A stretch of DNA of 64,000 nt. Source: Tigriopus japonicus (lineage: Eukaryota > Arthropoda > Copepoda > Harpacticoida > Harpacticidae). The DNA is taken from positions 21,935-85,934 of the forward strand of contig CM021316.1 of NCBI GenBank assembly GCA_010645155.1, given 5' to 3'. Below are positions 1-64,000 of this stretch, piece by piece (positions within the stretch are counted from its first letter, which is position 1; each line of letters starts with the position of its first letter). The notes beneath the pieces were generated by a model. It had not been told where the DNA came from. It searched no databases and saw only the letters and a program-made list of their open reading frames with translations. The position numbers were made by a program, and so were the translations under genes.

Positions 1-155
1 AGGATTGGAAGATCTGGCAAGAAGAGCACCTCCTCCAAGAAAATCCTTCGTTTTTTCAACTGTAGATAGAAGAAGGAAAAGGGAACGGGTTCCATATATT
101 TTGAAGGCAAAAAAGTTTAAACAAAAATTGATCGACGTCAACCCGTCTATTCTAG

Positions 156-501
156 CCCAACAAATGAGCTAATCAAGGAATGTAGTAATTCGCCCATCGA
201 CCAGCCTTGTTGGATGTTTCTACTTACTATGAATACCCAGTCGGTTCTTAAAAAGATCCAAGAGTGTTCGTCAAATATTGATATTGGAAAATTTATGGAA
301 AGCTTTGAATTAGCAAAGGGTATTTGGCAGTGCAAGAAATGTCATGATTTAAGTGTGATTGAACGAAATTTAAGCGGTTACATTGAATGTGATAAATGTG
401 AACAATGGTTTCATGCCAAATGTGTTGGAATTGCCAATGTCAATGACAAAGCAGATGAAAAGTACTCTTGGGAATGCCCGGACCATGATAATTCTTTATA
501 G
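156..501 (+). CDS. C-terminal exon of a PHD-finger protein
   Basis: PHD fingers are zinc-binding readers, usually of histone tails, in nuclear chromatin proteins. The frame shows the C4HC3-type order: CKKC, then CDKC, then WFHAKC, then WECPDH just before the stop. The last ligand position is His instead of the usual Cys. Fourteen residues precede the first Cys pair with acidic and polar character, and the protein ends four residues after the finger. I place the exon start after a pyrimidine-rich TCTAG acceptor at 151-155. Upstream, positions 2-171 are open in another frame and very basic (RRRKRERVP), so they may be the preceding exon or the same gene after a frameshift. An AATAAA lies 32 bp after the stop. 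The rest of the gene is outside the window, so the parent protein cannot be named. Confidence 0.7.
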
Positions 502-532
502 ATGACCCTCGATTCGTCTTAGCATCCTGTCA

Positions 533-538
533 AATAAA
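533..538 (+). promoter_or_regulatory. Poly(A) signal AATAAA of the PHD-finger gene
   Basis: Canonical AATAAA about 32 bp after the TAG stop at 499-501, the expected spacing for a short 3' UTR. Confidence 0.55.
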
Positions 539-643
539 AATGTATGAAGTACAAGGTTTTTAAGAATTTTCTTTACTTTCAGAATCGAATATTTTTGTCT
601 GACTCCCTTTAGTTGATGTTGCATTTTTGGCAAATGTAGATAT

Positions 644-2407
644 CTAGGCGATAAATCCAGGCGAAAGTAATGGAGGTTGCGTAGCCAAAATATCAAAACG
701 TTCCGCGACAAGTTTCAAAACTTTGTATTTTGAGGTCCCAGAAAATACTGCTTTTCCAACCCAAGTCCCAAAGTATCAAACTATCAAGTGACGACAAAAA
801 TTTCGACACAACAAAACAAAGTAAAATTTTCAAAGGAATTGCTATTAGTTATTCCTAAAAATAACTGAACAAATAAAAATGAAATATTGGAAGCTCTCAA
901 AGAAACAAACTTGTTGCCTATTTTCAGTTAAAGGTCATTTATTCTGAAGAAGGCTTATTTCGTTTACAGGGGTAAAATTTGGTCTTGATTAACCTTGCAT
1001 GTTAAGAATTATCAACTAAAAAGTGAACAGATTTTATCTTATGGTTTGGAAAAGCTGACATTTTGTATTCAAATGATTTAAGATACCTCAGGCAGATGCA
1101 GACAGGGCCTGGCGTTTGGCTTAGTTGTAAACCTGTTGAGTTTGATAAGTTTTTGAAATGTTTGATAGTATTTTAAGATCAGTTTTTGGTCACGCTTTCT
1201 TTTTCTTTAGGAATAGTATTCTTCAAACTCAAAATTTAGGGTTGGCAGCAATGTTGGCAGCAATTGTACTTTTTGAAATGTACATTTTCAAAACTTAACA
1301 ATTTGATCTTCAACCCTCTGATAAGATGATTTGTACCTGAGTCATTTTGATGTGCTCCATATTAATTTAAAAGAGTCAGAACATGAACCAACGTACAATT
1401 TGTCTCTTAAAAAACACTGATGAAGATAATGCAATAAAAAGATGACATCCAAACCAATGGTTTAGGGTGGTAATGTTTGAAAAGACCCAATTTATTCAAA
1501 TGTAAATATTTTTTTGTATTTATGTATTTGTAATTATTTTATGTATATGATCGAGTATTTAATGAAAAAAATGGCATATGTGGTAAATATGTGATGACAT
1601 GTGTTCAGGCTTTCAAAAAAATTTATCCAGGAGGCAATTCATTAATTTCCTAAGAGGTGAACTTTTTGTAGTAATTGTTCATCAAACTTTTGCAAATTTT
1701 TGAAAGCCTGAAGGACACGCTGAAAGAGAAAATCGAAGATTATTCAAGATATTATCGACTTGGCTGACATGGACAAAGCAATACTAGATGAGTTTAGTAC
1801 AGAAAAGGACAGAAAACGATCTCATCCACTTTTAAATTGTTCGTTTTTCCTTGTAAAAAAACAAGCCTTCTTCAAACTAAATGAGCTTTAACTGAAAATT
1901 GGCCACAAATTTGCTTTCTTTGAGAGCTTCCAATAATTTATTTATATTTTGTTCAGGTATTTTTAGCAAAAACTAATTGCAATTCCTTTCAATTGCATAA
2001 TATTGTTGTAATTAAGACACTTGAACTTCTGCAACTGAATTGTAAAAAGATTTTTTTTCAATGCGTTGCAAATGTATTACGTCTTTTTGCTTCAATGTAT
2101 TTTTTATGTTACTTTGTTTTGTTGTGTCAAAGTTTTAGTCGTCACTTGATAGTTTGTTAAACGCAAATGAAAGTGTAATAAACGTGTTAAATATCTACAA
2201 CTTGGCTTTTGAAAATCCATGGCAATAAAGACAGAAAGCAATAAAAGAAACCCCAATTTCTACACAAAAAAGTGGGATACTTTGGGTTGGAAAAGCAAGC
2301 TCTCGCCTGGACCCTCTGGAGAAAAACGAAGTTTTGATACTGTTGCGGAATGTTTTGGTAATTTGGTCTCGCAACCTCGATAGCCATCGCCCGGATTTAT
2401 CACCTAG
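644..2407. mobile_element. Long inverted-repeat DNA element, no coding capacity
   Basis: The ends are mirror images. The left end starts CTAGGCGATAAATCC at 644, and the right end read on the minus strand from 2407 starts CTAGGTGATAAATCC. The arms continue for about 330 bp (644 to ~975) against about 550 bp (~1860 to 2407), with indels: the right arm has extra blocks near 1990-2100 and 2157-2270. A shared internal block is CAAACTATCAAGTGACGAC at 777 and its complement ending at 2156. The core (975-1860) has no long reading frame and carries its own hairpin (about 1606 with 1712, arms TTCAGGCTTTCAAAAA). No target duplication was found; the right end abuts the satellite element at 2404. It looks like a foldback or MITE-like non-autonomous element; the superfamily is unassigned. 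Confidence 0.7.
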
Positions 2408-2409
2408 GC

Positions 2410-2655
2410 GCGCGGTAAATAGGTCACAAGGTAAATAGGTCACAGTAAAAAGGTCACCGTAAGACGGTCACCGTAAAAAGGTCACCGTAAGACGGTCACC
2501 GTAAAAAGGTCACACGGTAAAACGGTCACGGTAAAAAGGTCACAAGGTAAATAGGTCACGGTAAAAAGATCACAAGGTAAATAGGTCACAGTAAATGGGT
2601 CACGGTGAAAGAGTCACACAGTAAATAGGTCACAATAAAAGAAGTCACAAGGTAA
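2410..2655 (+). repeat. Short-unit satellite array, left copy
   Basis: About fifteen degenerate tandem units of 14-17 bp, core GGTCAC(A)(A/C)GGTAAAAA with variants GGTAAATAGGTCAC and CCGTAAGACGGTCAC. The unit is stop-free in one minus frame (repeating LPCDLFT), which creates spurious open frames. The same unit occurs in reverse orientation at 3857-4050. Confidence 0.85.
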
Positions 2656-3856
2656 GGAATTCAAAAGCAGAAAAAGGCACAATAAAGGTTCAAATTGAAA
2701 TGATATTCATAATTTGTTGTTGAGCACATGGACTGTATGCCATACAATCTATGTACAGATGCCAGTACAGTTTTAATTTTTAAAATCTTCTCGTGTTTTG
2801 ACGAATTTTTTTTTTGACAAATCTTGTACTTGAAAGGGTCCTTAGAAGTTGGGAGGAAATTGTACCGATACTTATTGAAAATTTAATGAATTATAAATAC
2901 AACAAACTAAAAAAGTTATATTGTATCTAATTATGATATGGAATACCTTGCCCTTGTGTCAGCAATGTGTTTTTTTTAGCTGGAGAAGTATTTCTTTTAT
3001 TCCAGAATCTTTTGAGGCCAGTTTTGAGATATAAAGGCAATGCAAAACACCTACTTTTGTATTTTTAAAAGAGCCACTCAGAAACACAATGTGTATGAAA
3101 GAGTATTGAGGTATGAGGTAAATAATTGAAACATACTTTTTCAATTATTTATTACTTAACAGAACTTTATTAGTTAAAGGATTTGTCATGAAAATTCTTT
3201 AAGTGTAAGTTGTATGAAATACCCCAAAGGTATCATGACTCGATTATTATAATCCAAAGAAAGGGTGAACAATGCCGCCATTTGGGCTGCCAATCAAGCA
3301 AGCCTCGTGGTTTTGCAAGAAAAGGACTTATCATTAATTCAAGCAATAAATTAAAGATGTTGGTTTGTTCAGTGGATTTGCAAGAATAAAATCTTATCTT
3401 GGCAAAGACAATCACGCCATGGTCAGGAAGGTGAGAATGGGTTTTAAATGAATCCTCAAGAACTTCAGTAATATTCAGAACCCTTTGAATTTGACCCACA
3501 CATTTGCTTTTGTAGTATTCTATGAAGAATGTTAATTGAATGTTACAAAAATCGTCTCTAGATGGAGCCAAAAACAGGGGCAAAGTCTCTTGATTTCAGA
3601 TCTATCCTCAACTTCGATTTTTGGTGTTAACTTTTGAACAGTAATAACTTCAAATTACCTATAACCTATATTTTTGTTAGAGACACTCCTTGTTATTTGA
3701 TTTGCTGAATTATTTGTTGCTGTTTAGTGTCATACTGACGTTTCCTTAACGTCCAGTAAAGCCCATGATTGATAAATTGTCTCAACCTCAGTTAAAGCAC
3801 GATGTTCAGCCCAACAACATTATGTGTTTGTAATGATTGAAAGAACTTTTCTCGTG

Positions 3857-4050
3857 TGACCTATTTACCTTGTGACCTTTTTACTGTGACCTATTTACCT
3901 TGTGACCTTTTTACCGTGATATATTTACCTTGTGACCTTTTTACCGTGACCTTTTTACCCCGTGACCTTTTTACTGTGACCTATTTACCCCGTGACCTTT
4001 TTACTGTGACCTATTTACTTGTGACCGTTTTGCTTGTGACCTTTTTACCT
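3857..4050 (-). repeat. Short-unit satellite array, right inverted copy
   Basis: Same unit as the array at 2410-2655 but in the opposite orientation (TGTGACCTATTTACC, TGTGACCTTTTTACC), about twelve copies. With the left array it forms the arms of an inverted repeat enclosing 1.2 kb. Confidence 0.85.
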
Positions 4051-4065
4051 ACAATCATCACCTAG

Positions 4066-5165
4066 AATCGTTGTCTCATTGGTGGACAAAGGGAGTGACC
4101 CCCATTCACGCCAATCACAAAATGTGTAGGGGTAAGGACAGGAATATCTTCCGTGTTTGATGTAGTAAGAGGTCGAGAATTCAAAATGAATTCGACTTCG
4201 GTTGTAGCAGTTATGAATTCCGTCATGGTCAATTCAGCTCTCTTGTAAATAGCAAGAAATGCACGTTTGAAAGACTTCACGACAATTTCAAACACCCCTC
4301 CAAAATGACTCCCAGCTGGAGGTGAATAAATCCACTCAATCCCCTTAGAGTTCTTGAAACCAAACCGAGTCAACTGTTCCAAAAGTTGAAAATCAACTTT
4401 GCAAATAGTTCCACCAAAAGATCATCGCGGCTTTGAATGAAGAGTAGTTGTCTGAGACTATTCGATTTGGAACACCTCGCCGATTTGTAAACCGACACAA
4501 GGCTTGGTAAACATCCATTGTAGTCATGCCTGGAGTTACTTCTAGATGTAGACTCAAACTCTAGTCTGTAGACAAGAAATGACCAAAACATAAGCCTTAG
4601 GTCTTTCCCTTGTGGAACGGGTAGTCTTCAACTGTTTGATTTCAAAACTTCCCGTGAAATATATTCCCACGGATGAAAACGCCCTCAAACTTTCCGAGTA
4701 ACGATATGAGGGAAGGCTATCCATCATAGGAATCTGAGGTTGAGCACTCTTCTTTTGGCATCGAACACATGATCGGCGAGCTTTTCTTTCCAATTTATAC
4801 ACTCCAGGAATCAAACAATGTTTTCCGATCTCCGCCTTCATCGCATTGGTACCAACGGGATGTTGAAAAAGATGATGAATGTTTTGGACAAACAGGAAGG
4901 TGATTGGATGGTTTGTTGGTAGAATCATGGGCAATTGAACTTCAACATGGAGTAAGTCTGATCTATCTAATCTTGATCGAGCACGTACGAGGCCCAACTC
5001 ATCTCTGAATGGACAGTATTTGGCGAGATGGTGATTAGATTTCAAATTCGAGAAATCTTCACCACGAAAGCAATCTTGTGCCAATTTGAATCCAAGGTTC
5101 CTTGCCAATTCTGCAAAAATGTTAAGAAATCGTGTCGAGATGAAAATGTGTTTTGCAAGAGTCAC
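4066..5165 (-). pseudogene. BEL/Pao integrase, two broken frames
   Basis: The part at 4554-5165 shows a His-His-Cys-Cys zinc-binding pattern (HHLFQHPVG, then RRSCVRC) and the start of the core with VGIYFTG, where an Asp is expected. The part at 4066-4382 has SPPAGSHFGGVFE and ILNSRPLT, the end of the core. Between them (4383-4553) the frame is disrupted. The coding sequence is cut at 4065 by the satellite-bearing element. Confidence 0.8.
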
Positions 5166-5186
5166 TTTCTTCTGACAATAAAGATT

Positions 5187-6116
5187 CTAACACACTTGAA
5201 TTCTGAGTAGAAGTGACATTCTCCTCAGGAAAGAGTTCCATCCATTCCAAATATCACCAACCGATGCACGCGGGCAAATGAACCCCCAAATATTACTTTC
5301 TTCTACGACATTAATGAAGGCTTGAATCTTTTGCTCTCGCTCCTCCATGTTATCCAGACCAAAATCCAACCTCGTCTCCGGCCATGAAGTTTTGGGACTA
5401 ATCAAAAACGATGGACCTCGATAAAATCGATCTGCAACCAACAAATCTTTCACCGGAAGGCCTCGCGATGGAATATCTGCTGGGTTTTCCGATCTGGGCA
5501 CGTGTCGCCATTGCCTGGGATGTGATGGTTCTTGGATTTCACCAACACGATAAGCGACAAAGACTTTGAAGTGTTTGGCAAGATTATTCAACCAATAAAG
5601 GACATTTTTTGAATCTGTCCAAAAGGTAATCTCGTGTTTCTCTTTCTGCAAAGCCTTGTATATTTGAAGCCACCACTGCACTCCTAATTGTGCGGCATAG
5701 AGTTCTGACCGTGATATTGAAGCGGCTTTCATCGGAGTTACTCGGGCCTTACTGAATACCAGACTTGATGACAATTGGTTCTCAGTTTCGATTAATAAAT
5801 AAAAGCAGCACGCAATCGCATCAATGGATGTATGTACAAAGCAATGTACTGTTGATATGGAGATTAGGGAAAGTCCCAAATGTCGCGGCACATGAATTCT
5901 GTTCAAATCTTTTGACTCTTCTCGCCACACTCGCCATTTTGCTTCCAATTGTGGAATCAATTCATCGTCCCAGCCACATTTTGTAGCAACGGCTTCTTGT
6001 AAAATGATTTTTCCACGGATTAGATACGGCGACAGAAATCCCAAGAGATCGAATTGTCTATGAAGAGTGGACAACATTCTTCTTTTCGTCCAAATAATTT
6101 GGCGTCTCAAAGACAA
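5187..6116 (-). pseudogene. BEL/Pao RNase H region
   Basis: This segment overlaps the end of the reverse transcriptase in another frame. It contains SRSELYAAQLG, FWTDSKNVLYWL and NPADIPSRG, the later acidic positions of an RNase H of this group. The first catalytic Asp appears replaced (FVHTS), so activity is unlikely. The stop before the integrase is premature. Confidence 0.8.
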
Positions 6117-7422
6117 ACTTGTCTGTATCGGGTTCCCATTTCATGCCCAACACTTTGCTTCTACCCAATGAGCTGTCTGGAGTCAAATCGACAGCCTGTT
6201 TCGCGCGTTCCTCCACCTGAAGTTGATCCAAAACGTAACGGGAGTTTGACAACCACTTTCTAGGCACCGTCGATGCAAAACACAACGACTCCTTAAGCTC
6301 TTTGATTTCTTTGATAACTTCTTCTTTGGTTGGTTTTGAATCGGTGATATCATCTATATACGTTTGGTTTTTTATCGCTTCCGATGCCAAGGGATGTTTG
6401 ATGAAGGGAAGGGCATGTTTTCCGTGCATTTTCACATTTTCGAGTAGAGTCTTCTGAGAGATGTTTGGTGAAGCTTTGTTTCCAAAAAGACACACTAGAT
6501 ATTCATAATCAGTCACGTTTCCCTCAGCATCGATTATCAAAAATCTATGGTAAGGTTGATCTTTTTCCGCCAAAGCAATTCGATTGAACATCTGCGAGAT
6601 GTCCCCAACAATGGCATATATGAATAATCGAAATCCAATCATGCAATGCAACAAGCTTTGAACCAAGTTTGGAGTATCCATAATAGCGTCGTTAAGGGAT
6701 ATTCCTTCACACTTAGCTGCAGCATCGAACACAACTCGAACTTGATTTGTGGTCCTGGAACGATCGACCACAGGAAAATAAGGAAGATAAAATCCATCCT
6801 GACCGGGTTTCTGAAGCTTAAGTATATACTTCATTTCAAGATATTCCTTGAAAATATCCTCAATTTCTTGGAGAGTGCAGCCTCTTTTGGTTAAATATGA
6901 TGTACTGAGGGATCTTTTTTGTCTTGCCAGAACCTGTTGTCGATTTGCTGGAAGGTTTGGTTTTTCTTTGTTAGTTTTCCATGGAATATGAGCAATAAAC
7001 TTTCGTTCTTTCCGATTGTATTCGATCCCCATTTTCTCATAGCCTTTCTTCTCATTAATGCTCCATTCTTGATCTTTGATTTGTGAAGTTTCCAGCTCCC
7101 AAAATTGATTTGCCAAATCTTCCATGGAGTATTCTATTTCCTCCCCTTCCGTGCTTTCGAACGAAGAACGAAAGCAAAGATTTGTAGCATTTAGAGTTCG
7201 CGATGAGTTATTCGGTCCCATTAAAACCCACCCCAATCGAGTCAAGGTTGCGGTCGGGGCACGAATATCCTTTAGATCCAGGCGTGATTCCAACGGTGTA
7301 AGAAGTCCGGGATAGTCGGTTCCAATGACCAATTGAACCTCCTCCTCAATTAATGGTGCCAGTGAAACATCACTTAAGTGTGATTTTTTACCAACCATTT
7401 CAGTCCAATCCACTGGATACAA
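6058..7422 (-). pseudogene. BEL/Pao reverse transcriptase
   Basis: A 454-codon open segment copies RNA to DNA in intact elements. Motifs: FYLPYFPVVD, then RVVFDAAAK, GISLNDAIM, GDISQMFNRIALAEKDQ (first catalytic Asp in GDIS), and the catalytic QTYIDDITDS. Spacing between palm motifs is as usual for the family. The upstream part overlaps the protease side and contains the linker. Despite an intact palm, it is isolated from the other pol domains by frame changes on both sides. Confidence 0.9.
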
Positions 7423-7454
7423 CGAAGGACAAACGGATGCAATCGCATAGGCTT

Positions 7455-7766
7455 TTAAACTGTAACGATTATTTTCAGAGAGACCATACTTTGACAGTTG
7501 TATTGTTGCAACGATGATACTTGAAACTCCACAGGGATTGCCTTGGTTTTCACTTTGACTCCCGTAAAAACATTTAGATTTGTTTCTGTTGTTCTACCAT
7601 TAGGTTTCATTTTTAGATCGTTCATGAGATCTTGGGAAATATTGGTGTTATTGCAACCATCATCAAAAAGAGCGTTCACTATTTTAGAGTTCCCACCATA
7701 ATGGACACATACAGGGGCAATGGCAACGGCTACGTTATATCGTTGTTTTTGACTATTATTCCTCAA
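7455..7766 (-). pseudogene. BEL/Pao aspartic protease fragment
   Basis: A retropepsin-like segment follows gag: hydrophobic strand, then ALFDDGCNNT where a D-S/T-G active site is expected, so the middle residue is changed. It ends in a different frame from the reverse transcriptase segment that follows, another sign of decay. Identification rests on position and the partial active-site context. Confidence 0.6.
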
Positions 7767-8684
7767 AAGATTGGAATGAACCCCAAGGTCGATTTTTCAT
7801 CACTTTCTTCTGAAGAGTTCTCCGATGATTTCTCAAAAACAGTGGCTACACTCTCGTTTTTTCTTTCATGATCCTTTGGTCTCTTACCCAAATCATTCCG
7901 ATGCAACATGGTGTGATGACCTGGCTTGCCACATCTCTCATACTTGGTAGAACTTTTGCTATACTTCACAGTGTGGGAGCTTCTAAGACACCGAATGCAG
8001 TGTCGATTACCGCGGATTAATTCAAACCTTTGTTCTTGACTCATTTGAAGAAATGCCTCACAAATGACCATTGGATGAAATTCACTTCTTTTGCAACAAA
8101 AACACACCCATGAATTCTTTTTTTCTACACTAAATCCACAACCATCTTCCGATTCTGATTCTGACGAACTTGGAAGCGAAAATCGAACTGGTTTTTGATG
8201 TCTCTTCTTTTTCGAGCTTCTTTCTGCTGAGCCCAAGTTTGAGTTTACTGAAAACGAAGTTTTGTTGGAACCACTGCTTGACTTAAAATCCGGCGATAGT
8301 ACTTCCACTGCAGTGCTTGAATCCACAAAAGATTCTAGCCAGCAACGAATCGATTTCAAGTGAATGGCCCATCCCTGTTGTTGGCACCAAACCGAATAAT
8401 CCTTGATGAAGACCCCCAATTTGCTCCAAGCTTTCTGAGTTAGCTCATGGCTGGTAGAAACCAAAGCATGGTGATCAGTGATCACCATCCTCATTAATCA
8501 TCCTGCAAATTCCCTCCATCTTTGAAAAAAGTCTTCGAATCTCCGTGGCATTATAACTTTTGAGAGGCTTAATGTCGTCAAAAGTGTTTGTGATGTTCTT
8601 CGATAATTTCCCTTTCATGCTCTCTTTATGTTCATCACCAATTCCCTTTTGCGTTCTTAGTGTTTTCTTCTTTGCTCGCTTACT
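7763..8684 (-). pseudogene. BEL/Pao gag, frameshifted
   Basis: The 3' part (8494 down to 7763) carries a cysteine/histidine region before a basic tail: CIRC, CGKPGHH, MLH, as in gag zinc knuckles. The first knuckle lacks a clear final Cys (KYSK in its place), so it is degenerate. The upstream frame (8684 to about 8474) encodes a lysine-rich, helical segment. The two are out of register at a tandem duplication of GTGATCA (8471-8477 and 8478-8484) that shifts the frame by 7 bp. A serine-rich stretch lies between the helical part and the knuckles. The frame ends four bases into the protease frame. Confidence 0.75.
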
Positions 8685-8706
8685 TTAACCTCGGGATTCT
8701 ACTTTT

Positions 8707-8985
8707 GTATGCTGTTTCGACGACTCCGAAATAAATGGTTTCCAACCTTTACGTTTATTGAGTGCTTGGGTATAAGTACGGCACAGTGTTGTAATATTTC
8801 ACTCGACGACGTCTCGAGCAAAAAAGACAAAGTTCCGTGGTAAGATCCATTTCGAAACTCAAGAGAGTATTTCTTCTACAAGATGTCCCTTCTAAATTAA
8901 TACCGAAAGATTCATACCTTTATTCAAGGATGACTCTACGAAGGATTTATTTCAAGGTCGAAGGACCTCCAGCTTAGGGCCAACA
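8707..8985 (-). repeat. Putative 5' LTR of the BEL/Pao element
   Basis: On the minus strand it starts TGTTGGCCC and ends ...GCATACA, about 279 bp before the gag region. It contains CACTCAATAAACG, a poly(A)-signal-like core expected in the R region. The partner LTR is lost with the truncated 3' end, so the boundary cannot be checked by comparison. Confidence 0.5.
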
Positions 8986-9199
8986 CCGGGTATTTAGGAC
9001 ATGCGATGAGTGCCTTTGATTCAATGAATTTTGATTATTTTTACTAATAACATTTGTCTTTGAGTGAATGGCGGAACATAACAACATTTTAACAATGGCA
9101 TTTAACCAGAGAAATGATGTGTGTTCAAGTGAATGGTTGTATTTTAAAACATTTCAAGGAGAGCAAAAAGTCATGTTATACTTTAGTATAAGTCTAACT

Positions 9200-9590
9200 A
9201 CACTTTGTACAATCTAGTCAAAATGTTCTTGCCCCTCATGGTGAAAGTGCGTTGCACGAGACTCATCATTCTACTCGTCCGCATGACGATATCAGCTCAG
9301 TGTTCACGGAATTTCATGTTCCGATCGAATATGACACTAAGGTCTGTTTCCATCTCTACGCTCTCATGTTTCTGGCCTTTCAGGATATTCTTGGGAGTGG
9401 TTTTTGGCCTCTTTCCAAACCTCATCATCTCACACTTATCCACATTGATGGTCATTCCATTATTCGAGGCCCAATCTTCTGCTGAGCTCACTTTGGACTC
9501 ATTTCTCATCTTGAGGTTGCAAGATATTCCCAATAATCTTCAAATCATCCGCAAATTTAAGCATCTTTGTGGATGTAGTCCAATCTAGCC
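9200..9590 (-). pseudogene. LINE reverse transcriptase fragment
   Basis: Minus-strand frames read KFADDLKIIG (catalytic FADD), then WASNNGMTINVDKCEMMRFG, DLSVIFDRNMKFREH and, in another frame, RTSRMMSLVQRTFTMRGK. These are the palm end and thumb of a CR1/jockey-type LINE. At least one frameshift follows the FADD block and one stop follows FREH. It appears to be the same broad family as the larger fragment at 16355-17545. Confidence 0.75.
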
Positions 9591-12500
9591 ATGAAGGCGC
9601 TCTCTTGTGGTTGGTTAACCATTGATGTCTTGTGTGGACTGGTCTTCTCATATTTTCTTTCTCAAAATTAGTCTGTCTCTGTATCTTAGGGTTGCCACTT
9701 CAATTCCACGTGCTTGTTCTTGTCTAACTGGTGATGTTTCCATTGCTTTTTCCCATTCATTTTCATGTTGAATCACCACACCAAAGTTAGCAGTCGTGAC
9801 AAGAGAAGACCAATATTCCCTGAACCTTTTTATGAATCCTACGATCCAGTTTTTGTCCATCCATCGATCCATTAAATGATCTGACAGAGATGAAAGGCTC
9901 AAAAGCATGCTGAACAAACACATAAGTGACACAATTGACTTTGAGTAGTTCTCATCAATGGAGAATACGATGGTCTTGGATTGGAAGAAAGAAAGAAGGA
10001 TGAAGTAAAGCTCTCTTTTTCTTTGAATGGCCACACACTACCCATCCAAATTTTCTTCCTCAATCAGCTTGACTGGATCTCTCTGTGCACTAAAACACTA
10101 GAATGTGACACTTGGAGATGGCAAGATGACCAGAATGTTCGGTAAATCCACAAGGTTTTTGGAGTGACATCTCCTTGAAGCTCAATTCACAATGGTCGCA
10201 CGTTTTTTAAGGTGACCAAATTGATAAGGGTTGGTTCCTAACGTAAATTGACCACTTATATCCAACATTGAACAAGCCTCTCCAAGAATAGTTCAACGAC
10301 CACTTTTAAATACTGGCTTAAAATATTGAGTTAAAAGAAGACAAAAAGAACCCAATTTCTGTTTTAAACAAGATAAGGAATATTGCCCCTTAATGAACCT
10401 TTTGTTCGAGTTGTCACCCTGTCAAACGAACAAACACTGACACCATGTGGAGAATTCTCAAACTAAACCAGGGTTGAATGGGCAAAAGAAACATGATTAG
10501 AAAAGACTATTGATTCTGATAAATCTTTCAATGACTTCAAAATTTCGAATCGTTTTTCAAAATCTAATGTAATTTGCATTGCTTATGCAAAGAAATGAAT
10601 AGATTGTAACAACATGTTTGAGTGGCGTCCCTGACTGAATTCTCTTTTCCTCGCAAATGAATGTTGAGCTTCTCTCAACCTAGAATTAATGACGGATCAG
10701 TGATGATTCAACGCAAGGTGGATTGATGACGCCATGGACACTGCTCTGAAATTCGTCCTGTAGTACAGTGGTTCTTGCTTTAGTGCACTGGCCTTTTATT
10801 AGTTTCACACTTTTCGTTTAAACAAAATGTTTTGCGTATTCTTTTGGCAAAGTATTTTTTTTTCCTTGCTTGTTCACGGGTTTTTAACCAATGCAAGGGA
10901 ATGATTTCCCTGCAATGTTTGGTGTTAGTTAGATTGTTTAAACAATATTTGTAAGAAAGATTCTAAATGTGCAAAATTGGTCTTTGAACTTCCCTGCTCT
11001 CCCAGCAAGATGAGGCTGCTTGACATACCGCACAGCTTGCTCAAAATTAGTGTCAAGATGTCTTTCCTCATTTCTGGGACAAGGATTAATGTCCTGATTC
11101 ATCTCCAGGCCTCAATTGGATGAAAATTTCCTTCTTCTCCATTCCGAAGAGGCTCGTCAAACTGATTGAGTTGCATGCCTGTGTTGAGGCTTCAGTTGGT
11201 AGATTGATGGCTATGGTGAAGACCAAAGGTGGCCATGATGAAATCAAACTTTTGTTTGCCGACGTAATGCATTTGGGATTGTAGTTATGTGACAACGCCA
11301 ATGATTGAATGGATGAATCTAAGTGGTATACCCTGTAGAATCATAGGTGACATTACATTCGAGGGAAAGTTGGTTTCTTCACCTTAAATGAGAAGAAATG
11401 ATTACTTTGTAGCAATGCCCACCTCAACTCACAACGGAACTTTGTTTTTTGTTCACGCAACCTTGAATTATTTTTTGTGTTCATCTAGTGCATTTTATGT
11501 GGCAAGAGCTCGCACTTGCCATCATGCGCATGTATTTGTAGATGGCAATGGTTATCTAACAATTTTTGACAAACTGTAGTTCCTCAAATATTGATTAGGG
11601 ATAGATAATGAACCTGTTATGTATTTTGTTGAATTACTAGGTAAAATCTCTTTGTGATTGGAACGAAAAGATTGACACTACAAAAGGAATTTCAGGGATA
11701 GTCCATGCCAAGATTCAGCTGAAAACATTTGTAGTTCCATGTGGAGTTGCATTAACATTTTCAGCGATTTAATTTGTTCAAGACTGATCCATGACCGTTG
11801 CGATCTGCAATTACATGACTATCATGAAAGGCCACGAGCAACTGTACTCTTTTTTACGGTGCACTGATTTGGACTAGCTGTGATTGACCGTGACTGATTG
11901 ATCTTGGTTTTTTTTTCCACTTTTTAACTTTTGTTATTGATTATTTGTTTTTAACTTTTTCGAGTACCGGCTTGATCATATACTTTAGTGATGACGAAAA
12001 CTAAACACAATAGCGTCATTCTAGTGTGTGTCCCATCTTTTTTTGTATTTTTTTGTATTTTGCATAAGAGCCACTCAAAAACACAATGTGTATGGAAGAG
12101 TATTGGCAAGTGATAAGGGAAAAAAAACAGTAAAACGCTCACAAAAACCACAAAATCACATTTCCATAGTCCAGGTAAGAAGGAAGAAGACAATAAAGAT
12201 AATGTGGTGAATATAAAATTAGTAGTAAGATAAATTCCATCTGTAAGGAATTGTCTGCTAATCCTACCCTAACCAAAAAGATTTAGCCAACTCCACGTAT
12301 TCAATCCACGTAACAATTTATTTGCAATGCTTCGAAAGGATCAGATTTTGGCGAATACACATGTTGTGTCATATCCATCACCATGGCACTGTTAAAAATT
12401 GAACAAAATTGTATGTAATTAAACATTGCAAAACCTTTCTATTTATCACACTTACTAGATGCTATGGTAACCACAGTCCCCGGCTTGCCACTCAAAAGAA

Positions 12501-12620
12501 ACATCTGTTAAGACATCGCTTTGTTCGTCAGGTTGACTGACCAAAATTTGTTGACATTTCCCAAGTGAGTTACTGCGTGACTCTGCGAATATTTAACCCG
12601 GTTGGACACATCAATAGGAA
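9591..12620. other. Non-coding stretch
   Basis: No supported gene. A 128-codon minus frame at 9648-10034 shows no recognisable domain. 12050-12105 carries a copy of the dispersed motif also found at 3055-3108. The rest is AT-rich unique-looking sequence. Confidence 0.5.
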
Positions 12621-12682
12621 TGATAGTATCAACTAGATACACTAAGATAGATATTGGCATTCGTAGGCTAACACACGGTGCC
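12621..12682 (+). repeat. Inverted partner of 14052-14110
   Basis: About 60 bp (core ATAGATATTGGCATTCGTAG, then GCTAACACACGGTGCC) reappears in reverse complement at 14052-14110 with a few differences. Together they flank a 1.4-kb interval holding a MITE copy and a nested palindrome, so they may be ends of a larger decayed element. Confidence 0.6.
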
Positions 12683-12807
12683 GATGATTCGCGCTGGTGA
12701 TTGGTCAAGAGCATTCAGTTGAACATTCAGCTAATTCTAACGAAGTTCAACAACAAACCAGAGTAAATCAACAAAAAATTCTTTGTTGATTTTGTAGTGA
12801 TCTGACC

Positions 12808-13339
12808 CTTAGATCAGTTATAATCACTAGATAGCGTGCAAGCTTTAGCCTGGCTGATTTGGCAAGCGAGGCGGAATGCGTTGAATTCATGAGGAAAATG
12901 TCTCCATCACAACTGTTGAACGGACAGTTAGTGTGACCAAACATGCGAATCAAGACCAACTTTTCAAAACTTGTTCTTGAAGCCACAAGTCAGTTTTTGT
13001 CCATACATGCATTGGATTAACCCTACATAACGCAAAAGCTTAAATTCGTGTTCTTCCTACCAATGACTTATTCAACGTATTGTCAAAAAGGTTCGTAGTT
13101 GTAGTACTCATATCCATGGCATGGTCACCTAGTAACGTCTTTGGTTCTTTCACAAAAGTGACCACCAGCAATAGCAAAAAAATGACCCAAAAACATTATT
13201 GAATTCCTCATTTAACTCTTCACTTGCATGGTTGACATTTGCCTGGCCACACATTTCAAATGTTCCCACACTTTTGTCCGCTCAACAGTTGGCGACCGGA
13301 GACACATTTTTAGGCTTACACTCGGTCTAGTATTAATAG
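12808..13339. mobile_element. 530-bp non-autonomous element, copy 1
   Basis: About 530 bp shared with 42070-42577 in the same orientation. Ends are imperfect inverted repeats: left ATAATCACTAGATAGCGTGC, right complement ATTAATACTAGACCGAGTGT. A second inverted pair inside is CAACTGTTGAACGGACA (near 12914) with the complement of TGTCCGCTCAACAGTTGG (near 13277). No coding frame. Superfamily unassigned. Confidence 0.7.
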
Positions 13340-13729
13340 AAGTCAATGATCTGACCTGGTGCTGGGGTTGCCAATTTTCTTAAGTGAAATCATATTCCCC
13401 ACTGTCTACCAGCCTTCATAAACAGGTTTTTTTTCTTTAAGAAGCGACAAAAGGCAAGGCATCCCTGATATTCGTGACTTCTGAGCAGGGTTGCAAATCA
13501 ACCTCAAATTCGTGTTTGCTCATATACCAGAGCAAAGCACCCATTCTCTAAGAGGTAACCCTACCCTGCCACCTCCCGTGAAAAAACTTGCGCAAGCCGA
13601 GATTTCACATCACTGAGATTTTGTTGTCAATCCCCCGATCATGTGAATTAATCGGCCCCTGTTTAAACTCCACACTAGTTGAAATTCACTTTTTGCATAT
13701 CGGGTTAATACCTTAGACACATTTCCAGC

Positions 13730-14015
13730 AGACTTGAGGATTTTCAATAACCAAACTGCCCTATCAGATGAGCGAAATAGTTTAGATGTGTTTCTTAGAA
13801 GAAAAGGTTCCTTTAATTATGAACTTCGGCTTCCCGCATGATGAATGACGTCACAGACAGTCCGTGCCGGGTCGGGCAATCATAGATTTAAATGCCAATC
13901 TCTGCCTTCTAGTATTTCTAGTTGATACTAGAAATACTAGAAGGCAGAGATTGGCATTCAAAAACTATTTCGCTCATCTGATAGGGCAGTTTGGTTATTG
14001 AAAATCCTCAAGTCT
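13730..14015. repeat. Nested perfect palindrome
   Basis: Outer arms 13730-13781 and 13964-14015 are exact complements over about 52 bp. Inside, 13891-13920 and 13929-13958 form a second perfect 30-bp stem with an 8-base loop (GTTGATAC). The segment between outer and inner left arms (13784-13890) is single copy. No coding sequence. Confidence 0.85.
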
Positions 14016-14051
14016 GCTTGAGGATTTTGGGCATTTGCTTGGGCATTCGTA

Positions 14052-14110
14052 GGCACCGTGGGTTAGCCTACGAATGCCAATATCTATCCTAGTGTATCTT
14101 GTATCAACTA
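14052..14110 (-). repeat. Inverted partner of 12621-12682
   Basis: Reverse complement of 12621-12682. It also forms a small hairpin of its own, GGCATTCGTAGGC with GCCTACGAATGCC at 14042-14078. Confidence 0.6.
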
Positions 14111-14115
14111 TTTAC

Positions 14116-14368
14116 CTGAAAGTGCCCTTAAAGTTGATGGGCATTCGTCTTTGGTTTCGGTCCATATCATGAAGTTGCTTATATTCTTGAAAGAACTAGT
14201 TGGGATTAGTTGTACTGTGTGAGTAGATTTGGGTTCCACAATGGTCAAGTCAGAGGAAGTGGTCAAGCGGAAAAACGGAGCGTCGCCGAAAGCATCTTGA
14301 TTTTCATGCCTTTTCAGATGACCATCACTAACTCGATCTAGGTTTTGTGATGAATACCACGTTTCCAT
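14116..14368 (-). CDS. Possible first coding exon, unknown protein
   Basis: An 84-codon frame starts with ATG at 14368 and runs into CAG/GTAAAT, a good splice donor in phase 1, at 14116. The peptide is polar and without a recognised domain (contains GDAPFFRLTTSSDLTIVEPK). No partner exon with a matching phase was found downstream on the minus strand, where palindromic repeats follow at once. It could equally be a chance frame. Confidence 0.25.
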
Positions 14369-14409
14369 AGTTTTTTCGCAATCGTGGTCTAAAGAATATT
14401 TTTAAGATC

Positions 14410-14578
14410 ATAGTTAGAACCGCAAAGAGAAAAAGGTTGATTTGCCGTCGAGCAGAAAATCTAGTGGATTGCAAACAGCCTGTTGTTCTCTCTCCTTGCT
14501 CGCTTCAGCTGACTCCACACCTTGAAACGTCTGGAAAAAACTTTGTTCGACTTTGAAAAACCTTTTTTCCCAGCCCTA
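14410..14578. mobile_element. hAT-like MITE relic, TAGGGC family
   Basis: The right end read on the minus strand starts TAGGGCTGGGAAAAAAGG. The interior shares AGACGTTTCAAG, GTCAGCT and GCGAGCAA with copies at 38821-38985 and 57804-57958. The left end is not clear. Confidence 0.45.
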
Positions 14579-15240
14579 ATAATGCAAAGGCATATATTCT
14601 AAATGGGACGCTTTTTTCCGCCGTTTAGTTCATCAAGATGTCGTCTTATCTTTAAACTTGTCTGCTCAATTTGTCTTCAACCTTAAGGGAAACAAAAAGA
14701 TGCTTACTTGACTTCTGTGACAGAGACAAAGCCAAAATTGTTGGCAGTATTAGGGTCAACTCCACCAAAATGAGTGTTCTCCTGATTGTCATTGTGTTCG
14801 TTCACAAGAAACTTGACTGATTTGATTGAGTAAGAAAATTGTTGCAGTATCAATATGTCAATCTTCGAGGCAAACAAATTCTTTTTCTTTTCGTTATCGC
14901 TTGTTTGCCATCGTCACCACCATGATAAGAAGTTCAAGTTAAAATGTTAGTAGTAAGCGCAATGTACGATTTAAAGAAACAAGGTCAATGAAAATCGTTA
15001 CGGTTATCAAAATGCAAAATCAGACGTGCTAAATCTTTGCATAGCCATTTTTCCTGTTGAAAACTCCTCTTGATAGTATTATCTTCTCAGCCACTTCTTG
15101 AAGGTCCTTTAAAGACAATCCGTTGTCGCTAGGATCAAGTTGACGCTTTTCTCATTTATCAGACTTATGTTCATATCTTTCAGGATATAACTATTTCTGA
15201 TTATATTAAGCATTAGTGTCAAATGTAACAAATTATGGTA

Positions 15241-15832
15241 CACCCTGACATGATAGTTTTGTCGTAATTTTGAACCAAAATATTTTCATTATAAAGGAAT
15301 AGATTTCAACGACTTGACATCTAATCTGTCCCCAACTAGTCTCTTCTTCCTCGGAAATGATATTTGGGATGCTATCGACCAAAGTGGAAAGTGTGGACGG
15401 CTCAACAGTTTTCCGCACTTTGTTAGGTGTTTTCCCTTTGCCTAAAATTTTGATGAGCCGTTGAAATTCCATGAGCTCTTGAATTATGACGGACACTAAT
15501 ATTTCCCGTTATTTTTGGTTAGAGGTGTTCTAAAATTAGTCTCCTTTCTCCAAAACCGAGAAAAAATTTATTACCGCCATTCACTACTTTTTCACAACGG
15601 TTTAAAGGCAGATGGAACCGTTCAAAAAGAAAACGCCGGACATCGAGTTGACAATTGCTGTTCCAGGAATAATTTGTCACCTATTTGCCCTTAAATTGCA
15701 TCCTAACCAATCCAAAAATATTCTAGGCACTTGTTGGGGCACACGGGTGGTTTGATTACGCCAAAGTGTCCACGCATTACCGTCATTTTTAGGCTCAAAG
15801 TATGACGACGACACAACTTTCGTGTCAGGGTG
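15241..15832. mobile_element. Tc1/mariner-type MITE with TA duplication
   Basis: Flanked by TA at 15239-15240 and 15833-15834. Ends are inverted: left CACCCTGACATGATAGTTTT, right complement CACCCTGACACGAAAGTTGT. At 592 bp it is too short for a full transposase. An 87-codon minus frame (15233-15496) runs through the left end and is not convincing as a gene. Confidence 0.75.
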
Positions 15833-16354
15833 TAGCTCTCAATTTGTAATTGAATTAGCTATAATTACATTATCCTTCTAATGTTGAATTTACATATTTT
15901 TGCAAAATTTCCTTCACAAAATAAGTGTATAAAAGTGTCGAGTTCTTGATTTGCCCAACTGGACAATTTAAATAGATTTGACAATGCGTGTAGATTGTTT
16001 CGTCTAAAAAGTTGCTACTACATTGCACAATAGATTTACCAAAAATATTCTGGATAGATTGGTGCATGCAAGCCAAAAAGTCTTATAATTTTGTTTTGTC
16101 AAGACAAAGAAGAAACGGGCGACACTATGAACGAAAGAAGAATGCTTTATTCTACAAAGTGTCATGTGAAGTAAATGAGAACGCATGATCAGAGGTTTTT
16201 GGACACAAGAAACAACAAATTCGGTTGTCAAAAAATATTTTTTTTAATATCTGGCTTAGTTTTCAGGTACCTGGCCTTCTAAGAATATTTCATATTCAAA
16301 ATATGGAGGATAAGCAGGATTTTTCAATACTGCTACAAGGAATGGGATTCCCTG

Positions 16355-17545
16355 TAAAGAGAGTTAATGATTAATTTAGTTTCAATAATTTTTGTTCATT
16401 TGAAATTTGATCTACTTATGAGTTACTGTTGGCAGATCTATACAACCCTTGTATAGTGGGTTGATCAGGAATAGTTTTAAAAAATTTGTCCAATCCTGCC
16501 TTAAATGCTGTTAGAGGATCAGCTCCTACATATTCCCGACGAAGGCAAATAGGCAACAAATTGAACAATGAAGGAGCCCGATAAAGAAGAGAGGAGGACT
16601 TCATAGTTTGAACTAGCCTCGATTCCTTTGGATTTGGAGGTGCTCTCAGGGCGCACGTAAAACCTTTACGATCGCTACAACTGATCTCAAAGCCTTGGTT
16701 AGGACAGAGCCCATGAATGCTCTTGAAAACATACAGTATCAGATACCTTTCATACCTTCTCTGAGTACTGTACGGCCCTAACTTTTGGAATCTCTCGCAA
16801 AACGAGAGCTCTCTCATTCCTGAGATGTTCCTAGTAAAACATCGTTGGACCTGCTCCTTTGCAAACCTGCTGAACTCATTGGAGCCCAAATGGGTGAGGC
16901 ATATTCAAGATGAGGCTGAACAATCGACTTGCACACAGTTAGTATCGTAATGCTATCTCTGGACTTGAAAGTGCGATAGATCCAGCCGCAGGTTTGAAAT
17001 GCCTTCCCCACTTTCAACTGGATGTGCTCATCAAACTTTCCATCATCTTGGACGACAACTCCTAAATCCCTCATGGGCAATACCTGTTCAATATCACAAC
17101 CTCCATTGTCTTTGAGCGGAACATCTAATTTTGACGCCCCACACGGCATTGAGCGGAATTTCTTCCCGTTCAACGCCATGTTGTTCTCGCCAACCCAAGA
17201 GTAGACTTTCTCCAAGTCATCTACTAAACATTTTGAGTCCTGACCATTCCTTCCACAAACTAATTTTGCATCATCAGCGTATGAAGAAATACTGGCTTTT
17301 GTTCCAAACTTCTGGAGAGGAGCAATAAAGAGAATAAACAGGAGCGGACCTACAATTGAACCTTGTGGAACACCTGACTTGACATCACACATGCCACTAA
17401 ATGATCCTTCAACCTTGACTATTTGCTTCCTATCACCCATGAAACTACCAATCCAATTCAAGACCTTACCTTGGATCCCAAACTCTTTAAGTTGATCGAG
17501 CAAAATACCATGATCTACCTTATCAATCTCAATTTCAACCTTATC
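16355..17545 (-). pseudogene. 5'-truncated CR1/jockey-like LINE, RT and 3' end
   Basis: Two overlapping minus frames. 17503 to 16814 encodes VDHGILLDQL, SGVPQGSIVGPLLF (finger/palm), the catalytic SSYADDAKLV, then MALNGKKFRSM and MRDLGVVVQDDGKFDEHI. 16889 to 16416 encodes the C-terminal region ending RSANSNS. A frameshift near 16814-16889 separates them. Upstream of about 17545 the element is missing (5' truncation, typical of LINE retroposition). The 3' tail ends TAATCATTAACTCTCTTTA; the same tail is present at 39398-39588 and 45718-45847 with different flanks, which defines the true 3' end. Confidence 0.88.
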
Positions 17546-18185
17546 ATCGTTGATTCACTTTAATCCATATTTTGTTGTTCTGAGGTTTTTATTTGATGCC
17601 TTCTAGTTAAATTTTATCCCACGTTAATAATTTTCTCAAAAAAAACAATCTATCTGAGATTTTTTTATGCAATGGCATTTGACATTTCGTCCAAGCATGA
17701 TTTTGTTTTGTCAGAATTGTTCTCACTGGATCAGACGCTCATTCAACAGACTAGTTGTTAGTGAAAATATTTTAATAGTTATCAATTAGGAACAATTTAT
17801 AGATGAACCCATAAATATGCTCACGAACAAATTCGCTAAATTGTAGACCTGTGTCAAATACTTCTGAAATGTTATCAATAGGGCCCGGAAAAATATTTAC
17901 AAAAATGTGACAAAATAATCAATATATATTTTCTTCAAAAGCCTAAAATATTTGGAGAAAAGGCCGGATATTTAAGAAGTAATTTTTATGACAAGACCAT
18001 TTTTTGGTATTTTTGTCTGTGTGCTTCGATTTTCCAAATTTGTTTCTGGTGAAATAGATGCATTTGGCCGTTTTTGAGCATTGGTCGTTCATTTATTTTC
18101 GTCAATTTTGCCCAAAATATTTTTTTGACTAGAATATTCGAGAAAACATATTTTTACTTGAAACAGCCAAATGCTGAAGGTTACT

Positions 18186-18385
18186 TCAATTGAGCGCTTT
18201 AAATCTTACCGCTAGCGGCAAAACAGGGCCGTTGGCTGTGCTGAGTTGCCCAACCCATTTTGGCGAATCCAAGTTTTTCCCTTTTAAGCGTCCATTTGAT
18301 GATTCTAGGACCTTGGAAGCGATTGATATTTCACGTAAAGATGCCTTTGCTGGATTTGGGTCAATAATACGCAAAATTTATTTGT
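18186..18385. repeat. Dispersed repeat, copy 1
   Basis: About 190 bp with a diverged copy at 61412-61605: shared blocks TTGGCTGTGCTGAGT, GGCGAATCCAA (GGCAAATCCAA) and ATGCCTTTGCTGGATTTGGG (ATACCTTTGCTGGAATTGGG). It reads open in one frame here, but the other copy does not, so it is a repeat and not a gene. Confidence 0.6.
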
Positions 18386-18407
18386 TAGAAAATAATAATG
18401 AAATAAT

Positions 18408-18662
18408 AATGAAAGGGAGGAGAGGTGACGTTGTGGTTAGCACAGTTTCCTATAGTGAGAGAGGTCCCAGGTTCGATTCTCCTCCCCGACCTTTCTCAAG
18501 GAAACTTTTAGACGCTATTCCACACCCACAGACGGAGAACCAATCTGATATTGGACAAGAGATTGCCTATCGGAAAACTGGATGATGAGATGGCTGGCTT
18601 TGCTAGCAACTTGAAGGCGAGGCTCAAACCTCCAACCCTAGCACCCACTATCCAAAAAAAGC
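18408..18662 (+). mobile_element. tRNA-derived SINE
   Basis: The head resembles a tRNA: A-box-like TGTGGTTAGCACAG at about 18432 and B-box GGTTCGATTCT at about 18472. A roughly 170-bp body follows, ending in an A-run (CACTATCCAAAAAAA). It cannot fold as a standard tRNA because the T-stem would overlap the acceptor strand, so it is not called a tRNA gene. Confidence 0.6.
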
Positions 18663-19653
18663 GTTTTTTTTTCTCTTTTACAAACACAAAGAGAAAATTG
18701 AAACATCCTGTGGGACCTTTTGACATTGATTGTAAAAGCGTCAATGATAATTAGGTTATGATGGCCAAAATGCTTGGAAATTTGTTGCCTAGCGTAAGAC
18801 GATTGAACTCTGTATCAATTCAAAGTAGGTAATGCACCCTCATTTCATAATGGTGCATTGAATCAGCCACAATTGAGTTTCACGATTCGGCCCCGATTCA
18901 CGACATGTGGTGGCAGAATGCGTAAAACCGTTGGTGTAAAAGTTGAAAATTAGTAAAGCCATATTACTAAGTTTGAATGGCTCTCATCCCACCCCAGAGC
19001 TTTAAAATAACCGGCCATTCGGTGAAAATTATAGATATTGTACTGAAATTTGATGTTAACATTTTAAAATATCATACATTTGACTTATTACAATGTTATT
19101 GTATGTTTCAAGTACTAGCTTTTAGACCTTCTATCAGTCACCCTTAAGAGAACAAGGAGATAAGAGAGAATAAGAGAAAAGGAGAAGCCCCCCTTTTCCC
19201 TACTCTTGCATGACTCAGAGTGATCATTTTCAGACACACTCAAAAAGGGGAGGGATGAAACTTTTAGCACTATGCTTTTTTCATTCGTGTGACAAACTGA
19301 AACAATATTAGTTGATCTGCAGAACAATAAACTTCAAGTTTGAGTTACGCGTTGCACAATGAAACGTAAAAGAAAAGCCAAAAGCTTGTCAACGACTCAT
19401 AGAAGGTGCAAGAACATAGTACATAAAATGGCTCTCTTAGTACTCACTGGAACTACAATTTTAAACTCTGAAGGTCTTAAACAAAACAAAAATGAAATTT
19501 AGTGTTTCATGAAAAAGATAGGTTTTGTGGCTACTGTTTAAAACTTGTTTTTCGTCCATTGACAAAATAAATGCACGCAGTCTTGGCAAAGAAATTTAGT
19601 TTACTTAAAAATGTTTGTTCATCATTCATGTATGTATGCTACGAAACCGAATT

Positions 19654-19659
19654 TTTAAT
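19654..19659 (-). promoter_or_regulatory. Possible poly(A) signal ATTAAA of the cyclophilin exon
   Basis: ATTAAA on the minus strand about 82 bases after the stop codon. It is a common variant of the poly(A) signal; no AATAAA is seen in the next 200 bases. Confidence 0.35.
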
Positions 19660-19706
19660 GTTTCTGAAGGAGAACATTTGTTCACTTTTCTAACGTCAAT
19701 TTTCCA

Positions 19707-19726
19707 AAGAGGGCACGAGCCCTCTT
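19707..19726 (-). repeat. Hairpin in the cyclophilin 3' UTR
   Basis: Perfect 8-bp stem AAGAGGGC/GCCCTCTT with a 4-base loop, 15 bases after the stop. It would form in the mRNA. Function unknown. Confidence 0.5.
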
Positions 19727-19740
19727 GATATAGTGTGAGT

Positions 19741-22700
19741 TCAAATACAAGTACATCGATCAATAGTCAACTTGGCTTTTGGGTTTCCACTTTTGCTTCC
19801 AAAAGCTTCGATACGTTTCACCACGTCCTTACTGGCTTTGTTCATGACTTTTCCAAAAACGGTGTGACTTCCATCCAACCTGAAATGAACAAATGGCTCT
19901 GTTAGATTGTAGCCAAACTTGTGAAAGGCCGTGTTTGTATCAAACTTTTATTCCACCCTCTATATCTGGACTGATATGATATAATACATATTACATGTTG
20001 TTTACAACTGATCTTCTGTGAGTCTCTTTAAAAAGTTTTGATTTAGCTTTAATGTCAAAAAGTTAGAAAAAGTTTTATTGCCTTTGCAACTAAGACAATT
20101 TCTAGGTCGCAGTTATGTGATCTTGATTATTTTGGTTTACACTAGTTCGGACTCGGTTTTAGGGCAAAAGTATTCAGGCACATTTTGTCCTTCGAAATGT
20201 TCTGACGACGTTTGTTATCGCCTCAAAGTATGAGAAGAAATTTAGCACGTGAAGACAAGAATAGTTTCTTAAAAGTTACTTCTCTAAATTACGTGAAAAA
20301 AGTATTTTCAGTTTCTTATTGAGAATACATATCTTACCAAGGTGTTTTGACAGACGTGATGAAGAATTGAGATCCATTGGTGTCCTTGCCAGAATTGGCC
20401 ATTGAAAGCACAAATGGTTTGTGCTTCAATTTGAAATTTTCATCTTGGAACGTGGCCCCATACACGCTGAAATTGAACGACAATCAAAGCATTTTTCTGG
20501 TTAACGAATTCTTGAAAATGCTAGCAGATTGATTTGTTGTTTACTGATGGATCCATATAATCAGCTCACAATACTTTCCTTAAAGGAAGGCCATGGCTAA
20601 CAGTGTTTTCGAGGGAAAACATTGTTACGGGGTAGTTCGTTATTGACGTCCTTTAGATTTTAGAAGTAATACATGACAAAACAAAATGTCCCAACGACTT
20701 TTTGGTAAAAATTAAGGGTTAACGGGAAAAGTAGAGATGTTTGTCAAAGACTTTGTTTACCTACTTCGTTCCAGTGATTTAGCCACTATTGGGTTTATAA
20801 TAGGCAATCAAAGCTGGCTAGATTTTTCAAAATAGAGTTTGCGTATTTTGAGTGGGAGAGACACGATTTTTTTTGCTAAGACTTGCGAATTGGAACGAAC
20901 ATACCTTAAGTTGTTTTCTTTGACTGATATCTCTTCAGTATTAGTGTACAATTACTGTGCTTCGAGTAATTCTGTGTTTGGCATAGAGCACTAAATACGG
21001 ATGTCTTTATCTAACTCTTTATGATTGCTTTATTTTCAAGGAATACAGTCCCTTGAAGTAGTACTAAGCATTCCGCGACTTTTAAAATCTCATGAATTTA
21101 TTTATTTATAACTAGAGCGGCCGAAAATATTTAATTAAATATAAAATATTTGATTTGAATATTTTGCGTTTTTGAGCTGTTTTTAAATATTTGGGCTTTT
21201 TCTTCCAAAATTAAAGGAAAATTCTTTTTTTTTTCATTGCAACATTTCAAGAATCTCCATAATTTCAGTAAATCTTTTGAAATTTTGACAAAAAATCTGA
21301 CCTTTCCAAAGACTACATTGTCAAAATCTTCCATTTTTTTCGACTCTTTTTGAGGGGAAAAGGCAAACTTAAATCAAAAATATACGTGATAAATAAATAT
21401 TTTGGTCAGCTTGGCCTCTTAAGCTAAAACAGAAAACCGTAACTCCTGCAAGAAAAAAATATATGGAAACTCTGGTATGAATATTCAACCAAACCTTAGG
21501 CAGTAAAATATTAATTAAATGTAGGGTATAATCAGGGACTGTCAAGAATAACCAATTTTAATTGCAGTAATGAAGGACGCCAAGTAAGGAAGCCAGAGTG
21601 GCCGCGCGCACTAATGCGTTCTTATAAGAGCCGAATGTAAGTGCTTCCCCGGCGTAGACGGCGTAGGTTCAAATCCTGCTGGGGGTCGGATTGAAGCTGT
21701 CGGGAGAAATCCTTCAATTTACAGGGAATTGAAGGATCCTTGAATCCTTGAAGCGGTAGTAAAAAATCCGCAAAAAAAAATATGATTGTTTAGTACGAAA
21801 AATTTGTTAATGCATATTTCTGCCATTTCCAATTTTTCATCAAATATTTGGATTTTTTAATCAAAATTTTCAGAAATGCCAATTCATTGACCAAAACTCT
21901 TCACAAATTGAAATATTTTGATGTTTTTTATTTAGATATTATTTTAATATTTGGGCTTCAAAATTAAATATTTTCGGCCGCTCTATTTTTTACTCATTGA
22001 ATTTTGAAACTGAAATTTTGACAATATTCTAATAAAGGTTCGGATAAAGTTGCAATATTAAAAAAATAGTTTATTGCCTAAAAATAAGATTTTTTGACAA
22101 AAAAATTGCATATTTGACCAAATATTGTCTCAATATTGGGCGAAAGTTTGTAATCTGAAATTCGCCTTTCCTTTAATCTTTGACTTTCATATGACCACAG
22201 TTTTGCTGTGCATAGTTTTTTCTAGAATTAAAAAAAAAAAGATTTTAAGCCTGTAAAGGGTTCCATAAAAGCGTAGGTAAAATATATCATTCGAACAATT
22301 TCCCACAAGATTTCAGTGTTTGAGCCAAAAAAAAATCCGAAAGTTGATGAATCAGACTAAAATGGCCAAAAAACTGCCATTTTTGGCGTCAAAAGTTGCA
22401 TTTTCAACTTCCGAGCCCTAAGTTACACTCCAACGTGCAACGACACCAAAATGATTTGCGATGCTCTGTCTCAAGGTATTTATACCTGTGTCCACCAGTT
22501 CCATCGTGAGCCGTGAAATCTCCTCCCTGGATCATGAATTTTGGGATGATCCGATGAAACGTGGATCCCGCATAACCGTAGCCTTTTTCTCCCGTACAAA
22601 GGGCACGGAAGTTCTCCGAAGTTTTGGGCACAATGTCATACTTAAGCTTCACATCCACTCGCCCCAAAGGCTCTCCATTGACGTTGATATCCATGGAACA

Positions 22701-23492
22701 AAAACCTTTCTTTTTCCGACCTTCATTAAAAACAGGAGATTTTTTAAAATGTGTCTTTGGAATTTCCCTAAAAAAAGTTACTGATTTATTCGTACCGTTT
22801 TCTCCTCGTCTTTTAGCCTTCCTGGGATTTTGGGTCTTGGTTCCATCTACGGCTCCTAATTTGGATCAAAATGATACGTGGGAAATAGAAAATTTAAAAT
22901 TGAAAGCTTATGAACTCATCACTTACCTTCCCGTTTATTTTTCCGCTTCTTCTTGTTTCGATCCTCATTGCAAGGCTTGAAGATAACTTTCGATTGTGGA
23001 CATTCCACTGTATCGCCTCCTTTGACTTTGACCAAATTCAGAACCTTCTTCTTAGTTCTCGTGGCTGGATCGCAGGGCGTGAATTCGATTTGCGAGGGCT
23101 TTTCAAATTTACATTTCCCTTCAAAAAATACTTTGTCAATATATTTAGAACAGATGACTGTCCTCTTGCTGACATTTTGGGGCTTATCCGCTTGGTCGCT
23201 TTTCCCCATGATTCAGCCAATCAGTGTTATGAGTTCCAATTGCCTCAAAGCCCGATTGGTTCGTTCATAGCGACATGCAGTTAAGCGGTGAAGCGGACAA
23301 AACTCGAAAATACTGTATCTGTGGGAATCTACTTACCGTCGGCCTTCTGACGCGAGTCTTTGGTTCTGCAATTCTTGGTGATAATTCTCACATCTGGACA
23401 TTCGGGTTTGCGCTTTTTCAAGTTATCTCGTCTGGATTGAAGGCCAACTTTTGCGTCGCAATCTGACCACGTTCCTTTGCGGTAATGGCACT
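19741..23492 (-). CDS. Midkine/pleiotrophin-cyclophilin fusion (predicted, 5' incomplete)
   Basis: Five exons in one frame: 23337-23492, 22927-23118, 22486-22855, 20338-20466, 19741-19879, giving 327 residues plus stop. Exons 1 and 2 encode four-cysteine midkine/pleiotrophin-type modules (heparin-binding secreted growth factors): [12 protein letters not shown]...[11 protein letters not shown], and CKFEK...[11 protein letters not shown]...VECPQ...KPC with a basic tail. Exon 3 begins with a basic linker of about 54 residues and continues into the cyclophilin (peptidyl-prolyl isomerase) domain: [29 protein letters not shown], then [14 protein letters not shown] and [12 protein letters not shown]. 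The Arg, Gln, Trp and His typical of active, cyclosporin-binding forms are present. The 71-bp intron 22856-22926 has a perfect GAAG/GTAAGT donor, and phases match throughout. Alternative: midkine ends at a TGA in that intron and cyclophilin starts at ATG 22694. The 5' exon with signal peptide was not found. Confidence 0.7.
21113..21985. mobile_element. hAT-like MITE in the cyclophilin intron
   Basis: Terminal inverted repeats TAGAGCGGCCGAAAATATTT at 21113 and, in complement, at 21985. Flanking 8-mers TTTATAAC and TTTTTTAC agree at six of eight positions, as expected for an old 8-bp duplication. The interior is very AT-rich and hosts a SINE at about 21593-21780. It lies within the 2-kb intron 20467-22485. 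Confidence 0.7.
21593..21780 (+). mobile_element. tRNA-derived SINE, second family
   Basis: A-box-like GCCAGAGTGGCCGCGCG near 21597 and B-box GGTTCAAATCC near 21668, with a Ser/Leu-like long variable arm between them. The body ends in an A-run (AAATCCGCAAAAAAAAA). Nested in the MITE at 21113-21985. A relic of the same family lies at 57440-57530. Confidence 0.6.
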
Positions 23493-23984
23493 CTAAAAGC
23501 GAGGAGAAAACTTGTGGTAAGTTTTAGGAAAAAGGTTTCAACTAATACAATGCTATTCTTATTTGAAATGGTACAAGTAAGTCACGCAGGTTAGTTGTCC
23601 GCTCATTGCATAAATGGTCTGTGGAAGGAGATTTATTTCCGCAAGCGATAATCAGAAGCATTGATCAGAACATTGTGTAACAAGGGTCAATTTTTGTTCG
23701 TCTTTTGTGACCTTGTACTTGTAGCATTAAAATGAATCAATGTCTTGTAAGATGGCCTTGAGTGTAGGAGATCAAGACCAGAGGATACGAGCTTGAAATT
23801 CAGTGCATTAAATTCAAAGCAGAACATTCAAGGCAAAGCGAGGATATTGAGTCTTGACTTGTCAGCTCAGTTATTTGACATATCCCTTGTCATCTTAATC
23901 CAATGTAATAATTATTACTCGTTGTACTTCAATCCTTGTACTCTGAATGTTGAAATTAGTCGCATTTTTAAATGTTCGCCGATA

Positions 23985-24190
23985 AATACAATAGATTCAC
24001 TCCGGTGTCCAGGATTGGCTGCAACTATGGAGTGTGTGTCTGGAAACCCTATTTCCAAAAGGATTTGCTAGTCCTTGAACGAGTACAGCAAAGATTCACG
24101 AGTATCGTATTTGGCCTGCGTCATCTTCCGTACTGTGGTTATGAATCAAACTCTTTGAAAACGCCACAAGCGGAGGCAAGGCAATGACGC
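23985..24190 (+). pseudogene. LINE RT C-terminal fragment
   Basis: The plus frame reads SRIGCNYGVCVWKPYF, then LERVQQRFTSIVFGLRHLPY, the post-palm region of CR1/jockey-type LINEs. It lies just upstream of the midkine-cyclophilin exons. No other domain is attached. Confidence 0.6.
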
Positions 24191-26427
24191 TAATTTCGAT
24201 TAATGATGGGCAAAAAAGCACTTTAGGCCGAAATTACGGTTTCGGTTTCGGTTCCAGTCATGCCTTCCGAAATGCCTTTTGCGGAAGTTTTGCCACCCTG
24301 AAGTACTTCAACATGAATCTCAGTCTAATGGAAACAATTTAAGATTTCGGTTTGGAAAACCCATGGCTACACACATTTTATTCCCTTTCGTTTGAGCATT
24401 TCAATTCTTCACCATCACTAAACCATCAAGTTACCTACACTGAAAAAAAGATGCTTCACAAAAGGTTTTTGTAGAACCATATATTGTTAAACGCAAACAA
24501 TCAGATTGTTTTTGGAGAACAGTTTTGGGGGTCTTTTTGCGCATGTCCACTTCAACTTTCTCCAACTGCCAGTTTTAGCCTCGAGAAAACATGGTAAACA
24601 TCGGTTTTTGATCCACGTTTTTTTTTGATCTAGGGTTTCCACATGAACCATTTCGGGGAAGTCGAGCATTTATCTTCGGTATAATACAGTGATTGAACTG
24701 GTCTCTAAATGTCTTTGAATCTGTTTTGAAAGCGACCTATTTTCCCATTAGTTTGGATGGATGCCTGTCCCAGAATCTGAATGGCCTCTTGAGTCTAGAA
24801 GAAAGGGATCTATCAATGGTAATGTACATATTTACGAGTGCATCTTGAAGTAAACGTCCATGACACATAAACCCCAAATAGATGCAGCATTAGTATTGCA
24901 ACTCCATCACATGTTTTCCTCCTTTTTCATGTTTTTCTGGCCACTTTTCAGACACCCTGTTTGTTTAGGCACATAATCTTAGAACCATTCGGAACAACGG
25001 CATTCAGTTGTTGGAGATTAGAAGATCCTTGGAGAGTTCTTAGAGAAGGGAGACTCCCAAACACCACCATCCATTCCTTTGGATCCCATTAAGTCCCAAT
25101 TGACTCCTAATCAATACACAATAGATCCAATATCGATTGTGAGATTCCGTCTCATACACATCATAAGAACTAGATAGAGAGAGCGAGAAACCAATCCCAT
25201 TTCCTTGAGTTAGGGTCCCTTTTTTCTTTGACTTCAAAGTAAGGGCACAATCTGTCAAATTTTCCGGACCATTATCTCTTTAGTAAGTCGGGTTGTCCGC
25301 TTGGACAGTTCGACTGTAAGACCATTTAAAGCACTTAAGATGGGTAAAGTATTGCCTGTTTTTCAACTTGTATTCCATCTTTCATTTCACGTGTCCGTTC
25401 CGTTGGCCCATCTACGTACGTAATTTCCCTGATGCAAGAATGAGTAGGTCTCTCTCTCTTTCTCTCTTGCAAATGCGCCATTGGAACAATGCATCTCCTA
25501 ATGGAAAGACCCCTCACTTTTCCATCTGAGATTGACAATGGAACAAAGGAAAGGATGTGAAAGGTACAGAGATGGGGGGACCAGGGATCCACTTCTATCT
25601 CATTCGAAGCATCCGTATTACGTGCCTACCTTCTTTTCTTTCGTAACTAGGTTGTAACTAGGGAACCTCCATTGCGTTTACGGTCCGTGGCCATAACTCT
25701 CTTGAAAATCCGCTTTGAGTTGAAAATGATGTGCAAACTCACTTAAAAGAATGAAGCTTTTCTGAGAGCTGTCAATAAACTCAAGACTACCTTAGGGTAA
25801 AATCACTTTGACTTAATTGAAATTGTGTCTAGCATAGCAAATCTACTGAGAGCCGGGAAAGTAACAGACAAAGTTTGAACACATTTTTCAAGAAACGGCG
25901 CATTTCTTGAATATTTCCTTGAGTAGCTAATGTCAACATGATCAAAGACAGCCGTGCTAATCCATAACTTTGACGTATGAACTTCATGTGTAAAGATGAA
26001 AGAGGATAAGAATACAGGGCTATTAACGATAACTTTTCCATTTTAAATATTTCACACTATTACTCGAAAAAAGCTAACATTTATAGCTGTCCCAAACTTA
26101 AGTAACGAGCCAGTGTCCGAAAATATGCCAGGTGTTTCGAAAGAATGGAAACAACTAATTGCATCTTCATTAACTCGTGAACAATGCGTTACGTCAACCT
26201 CAACTTAACCGGATCTGATTTGTCAAACACTTACCTTCCTTGAAAATTATTAAAAATGATTTTCCCCACATGCTCAAAGTTTGAGCAACGTCAATACTTA
26301 GACGACTCCGACTTTCTTGTTCCCCAAACATTGCTTATGATCGAAACCAAGGAGATTTTAAGCGAAAAATAAATCACTAGTATCCTAACATTTGCTTTCT
26401 GTTTCATCTTTTTGAAGTTCACACATC
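24191..26427. other. Interval between the two midkine-type genes
   Basis: It should hold the promoter and 5' exons of the midkine-cyclophilin gene if that gene is independent. Two weak leads on the minus strand: an ATG-started frame (about 26325 to 26239) ending in a strong GGAAG/GTAAGTG donor in phase 1 but with no signal peptide; and a hydrophobic segment starting MKFIRQSYGL near 25985 without a convincing donor. Neither is claimed as an exon. Confidence 0.3.
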
Positions 26428-26433
26428 TTTATT
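26428..26433 (-). promoter_or_regulatory. Poly(A) signal AATAAA of the coiled-coil gene
   Basis: AATAAA on the minus strand, about 345 bases after the TAG stop at 26776-26778. It marks a plausible end of the upstream gene, and so argues that the two neighbouring genes are separate. Confidence 0.45.
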
Positions 26434-26775
26434 CTAGGTGTTCCAAATAGACAGGCTTGTGAATCGAACTGTATATTGGTACTCAGCTTGCATTCTACTT
26501 AACGAACTTCACAAAGTTCACATAAATGACATAATCGCAAGCAAACCCCCTGGCCTTCTATCTATCTACGTTCTTATCGATATTCATTGGGTTTTCCTTG
26601 AAATATTTTAAGAATCATAATTATCACGCTTAACCATTTCTCCTCTTTTTGAGTAGCTCTTGTTGCCACCGTAACCAAATATGTGGCCACATACAGTACT
26701 AGGTCCATCCATGCCCGTTGTTCAAGGGTCTAGTTGTAATATTTGTAGGACAAGGACAAAAGGTTCACCTCGGGA

Positions 26776-29700
26776 CTATCGTATGACGGATCCCAGCATA
26801 TCCGATTGCAGAAGTTCCGGTGTTTCCGCGGCCAACTCATTTTCTTGAAAGAAGTCATCTTGGGAGGGTAAAGACTGAAAGTTGATGCCCGACGTCTCAT
26901 CAAATGTAGTTGCTCTAAAACCGGAGAAGCCATCCATTACGAAAAGAGCTCGACTTAAAATCCCTTTCCCCTGTCAAATTTCCTGTGGTTTCATTGCTAC
27001 ATGTGTGTAGATTAAAGTTACACACACACGCCAAAGGCAAGCGTTGGAGTGCCATTGAATCTTGAATCAAATGTCATTTGAGACATGAAAAGCCGTCAAA
27101 TTTATGTAAATGGTTAGGGTGAAAAGTGACACCCTCTTCTAGAAAAGATGAACCCTTCGGGTCCGTTCTTTGTTCGTCTTTTCCTATGTGCTTTGAACTC
27201 TGAAACTCAAAAGAACCTTTTGAAACTTCTGCCCAAATTGGCGAAATTAGCCTCAAGCGTGGGTTCTTCAGGGGAATCAGCGTAGCTTTCGCCTCCATTT
27301 TCTTCTTGCCAATCATCTGGAAGCCCGGGATCCATCCAAAAAGGGCCTGAAAAAGAGTTTTTCTTTGTCCTGATATTTGAACTTTAACTCAAAGGTACAG
27401 AAGAGTTGTCAGTCAGAAATTACGACAGCAGACCGACCCAGAGAAAACTTTGTCAAGAAAAAAGGTGCGCTCTCCTGTCACAAAGATGCCATCTTCCAAC
27501 AAAGCATTCTCTGGAAAGTTTTCTCTAAGGGAACCAGGTACCCTGATCTGGAGTGTTTGCTGTTCCAAAGGTCTCCTCCCAATCATGATTCCTCTGAGTC
27601 GAGAGATCATAGGCACCGTCGTAGAGCTCTAATTTATTCATGGTTCCTTTGTTTTTGTCCTCTGTCGCCGTCCACGGGATCCCTGAGACGCCTTCCTCGT
27701 TTAGGTCTTGTCCGCCTCCTTCTACTTCAGCTGTCAAAGCAAAAGTAAACAAAGAGAATAGGAAATGGATTGGCACTGGGAAAAGGCCAGTTCTAAAGCC
27801 AAAATGACGCTCAAAGAATTCATGGCCTCACCATTGTCCTCAAAATCTAGTGACAGTGGCGTGTCTTCTTCCTCAAAAATGGGCGGCAATGACGAAGACA
27901 AATGCGAAGGATCGGTTGTCAAACGGGACAGCTGATGTGAGTATGACCCCAGAGTTTCAAGAGCCGACTCAAGACTTTGTGGACCGGACGACTGGAACCT
28001 ATCACTTTGAATAGAATGAGAGGTCTTGGGAAGATAAGAAAGGAAGGAAGAAAGAAAGGTCAGGACCAAGGCTCTTCTTCAATAAGCACTCTTCCGTGCA
28101 CTTTTGGCTAGACCCACTCACCTCCATGATGGCCTTTTGAATGGGTATGACGAGATCGGTGATCTTATCGCCATAACCCCGGATATTGGCGAGACTGCGT
28201 TTCAGAGACAAATACGACTGGATAATGCGATTCACTTTGCTTTCCAATCCTGAAATCTGGTCGTTGAACATGTGGAACACGTTGACTAGGCTCTCGTGCT
28301 TTCCCCTTTTCCACTCTACAATGGGAAATTGAATTTTTTCGATTCAAGTCCCTGAAGAGAACTGAGCTCACACGGAGAAGTGGAACGGAACAGACCTTTG
28401 AGAATGTACTTGAGCTTGGAGATCCGTTCCACCAATCTTCTATTTTGCATCTCCAGTTCCTCTTTCTCGTGGAGAAGGATCTCAAATTCATTGAAGGAGA
28501 CATCATTCATACTAACTTTGCCTTGAATTGAATCCACGCTCGATTTTGTCCGGATACTTCGAATTTTGGCTGTCAACCTAAGAAATCATTTTCAGATGAT
28601 TGTTGGAACTGCATTTGGTATTTTAGAAACCAGAAAAGATTCGTGTCCCACTGAATTTGCCCTACCTTTTTAAAGGTTACAGGTCAAAGCTCGGATTTCT
28701 AGCTTAGAAAATAACACCCTTCCAAAAACAAACAAGTTGCCACAATAACAAGAAAGCGGACTGTTTCTGTAGATTGGGGGTGAAATTGAACTTAATTGTT
28801 TCTTTAAAAAAGGAATTGGGAATATACTGTCAATTTTGAGGACCTGATAGTTCTTGCGAGCTACCATTACCCTTCAAAAAGAAGGAAAATAAGTGTAACA
28901 AACACGTTGGTAATTAGCTATTTTCTTCTCTTCATTGTGACTTAACTTCTGTCTTGGAGTGTTATTACTCGAGTTCTACCATCTATCTGTACTTTTCGTG
29001 AGACCCTCCCTCTCTCCAATGGCTCAAGAACGAACTAAAAAGAGGATATGTATGTTTTTTTTTGTACTCATGTCTTTTTTGAGAGGACGCTATCTCTTTT
29101 CTGTGGCATGTTTCACATAGTATTCATGCCTACAGGCTTTGGGTAAAGTAACATGGTGCCATTTTCCCTGTTCCAATTTTCCACTCCTATGCACGTGCGA
29201 GTTGGTCCACTAGAGCAAGGAAATCATGATTAATGGTTGTTCTAGACCGCCTAACATGTGTATTCCCGAGAACGTCACCCACAAAATATATACGTATGTA
29301 TATGTGTGTGTGTGTGCATGCTATTCCATGGAACTTTTGAATACTTAATTTCGACGGCGTGAGTTGGGTGGAACTTACTTTTCCAGGTAAAGCTTGACAT
29401 CCTGACGACTGGATTCCAACTTGTCGAGCCCTTGAGTCTGATAGATTTCTGAGAAATCTTTCAATTCCTGGATTTGGTCCTTGATGGTCTTCAACATGTG
29501 GAACAATTGCGTGCTGGCATTTCGTCCTATTCCAGTTTGGAAATGGGCCATTATACTCGATATTGGACCATAGATCTCGTCGTGGAATAGATTCCTCGTC
29601 GTGTCTCTGACTTTGTGGTAGGCTTCAGACCGACCATAACGGTTCCCTATTCGAAATGGGCGTCGTTTGGATTCCTTCACTGTCAATAATTGAGTGAAGG

Positions 29701-32700
29701 GGAAGAAGTGACAACAAAAAGAAGACCGACAACTTGTTTGGAACCAACTGCCTTTGTAAAATAGATGCCAAGAGTCTCGAAGGCCAATATTTCTCTTTCA
29801 AATTGGCTCCCGTCTCTATAAGACATGGCTCCTGAAGCGGGACCGAAAATACTTCACAACAGCCATAGATAGGGTAAAAGACGAAACATTGCATTTAAAA
29901 AAGAGGAAGAAGTTTATAAGTTAGGTCACCAAAAACTTTTGGATCACAAGCTGCAGAAAAAAGAATCTTAATCACTTGCAGTCAAATCCCTCTTTCATTG
30001 TTATTGCTCAAAAGAGCACTCTCAATAATTGGAGCTTCAAACTAAGGGAATGGTTACAACGGGACCATCTCTGTTTGTCACGATGGAATTGCCAAACTGA
30101 TTGAAAATGTATGAAAAAGCATGGCTGTGAAATGGAACCGAGAGAAAGAATCCAAGCTACCCTCGGTTTGGTTCCAAAGCGCGTTTCTCTTGAGTGGGTA
30201 TTGGTGTTTTGAGTTCCACGGCTGTAGCTCAAGTGTGCCCAATTGGTCCATGGTGGTTATTTGTCTTAGTGGAACATTCAGTTGAGACACGAACCAATTC
30301 ATGAGCGCCATCAGGTCTTGGGTGGTAGCCAGTTCGTAGTGGCTAAGAAGTCGACGAAGAACCAGCACTTCATTGGTCAGATTGGCATTCTTCAACACCA
30401 TGTTGGCCACCACGATCTTCATCAATCTCACTTCGGAGGCAAGGCGTCGAGTTTCCTTTGAGCTTGGTGGGGAAGGCACATTTCCCCTCTGAAATGAAGC
30501 TGCCAGTGATGGAACAAATATTTTGACCAAAGCTCATCATCCATCGGTCATTGAAAAAACCTTGATGACACGGCTTGGCCTTCATCTTTGATGGTTTTAT
30601 TAGATTACCTTTGAACCAGAGAAACAGAGGAGACGAAAAAACAAGTTCTCCCAAGCCCGCAAAAAAAGGATGTGATCGTGGCCTTCAGCGTGCGTAGAGT
30701 GCAATGTTGTGGATGCTTTTGTGGCAATTGACCTTTGTAAGTGCTCTGGTTGCGAAGCCTCGATTGCCATATATTACTTGAGCAAACTCAATAAACACTT
30801 CAGAGAGTGAGAGAGTGGCAAAAAAACGAGATCCTCAATGATGTGGCCAAACACACGAAAGGAGAGATATACTTGTCAATAGAGTATTAGTTTTCGCCTA
30901 AAGCATTTGAAGACAAGGGTCTTCATTAAACCCGAGCACTTTCATTTAGGGAAGTGTGTCCATGTTAATCCCGACACCGGGATTTTTCAGATATTTTCTA
31001 TTGCATAGATCCATTGAGCATTCGCCTCTTACTTTTTGATCAATATTTTTCCAATTTTGGAGTTAGTTGCGAGAGCACATTTAATGTATGTTTAAGGTGT
31101 CAACAATCCTCGAAGCTCCAAACTTTTTCCCGGAATCCCGGGTTTTCAGGCTCAAGACAAATCTCTACTGAAATGATGAAATTCCTCACATATTTCATAA
31201 TTGGTACCAAATTCTTGTCTACAAAAACGGTCCTTGACAGATTCTTCTTCCTAAGAAACTTGGCGTCTATATTCTCTTCATTGCTTTCAAGAACCTACAT
31301 TTAAGCAACTTCGCACATATTTATTAATTCCAACGGTACTTTTTTGACATCAAAAGAATCCCCACAGATGTCATTTCAATGGCACTTTCGATACCTTTCA
31401 AAAAAATGTTGACTTTACTTCAAAGTTGAAAGGCATTCATTTGTCAATTATTTTTGACGCTCAAACTTTTCCCCCTAGATTTTGTTGCAATTTGAAATCC
31501 AAAAATGCCTCTAAAAACTGGTGCTTCTCTCTAAATTCCCTACTGAAATGGACTTCTTTGATGGTTGATTTTCGCTAAACAGCTAAAAAGTTCTCAACCA
31601 CAAGACTCTAAGATAGCTGGCTATTTAGAGCTCGAAAAAAATCCCCCATCTCAAATGTCAGTCGTGAAATCCAGCTGGCCAACACTTCATCAATCAGAGG
31701 GGGTTCGAAGGTGTCAATCTGGTCGGAAAGTTCTGCCAAAGAAGGAACTGTCTAACTACCCAAAACTTTCGAGGGAACTCGATTTCTTTGGCCGATCTAG
31801 TGTGCATCGTTAGCTTGCTCCCTCTGTTTCTCCATCAGTTGGAAGGATTCGTTAGAAAACCCACCTGGGAATATTTGGAAGTCCTTGCATGCAATAGAAG
31901 ACTCTTCAGAGTTTGGATCTTTTCATTAAGATCTCGGTTTTCTGAAGATAGATGCTTGTTTATCTTGGAACAAGATACGATCTGACTTTGTTTGAAGGGA
32001 CCGAGTGTTCCACTTATGCCTGAATGAAGTCAAGATAGATCAAGATTATCTTAAAAGCCCTCTTCAGCATCGGTCCATGATTCATTGATTGAGTGATTGA
32101 TTACCTTCATCCGAGAAGGGACTTTGTGGGGTGCAAGGCAAAGGCCGGATTGAAGGCTAAAAATCGTAAAGATTCATGAATCTTTAGCACAACTTATTTT
32201 TCTATTTCTATCTTTTCATTTTTTAATAATAAAAAAGCAACCTACTAGTAAGTTAGATGTTCCTCCCAAATTTCCAGCCAAAGTGGTCAAGATCTCACTC
32301 ATTTGTCGGCGACATTGAAGGTATAAAGCTTGATGGCCATATCTATTGGAACCTTTTGGAAAGAGCATAAAAACTAATTTTACTCCGTGTTTGAAGTTGA
32401 TCCTTGGCTGGCTAGAATTACAATTCCAGCGATGAAAAGAGACATGGGAGAGAGGAATTCGCGGATTTAACTGTGCGCCCATGGGGCTTACTGAAATGTG
32501 CAGTTCCAACATTCTCAGGGATTTAGTCCAGTGTAAATCCGGTTTTGGAAAGACATTCCCGAATGGTGCAGGATTAAGGACCTGAAAATTGAGTAACTTC
32601 CCCGGCTTTCCTCGTAGTTCGCAGTACAAAGAACATCGAGAACATCGTAATCGAAGTTGGGGCATGGAACAAACGATGAACACGATCAATCAAAGTCTCA

Positions 32701-35700
32701 CCTAAAAGCAGGCTTTGGTCTTTGATTGTGCCCTCACGGTACCATTTGGCAAACAGCTGCACTTGAGCTCGTCTTTCACTTCGACAAATGCCTTCACTTT
32801 GGTCCAATTGATCCACTTTGCGCTCACAAGCCATTTGCCGCACGTCACATTTCCTCTGAAGACGCTTGATGAGTTTGGCCGCTTGCTTCAAGATTAACTT
32901 GACCAGGGATTGTTTAATGCGATGGATGTAACCACGATAGTAGTCCACAAGTTGGGCCGACCTTTGGAGCTGATCTTCCCAATCTTGAGGGCAAGAAAAG
33001 GCCGCTCTCGAGTCACGAAGGCCATCAAGATTTAACCCCCCGTAGTCGTAGTTGGCCAACCTTTGGGAACGAAATGGAACAAGATTTCTTGCTCGGGGAT
33101 CAATTATTTACTTTGCCTAATATCCCCAAAACAAGCAGGGAATGTAGTACCCATACTGGTATCAAATATGAATAAGATTATACCTCGTGACTCGTGGAAA
33201 TGGAATTGAGCATGTGTATCAAGAACGTCTAGAGAAGTCGGAACATTAAAAAAGAGTCATATTTCTCTAGACCTGCCAGATCTAATATGCACATAAAAGG
33301 CCATAAAGACCAGAATTATGACCGTACCAGCGACGATCTCGGATATGAATTAAGGCCGTTCCATTGCTTTCCCAAATGCAAATGCACAACCCATAGCACG
33401 GCAAGGATGCCGGCTTAATCTATAAAGTTGAATTCATGACCTGATTCGGAAGGAAAAACTTTTGCAGCATACCCTGAACTCAATGACGAGCCTGGGGCAA
33501 CTTTGGGGGCTTCCAAACTTAGCCCCTTGTGAGCTCGACAAGACTGGTAGGCTTGGATCACACTCATCGCCTTCGATTGGATGATTTTGAGTGACTCGCG
33601 ACTCCTAATGGATTGAAATTGGAAATTCTCTTGTAAAGGCCGAGCCTTCAACATCATGGAGGCTCGTTCATTCACCTGAGAACCTCTTGAAGCAAGGACG
33701 AATATTTATGTTGAGTCTGAATCCACTGCGGCATGTTGGACTTGGTCTGACGCACCGATTGCTGCTGAAGGCCAGAGAGGAGACCAGCTTGTTTGGACAG
33801 GTCCTTTAAATGAAGAGATGTGGCCAGAAAACCGTATCGGAGTCGCTTGTTGGATCTAAACAAGAGTATTGGAGACGAAATCAAACTTTCGGCTGAATAC
33901 TTTCCTCCACAAGAGGATCCAAAGAGATTCTTTTCGTGGACTTTGAGCCAGAATGAATGGCATTTCGTACTACTTTCCTGTTGCAGAGCTTCAGTTTGTC
34001 CGTGGCCATGGCCAAAAAAGGTCGCCTTTCATGGAGGAGCTTTTCAAGCAGAATAATTTGTCTGACGTATCCATTCAACTTGGTTCGAATTCCCCGGAGA
34101 TGACCTGTTAAGATCAATGCTTTCCTTTCCCCTCGATTTGACCCGGTGGAAAGGGTTTTGAGTTGGTCTGTCTGTCGTTGGATCACTTTTATAAGCTCAG
34201 CTTTCTCAACTTGACAACTTAAATCCGGATAAATATGAGGCTGAAATAGTTGTTCAGGGTGGAATGAAGGTTCATTTCCGACCCGACAAGATCTGAACCT
34301 GGTACCTTGAAACTTGGGAGACTGTCGGAATGTCGCGAAGGTCGAGGATTTTGTCGAAACATTTCTCGAAGTTGTTGGTTTTCGTAATTGAGTTGATTGA
34401 TTTGCACCTTTAGTCGCATGTTTTCTAGGGCCAGAGACTCTAGAAAATATCCAATTATGTATCAACGAAACGCGGTCCACTTTTGAACCACGTAGAACTT
34501 CCGTCTTAACTTCACGAATAAATCTTGTCGAACGGGTGAATTCAATTTAAACTTTTTTGTGTGCCTCGCTATGAATCTGTAATCTCGAAACATGAGACAA
34601 AATTTAATGAAAACGTTCAAGCGACACAAAATATTCCGTGGGTTAGTCCAACTTTTGGTATTTCGTGGACTGGAAACAGAACGTGACTTTCTCGCGAGAT
34701 AAATAAAGCTGAATTTTTGCCTCCATCTCCCTTCAGGACCTTCACGGTCTTGCTAAAGTGAGAGCTGTAAAAGTTCCTGGGACACAAGAATATCCTGCCT
34801 TCCCCAGAACTTTTAAAATGTCCTTGAAATGGAGGATTTGTAACCTTGGTTTCTGCCTTGAGTCTTGACATTCACCAAGATAAAGGACCCCGTTTCGCAA
34901 AACCTTTGGGAAGGCTCTTGTTTCAGGAACAAGACAAAACCCATCTCAGGTAAGACAATCTGAGGACACATCGGGTTTCTTCTTTCGAGACAAAACCGCA
35001 AGGACCAAATTCCCATGGTTTTGCTAACCCCCCTGTATTGTGCCATACTTAAGGCTCTTATGTAAATGTAGTTCAAAATGAAGTTTAACCCCACGGAAAT
35101 TTGAACAAGAGGCAACCGAACAAAGTCCTGTCAATTGATCCCAGGTCCGATAGAGTATGGCGAACGATGTTCTTTTTAACGAGGTGGCCGATTTACCTTT
35201 GGGAATCTCTCCTATGGTGCAGTCTTTGGTGAGGGTTCTTTGTGGAGCACAACCCGCAATAAATATCGACTTGAGTGGAATGTTTTTGGAACGAAGCATC
35301 GTGTGGGGATCACAGTTGCTCCAAGGTACATTTTGATAGACGCAAACTAAAATAAGATGAAAATCAAGCAACGGAATAACGAGGCGACGCTTCGGGGACT
35401 CAGGGTTCCTAATGAATGTTTGGGCTGTCTTTTTTTCTGGAGACAAATGATCCTTGGAATGGGTTTGATGATGTTGACCACTACAACTACCATTAGGACT
35501 GATGATATTGCTGAGTATGACCATCCCAAGCGTGACTGGGATGCTCTAGCATGTTATTGTAATCATTTCTTTGGCACGAGGGGATGTAGTCCTCAAAGCC
35601 ACATCTTTGGAACACAAGATCTTGATTCTGAATAGACAAGTGATCAATACTAGTTTCAATTTTCCTATTTGTTGACAATTCACAAATCTAAGGTCATTCT

Positions 35701-36898
35701 TAACTAAAGAAATATTTACTACTGGATGTCGGACGACCAACCGGTTTGGTTAAAAAATGCAAATAAATTCGCCAAAAAATGCACTTAAATGTGCAAAAAA
35801 GGAGAAAAAAAATCTTTTTAGGTGCAACATGCATCAACAGTTGAGGATCATTTGGACTAAATTGAATTTGAATTTCAACTCAGATCCCTATTAAATAGTA
35901 ATTTTTGGCCCCTGCCAACACGGTATCAAATTTGGTGGGCCTAGACCCAAAAATAGTTGCCGATCCCTGATCTAGGAATTTATATTTTACAAGAACCACT
36001 GATTTTTTTTCTGGACAAGAATGCTATCATTGATAATCATGCCTCCAGCACTAAACAAATCACTTTCGTTCCTCTGCAAATGACAACTTGCTTGTTTGTA
36101 TTGAAAATATCTCTCTAGACTCGGATGCTTAACTGATTTTAAAATAGGAATACTTATTCTACTCAACATAAGCAAAGGCTCATTTACGGAAGACCGTCCC
36201 GGATTTGGTCCGTGTAGAAATTGCCATTCTTAAGGTTTGCATCAGGGGTCGGCAACCACTTTTGTGTCAAGGCCCACCAAATTTGATTGCATGTTGTCAG
36301 GGGCCCACCAAACAGTCAATGGTAGGTTTAGGGGCCCACAAATGAATGATAAAAGAGCTTTGGGTCCACGAGCACAGTACAATGGATGTCTCGGGGGCCC
36401 ACTAGTTTGGACTTTCTCCATAAATCCTGGGCCCACGAAAGACCACCCTTGGGCCCACATGTGGGCCGCGGCCCACCGGTTGCCTATCCCTGGTTTGCAT
36501 TGTTGTTGAAAGGTATTCAGAGGTTCTGAATTGTTGTCTTTTGCCATCCAAGTGGCCAGTCGTCCGGCATTCATTTGTTTGTAAATCTGTGACTCAGCTG
36601 GACACTCATTGAACGCATTCAAGATTTAAATTTGGCGCGATATCTTTAGCGCGTCCGCAACCTTCTAATGATGAACATGACCCTTGTTACATATTGTTCT
36701 ATCCCTACTGCACTGCGAAAGCCACGAATCCTGAAACAGAGCCATAAAAAATGAGAAATTGCTCCTACCTTTGACCCCATTGGAGACGAGGATCTCGGAA
36801 TCGCCCTTGTTTTGAACCGTTTCTTGACCGGAGCCTGGCGCCAAAAGAAACACACTCAGGGTGGCCAAAATGAGCACAAGCCACGAAATCTTGGTCAT
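26776..36898 (-). CDS. Secreted midkine-module coiled-coil protein, 16 exons (predicted)
   Basis: Exons, 5' to 3': 36769-36898, 35197-35346, 34306-34439, 33942-34240, 33676-33855, 33473-33604, 32702-33060, 32246-32352, 30161-30488, 29379-29679, 28396-28577, 28122-28315, 27832-27991, 27542-27730, 27217-27346, 26776-26914. Total 3,114 bases, 1,037 residues plus stop; phases agree at every join. Exon 1 encodes a signal peptide (MTKISWLVLILATLSVFLLA). Exon 2 is one midkine/pleiotrophin-type module (CVYQNVPWSNCD, then four cysteines in all and LTKDC). Exons 3-12 are helical and mostly coiled-coil (QINQLNYENQQLREMF; LHEKEELEMQNRRLVERISK). Exons 13-16 are acidic and proline/glycine-rich. The family is not recognised; an extracellular heparin-binding oligomer is inference. 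Weakest join: exon 4 to 5, with an AA/GTCCAC donor. A hAT MITE and a hAT transposase relic sit in intron 1. Confidence 0.7.
35902..36175 (-). pseudogene. hAT remnants: MITE end and transposase C-terminus
   Basis: 35902-35969 is a truncated copy of the hAT MITE seen at 36244: its end, read on the minus strand, is CAGGGATCGGCAAC. 35987-36175 (-) encodes SERLFSAGG-like residues (NESDLFSAGGMIIND), the hAT dimerisation region of a transposase. No intact gene remains. Confidence 0.6.
36244..36492. mobile_element. hAT MITE with perfect 8-bp duplication, copy A
   Basis: Left end CAGGGGTCGGCAACC, right complement CAGGGATAGGCAACC. Flanked by GTTTGCAT at 36236-36243 and 36493-36500. The interior is rich in GGGCCCAC repeats. 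249 bp; lies in intron 1 of the coiled-coil gene. Related copy at 62462-62672. Confidence 0.9.
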
Positions 36899-36910
36899 AG
36901 TGGCAATCAA

Positions 36911-37644
36911 ATGTCAAGGAGCTCACTGGACAAGTTTCTTGATGAACTCACAACTTGGATTGTCAATCACACACTGCAAAATTCATTAAGACCTAATAAC
37001 AGAACATCCGTCTTTGGAAGCAGGCCTCTTCCCTTTGGCAACAAAAGCGAGACTGACAGACAAGTTAGAATGGCGAGAACGAGCGAGAAAAAAAAGCGAG
37101 AGAGAGAGAGGGAGAGAAAACTTGGTTCCCTTCTTTGGGTTCAGAGAGTTGGGCAACGTGACTTGACGCGTTCCATTTGGACCAACGGGGCCAGAGGAAA
37201 GAAGAAGATCATCATTTGAGTGGGATGGAATAAGGATTTTTTTTATCCCGTGGATTTGTCGGATCCACACTAGTTTTCAGAGTACAGAAAGATGCAAAGG
37301 GAAATAAGGATAGGCGGACACATCCGTGTTTTTGGTCAAAGTTTTCCCTGAGAAAGCAATCTAGGAAAGCATTTCCCCCCATACAAACGTTTGGGATATT
37401 AGAAATAAAGATGAGGGGTAGGGTAAGGAGAAATGTTTAGATGGCGTTTTCATCATGTCTATGCGGTCTTTGGAAGTTGTTGTAGTGTGCAATCCTCTAA
37501 TGAAGAAATGGGCCAGAACCACAGACCATGACTTTTTCACACAGTTGCCAATGGACGTTTCTTTGGAAATGAACTCCCTCATACTCAGATCCCCGTCGGA
37601 AATCTGGTAGATGTAAACACAAGTACACAACTTATTTGTAACGC
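36911..37644. other. Upstream region of the coiled-coil gene
   Basis: This should contain its 5' UTR and promoter (minus strand). It contains a GA-rich run near 37085-37120 (GAGAGAGAGAGGGAGAG). I see no clear TATA or initiator and no other gene. Confidence 0.3.
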
Positions 37645-38107
37645 ATTTCCAAGAAGCACTAGAATCATGGAGTGGGAGGCTAGCAATGAGATTAATGATT
37701 TCCAGTAAGAACAATTCAATTACGTTCTTCTGCAAATGAGACCTTGCATATGTTGACAAGAATACGTATTTCAATTTTCAGTTGAATCGGACGTCGGAGA
37801 CAAAAGTTATGCTCACTCAAAGTTCAGTGCAAATCCTACCGAGAATGAATGAACTCGCCCTTTTGTGGTAATCGTTTTACCATAAAAGGGCCAGTTCATT
37901 CATTCTATGCTCTCGTCAGTACATAAGTTTGAGAAGGCATAACTTTTCACTCCGGCGTTCGATTGGGCTGAAATTTGAAATACGTGTTCTTCTCAATGCA
38001 ACCCAGGTCTCAATTGCAGAAGAACGCAAATGGTTCGTTTCTGCTGGAAATCATAATTCTCATTGCTAGCCTCCCACTCCATGATTTCCGTGCTTCTTGG
38101 CATTTCT
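37645..38107. repeat. Long foldback palindrome
   Basis: Two arms of about 225 bp, 37645-37878 and 37880-38107, are reverse complements with scattered differences: outer block CATGGAGTGGGAGGCTAGCA, inner block GAATGAATGAACTSGCCCTT. There is almost no spacer. Likely a foldback MITE; no coding capacity and no duplication identified. Confidence 0.75.
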
Positions 38108-38425
38108 CAACAGTGTTTACAATATATTGATGTTAAGAACGCTTTCTATAAAGATTGTCTTTTTTGGCCAAAGTTAATGGTGGAAATCCGTTATTCAATC
38201 CTTTCATTGCTTGTCGCCAATAGACTGCAAAATCACACGAAGGCATTAAAATGGTGTTTGAAATCGGCACTTTCAGCGTTTTGAGTGTTTCTTCTTTTAA
38301 CGGAACGTTTCTTTTATTACGTATTTTTGTTAAGGTAACGTTTGTTTCTCTATCTAATCATTGTATCCAATTTAAGAAGTGTTTATTGATTAGAAAAGTT
38401 GGGAAAACACTTTTTTTTTGACTAG

Positions 38426-38633
38426 GTTATGCCAAGTGCATCAACAACACCTGTAGTCATTTTGAGCCCAAGACAACCAACATCTGTCCCACTTGTGGAG
38501 GCTAGTCTGCACCCACAACACCCTCCATCCTTTTGAGTGCGGGCAAGGGCTGTCACGGCCGGGTTGTCATTGCTTTGGTGCAACACGGCAAACGCAACCA
38601 CCATTCTATGAACGAGATGAGGGCGATCTACGT
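38426..38633 (+). pseudogene. Cysteine-rich zinc-ribbon-like fragment
   Basis: Follows a good acceptor (TTTTTTTTTGACTAG, ending at 38425). The frame reads YAKCINNTCSHFEP, KTTNICPTCGG, then TAG at 38503-38505. Shifting frame at this stop, it continues cysteine-rich (CTHNTLHPFECG, RPGCHCFG) to about 38633. The block is GC-rich relative to its surroundings. Either a last exon ending at the TAG or a frameshifted relic. The family is not recognised. The opposite strand is also open. Confidence 0.3.
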
Positions 38634-38820
38634 TAGCTGAGCATTGGTGACCATTTAAGTCCAAAGGCATTTTGATACATTCTTGATCTAGTCGTCATGT
38701 GATTCTTAAAAACAGACAAACAAAGCCTTACACTTTAAAAACAGTTGACGAGCTCAGAAGTTTTGCTTCAGTTTTAAGAACTAAAAAACTTAAAAAAAAC
38801 TTGGTCTGTATGGAGAACAC

Positions 38821-38985
38821 TAGGGCTAGAAAAAAAACGGTTTTTCTTGGAGTCATGATAAGATTGAAGACGTTTCAAGCTGTAGTGTCAGCTTATTGCT
38901 GACGCGAGCAAAGTTAAAGAACAAGGTGTTTGCAAGCCTCTAGAATTTTTGCTCGACGACCAAACAACTTTTTTTCTTAGCTCTA
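38821..38985. mobile_element. hAT-like MITE, TAGGGC family
   Basis: Left end TAGGGCTAGAAAAAAAACGG, right complement TAGAGCTAAGAAAAAAAG. Flanking 8-mers GAGAACAC and GTGATCAC agree at six of eight. Shares internal AGACGTTTCAAGCTGTAG with the copies near 14500 and 57850. Confidence 0.6.
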
Positions 38986-38999
38986 GTGATCACAAGTTC

Positions 39000-39370
39000 T
39001 TTGGCTAGAAAGGATTTTTCCCCAACCTCCTTTGGGCTATTTGGGTATGTGTGAAGGTGCCCCATCCTGCTGAAACACCACATTCGTATCTGGGTAGTTG
39101 GCACGGACCCATGGCACTAACTTCTCCAAGATCTTCATTTGGTAGGTCAGCCTCCAACCGACTGACAACCAAATGAGGCAACGATTTTGCCATCGGAGGC
39201 CACCAAGGCCAAGGACATGGCAGATACAGGATGATTTGTGGTGCTGAGATTCCAGACAGACTTGACGACCTTCCTGCACTGCTTTGCAATCTCTGTAATA
39301 TCTTTGCCAACCATACAAAGGGCGTGGATCAAAATTTGTCAGTCACATTTGGGCAATACTTTCTCTGATT
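39000..39370 (-). pseudogene. mariner-like transposase fragment
   Basis: Two overlapping minus frames hold STTNHPVSAMSLALVASDGK, then LPWVRANYP-like residues (VPWVRANYPDTNVVF) and QQDGAPSH, the central catalytic region of mariner-like transposases. Frameshifts interrupt it, and both ends are missing. The upstream end abuts a LINE 3' tail. Confidence 0.7.
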
Positions 39371-39397
39371 CTGAGGCACTTAGGAAAGTCTACCTTT

Positions 39398-39588
39398 TAA
39401 AGAGAGTTAATCATTAATATCGTTTATAAAATTACCGTTTATATGAAATTTGATTTACCCATGAGTTACTGTTGGCAGATCTGTACAACCCTTGAATAGT
39501 GGGTTGGTCAGGAATTGTATTTAAAAAATTGTCCAATCCTGCCTTAAATGCTGTTGGAGGATCAGCTCCTACATATTCCCGACGAAGA
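39398..39588 (-). mobile_element. LINE 3'-end copy
   Basis: About 190 bp matching the 3' end of the LINE at 16355-17545, including the terminal codons and tail, truncated at GACGAAG. Severe 5' truncation as usual for LINE retroposition. Confidence 0.8.
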
Positions 39589-40841
39589 CTAAGTTTAATT
39601 TGTTTTAGAATTGCATTGTATTTTTGCACGTGGACTCGCACAATCTTGATTTATTTTGCAAAAAACAAGTGTAAACATTTTTTCACCGCACCTTGTAGTT
39701 AAGTTTGATTGGGCACAAATCACTTACATCAAATGGCATCGTTTCGTTCCCAAATTACCCAAGAACTACTTACCAAATTTGTCAGAACCATTTTTGCAAT
39801 ATGTGCGGAAATATTTGGCAGGTTTCCAGGAGGTGGTTTCAGAATCGGATACAAGTTCAGAAGAATGCAAAAATTCGACTTTTGGGAAAGCTGCACGAAA
39901 TTTGAACTTCTCCCTTGAGTTAAAAGGTCATAACTTCTGCGCGAACATATCTTTGTCAAAATCATCTTCTCCAGAAACTAGCGAAATTAGAGACAGTGCA
40001 GGCCCAATTCATTGTTCCACACAAATCAAGGAATTTTTCTGAAATTAAATGTCGAGTAGATGCAAAATGTGAATAAAAGACACACAGCAGTGTGAGCAGT
40101 GTGCAAATCTAAAATCAGGACTTTGATAAGTGACACATTTTTTTAAGTATAAGACGTGGTGTGTAAAGATTCAGACTTTGAGGTTGGAGAATCCTCAAAC
40201 AGATCTCTAATTGTGAGACTAAAGTGTCCCCCAATTTTTTTTTTCAGAATCTTTTCCAGTTGTTTTCTTTCAATAAAATTTTGACCTAAGAAGTTCTCAA
40301 TTTCAATTTCGCTCTGTGATGATCAAACTTGTTCAAAAAATGCTAGCAAAACGTCATAAAAATCCATGACTCTCAATAATTAAGTAAGATAAGTTTTTAG
40401 TTATCTTAGTATTTAGTATAAGTTATTAAGTTTATATGTCTTGTTAATCACTAACAGGTACAATCTAAAGATTATTGTTTAAAGGTGAGGATTTGACAAA
40501 TTCGTGTAGATAAAAAAGCAATGACGGCCATAACTTTGTAAATTTTAATATGATTTAATTAAACCGTTCAGGGGGTTTAAAAACATGCTAAATTTAACTT
40601 ATCTTCAATATGGCCCCCATTGGCCGCAATACCTGCCTCCAAACGGCCGTGGAAATATTGGCAGGTCTTCACAATGTTCTTTGTCAATGTGACATTGCAC
40701 TCGGTCTCAACGGCAGCCTTCAGGGCGTCGATATTTTGGTGGGGTGTGGTGCAAGCTATTGTCTCAACAACGCTCCAAAAAGAAAAGTCCAGGGGATTGA
40801 GATCAGGCGAGGAAGGGGGGCCAAAGGTCCTTGGGCCAGAA

Positions 40842-41097
40842 CAGGGATAACCTATATAATAGTATAAATACTGGATACGAACNNNNNNNNNNNNNNNNNN
40901 NNNNNNNNNNNNNNNNNNNNNNNNNNNNNNNNNNNNNNNNNNNNNNNNNNNNNNNNNNNNNNNNNNNNNNNNNNNNNNNNNNNNNNNNNNNNNNNNNNNN
41001 NNNNNNNNNNNNNNNNNNNNNNNNNNNNNNNNNNNNNNNNNNNNNNNNNNNNNNNNNAAAAATCGGAGTTCGTGTCCACCCCTTTCAGGGGTTCCTG
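40842..41097. mobile_element. Unclassified 2-kb element, copy 1, mostly within the gap
   Basis: Starts CAGGGATAACCTATATAA and ends CAGGGGTTCCTG; the same ends are at 46394 and 48444. Flanked by GCCAGAA at 40835-40841 and 41098-41104. Only 41 + 40 bp of it are resolved; 175 N stand for the remainder, so the true length is probably about 2 kb. Confidence 0.8.
40883..41057. other. Assembly gap
   Basis: Run of 175 N. The flanking bases match the two ends of the element at 46394-48444, which suggests that the gap is a collapsed repeat. Confidence 0.99.
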
Positions 41098-41794
41098 GCC
41101 AGAAGGAGGGCAAGTTTGAGTACATACACTCTTGCATGATCTTGGCCGTGTGGCAGGAAGCGCCGCCCTGCTGCCACACATACTTGCCATTGGGGTAGGT
41201 GACGTCAAGCCAGACCTTCAACTTGGTCTGGAGCTTCTCTAAGTACTCCTTGGTGCCCATTTTTAGGCCTTTTGGGCACCACATTGGAGCCATCTTGATG
41301 CTTCTGACGCCACAATGCCAAGCATCTTGGCACTGGTGTGGAACTTTGTCCGGTTTAAAGGGGACAGTGCTGAAAGTCCGCAAACTGACGCCCATGGTGG
41401 CGGCAATCTCCTTTAGCGCCACTTGGGTGTAAGAAAAATCGGGTATCCTTTGGTTTCGGGATTTCATTTTTAGTTTGTTTTCATGAATTGACCAGTTTTT
41501 GGTTTCAATCGGAAGAGAAAGGTTTTAAGATTGTAGTGTCAAAATTTCCGACGAAAAATATCATTTTTGACGGCTCTAGAGCAATTTAAAGACCTACGCA
41601 GTTTTGTCTTCGCCTTGTATATTGAAAATTGGCAAGATATTTTTGGCTACACTTGCGTCTATTTAAGAAGAACAAGCAACGCCGGAATATCAAAGATTTA
41701 TTTTGTGCATTTTGGTTTCTTGCTCAACCACGCCCACTATTATTTGGTAAACATTTTTGCAGAAAAAATGACCGGGTTTGAAGAAGCGGCTTCA

Positions 41795-41945
41795 CAATAC
41801 TGATGTGTTTCGAGTTGGATTTTTGCAGGAGTTTTGCCATTTTGGTTTTTAGGGTCAAAAAGCTGACCACAACTAAACTTTTCAACAGGCAATAGACCTT
41901 ACCTACCATAAAATATGGCAGCACTGCCAACTCGAAATCCATTTT
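41795..41945. repeat. Dispersed repeat with copy at 61850-61995
   Basis: Shared blocks include ACTGATGTGTTT, AGCTGACCACAA (AGCTAACCACAA) and ATGGCAGCACTGC. Diverged; no coding content. Confidence 0.5.
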
Positions 41946-42069
41946 TATAACTATCGATGGAACTCGAACTAGTTATTTCGAGTGTTGCCAAATTGGTCCG
42001 TGTTTAGGCCTTTTCAAAAAGTTCAATACAACCTGCCCTTATTAACAGCGAATAACTTCCGAGTCAAAA

Positions 42070-42577
42070 CCTTAGATCAATCATAATCACTAGATAGCGT
42101 GCAAGCTTTAGTCTGGCTGATTTGGCAATCGGGGCGGAATGCGTTGAATTTATGAGGAAAATGTCGCCATCACAACTGCTGAGCGGACAGTTAGTGTGAC
42201 CAAACATGTGAATCAAGACCAACTTCTTTTAACTCGTTCTTGAAGCCACAAGTTAGTTTTTGTTCATATTTGCATTGGATTAACCCTAGATAACGCAAAA
42301 GCTTAACTATTCAAAGTATTGGCAAAAAAGTTCCACGTTGAAGTATTCAAATCCAAGGCATGGTCACCTAGTGACGTCTTCGGTTCTTCCGAGAAAGTGA
42401 CCACTAGCAATAGCAAAAAATTACCCAAAACCATTATTCAATTCCATCTTTGATTTATCAATTTCATAATTGTCATTTGCCTGGTCACTCATTTCAAATG
42501 TTCCCGCACTTTTGTCCGCTCAACAGTTGGCGACCGGAGACACATTTTTAGGCTTACACTCGGTCTAGTATTAATAG
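42070..42577. mobile_element. 530-bp non-autonomous element, copy 2
   Basis: Copy of 12808-13339 in the same orientation with a small internal deletion. It ends at 42577, three bases before the duplication that flanks the hAT element at 42588-43470. Confidence 0.7.
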
Positions 42578-42587
42578 ACGTTGTGAA

Positions 42588-43470
42588 TAGTGATGGGACG
42601 AGACGGTATTTCCAATACATGAGACCAACTGATGCCGGTCTCAATTAATACATCTCAGAAGCTGGCATCAAGACGGCATCAAGTCTTACGAACGAAATGA
42701 CAGCTACAAAAGGTGTCCGCCACCGATTGAACCTATTCGTGTTTAACAATTTTGTTAAAGCGTGTAATCGAAATCTAACTCTCTTATGAGGCATTTGTAT
42801 TATGCATGGAGACCTTGACCTTTATTGACGCTGTATCAAGTAACTTTTTTTTAGCCAAAATGGCCTGTTTCAATATGATTCCTTTGATATTCAAATCTTA
42901 GTTGCTAGTCACACTTCTTAGCCAGGTTGACTAGAATGTGGTAATGATGTCGTGATTTGCCACCTAATTTCAATGTTGATGGGCTTTAGCAAATGGAAAT
43001 TTCAAATAATAACGTTGCACTAATGAGTTATATAAAATCTTGCATTGCAACGTAGTAACATAAGCAATTGTTAAATGAAATATTCTCCGGCAATTTGGCA
43101 ATACAACATAAGTTTTTGTGTTAATGAATAAGATTTTACGTCACACTTTCAGCGGTCCTTCAGGTATTTTTCTTCAAAACTCTGATGCCAACATGTTATG
43201 CCAAGTTGTGGAATAAACGAGCTAATCCTTGCTTTGAAATTTATATTGTTTAAGTTTAGAACATCGGAAACATAAATCTAGATATATCGTGCCCTCAAAT
43301 TTAAACCAATCGAACACCACAGAAAAAAGGCAAACCCCAATTTGAACAATCTTGGCAACACTTCGCATGTCTCACTTTGTCTCAAGTCGGAATCAAGACC
43401 AGCGAGACTTTCATTGTATTGGTCTGGTCTCATACTGTATGAGACATTGCTGGTATCGGCCCCATCAATA
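42588..43470. mobile_element. hAT non-autonomous element, 883 bp
   Basis: Perfect 8-bp duplication GTTGTGAA at 42580-42587 and 43471-43478. Ends TAGTGATGGGACGAGAC and, in complement, TATTGATGGGGCCGATACC. Subterminal GAGACC motifs are shared. No transposase frame. Confidence 0.85.
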
Positions 43471-44389
43471 GTTGTGAACAATTCCAAATCTAGTGAAATC
43501 TAGCCCTTTTATCCTCATATCTGTGCTGGTCAGCTAGGCCGAAGTGCAGAGAAACAGTAGGGTAGCCAAAATGAGAAGATAAGCAAGTACTGGGTGGGGT
43601 GGTTTATTAAACCTGATCAAGAAATAAGTGCGTATAAACCACTAAAGACAGTTACGTCAAGTGACTTTACTTAAAGCTAATGTTCTGGTTAGGATAATTT
43701 ACTTTTGCATACTTAAGATGACAATTGTAAAATGATTATCAATATGTGACCAATATGTGATTGACTTTGAGCTTTTACCTCCCTTTTGTTTGTCTCCACT
43801 TATGGGGGAAAATTGTTACACCGATATATTTAGTTCACATTCTCTATAGAAGTCAATGGTCAAAACTGGCAGCACGCCTGTTTTGAAACACATCACTACT
43901 TCACAATTACTAACTTTACTCAGGGTTCCCAAAATAACTTGTAAAAATGCGCATAAGATCCAAACCTTCAATTCGATTTTGCAAATGCGAAAATTGTTCA
44001 CGTTAGAGTTGAAATACCAATTACCTGCAGGCAAGAAATTCTTCAGCTTGCCCGGCTGAATTTTGAGCCACCATGCTATTTTTCAGCTTAGCTAGGTTGA
44101 AAAATAAAGCCTTCCTGCAGGCCGGCTTATTTAGGAATTCAAACACTTTTTCCGACACACGAATTTTTTTGACTGGCGGCAGAAAACGAAACCCTTTAGC
44201 TGCGTGAGTAATTTTACTAATGTTGCGTTAGTTTAAAAGTTGCGTAATAATAGTCTCTTCAAATCATTAAAAAAAGTAATCGAGTGAAACAGTTTTTCCG
44301 ACACATGAATGGAATCAGAATTGATATAGAATTGGTAATGGAATAATTGATATAATTGATCATGATATTTCAATCTTATACTGACTTTA

Positions 44390-45690
44390 CCGATTTGATT
44401 ATTATTCAAGACCGGTTCGGAGATTCTCCAACGCCATTCAATAATTGACCAAGACCGATCCGAAGATCTAAAGATTAGTTCGTTATTATCCCGTTGTACT
44501 GAAAAAATATGTATGAATCTTTTATGAAATGTCCCAAAACTATGCATATGAAACTTTTCTGACCCAGAAAACTATGAGGAACAACTTTGAAATGAAACTA
44601 ACTCAGGTCTAGATGAAAAGTTATATACCTAAAAAACTATTTCTTTTGGAAACTTAAGTCTAGTAGAATTAACTCAAGAAACTGTTGAATTGAATGTGAT
44701 TTAGAATATGATAATCAGCTGCTGGTGTATTTTGAGAATGAACTTGTCTATCATTTACCCAACGCTCGTGGTATATGAAAACTTAAATTCCCAAGCAAAT
44801 GTATTTTTTTATTTTCTAAAAAGAATAAGTTTTGGTATGTTTCGTCTTAACAGTTCAAAATGATAGTAGATCCTTATACACTCTTTTAAAAAAGATAGTA
44901 TAAGTGATGTTTTAGGTGTACCAAATTAAATGGTGCTGCAATTGGTTCCATTGATAAGAAACAAATGTTTAAGTGTTTAGTAATTTCCATCTAAACTTAA
45001 AACAAATTATTTAGTAGCATGATCCAAGACTGATTCGAGTATTGTTCAAAATTGATTTGGATGTCATGAAAGATCGATACGAAAATCGTCTAAGATTGAT
45101 CCGGTTATTGTTCTAAAGTGGAACTTTTGTGAGTTCAATTCAGAGACTGTCCAAGACGGATTTAAAGATAAATTAGACTTTTAGACAGTATTATCGGGAT
45201 TGGTCATGGACGAAATCACAATTGGTTTTACAAAATATCAGAATCAATCTTGAATAACATCTGAATCAATAAAGACCGACTTTCAAATGGTTCTTGAACA
45301 AGTTCCAGATTGAAAGTTGGTAAATACCGATCTGAAAACTGCCCAAGGGTTTGAAGATTCTCCAAGTCCCATCCAAAGCTTGCGCAAGAATAATTAAAAA
45401 GTTATCAAAGTATTTCCTGACGAAGTCTTGGGCAATATCTAAAATGGGTGTGAATAATTTTGGAATCGGTCTTAGACAACATGTAAATTAGTTTTGGATA
45501 ATACCGGAATTGGTCTTGAGAAATATTAAAATTGGTTTTGAATGATATCGGAATCGGTCTTCTGAATCAATCTTGAAAAATGATCTGGAACAAGTTCCCG
45601 ATTTGAAAGTTATTCAAAGCTAATCCAGAAATGCACAAATATTCAGATATTCTAACCGTCAAGTCTTGAGTTATAAGTTCCAGATCAATC
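44390..45690. repeat. Degenerate minisatellite inside the Mutator-like element
   Basis: A loosely repeated phrase of about 25-35 bp, of the type GGAATCGGTCTTGGACAATA, recurs many times on both strands (e.g. near 44400, 45020, 45190, 45450, 45550). Copies are strongly diverged. Confidence 0.55.
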
Positions 45691-45717
45691 TTTAGGAATA
45701 TTCAGCTTGTAAAGAGA

Positions 45718-45847
45718 GTAAATGATTAAAATAGTTTATATAATTGATGTTTATATGAAATTTGATCTACCAATGAGTTACTGTTAACAATAAACTGTTG
45801 GCAGATCTGTACAAACCTTGAATAATGGGTTGGTCAGGAATAGTGTA
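45718..45847 (-). mobile_element. LINE 3'-end copy nested in the Mutator-like element
   Basis: Matches the 3' tail of the LINE at 16355-17545 (TGTACAAACCTTGAATAATG in complement; tail end CTCTCTTTACA). A short duplication, CTGTTAACAATAAACTGTTG, is internal. Inserted after the host element formed. Confidence 0.75.
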
Positions 45848-46393
45848 AGATAAATGTCATTTGTGTTTTTTCCTTCATCTTTATTTTGGTTGTCTTTTTC
45901 TTAGGAACCACTTACAAGAACGATAATCAACGATGAATATGCCTATGGTTGAATGGATCAGACTGTTGTTCCAGGTTCTCTCTATCAATTGAATACTTGA
46001 TTTGACTTTTGCCACCTTCAATTTGGGCGGCGCGATTATTGATTTATAATGATTTAGATCGCAATTGATGATTGTGATTGATTGAACTTAGTCAGTACAA
46101 GAATGAAAATCAATATTAATTACATATAAATTGGGATTCCATTTAGTTTTCGAACAAACTGTTTTACTCGATTACTTTTTTAATGATTCGAACGGACGCA
46201 ACTTTTAACCTTACGCAACATTAGTAAAAATACTCACGCAACTAAAGGGTTCCGTTTTCTGCCGCCAGTCGAAAAAATTCGTGTGTCGGAAAAACTGTTT
46301 GATTTAGGAATTGATCTAGCTTTAGCCTTCATGTTCTTGGAAGTGAATTTTGAGCCACCTAGGCAGAAAAATAAAGCCTTCATTCAGGCCAGC

Positions 46394-48444
46394 CAGGGAT
46401 AACCTATATAATAGTATAAATACTGGATACGAACTCGCGGAATTTCCTAGCTCGCAACCTCACACGGATGAGGCCGAGAGTTCGTAAGTAAACAAGAAGT
46501 ACAAACGGCCATGTTGGGAGTGGAAAATCAAACGGAAATCGACCAAGAGTCCTAAAGATAGTGCGCCAATCGGGGTTTTCTGTGTTTCAAGCGGGTCCAG
46601 CCAAGTCCTAGCCTTGGTAAAGGTCAACCCCACGCCCCAAAATCAGTCTGATGTGGGTGTTTCGAAGACGTTAAGTTCAGCCAAGAACGAGTGAATGAAA
46701 TAGTGAATGAATGAATGACCACATCATGGAGTGCGAATGAACCCCCCACAAGGTGTCTTTTCTACAAGATGACGATCAAAGTGATCAAATGAAGTCTGAT
46801 GATGACTAGGTTACCGGCTACAACCTTCGGAAGTGATAGACCTAACTACAGCAAAAAGAATGAATATGGACCAGAATCTGAGCCCAAATTCCTCTTTTGC
46901 GCCAAAGGATTAAGAAGAAACTTTCCCACGGACCAAAACGGGGAGTTTCTTTATGCTCATCCATTGAACAACTTAAGAATATCTTACCATTCCTTGAATT
47001 ATCAACAACAAAATAGCGGGGTTTTCCGAGCTTATCTATTATCCGATTTGAACGTCTTATTGATATCTTTGAACTTACAATTGAACCCATCCATGTATTA
47101 TCCTGAACTTAACTAACACATGCCAAACTTTGTATGAAATCAAGTTTGTTTTAGGTTGTGTCACCTTGGCATTGTTCTATAAGTGATGGTCCATCCTCAA
47201 ATTTCTTTTATTATATGGTTGTGTCTTTTAGTTCAGGATAATTCAAGGACAGGTAAGATATTCTTAGGTTGTTCAAGTTGTCTAATGGATGAGCGTGATA
47301 AAAATCCCCGTTTTGATCCGGAGGAGAGTTTGTGGGGTAAATTTGGTTCCTGTCCAAGAGGAATCTGCGTTCGCATTAAGGTCTACATGGAACAAAGAAA
47401 GAAGAAGTCCTCAGTGTCAAGAATTCGATCAAATGAAGAACAAATTAAGATGACTTCGAAACATATCAGGTGTGGCTACTAGCAATGGATGGGCTCAATA
47501 TTTTGATTTGCCTTTTGACTCAGTCAGCCCAAATTGGTGATCTGACAGTCTAACCCGGATTACATGGACCCTCTCAAAGTCTTGAGAATGAAATGCTCCC
47601 ACCAAGATTGAATTGTGTGGATTTTTTGACTCAATTTGATTGTTAATTCCTGGACAAAGGGATCTAAGAACTAAGAAGATCAATCAAACCCTATCAAGCA
47701 CGTAGAGCCTATCCCTGCAATGAAAAGACATGATCCTCTGGTCCTGAAGGACCCTTAGCCCCAGTCCTGCGTGGTCCTGACCTTCTTGAGCCCCAAGACT
47801 TGAAACATTTTCAATCAAATCCACAGTCCAGGATTTAATCCTCATGTTTTTCACTAATTTTGTCTTAAGGACGTCGTGATTGCCTTTGTTCCAATTCCAA
47901 TCCGGATCAGAGGGTGATCTGATCCAGAACCGTCAAAAGTGCCCTTCAATAGTTACAGCCAACCACATCTCCGACTTGGACTCCATCTTGTTTCAAAATG
48001 AGACTATTCTCATTCCTTCATTTTCCTATAGAAATGGTTCCTGCGTCGTGAAGGTGCTGATGAGGATGGGAGAGGAGTAACCCTCCAGATATCACCACAG
48101 ATACTTCTATTTAGCATTGTTTCACAAAAGTTGGACTATTGGGTGAAGGAAGATTCCATCTATGTATTTTCCTGATTGTTAAGAGGACTAAAATCCTTTG
48201 GAGAGCTGAATGTCAAAAGTTCATGAGACGAGTAAAAGGAGTGCTGGGACCTCTAAAATCAAGGTAAAGAACAATTAGTCAATAAATATTAACACAAAAA
48301 GTTAACCTGAATGCTTTCAAGATGCATGTTCAACAGTTTTACTCGTTAATAAGGAATAAATGACATTGTGTCAAAATATGGCCTCGGCCTCATACCATTT
48401 TTTCAAAAATCGGAGTTCGTGTCCACCCCTTTCAGGGGTTCCTG
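46394..48444. mobile_element. Unclassified 2,051-bp element, copy 2
   Basis: Ends CAGGGATAACC and, in complement, CAGGAACCCCTG; subterminal GGATACGAACTC and GGACACGAACTC are also inverted. Flanked by GGCCAGC at 46387-46393 and 48445-48451. The CAGG termini recall hAT elements, but the duplication is 7 bp. It contains two plus frames (46799-47116, 47183-47482). The second has an inverted relative on the minus strand at 46842-47090 (DNSRNGKIFLSCS against DNSRTGKIFLGCS). No transposase is recognised. Confidence 0.75.
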
Positions 48445-48610
48445 GGCCAGCTCATTTAGGAATTACTCTAACTTCAGCCAGTGAGCCTCAAATGATATTG
48501 GGAAACTCAAATCGACCTTGTATGGCCTTCAAAGGACCAAATCGAAATCTGACCCTTGTAGCACGATATTTTTGAACTTTTTTGATGCACAAACATGACA
48601 AAAAGTGATA

Positions 48611-48905
48611 TCCAAAAATTTTCGACATAAAAAACGAGATCGAAAATTTTCGACCTAAAAACGAGATCGAACATTTTCCACCTAAAAAACGAGAACGAAC
48701 GATTTCCCTTGAAAAACAAGATCAAACGATTTCCCTTGAAAAACGAGATCGAACGATTTCCCTTGAAAAACGAGATCGAACGATTTCCCTTGAAAAACGA
48801 GATCGAACGATTTCCCTTGAAAAACGAGATCGAACGATTTCCCTTGAAAAACGAGATCGAACATTTTCCACCTAAAAAACGAGATCGAACATTTTTCATA
48901 TAAAA
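48611..48905 (+). repeat. 27-bp minisatellite, about 11 units
   Basis: Unit ATCGAACGATTTCCCTTGAA plus AAACGAG. Six central units are nearly identical; outer units diverge and are 27-29 bp. Because 27 is divisible by three, both strands read open (plus KNEIERFPL, minus KGNRSISFF); these are not taken as genes. Confidence 0.9.
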
Positions 48906-50662
48906 CATCGAGATCCAAAAAAAAAAATATTCTCTTCCTTACTTGCAATATATTTTTCATCCAATCGAGGAATTGCACTTGATTGATCTAAAGCCTTTAG
49001 ATTGATCATAAACCTCAATTGAAAAACAGTTTCTGCCAAACATCCCAAAGGGAAAAAAGAAAGAAAAGTTGTCAAAAATTGGCGAAAAATGTCAGAGGTG
49101 AGAAAATACTAATCTTCCCTGAGAATATGGAAAAAACAAATTTCGACAACAAGGTCAAAAATGCGAATGAAAGAGAAAAAATGCCAGAAAAAAGCACCAA
49201 TTTTCGATAAAACGTCCAAAATGCCAAAAATACATACCAATCAAAATAATGCAAAAATGCAAAATAATCGGAAAAAGTGAAGTACCTTGCATTTACATGA
49301 AATGTGCAGCCTTAGTCATGACTGCAGACGGTGTTTAGTGTAAATTAAAGGCTTTATATACAAAGAAGGGCAAAGGATTAGAATCGAAAGTCTTCTCTGA
49401 TTAGATGGTTCCTCGGCACCCAAGTTCCGATTGGTCAATTAACCCTGTCTTATTGTCTGTGTTTACGCACTGATCAGCGCCCCCTGTGATCAAATCAAAA
49501 CATAGTTGCCACATGATTATTTGTAGTGCCACTCTTTGAGTGTCAGTTCTCACTCACTCGTTAGAGACGGCCAAAATATGCTTTATCCTATTTAGGCTCT
49601 AAAACGTGTTTTTGAGCATACAAAGCACGTTTCATTTTTGTTTTTGATAATATTTTCAAGCATATTTTAAGTTTTTGACAAGTATTTTTCTTAAACTATT
49701 ATAAAAATCACGAAAAAAATGCTAAAAACCAACAAAATTGATGATGAAGATAACGATGATCTTTTATTCGGGGGCCTCACATGAAACAGACAAAATATGG
49801 CTTTAAGAAATAAAAATTGCATGAAACATGATAGTAAAGTTTTCCACACCCCAGTTTTTTGTTCCCGAACGTAAGCAAACAAGCAAGCTAGTAAAACTTC
49901 CTTGAAATCTTTGATTTGTCTTGAATATAAACGAAAAATGTTTTCATTGGCACAAAATATCTCACTCGCTCATTTTGTCTGTAGCATTTGCATCTGCACA
50001 AGAGCACTTCCACCACGATTAATTTTAGTCCATAAAGTTTTAGCAATATCTAACATTAATAACTTTCTGTATAATCGTAACTTAGCGACTCAGCATAAAA
50101 AGTTTTGTCATAAAATGGATGATAAAAGTTTTTCGCGTTTCAAAAGACGTCAAAACAAGTTGTAAACTAAATATGACCAGCTATTTATGGGCTGAGAATT
50201 TGATTTTAAGAATTTTGGTGTCTTTTTGAGCTTGCCTTTCTCTTAGGCAAGTGGTTTTCAATGCCAGTGAGATTAAATAACAGCCCCCAAAAATGAACCG
50301 TGTGAAACAAAAAAATGTTTTCAAACTTAGCCCTGTTTTTGACAAGCATCTATGGGGATTTTTGGAGCCTATTTATGGGTTTTGAGCATATTTTGAGCAG
50401 TTTTTACACGTTTTTAGGATATAATACGAATTTTTTAAAGCATATTGGGGCCGTGTTTTCTGATAACTTGAGAATTTACTTATAATTCCTTTGTTTCATT
50501 TGATGCAACTCAGCTCTAATTTATTTCTTAAGAACATAAGTGGGTGGTAAAAAATCAAAGCTGAGAAATACTTCCAAATTTTCAATTCACTCCGTGGTCA
50601 CACTTACAAACAAATTAGTTTCATGTAAACATCCACTGAATATTGCCTTCCTCCTGGAAACA
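48906..50662. other. AT-rich non-coding stretch
   Basis: No supported gene or element. It should contain the promoter of the secreted protein gene that starts at 50663; I see no certain TATA element. Confidence 0.4.
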
Positions 50663-52109
50663 ATGCAATTAACGGTCGTGGGCACACTTTATGTTACTTT
50701 TTGGCTCACCGTAATTTTAGTTCCACGTCCCACAACGACTCAAGATGGACTCCAAGTACCCACTCCAAATTTCAATGTCCATGCTGATCCTGAGAGACGT
50801 TTGAATATTGATTATGGTAAGACCTTTTTGAACCACCCTAATCTATAACCCTTAAGGTATCACACCCAAAGTTATAACATTTATATGTAACAACAATTTG
50901 TTTGTGTGAGTAGTACAAAGTCAAGTTGCACTTGAGATACTACAGAATCTGAAAGACAAGTTCCAATTGAACTGCGAATAATACAGCTGTAGCTAAATAT
51001 TCAATTACGGCAATGGCGTACACCATCAAGGTTCTAAATTGTTACGTGTCAAGACTTACAGTAATACAAATAACAATGACGCCTTTCTGAATTTGTCTTT
51101 TCACTTTTAGAAAAGGTGTCATTACACAAAAAACTAAAATGTTCATGTCCTTCAATCTTCTACTTGCTTTCAATTCAGCCAGAGTTTCAAAAGATTTCTC
51201 CTCCTCATCCTAGATCCTTTTGACCATGATATGATGGCAGATCGGCAAGAAGGACAAGACTGTCAGGATGAATGCGATCGTTTTGTAGGCTATGGATCTG
51301 GATTGTGCGCCACTCTTTCATCTTTTACTGCCAACGTAGGCTGTTTTATCATCACGTTTGCCAATCCCGTACATTGTGGTGTTTTACAAGGTGTTATGTT
51401 TGCGTTCGGCGGGTACTGTACTTCAAGTGAGTATCACTTGTCGATCGGTATTTTACGTTGGACTCAAAGTACACCAATCTTTCTTCTAATTAGGTGCTCC
51501 GGCAAGGATTTGTGCGGTTTGTCGAGAAGGGTTTTCCATGAAAATGATCCTCCATCGTGAAATCTTGATCGACCAAGAAATGGTCAAAGTGAGGAATATG
51601 CAGAGAGACTTGGAATTGGTGAGAGAGGAGATGTCCTTCTTGAGCCGGACTTGGCATACCAAGCAAAGTACCTTCGAGATGCAGTTAAGGTAAGGTAAAT
51701 ATTGTTTAGTTCATGCATTGGGAATAAATAATGCGGCGTCTGAGGTTCAATGTATGCCTTCTTTTTCCTCTCCCCATTCGAACACTTGATAAAAAAACAT
51801 CAAAAGATAATAAGTTCAGCCAGGTAATAATAACTTTATGCATAAATAGGTGACCTTTATCAATAAGTGCATGGAAAAGGCTTTTTGTGGAGGAATTGAC
51901 CATAGGGTAAACAGAAGTGGGTAATGGTGATGATGTGAGGTCCGGACGACAGAACAACAAAGCAGAGTTGCTAGAATTATCCAAATCAGAAGTTTCAAAT
52001 TGAAAATGACAAATACCTTAAATAACACTTCTTCTCTTTTAGAACATGTTCTACTTTCAAAATAGATACAAAAACATCTATTACTATTGCCCTAACGAAA
52101 ATGCTTTAG
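50663..52109 (+). CDS. Small secreted cysteine-rich protein, four exons (predicted)
   Basis: Exons 50663-50816, 51214-51426, 51494-51689, 52043-52109; 630 bases, 209 residues plus stop. All joins are GT-AG with matching phases (1, 1, 2). Donors are TATG/GTAAGA, TCAA/GTGAGT and TTAAG/GTAAGG. Exon 1 encodes a signal peptide (MQLTVVGTLYVTFWLTVILV) and an acidic/proline segment. Exon 2 carries most cysteines (DCQDECD, GLCATL, VGCF, HCGVL, GGYCTS) and a hydrophobic core. Exon 3 adds ICAVC and a charged helix (VRNMQRDLELVREEMSFL). Exon 4 adds one Cys and a short tail. An alternative end is the TAA just inside intron 3, which removes exon 4. The family is not recognised; an extracellular, disulfide-bonded protein with a helical tail is inference. 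Confidence 0.65.
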
Positions 52110-53141
52110 CACCAGATTCTCAATTTCCAGATTCCAGATTTTTAATGCGTATTTTGAATCTCGTATTCGTTCTTTTGAGTAAATCTAGAGCGTCTGAATT
52201 GCTTTAAATCAATACTTTTTTGTTTCCAAATTCGTTTGTTCAAATGCCAAGCATGATATCACACAAATTGTTTCTGTCAAACCAAATCTGACCTTTTTCT
52301 TGATGTCTTTTTGGCATGACTGGATCGAAAAGTTCTGGCAACACAGGTCACCCCTTGGTTCGGACCTCACATCGTCACCATTATCCAGAAGTGAATCATG
52401 TTAAGTTCTTGAAGTCTTCGATACTTAGAAGTGGTCAACAAAGGTAAAGAGTATCTTCTGCTGAACACATTCACCTCTGAAAGTCGAGAATCGTTGAAAA
52501 CAGGGAAACCAAGTCCAATAAATGCTTGGAGTAAAGCTTCTAACTATTTATTTTTTACAGAACGGGCGACATCTCCAAGGTTGCGTCATTTAGATCGCAC
52601 ATGATCTAATTTCATTTAAACCAACATGAACTAGCCTTAACTACTATATCCCGATGTTAAATCAGCCTCTACAGTTTGAATATATCCCACAAATTATGAA
52701 ATAAGTGTTGTTTCACATAGAATCACGCAATGTCCATTGCTATCGTATTCAATTAATAATCAAAACTTAATCACTGAGTTCTCAACCTATCGTTTGGGAA
52801 GCCTAATTCTATATACAGTAAAGGTTGTAAATACTTGATTTATCAGAAAACTCTTGATTATAAATTGTTTTTGCGTTGTTCTAAATTAGCATGCAATAAA
52901 AAACACGGTTTGATATCAGATTACCGCTCAATACAGGAATAATGCCGATGTGAATGGACAAAATACTTACGCATTTTGTGAGAATTCCGGCGTAATGTTT
53001 TTCGACTTACCTCGCAACCTTTATTGTCTACGCGAAAAATCTCCTTCAAATGTTCTATCCTTCGAAAGTTTGAAAAGACGATAATTTTGTTGCTTTTGCT
53101 GCAGCAGCTGTTCTCCAATTAGATTATTCAAATGAAATAAT
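52110..53141. other. Non-coding stretch after the secreted protein gene
   Basis: 3' UTR and intergenic DNA. About 30 bp near 52357-52386 is inverted relative to 51917-51945 in intron 3 (GATGTGAGGTCCG core). No gene supported. Confidence 0.4.
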
Positions 53142-53340
53142 AGGCCGCATGATAACGCAGATTATATTTATTTAAGAGTACACCAAAATCAAGTCAGATT
53201 AACATTCGTCGAGTAAAGTGCTCTACTGCATTTCAAATGCTGTAGCTGAGCCGAGTATATACTTGACGAACGTTAATCTGACTTGATTTTGGTGTACTCT
53301 AAAATTCATATTACCTGCGTTAACATGCAGCCTTAAGCCT
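53142..53340. mobile_element. 200-bp MITE with about 80-bp inverted arms
   Basis: Arms share GAGTACACCAAAATCAAGTC and AGATTAAC, centred near 53240, where a smaller hairpin (TACTGCATTT...AATGCTGTAG) lies. Its right end directly precedes the LINE coding frame at 53356. Confidence 0.7.
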
Positions 53341-55205
53341 TCTTTAGGTTCAGATGTGGATTTTCTGAAACAGAATCTGAAATCTGAAACAGTGGTGGAG
53401 GAGGTCCAGGGCTGCTTGGAAGAACATCATCCCCTTTTGCAGCCCTTCACGGAATCCGAGATGGATGAGGCCTTCAAGAAGATGAAGAGCAAGGCCCCGT
53501 CGACATCAGGGGTTTCTCCCTTCCAACTTTCACTTCTCCGGACCCAAATCCAACCACTCCTACAAGATCTCTTCAGCCACGCCCTCCAAACATCTTTCTT
53601 CCCACCAGACTGGATGGAGTCAGCCATCATCTTCATCCATAAGAAGGGGCCCAAGGACATTCCAGACAATCATAGGACCATCGCCTTGGAAAACCCCTTC
53701 TTGAAGATGATGTCCACCCTGCTAGCTGCCCGCTTCTCCGGATTGGCCGAGGAAAGGAATCTCCTTCCCGAGTTCCAATTCGGATTCCGGAGAAGCCGCT
53801 CAACCACCTCGGCAGCCACTTTCCTCTACGAAATTGTGCACGCAAACATCAGCACTAAGAGGAGAGTATACGGATGCTTTGTGGATTTCTCCAAAGCATT
53901 TGACAGGGTGGACCGAACGCGGTTATTCCTCAAACTCCAACTATGGGGAATTCCGCGTTCAATATGTGTCCTGCTGGCCAACATCTATGCAGGACTCAAA
54001 TGCTCCATTCGTTCTGGTGAGGACCTATCCCCCTGCTACTTCACATCCATCGGCCTTCCGCAGGGGGATCCACTATCGCCAATCCTTTTCAACCTCCATT
54101 TATCCGACCTGCCCGAAGCCCTTTCTCACCAAGGCCCCATCATCAACAACAATAGCATACAATACTTACAATATTCAGACGACCTGGTTCTCTTGGCTGA
54201 TTCAGCCGTGGAATTGCAAAATGCCATCAATGCTCTCCACGGTTATTGCCAGGAGAACGGCCTTCAAGTCAACACCATCAAGACGAAGGCCATGGTTTTC
54301 CATAAAGGTCGTCTGCCTCCCACCTCCTTCCACATCAACAATAGTCCGATTGAAATCGTCAAGTTTTTTAACTATGTCGGTTTCACTTTCACCACCCAAC
54401 TCTCCTTCACCAAACACCTCAACATCGCAATAACCAAGGCCAGGGCCAGGATCGGATACATATACAATAGACTTCCAATCAAGAACCTCCCTCTTCCAAT
54501 AGTCCTTCAACTCTTCCGGACCTACATCACCCCCATCTTCCTCTACGGCCTGCACCTCTGGCTTCCCAACTCCGCCCAATCCGCTCTCAAATCCGCCGAT
54601 GCCACCTTCACCAAATTCTTGAAAAGATACCTCTGCGTGCCCCAATATGCCAATAATGCTTGGACGCATTTCATATGCGAAACCGAGCCCTTCACCATCG
54701 GGTTGGCAAGGTTAGTGTCCAACAGTGTTAGGAACCTGACCTTTCCGGAGGTGATGTCCGGACATTTGCTGTCCTTCCCGGTCAAGGACTTGACAACACC
54801 CTATTGTCCTTGGCCTGACATCCCTTCGGAATATTGGCGGTCACGCACCTTCGTCTGGCTTCCTGCCCAACTCCATCAACGACGGGAACTGAGGAAGGAT
54901 CTGTTCAATCTGACCCACCCCTTCTACTGCAATAACCAAGATTTTCACCATCTACCGCTACCCAACTGTATCTGTTCTGTTTGTCAATCTCCGCTTCCTT
55001 TCTTCCATGTGCACTGAAACGTATTCTAGTCAGCTCATCTGTGATATCACTTTCTAGTCGACCATTTTAACGTTTTTACCAACTGACATGTCACCATTGA
55101 TTATATATGATAAAACATATATCTATATACTTTTTGCATTTTATACGCCCTGACATGACCATGAGTCGCAATAAAACTTATTATTATTATTTATTTATTA
55201 TTAAA
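53341..55205 (+). mobile_element. LINE reverse transcriptase, intact frame, 5' truncated
   Basis: The plus frame 53356-55017 (553 codons) encodes a non-LTR reverse transcriptase: FIHKKGP, then FGFRRSRSTTSA, DFSKAFDRVD (catalytic Asp), IGLPQGDPLSPILFN, the catalytic QYSDDLVLLAD (YSDD), the thumb, and a C-terminal CICSVC. The endonuclease and ORF1 are absent, so it is 5' truncated. GC content is clearly higher than in the flanks, and there are no stops, which suggests a recent copy. The 3' UTR ends with AATAAAACTTATTATTATTA. A 3'-end relic of the same family is at 63300-63455. The clade is not resolved. Confidence 0.88.
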
Positions 55206-57439
55206 TGGTTTCGACAGGGTGACCAGAACCTACGACTTACGTTACCAGACACGTTAGTATTACGTAAAATGCGCACTCTCGTTTTTAGATTTGGAGATCC
55301 CAAACTTCCCCCATTCTCTTGTAATTCAGAATGCCCGAATTCCCTCGTGTCGGATCGTCTTTTGCTCAATTGGAAATGAAATGACAATGCTTGTCTATGT
55401 TTGTGCCATATTTCCGTCCTCTTATACACTCCTTTTCACGGGAACTCGATTTTCAAGTGTCTTTCTTCAAGGAAAGACCAGCTCTTCAGTGGTTGTTTCC
55501 ATTGGCCTTCGTTGTAAATTGGGTTTGAGAGAACTGACACAATATATTTTAGATTCCATTCCCTCATACTGTATTGGTGCACTTTTATTTGGTTTTGTTT
55601 TGGGCTCGTGGCCGTTTCGTCTCTAACCAATACATCTCATTCTATGGTACATTGGAGGATGAAAGGCTTCCAGAGTACACTTCGCATCTATTCTGTGCCA
55701 GCCTCATCCATGCAAGCAAGATTATTGGGGGGACTACTTCTTAGGTAGACTCTTGGCCCTGGAGGATTAAGGATGAGCAAAACGTAGTCGTCAGATGATT
55801 TATCTCGAAACTGTGACGGTATATATCAAATACCAATGCCTGTGTTTCTCTAAGGTTCCAATTCTATTCACACTCAAGGCCGTCCGACCAACCTCTACTC
55901 TTCCTTGGAACAGTGGATAGTTGGTTGGTGGATGGTTGGGACGACCAGTTTGGTGAATGGGACGACACCAAAGGCAAAAATGCACCGTTTTGAGCTCAAA
56001 TGGTATCTTGGCCTTCTGCCCGATCTATCTTCTGATTCTATTTTAGATATTCCGAAAGTTTTTTCATTCAAGGACATGTTTTTTTCGCCCTGAAGCCTAT
56101 TAAACGGACCAACGGTTGTTTGAGTCGGACGTTTTTGGAAATGTAATCCCTCTTAAATATGGGAGAAATATAATATAGACAGAGTTGATGTATTGCTCAG
56201 GAGAGATTTGTTTGTTGAACCTTTCAATGTTCATTATGACTCAAGTTAAGATTATTGATTTCCTGTTTTTGTTTGTTGGTATTGGTGCTACCAGAAAAAT
56301 GTTAGCGTAAGCAGACCAATGGCAAGTTTTTACAAGAAAGAAATGTTCCAGGTGCTCCATGTGTATATGGGGTAATCCAACTTAGTCAAAAAAGATGATC
56401 ACTGGCAAAAACTTTAACCCAATCTATTTCCTATTAAGATTAGAAAGACCTTACTTGCAAGTTTTATAGAACATTGTTTTTGGTTTTTATTGCCTGAAAA
56501 GTAACTTACTTGTTTGCCATGGTTAGGTGTAAGTTCTTTTTCTTTTTCTAGGAATTTGACGTAGAAAAAACTTTTTGCGTTTTTCAGACTTCAAAAAATC
56601 CGGCATAGAAAAGTAACTTATTGTTTTTGGTGAAATAACAAGCCCAAAAAAAATTAACCAAAAAATCAAGCGCAAAATATAGCCCACGGTAAAAATTAGA
56701 CCAAATAAGCTTTGCCTTTTTTTCAGATTAAGAGTAAAGCATCGTTTTGGCTCATTTTATGAAAAATATCTTTTTCGGCCGGTTTAAAGTTAAAGAAAAA
56801 ACATTTTTGTATTTTTCCAACTATTTTCCGCCCTCCTCTTATAACATTACGATATTAAGCTCGTGTATTTAAAAGGCAGAGTTTTTCCATAGATATCTTA
56901 ACAAATGTATGCCGGAGTAATGAACACACTTGTTTAACAGGCCTTACTCGTATATCTTGTTTGTGAGCAGGAAAACATTCAAAGTACAAATGCACAATTG
57001 AATCATCCATGTGGTCAGTAGTTGACTGACCACACCTTATGGTTTGTCCTTGATAAAGGCTGACTTGAAATCAAACAAAAAACTGCGTTTTAGCACTCTA
57101 TCCCTTCTCTGAGTTCAAAACCCTGGAGTTATCAATTTGAATAAAAAGAAGGAGAAAAGACCTCGTTTATCTGGTGATTGTCCGCTCGAATGAATGAAAA
57201 CAAATATCCTTCCAAATGAAAGTCTTCTACTATGATGTTTTAAAGCGAAAATCAGATTCATCCTTCATCTTGGGTATTTTTTTTGTCCAAAAGTATGATT
57301 GATTAACCGATGCACATGAAATTAATAAGACACGGCTCAGTGCCTTGGTTTGACGTAAATGGTTTTGATGAGAGGGTTTGATCGTTTTTTGTAATTATTT
57401 GCGGATCTTTAAAATCGTTCGAAGTGATTACAAAATGGT
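55206..57439. other. Non-coding stretch
   Basis: No supported gene, element or repeat. Frames of 60-110 codons on both strands lack domains and splice context. Confidence 0.4.
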
Positions 57440-57530
57440 GAAGTAATACCGAGGGAAACAAAGTTTCTCTTCAAGAGCGGGATTCGAACCTTCGCCGTCT
57501 GGGGAGGACTTATTTTTTCAGGAAAGTTTG
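57440..57530 (-). mobile_element. SINE relic, second family
   Basis: On the minus strand, CCCCAGACGGCGAAGGTTCG then AATCCCGC contains a B-box. It aligns with the SINE at 21593 (CCCCGGCGTAGACGGCGTAG then GTTCAAATCC). The A-box half is missing. Confidence 0.5.
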
Positions 57531-57803
57531 ATTTTATATAAATGCTTGGAATGTGTTCTTCGGAGATTTTCGAAATGACCCATGATTTTCAAAACGATTT
57601 GACAAATTTCATTTTTTTCCTAGCAAAATAAGGGATAGCGCCATCTTGGCAATTTTGAATACAGTGGGCTTCTTTCAACCTTTGTTGTTTTCTCTATGCC
57701 ATGGGTTTGTAAATCCAATGATTATTGCTAATGAAGGATTACAAATTAGCAACAATTTCTTGCTTTGATTTTGCTTTGGAGGACTTTTAATAACAATGAT
57801 CAT

Positions 57804-57958
57804 TAGGCCGCGGAAAATAGTTTTATTCTACTGCGGAGCAGAAATCCCAGACGTTTCACAGTGTAGGGTCAGCTGATAGTTATCTTCAGCTGACCGTATT
57901 CCTTGAAACGTCTGGGATTTCTGCTCCACAGCAAAACAAAATCATTTTCCGGTGCCTA
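57804..57958. mobile_element. hAT-like MITE with perfect 8-bp duplication, TAGGCC family
   Basis: Flanked by ATGATCAT at 57796-57803 and 57959-57966. Arms of about 70 bp are inverted: TAGGCCGCGGAAAATAG and TAGGCACCGGAAAATGA, sharing GGAGCAGAAATCCCAGACGT. 155 bp, almost a full hairpin. Confidence 0.88.
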
Positions 57959-57966
57959 ATGATCAT

Positions 57967-60594
57967 GTTTTTGCGTGTTTCTGATCTCGTTGGCACAATG
58001 TTGAAGAGCTCCAATGGCAATCCAAATCACTTCTTGAAGGGAGTTCCATTGTGAGTTATAAGTGATTGAGCCTCTTTGAAGAGATGTTTATCATCTTTGC
58101 CCAATGACTAAATTCCTTTTTCAAACTTACAAACAAAATAACTGAAGCCAAAAATGAAAGTTCCAAGCTATTTCAAAATCTTTCGTGCGTTTGAGTTTGA
58201 AACATGTGTCTTTTGATTATCAAGGGCCAATGCTAAAGAATTCTAGTCTTGTGAAGAGCGTCGTTCCTTTAGAATGCGAAGTTAATGGTCTATGACCCAC
58301 TCCAAAAGTCGCATGGATGAATCCGACTCGATTTATGTGGCAATAAAACTGACCCAACCTAGCCTACATTCTACGACTTTGCCATCAGAGGAATAATCAA
58401 GGAACATGATCCAAACTAGAGAACTATAATAGAAGAGTGCGATCATGAGATTGATTGGTCCCACTTGGAATCAGGGTCTCCACAGTTCGACATTTTATTT
58501 ACCAAGTACTCTCAACCAATCATTTTATCTGCAAGATTTGAACATGTACTAGAAATGTTCAAAGATTGGTTTGGGTGGAATTTTTTATTATCGCTACAAG
58601 GAATGGGATTCCCCTTAATGTTTGATATTATGTATAAAATCAACATTTATCCGAACTTATTTTACGTTTTCTCTTAAGCATTGCTCTTTTCTATGCCTTT
58701 CCTTTTCCTTTCAATTCCTGAGTGGGATAACTTAATCTCATGCGCTTACCCTTATATTTACAGTGCTCTAGTCCAAAGTATTCACAAATGCAACGACCAC
58801 AGATTGCCAGTTGCTTATGTAAAAAGTTACATCTCTCCCTTGTAAGTGGACGCGAGACTCGCTCTTTATTTAGATTCAGGATGTGTCGCAAACTTTGATG
58901 GAGAACTCAAAACTTGGTTCTACAGCCTAACATGGAACTGTTGTTGAATTTACAACCCACTCTGACCCTGAGACTCACCTACAAAATGGTCTCATTTAAT
59001 CCTTTTAAGTCTCCCTCTGTCGGAGATAGAAGTCTACTCGACCATGCGAAATGTGCTTTCATGTATTTAAGCCTTTACTGTTTTCTGCGAATCAAACAAT
59101 ATTTGTTAGTTCTACGAGCGTTCGTATAATCAATCTGCTCTTCGTTAAGTTACGAGTAGGGCTCACACTTGATAAAAATGTCGAGTTTGGGAAACTTTAA
59201 GCATTTCGCAAAAAAAGAGAAAGTGGTTTTGTATTGGTTTCCCCTTTTTGATTAAATAGTTCCATCATTAGGGCCCGGAATTTTTGTCTTGTAGAGTAGA
59301 AATTCCGAAGCAGGCCTAGGTTATGTTTCTCGGCTGACCCTTTTCTTTAAAGTTTTTGCACTTTTCTATACAGCACCAAAAACATTCCACGCACTATATT
59401 TCATCAATGGAGGCTCAAATATGCTGGACGAATATATTCTTTTCTTAATTCAGTTCATATTGTTCGGGGTAAACATATTTTTGATGCAGATTTTCAATGC
59501 CCTTTTGATTCAAAATTTATGAAAACCATGCAGTTTTGTCTTAATAAGTTAGTTCAGTGAAAACTTGATGAGAGAGAGGCTGCTACGAAGGTCACGAAAG
59601 TAAAAACCGGATTGGTCAATTTAAAGACGGTAACGGCCTTAATACCCAAAAAAGCCTATTTTATCCCATTTTGAAAATCTTTTAATTTCAATGCGCTTTT
59701 AACCGTTTTTTCACATTGTTTATTGACGTGGGAGAAGTCACCTTGTGAAATGAAGTTTATGTGCCCCTCCAATGATTTTTGAGCTCCAAATTAGAGTGAT
59801 GTGTAGGGCCCGGAAAATAATTTTTGTTGTGAATCAGAACGCCCAAATGTTTCTCAATTTGACGCTCATAATTGACACTGAATTGTTCATAATTTGAAGG
59901 TTCTCTTGTCTCCAGATTTTTGATTAGGGCAAACACTCTCTCAAGTCCATGATGGATGCAAGGTGTGCTTGAACTGTTTGTACCAGTCAAGGATCAGTTC
60001 CTTGTGGTCCCCTTTTCAGTTTCTTTTACTAATTTACTTCCCAAGACCTTTTTCCCTATCGTGATTCTATCCCTATATCTCAAAATTGCCTAGGCCAACA
60101 TTGAAGTCGCTTACTTTCATTTGGTATTGTGAAAAGTGGTGAACGATAACTAAAAACTCAACTTTTAAAATTGGTCTCTGAAATATGAAAAAAAAAATCT
60201 CCCAATCTCAAAATTCTGATACTAACACGCTTTTTTTTTGTATGAAAAAGGTAGGTCCGGTTCTTGCTTGCGTGACTCCCGTATTAGCTTTTGCTCATGA
60301 GCAAAACTTTTCCGAGCTTTATTAGCGAGTCACGGTCACAACAAAAATCTCTTAAAAGCCTCCTGGTACCACGAATGACAATCTGTCTTTGTTAATTGAT
60401 AAAGCCGTATTATTGTAGAATTTCTTTTGATCTACTCCACATCTCATTTCGAATCCTATAAGCTGCGAATTGAATAAAAACACAAAAAAACTTCTTCCTT
60501 TGGCCATTTGTGAGTAGTTCTATTCGTTTGCATTCCCAATATGGTCCAATTGGTGGCCACTTCGACTACTGGTCAAGATAATTTGATTTTCCAG
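57967..60594. other. Non-coding stretch with small relics
   Basis: TAGGGCCCGGAA ends of the hAT-like MITE family occur at about 59270 and 59806, without visible partners. CTACAAGGAATGGGATTCCC at about 58597 recurs at 16333. No gene supported. Confidence 0.4.
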
Positions 60595-60773
60595 ATCTGC
60601 CGGCCATTTCGATGATGTGGACCATCTCCTCCAGGTTATGTCTCTGATCGAGTATTCACCCGAAGGCGTTCCACTGGATAATCATGCCCTCAAGTTGTTT
60701 CTGGACACGGCTCTTTCTCCTGCTAGGCACGGAGTGCTCAATCTGATTAACAAGTTCCATCGAATCTTTGCCG
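60595..60773 (+). CDS. Probable internal exon, unknown gene
   Basis: A 59-codon open segment lies between an acceptor (TTGATTTTCCAG) and a strong donor (GCCG/GTAAGG). It enters in phase 2 and leaves in phase 1. The peptide is helical (DDVDHLLQVMSLIEYSP, ALKLFLDTAL, VLNLINKFHRIFAG) with normal coding composition. No partner exon with the right phase was identified on either side. The family is not recognised. Confidence 0.4.
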
Positions 60774-61411
60774 GTAAGGACCACCGACCATTGGAGCGTT
60801 CAAAAACCACATTATCAAGTGGGATGGAGTTGGAACTGAAACTGAAAGAAAATGTGTGGAAACAGATGTTTGGGTATTTTGAAGACCTTATGTGTACAAA
60901 TTCAACTGGCTCGAGCATGCCAAAGTTAGTATTAATGGCTACTCTCAAGCGTGGTCTTTGTACATCAGTTACAGTATGACACCGTAATCTTTGCCTATTT
61001 AAAATAATCACGAAATCCCATCTTTTGCCTCACAAATAACAAACAAAGAAGGTTTACTAAATGCGATATGTTTCTCAGTTGTTTTAAGCTACTTTTACGT
61101 TTTACACATTTTGTCAAGCTAGAGGAAAATTTCAAAATGATTAAGTTCCTTTACGCTGTTTTTTTTTTATATTACAGTTGATATGTGCAAAAAACAATCT
61201 ACAGTTGCCCCTTTAGGAGGTTGTTTTTTGTGGATCTCAATTTTGATGATAGTTCAATTACAGTAAGAGGGCAAATCAACATTTTTTTTTTGAATTTGTG
61301 GTGAACAATCCAAGGGTGGATTTTCAGTTGTCTGGATGCAGCGTGAGCCAATCAGTTAAAACTTCATGTAAACTACAAGACAATGGGATATGTACAAAGG
61401 TTGCTCAAGTG

Positions 61412-61605
61412 AGCATTTGAATCATACCGCTAGCAGGAAACCAGGGCCTTTGGCTGTGCTGAGTGGCTCGGCCTATTTGGGCAAATCCAACTCATTTCTA
61501 TTTTGAGATCTATTCAAAGAGTCTATTAGGTTCGTGGAAACAATCAATAATACACGCAAGGATACCTTTGCTGGAATTGGGCCAATAAAATGCAGAATTC
61601 ATTTT
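61412..61605. repeat. Dispersed repeat, copy 2
   Basis: Diverged copy of 18186-18385 in the same orientation, with no open frame. Confidence 0.6.
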
Positions 61606-61849
61606 CAGGGTGATTGAATAACAACAGCTAAGCAAGCCTTGTACTATTGAAAAAATCCTCAACAGTGATCCAAAAAATAAATCAAAGATGCAGATTTGTC
61701 CAACAACCTATAGCAGTTAGAAATGCATATTTAAAAAAACACACTTGGAGTACTCCTCTATTCCACAAAGTTACGCTATATCGTAACTTCGTCTGAGTTG
61801 AGACTTTTCAAAACTCGCCGACCTCAGTAGTTACTACTGATGTGTTTTG

Positions 61850-61995
61850 AATTCGATTTTTGTCAAGGTATTGCAATATTGGTCCTTGCTTAGGTTTTTG
61901 GGTTTGAAAGCTAACCACAAGCTAGATGTTTTGAGAGGTAAGAGACATAAACCCTGAATTAAAAATGGCAGCACTGCTAATCTCCTACCTCGGAG
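61850..61995. repeat. Dispersed repeat with copy at 41795-41945
   Basis: Diverged copy, same orientation; ends with AATGGCAGCACTGCTAA. Confidence 0.5.
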
Positions 61996-62461
61996 ATAGC
62001 TTTCCTCTGAGATAGTACGTTCAAAAAACTGACCTCTGGTTTGTTTGTCTTTTCTTAAAGCTTCATGTTAAAGCCACTGTCGCTAGTGTTCTGACGACGC
62101 TTCTTTCCCATGAGCTTCTGTACATCCGACCAGTATTTTGGCACTCATTCATGTGTCGAAAATCGAAACTTTGTACTATAACTAGGTAGATATCTTTTAT
62201 CTTTCCAAAAGAAACGATTTGTTCTCAAGTGTCATCAAAAAGGAAATTGAAGAGGAAATTAAGTTTGATGTATTTAAGCTGGACATTCAACGTCATTCGC
62301 AAAGATGCTTATCATTGACCTTTTACAAGGATAAATCAACCTAGGATCACTTTCAGGTTGCTGTTCGGGTCCCATCAGCAAAATGGAATTCCGGTGGAAC
62401 AATATTTCGGTTGCGGGAAGATTCCCATTTTTTACACTGATTAGCCCCCAACTGTATATTG

Positions 62462-62672
62462 CAGGGGTCGGCAACATGTGGGCCCAAGGGTGGTTTTGGG
62501 TGGGCCCAGGAGCTTTTAAGGAAGTCCAAAATAGTCGGCCCGAGAGCCATTCATATAAATACCCAGAGTACTTTGATCACTGAATTACGGGCCCACAAAC
62601 CATCCAGCATCTGTTTGGTGGGCCCAATACAATTTTGGTTGGCCTTGACTCGAAAAAGGTTGCCGACTCTTG
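62462..62672. mobile_element. hAT MITE with perfect 8-bp duplication, copy B
   Basis: Left end CAGGGGTCGGCAAC, right complement CAAGAGTCGGCAACC. Flanked by GTATATTG at 62454-62461 and 62673-62680. Interior GGGCCCA-rich, like copy A at 36244-36492. Confidence 0.9.
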
Positions 62673-63299
62673 GTATATTGTTTTCTGATGTGAACAGTTT
62701 CAAAACGGAGTGTTTTTGGCATCCAAACTCTCTTATTCCATTTTTGACCTTTGCCCTCTGAAAAGTGCTTCTTGCGGTACTAGTAAGAACTCAAGCGATC
62801 ACTCGCTTGTCTTTAAAGAGCTTATTATTTTGTTTATTGTTTATTGAATAATCCACTCAAGTATCACAAGGATGATAAAGAGTATAGGAGGTGAAAAATA
62901 ATGGTATAAAAGAGGGGGAAGGAGAAAGGAGCTACATGAACAGGCCCGGTTCAATATCACGCAATGGTGAAGATAAACTGAAATGAACTATAATAAACTT
63001 TGCACATCAAGGGAAAGCAAGATGTTTTTAAATGAACTAATTGTTCCACAGTTTCTGATTGAAAGGGATAATTTGTTCCAAATTCTTGGCATCCTCACAA
63101 AAAAGGAGTGACATCGAATACGGTTTTTGGCAAAGGGCTCGCCTCGATTCGCGACTCGATGTTTTACGGGTAGTGGGACCGCAAGGTTTTTCTTTTATAC
63201 CGAAATCAAATAAGGACCCATAAGGTTGCAACTGTGCTAGACCAATGCACAATTTAAAGGTCAGTATGAGGTCTTTTTATAGTCGCCTCGTTTGTAACG

Positions 63300-63455
63300 T
63301 CTGGAGATCCAGCTTCATTAAGCTATCCATTATATAATATATCATAATATGAAAGATGATAATACGATATATCATAATTGTCTTTGTAGAGAATATTAAG
63401 TGTTAACATTTATAATCTTAATACTACTAATTGCGACTCACGGTCATGGTAGGTA
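63300..63455 (-). mobile_element. LINE 3'-end relic
   Basis: On the minus strand, ACCATGACCGTGAGTCGCAA then TTAGTAGTATT matches the 3' end of the LINE at 53341-55205 (ACCATGAGTCGCAATAAAAC). Upstream part diverged. Confidence 0.5.
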
Positions 63456-63501
63456 AATGTTGATCATGGTGTTAAAAAATAAATACCAATGTTTAGCCAT
63501 A

Positions 63502-63869
63502 CAGGGTCGGCGGTCCAAGTGTAGATTTTGGCGTTTTTAGTACATAACCCGTGTCCGTTTTAGGTCTGATTGAGGCTCATAGACTCCCTTTTTTTGCCCA
63601 TCCATAAAAGTGAGACATTTTTGGATAGCAAAGAGCCTATTCCACCCCAGAATTCTGCCCTCCTTCCCTTGAGACACAAATGTAAGGCACTGTGACAACT
63701 GTCCCAATCATTTCATCGACGTCATGATCTCATCTATGCCCCAGGGCTTCAACAAAGATATGTACACTAAGTATAAAATGACTCCTATTCCTTAATACTC
63801 TAGGATTGTTAAACTGTAAATTTGAAAAAAAATCAATCGAAAACCTCAATACTTGGGCCGCCGACCCTG
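63502..63869. mobile_element. mariner-type MITE with TA duplication
   Basis: TA at 63500-63501 and 63870-63871. Ends CAGGGTCGGCGGTCCAAGT and, in complement, CAGGGTCGGCGGCCCAAGT. 368 bp, no transposase. Confidence 0.85.
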
Positions 63870-64000
63870 TATACAAGTCAAAGTGGTAAAACCGGTAAAA
63901 CGTACACGTAAAAACAGCCAAAAAATTTGATATCGCAAATAAGATGACAAGGATTGTTAGTGCACATGAAAGAAAAAAGGAGATGAGCAAGAAGTACAAA

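Follow-up and report, generated by a model that had tools for sequence, protein, structure and literature searches.

The Drosophila midkine-family members Miple1 and Miple2 are secreted proteins that bind heparin in vitro, albeit with incomplete conservation of the heparin residues of the human protein; normal development does not require the miple genes, although they affect adult lifespan (excerpts of PMC4224452). In mammals, immune cells respond to cyclophilin B via heparan sulfate on the cell surface, and CD147 is an additional component (excerpts of PMC5292672).

The gene described here, from the harpacticoid copepod Tigriopus japonicus, places midkine-type modules and a cyclophilin on a single chain. 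With midkine, pleiotrophin, Miple1, and Miple2 it shares a leader, small disulfide modules, a basic tail, and matches to the Pfam family PTN_MK_C, and its nearest solved structures by sequence are the midkine-related growth factors 2lut and 2luu; it differs from them in that both of its modules are of the C-domain type and a whole enzyme follows. Compared with cyclophilins A, D, and E, the fusion protein has a leader and glycan-type modules in front, an extra conserved cysteine near the domain start, a CxC end, and (in the alignment) two more residues after the GKV strand. TRIMCyp, PPIE, and RanBP2 likewise join a cyclophilin domain to other domains, but these are intracellular proteins; in the gene described here, the cyclophilin contains introns and is coupled to a growth-factor-type module that follows a leader. 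To our knowledge, the chain of mammalian cyclophilin B includes no distinct module for glycan binding, whereas glycan binding by the fusion protein would come from its separate midkine modules. The likeness to cyclophilin B is one of proposed mode only, that of a cyclophilin acting via cell-surface heparan sulfate (excerpts of PMC5292672).

This pairing of two well-known families is genuine and conserved and, within the reach of our searches, undescribed. A sequence-only reading of this DNA, made from its letters, knew of no described protein with such an architecture, and a full-text term search of one library, judged from listings rather than readings, returned none either. Papers naming both midkine and copepod concerned, by listing, the salmon response to lice, glioblastoma, and glia, and none of those naming Tigriopus and cyclophilin was, by title, on such a protein. 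A natural link between midkine and cyclophilin would suggest that both extracellular activities belong together; the fusion would also provide a clean system for asking whether an isomerase acts in the matrix, and it bears on the roles of invertebrate midkines.

A single fused gene of seven coding exons

The window, by which we mean the whole stretch of DNA analysed (64,000 nucleotides, C2:21935-85934 in a genome of 194.85 Mb and 158 contigs), carries a single fusion gene on its minus strand, from 36898 to 19741. Its seven coding exons, with GT-AG borders throughout, were mapped with P0001, a public protein of 346 residues that differs from the gene in the window at 4 of 346 positions and contains the leader, both modules, the linker, and the cyclophilin in one chain. 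The features are as follows.

36769..36898, minus strand: exon 1, with start codon, hydrophobic leader, and short N-tail; 100% match to P0001 residues 1-43; GT donor, phase 1
23337..23492, minus strand: exon 2, midkine-type module 1 with Cys 45, 55, 75, and 85; PTN_MK_C 48.2 bits; GT-AG, phase 1-1
22927..23118, minus strand: exon 3, midkine-type module 2 and basic tail, with Cys 98, 111, 135, and 145; PTN_MK_C 30.2 bits; phase 1-1
22856..22926, minus strand: 71-bp intron at the key join; GT-AG, phase 1; spliced out in P0001 and P0003
22796..22855, minus strand: exon 4, basic linker, 60 nt, phase 1-1; continuous in P0001
22721..22795, minus strand: 75-bp intron; GT-AG; absent from P0001 and P0003; in-frame open if kept
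22486..22720, minus strand: exon 5, linker end and first part of the cyclophilin; Pfam match and P0001 mapping
20338..20466, minus strand: exon 6, middle of the cyclophilin; Pfam match and P0001 mapping
19741..19879, minus strand: exon 7, cyclophilin end, CxC C-terminus, and stop; Pfam match and P0001 mapping

The introns measure, in order, 13,276, 218, 71, 75, 2,019, and 458 bp; the first four are in phase 1 and the last two, within the cyclophilin, in phase 2. The source label of P0001 ("lgn") presumably denotes assemblies of public sequencing runs. From the length of its longest contig, 1,323 bases against the 17.2 kb of genome that the exons span, we take that contig to be cDNA. Together with the relatives described below, it shows both the gene structure and the fused product to be real. 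P0001 matched the genome at 29 places, seven being its own exons and the 22 others (with the best candidates scored) starting at residue 173 or later. Thus, the search gave no intronless fusion copy capable of mimicking P0001, and a retrocopy reading was rejected for this genome.

Two four-cysteine modules, a basic linker, and a full cyclophilin in one frame, as the sequence-only reading had proposed, are indeed present on the minus strand with Pfam support. Its reading frame holds; its five exons become seven, as the leader exon (36898-36769) and the 75-bp intron were absent from that model, and the true start codon lies 13.3 kb upstream of the gene start it gave, across the 13,276-bp intron. 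The key join that it identified (GAAG/gtaagt donor at 22927, attag/GA acceptor at 22855, 71-bp phase-1 intron) is used exactly by P0001, and the result that it had named as refuting (transcripts ending after module 2 and others starting before the cyclophilin, with nothing spliced from 22927 to 22855) is contradicted by the same protein, which crosses this join. Separate midkine-only or cyclophilin-only transcripts alongside the fused one are possible. The linker before the cyclophilin is open in frame, as had been claimed, but comprises 29 codons rather than 54, since the intron at 22795-22721 removes 25; that intron could not be spotted from the frame alone because it is itself open in frame. 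Without an in-frame stop, its retention would add 25 linker residues, and a transcript form retaining it is possible, albeit both P0001 and P0003 lack these residues.

Phase 1-1 units typically signal exon shuffling of extracellular modules, and in this gene each midkine module exon is such a unit, as is the 60-nt linker exon. The cyclophilin part is not a fresh retrocopy, because it has introns of its own (unless these were gained later). The fusion probably arose once, when midkine exons of phase 1 became joined to a cyclophilin gene that contained introns.

Modules, enzyme, and relatives

Both modules, scanned singly, exceeded the PTN_MK_C cut-off (25.3 bits). Each is of the C-domain type and encoded by one exon with four cysteines, and all eight module cysteines are kept wherever letters are present among the 12 family rows. 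Vertebrate pleiotrophin and midkine members carry an N-domain (PF05196) ahead of the C-domain. The fused protein did not match the profile of this domain (PTN_MK_N) at E values up to 1, nor did P0001 at 0.01, and the locus held no match either, so that midkine modules are present but the protein is not a vertebrate-type midkine. The predicted structure was taken from a 62-row alignment (a 12-row version, with a mean pLDDT of 50, was set aside together with its fold search). In it, the modules form small beta units with block means of pLDDT of 65-92, a confidence that may be off because the midkine columns of non-fusion rows hold other sequence. No midkine structure appeared among the 50 matches listed in each of two structure searches, because cyclophilins fill those rows.

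The cyclophilin domain is complete: Pro_isomerase (PF00160) matched at 150.7 bits against a cut-off of 21.7, over profile positions 2-158 of 159, and the predicted structure has a cyclophilin fold, in line with the cyclophilins that fill the listed structure matches. At the catalytic and cyclosporin-contact positions, in CypA numbering, 11 of 12 residues are identical in all 12 rows, and A103 is replaced by S in 11 of them. The domain is thus apparently an active enzyme, with prolyl isomerase activity predicted. Its C-terminus reads CTCI here and ends in a similar CxC in relatives, with no KDEL-like signal, and we propose a putative disulfide between Cys187 and Cys345.

The closest relative is TCAL_07388 of Tigriopus californicus (P0003), which shares 89% identity with the query across 95% of its length and has the same joins in the overlap. 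Its model starts inside module 1, and it is labelled either "hypothetical protein" or peptidyl-prolyl isomerase, so that databases do not reveal the predicted secreted fusion. The sequence-only reading had suggested looking for proteins with both Pfam families in related organisms; both occur in TCAL_07388 and in seven proteins that are more distant. Precomputed annotation placed the two families together in nine proteins among the best 120 of 7,992 matches (P0001, P0003, P0083, P0086, P0089, P0096, P0099, P0102, and P0105), the seven divergent ones being about 50% identical; three others, P0093, P0115, and P0118, have a cyclophilin of this kind and are shorter or partial. Of these 12 family proteins, 11 matched PTN_MK_C and all 12 matched Pro_isomerase at an E value of 0.01 or better. 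Searches restricted to the midkine region returned two proteins each (from 32 and 17 candidates), and family breadth is poorly measured by them. The architecture is conserved among relatives.

Between the two Tigriopus species, 157 of 160 cyclophilin residues and 34 of 40 linker residues are identical, compared with 26 of 37 compared positions in module 1 and 37 of 48 in module 2, implying that the enzyme is under stricter conservation than the modules. In a tree of 32 cyclophilin rows, the 12 fusion-family domains formed one clade with 100/100 support. The tree included 12 other cyclophilins of this genome (paralogous loci L030 and L031, two of 14, were left out) and seven non-fusion proteins only, as eight domain rows, with no named CypB among them; support is weak at its deep forks, with 11 of the 29 inner branches left open, and the attachment point of the fusion clade is not fixed. 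The genome has a cyclophilin that we judge to be CypB-like (L023). It falls outside the fusion clade, which sets the fusion apart from cyclophilin B and leaves an origin from CypB unsupported, albeit with weak deep forks.

Proposed function and competing explanations

We give a probability of roughly two in three to the reading in which this gene, with its leader, modules, linker, and cyclophilin, encodes a secreted, glycan-held, working prolyl isomerase. The preprotein would begin with the leader, continue with both midkine modules of C-domain type and the basic linker, which is flexible, and end with a full cyclophilin of CypA type. Most likely, the leader would direct secretion of the fusion protein; the midkine modules, together with the basic linker, would bind sulfated glycans of the heparan-sulfate type in the matrix or on the cell surface; and the cyclophilin held there might isomerize extracellular proteins or act as a localized cyclophilin signal. 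Its placement on extracellular glycans is proposed because Miple1 and Miple2 bind heparin and cyclophilin B acts via heparan sulfate. Counting against this reading, the linker of the distant member P0083 is hardly basic, with a net charge of +1. We infer secretion, glycan binding, catalysis, and biological role from features of the encoded protein.

The cyclophilin might instead be mainly a binding module, forming with the midkine modules a ligand surface for a receptor of the basigin (CD147) type rather than an enzyme, which we regard as unlikely. Mammalian cyclophilin B drives immune-cell migration and adhesion via heparan sulfate and CD147, but in the same excerpts the authors saw no direct CD147 binding (PMC5292672). 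The retention of 11 of 12 core catalytic positions in all 12 rows also argues against a purely binding role, albeit this explanation is compatible with catalysis.

Proteolytic separation and a role in the endoplasmic reticulum (ER) are both less likely than the glycan-tethered isomerase. In the former case, a secreted precursor would be cut in the basic linker to give a midkine-like cytokine and a free cyclophilin. Processing linkers are often disordered, basic, and variable, and the linker here has a predicted pLDDT below 50 over most of its length, is basic, and varies in length and sequence across relatives. However, the furin motif RX[KR]R, the only protease motif considered, occurs in 0 of 12 linkers, and the co-linear architecture is retained across rows that are about 50% identical, so that we consider cleavage quite unlikely.

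Still less probable is an ER-resident foldase, in which the leader would bring the protein to the ER only and the midkine modules would serve as client-binding chaperone parts. Cyclophilin B is an ER-lumen enzyme of animals, and a hydrophobic leader with an intact isomerase site would suit such a role; yet the C-terminus (CTCI here, comparable CxC ends in relatives) lacks a KDEL-like signal, the presumably CypB-like L023 is already present with its own leader-like sequence, and the strong net charge (+32 over residues 26-346) fits glycan binding. Lastly, a misjoining by frame of two neighboring genes, or an assembly chimera, is rejected: both parts occur as separate proteins in other animals, and the 5' exon lies 13.3 kb off with other open stretches between, but P0001 spans all seven exons, P0003 and the seven divergent proteins have both domains, and no intronless fusion copy was found among the best candidates scored.

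Other midkine sequence and further features of the window

The hydrophobic stretch of the leader exon, judged by eye, reads MTKISWLVLILATLSVFLLAPGSGQ, and one further exon could be joined to it.

35197..35346, minus strand: extra midkine-type exon, 150 nt, phase 1-1; PTN_MK_C 40.0 bits; in intron 1, 12 kb upstream of the module exons

This exon would join the leader in frame, although P0001 lacks it, and it could serve as a cassette or an alternative module, or belong to a gene nested in intron 1. In a profile search of the genome, exon by exon, PTN_MK_C exceeded its cut-off at three places, all at the fusion locus. Two sub-threshold matches (21.4 and 19.5 bits) showed no midkine pattern by eye on either strand, and a genome search with the distant relative P0096 gave no additional midkine place. 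A PTN_MK_N match on C12 (21.3 bits against a cut-off of 20.4, E 0.05) was rejected because, by eye, it resembles a thrombospondin type 1 repeat. These genome-wide searches, which could miss a fast-evolving or exon-split midkine, thus revealed no separate midkine gene. Tentatively, and at somewhat below even odds, we suggest that this copepod lineage has no free-standing midkine, that its sole detectable midkine gene would be the secreted fusion, a matrix-tethered foldase-cytokine, and that alternative use of 35197-35346 could also yield a three-module or cyclophilin-free form. The "only midkine" part of this suggestion is put forward as a hypothesis because the exon-by-exon search could miss a diverged midkine.

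Elsewhere in intron 1, between 27500 and 34550 on the minus strand, lie several open, helix-rich-looking stretches with plausible splice sites (e.g., around 34440-33880); nine of them were scanned, none scoring above a Pfam cut-off, and they are possibly nested genes. The 2,019-bp intron contains a short interspersed repeat (21585-21770, minus strand) with at least 39 other near-full-length copies at 85%–88% identity (40 of 1388 first-look candidates scored). Among the other cyclophilins of the genome, the gene at L025:1-560 (C3:8640-8642k) has a glutamine-rich stretch in frame ahead of the cyclophilin and is possibly another unusual multidomain cyclophilin.

Scans of the window for tRNA genes (ARAGORN) and Rfam families were empty. 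By eye, frames resembling retroelement polyproteins or reverse transcriptases were seen at 4062-8497 and 16416-17554 (both minus strand) and 53287-55017 (plus strand), and a transposase-like frame, which includes a run of masked bases, at 40577-41524 (minus strand). Finally, an in-frame short repeat of FKGNRSISF-like units at 48507-48938, with overlapping frames on both strands, is, judged by eye, probably a minisatellite.
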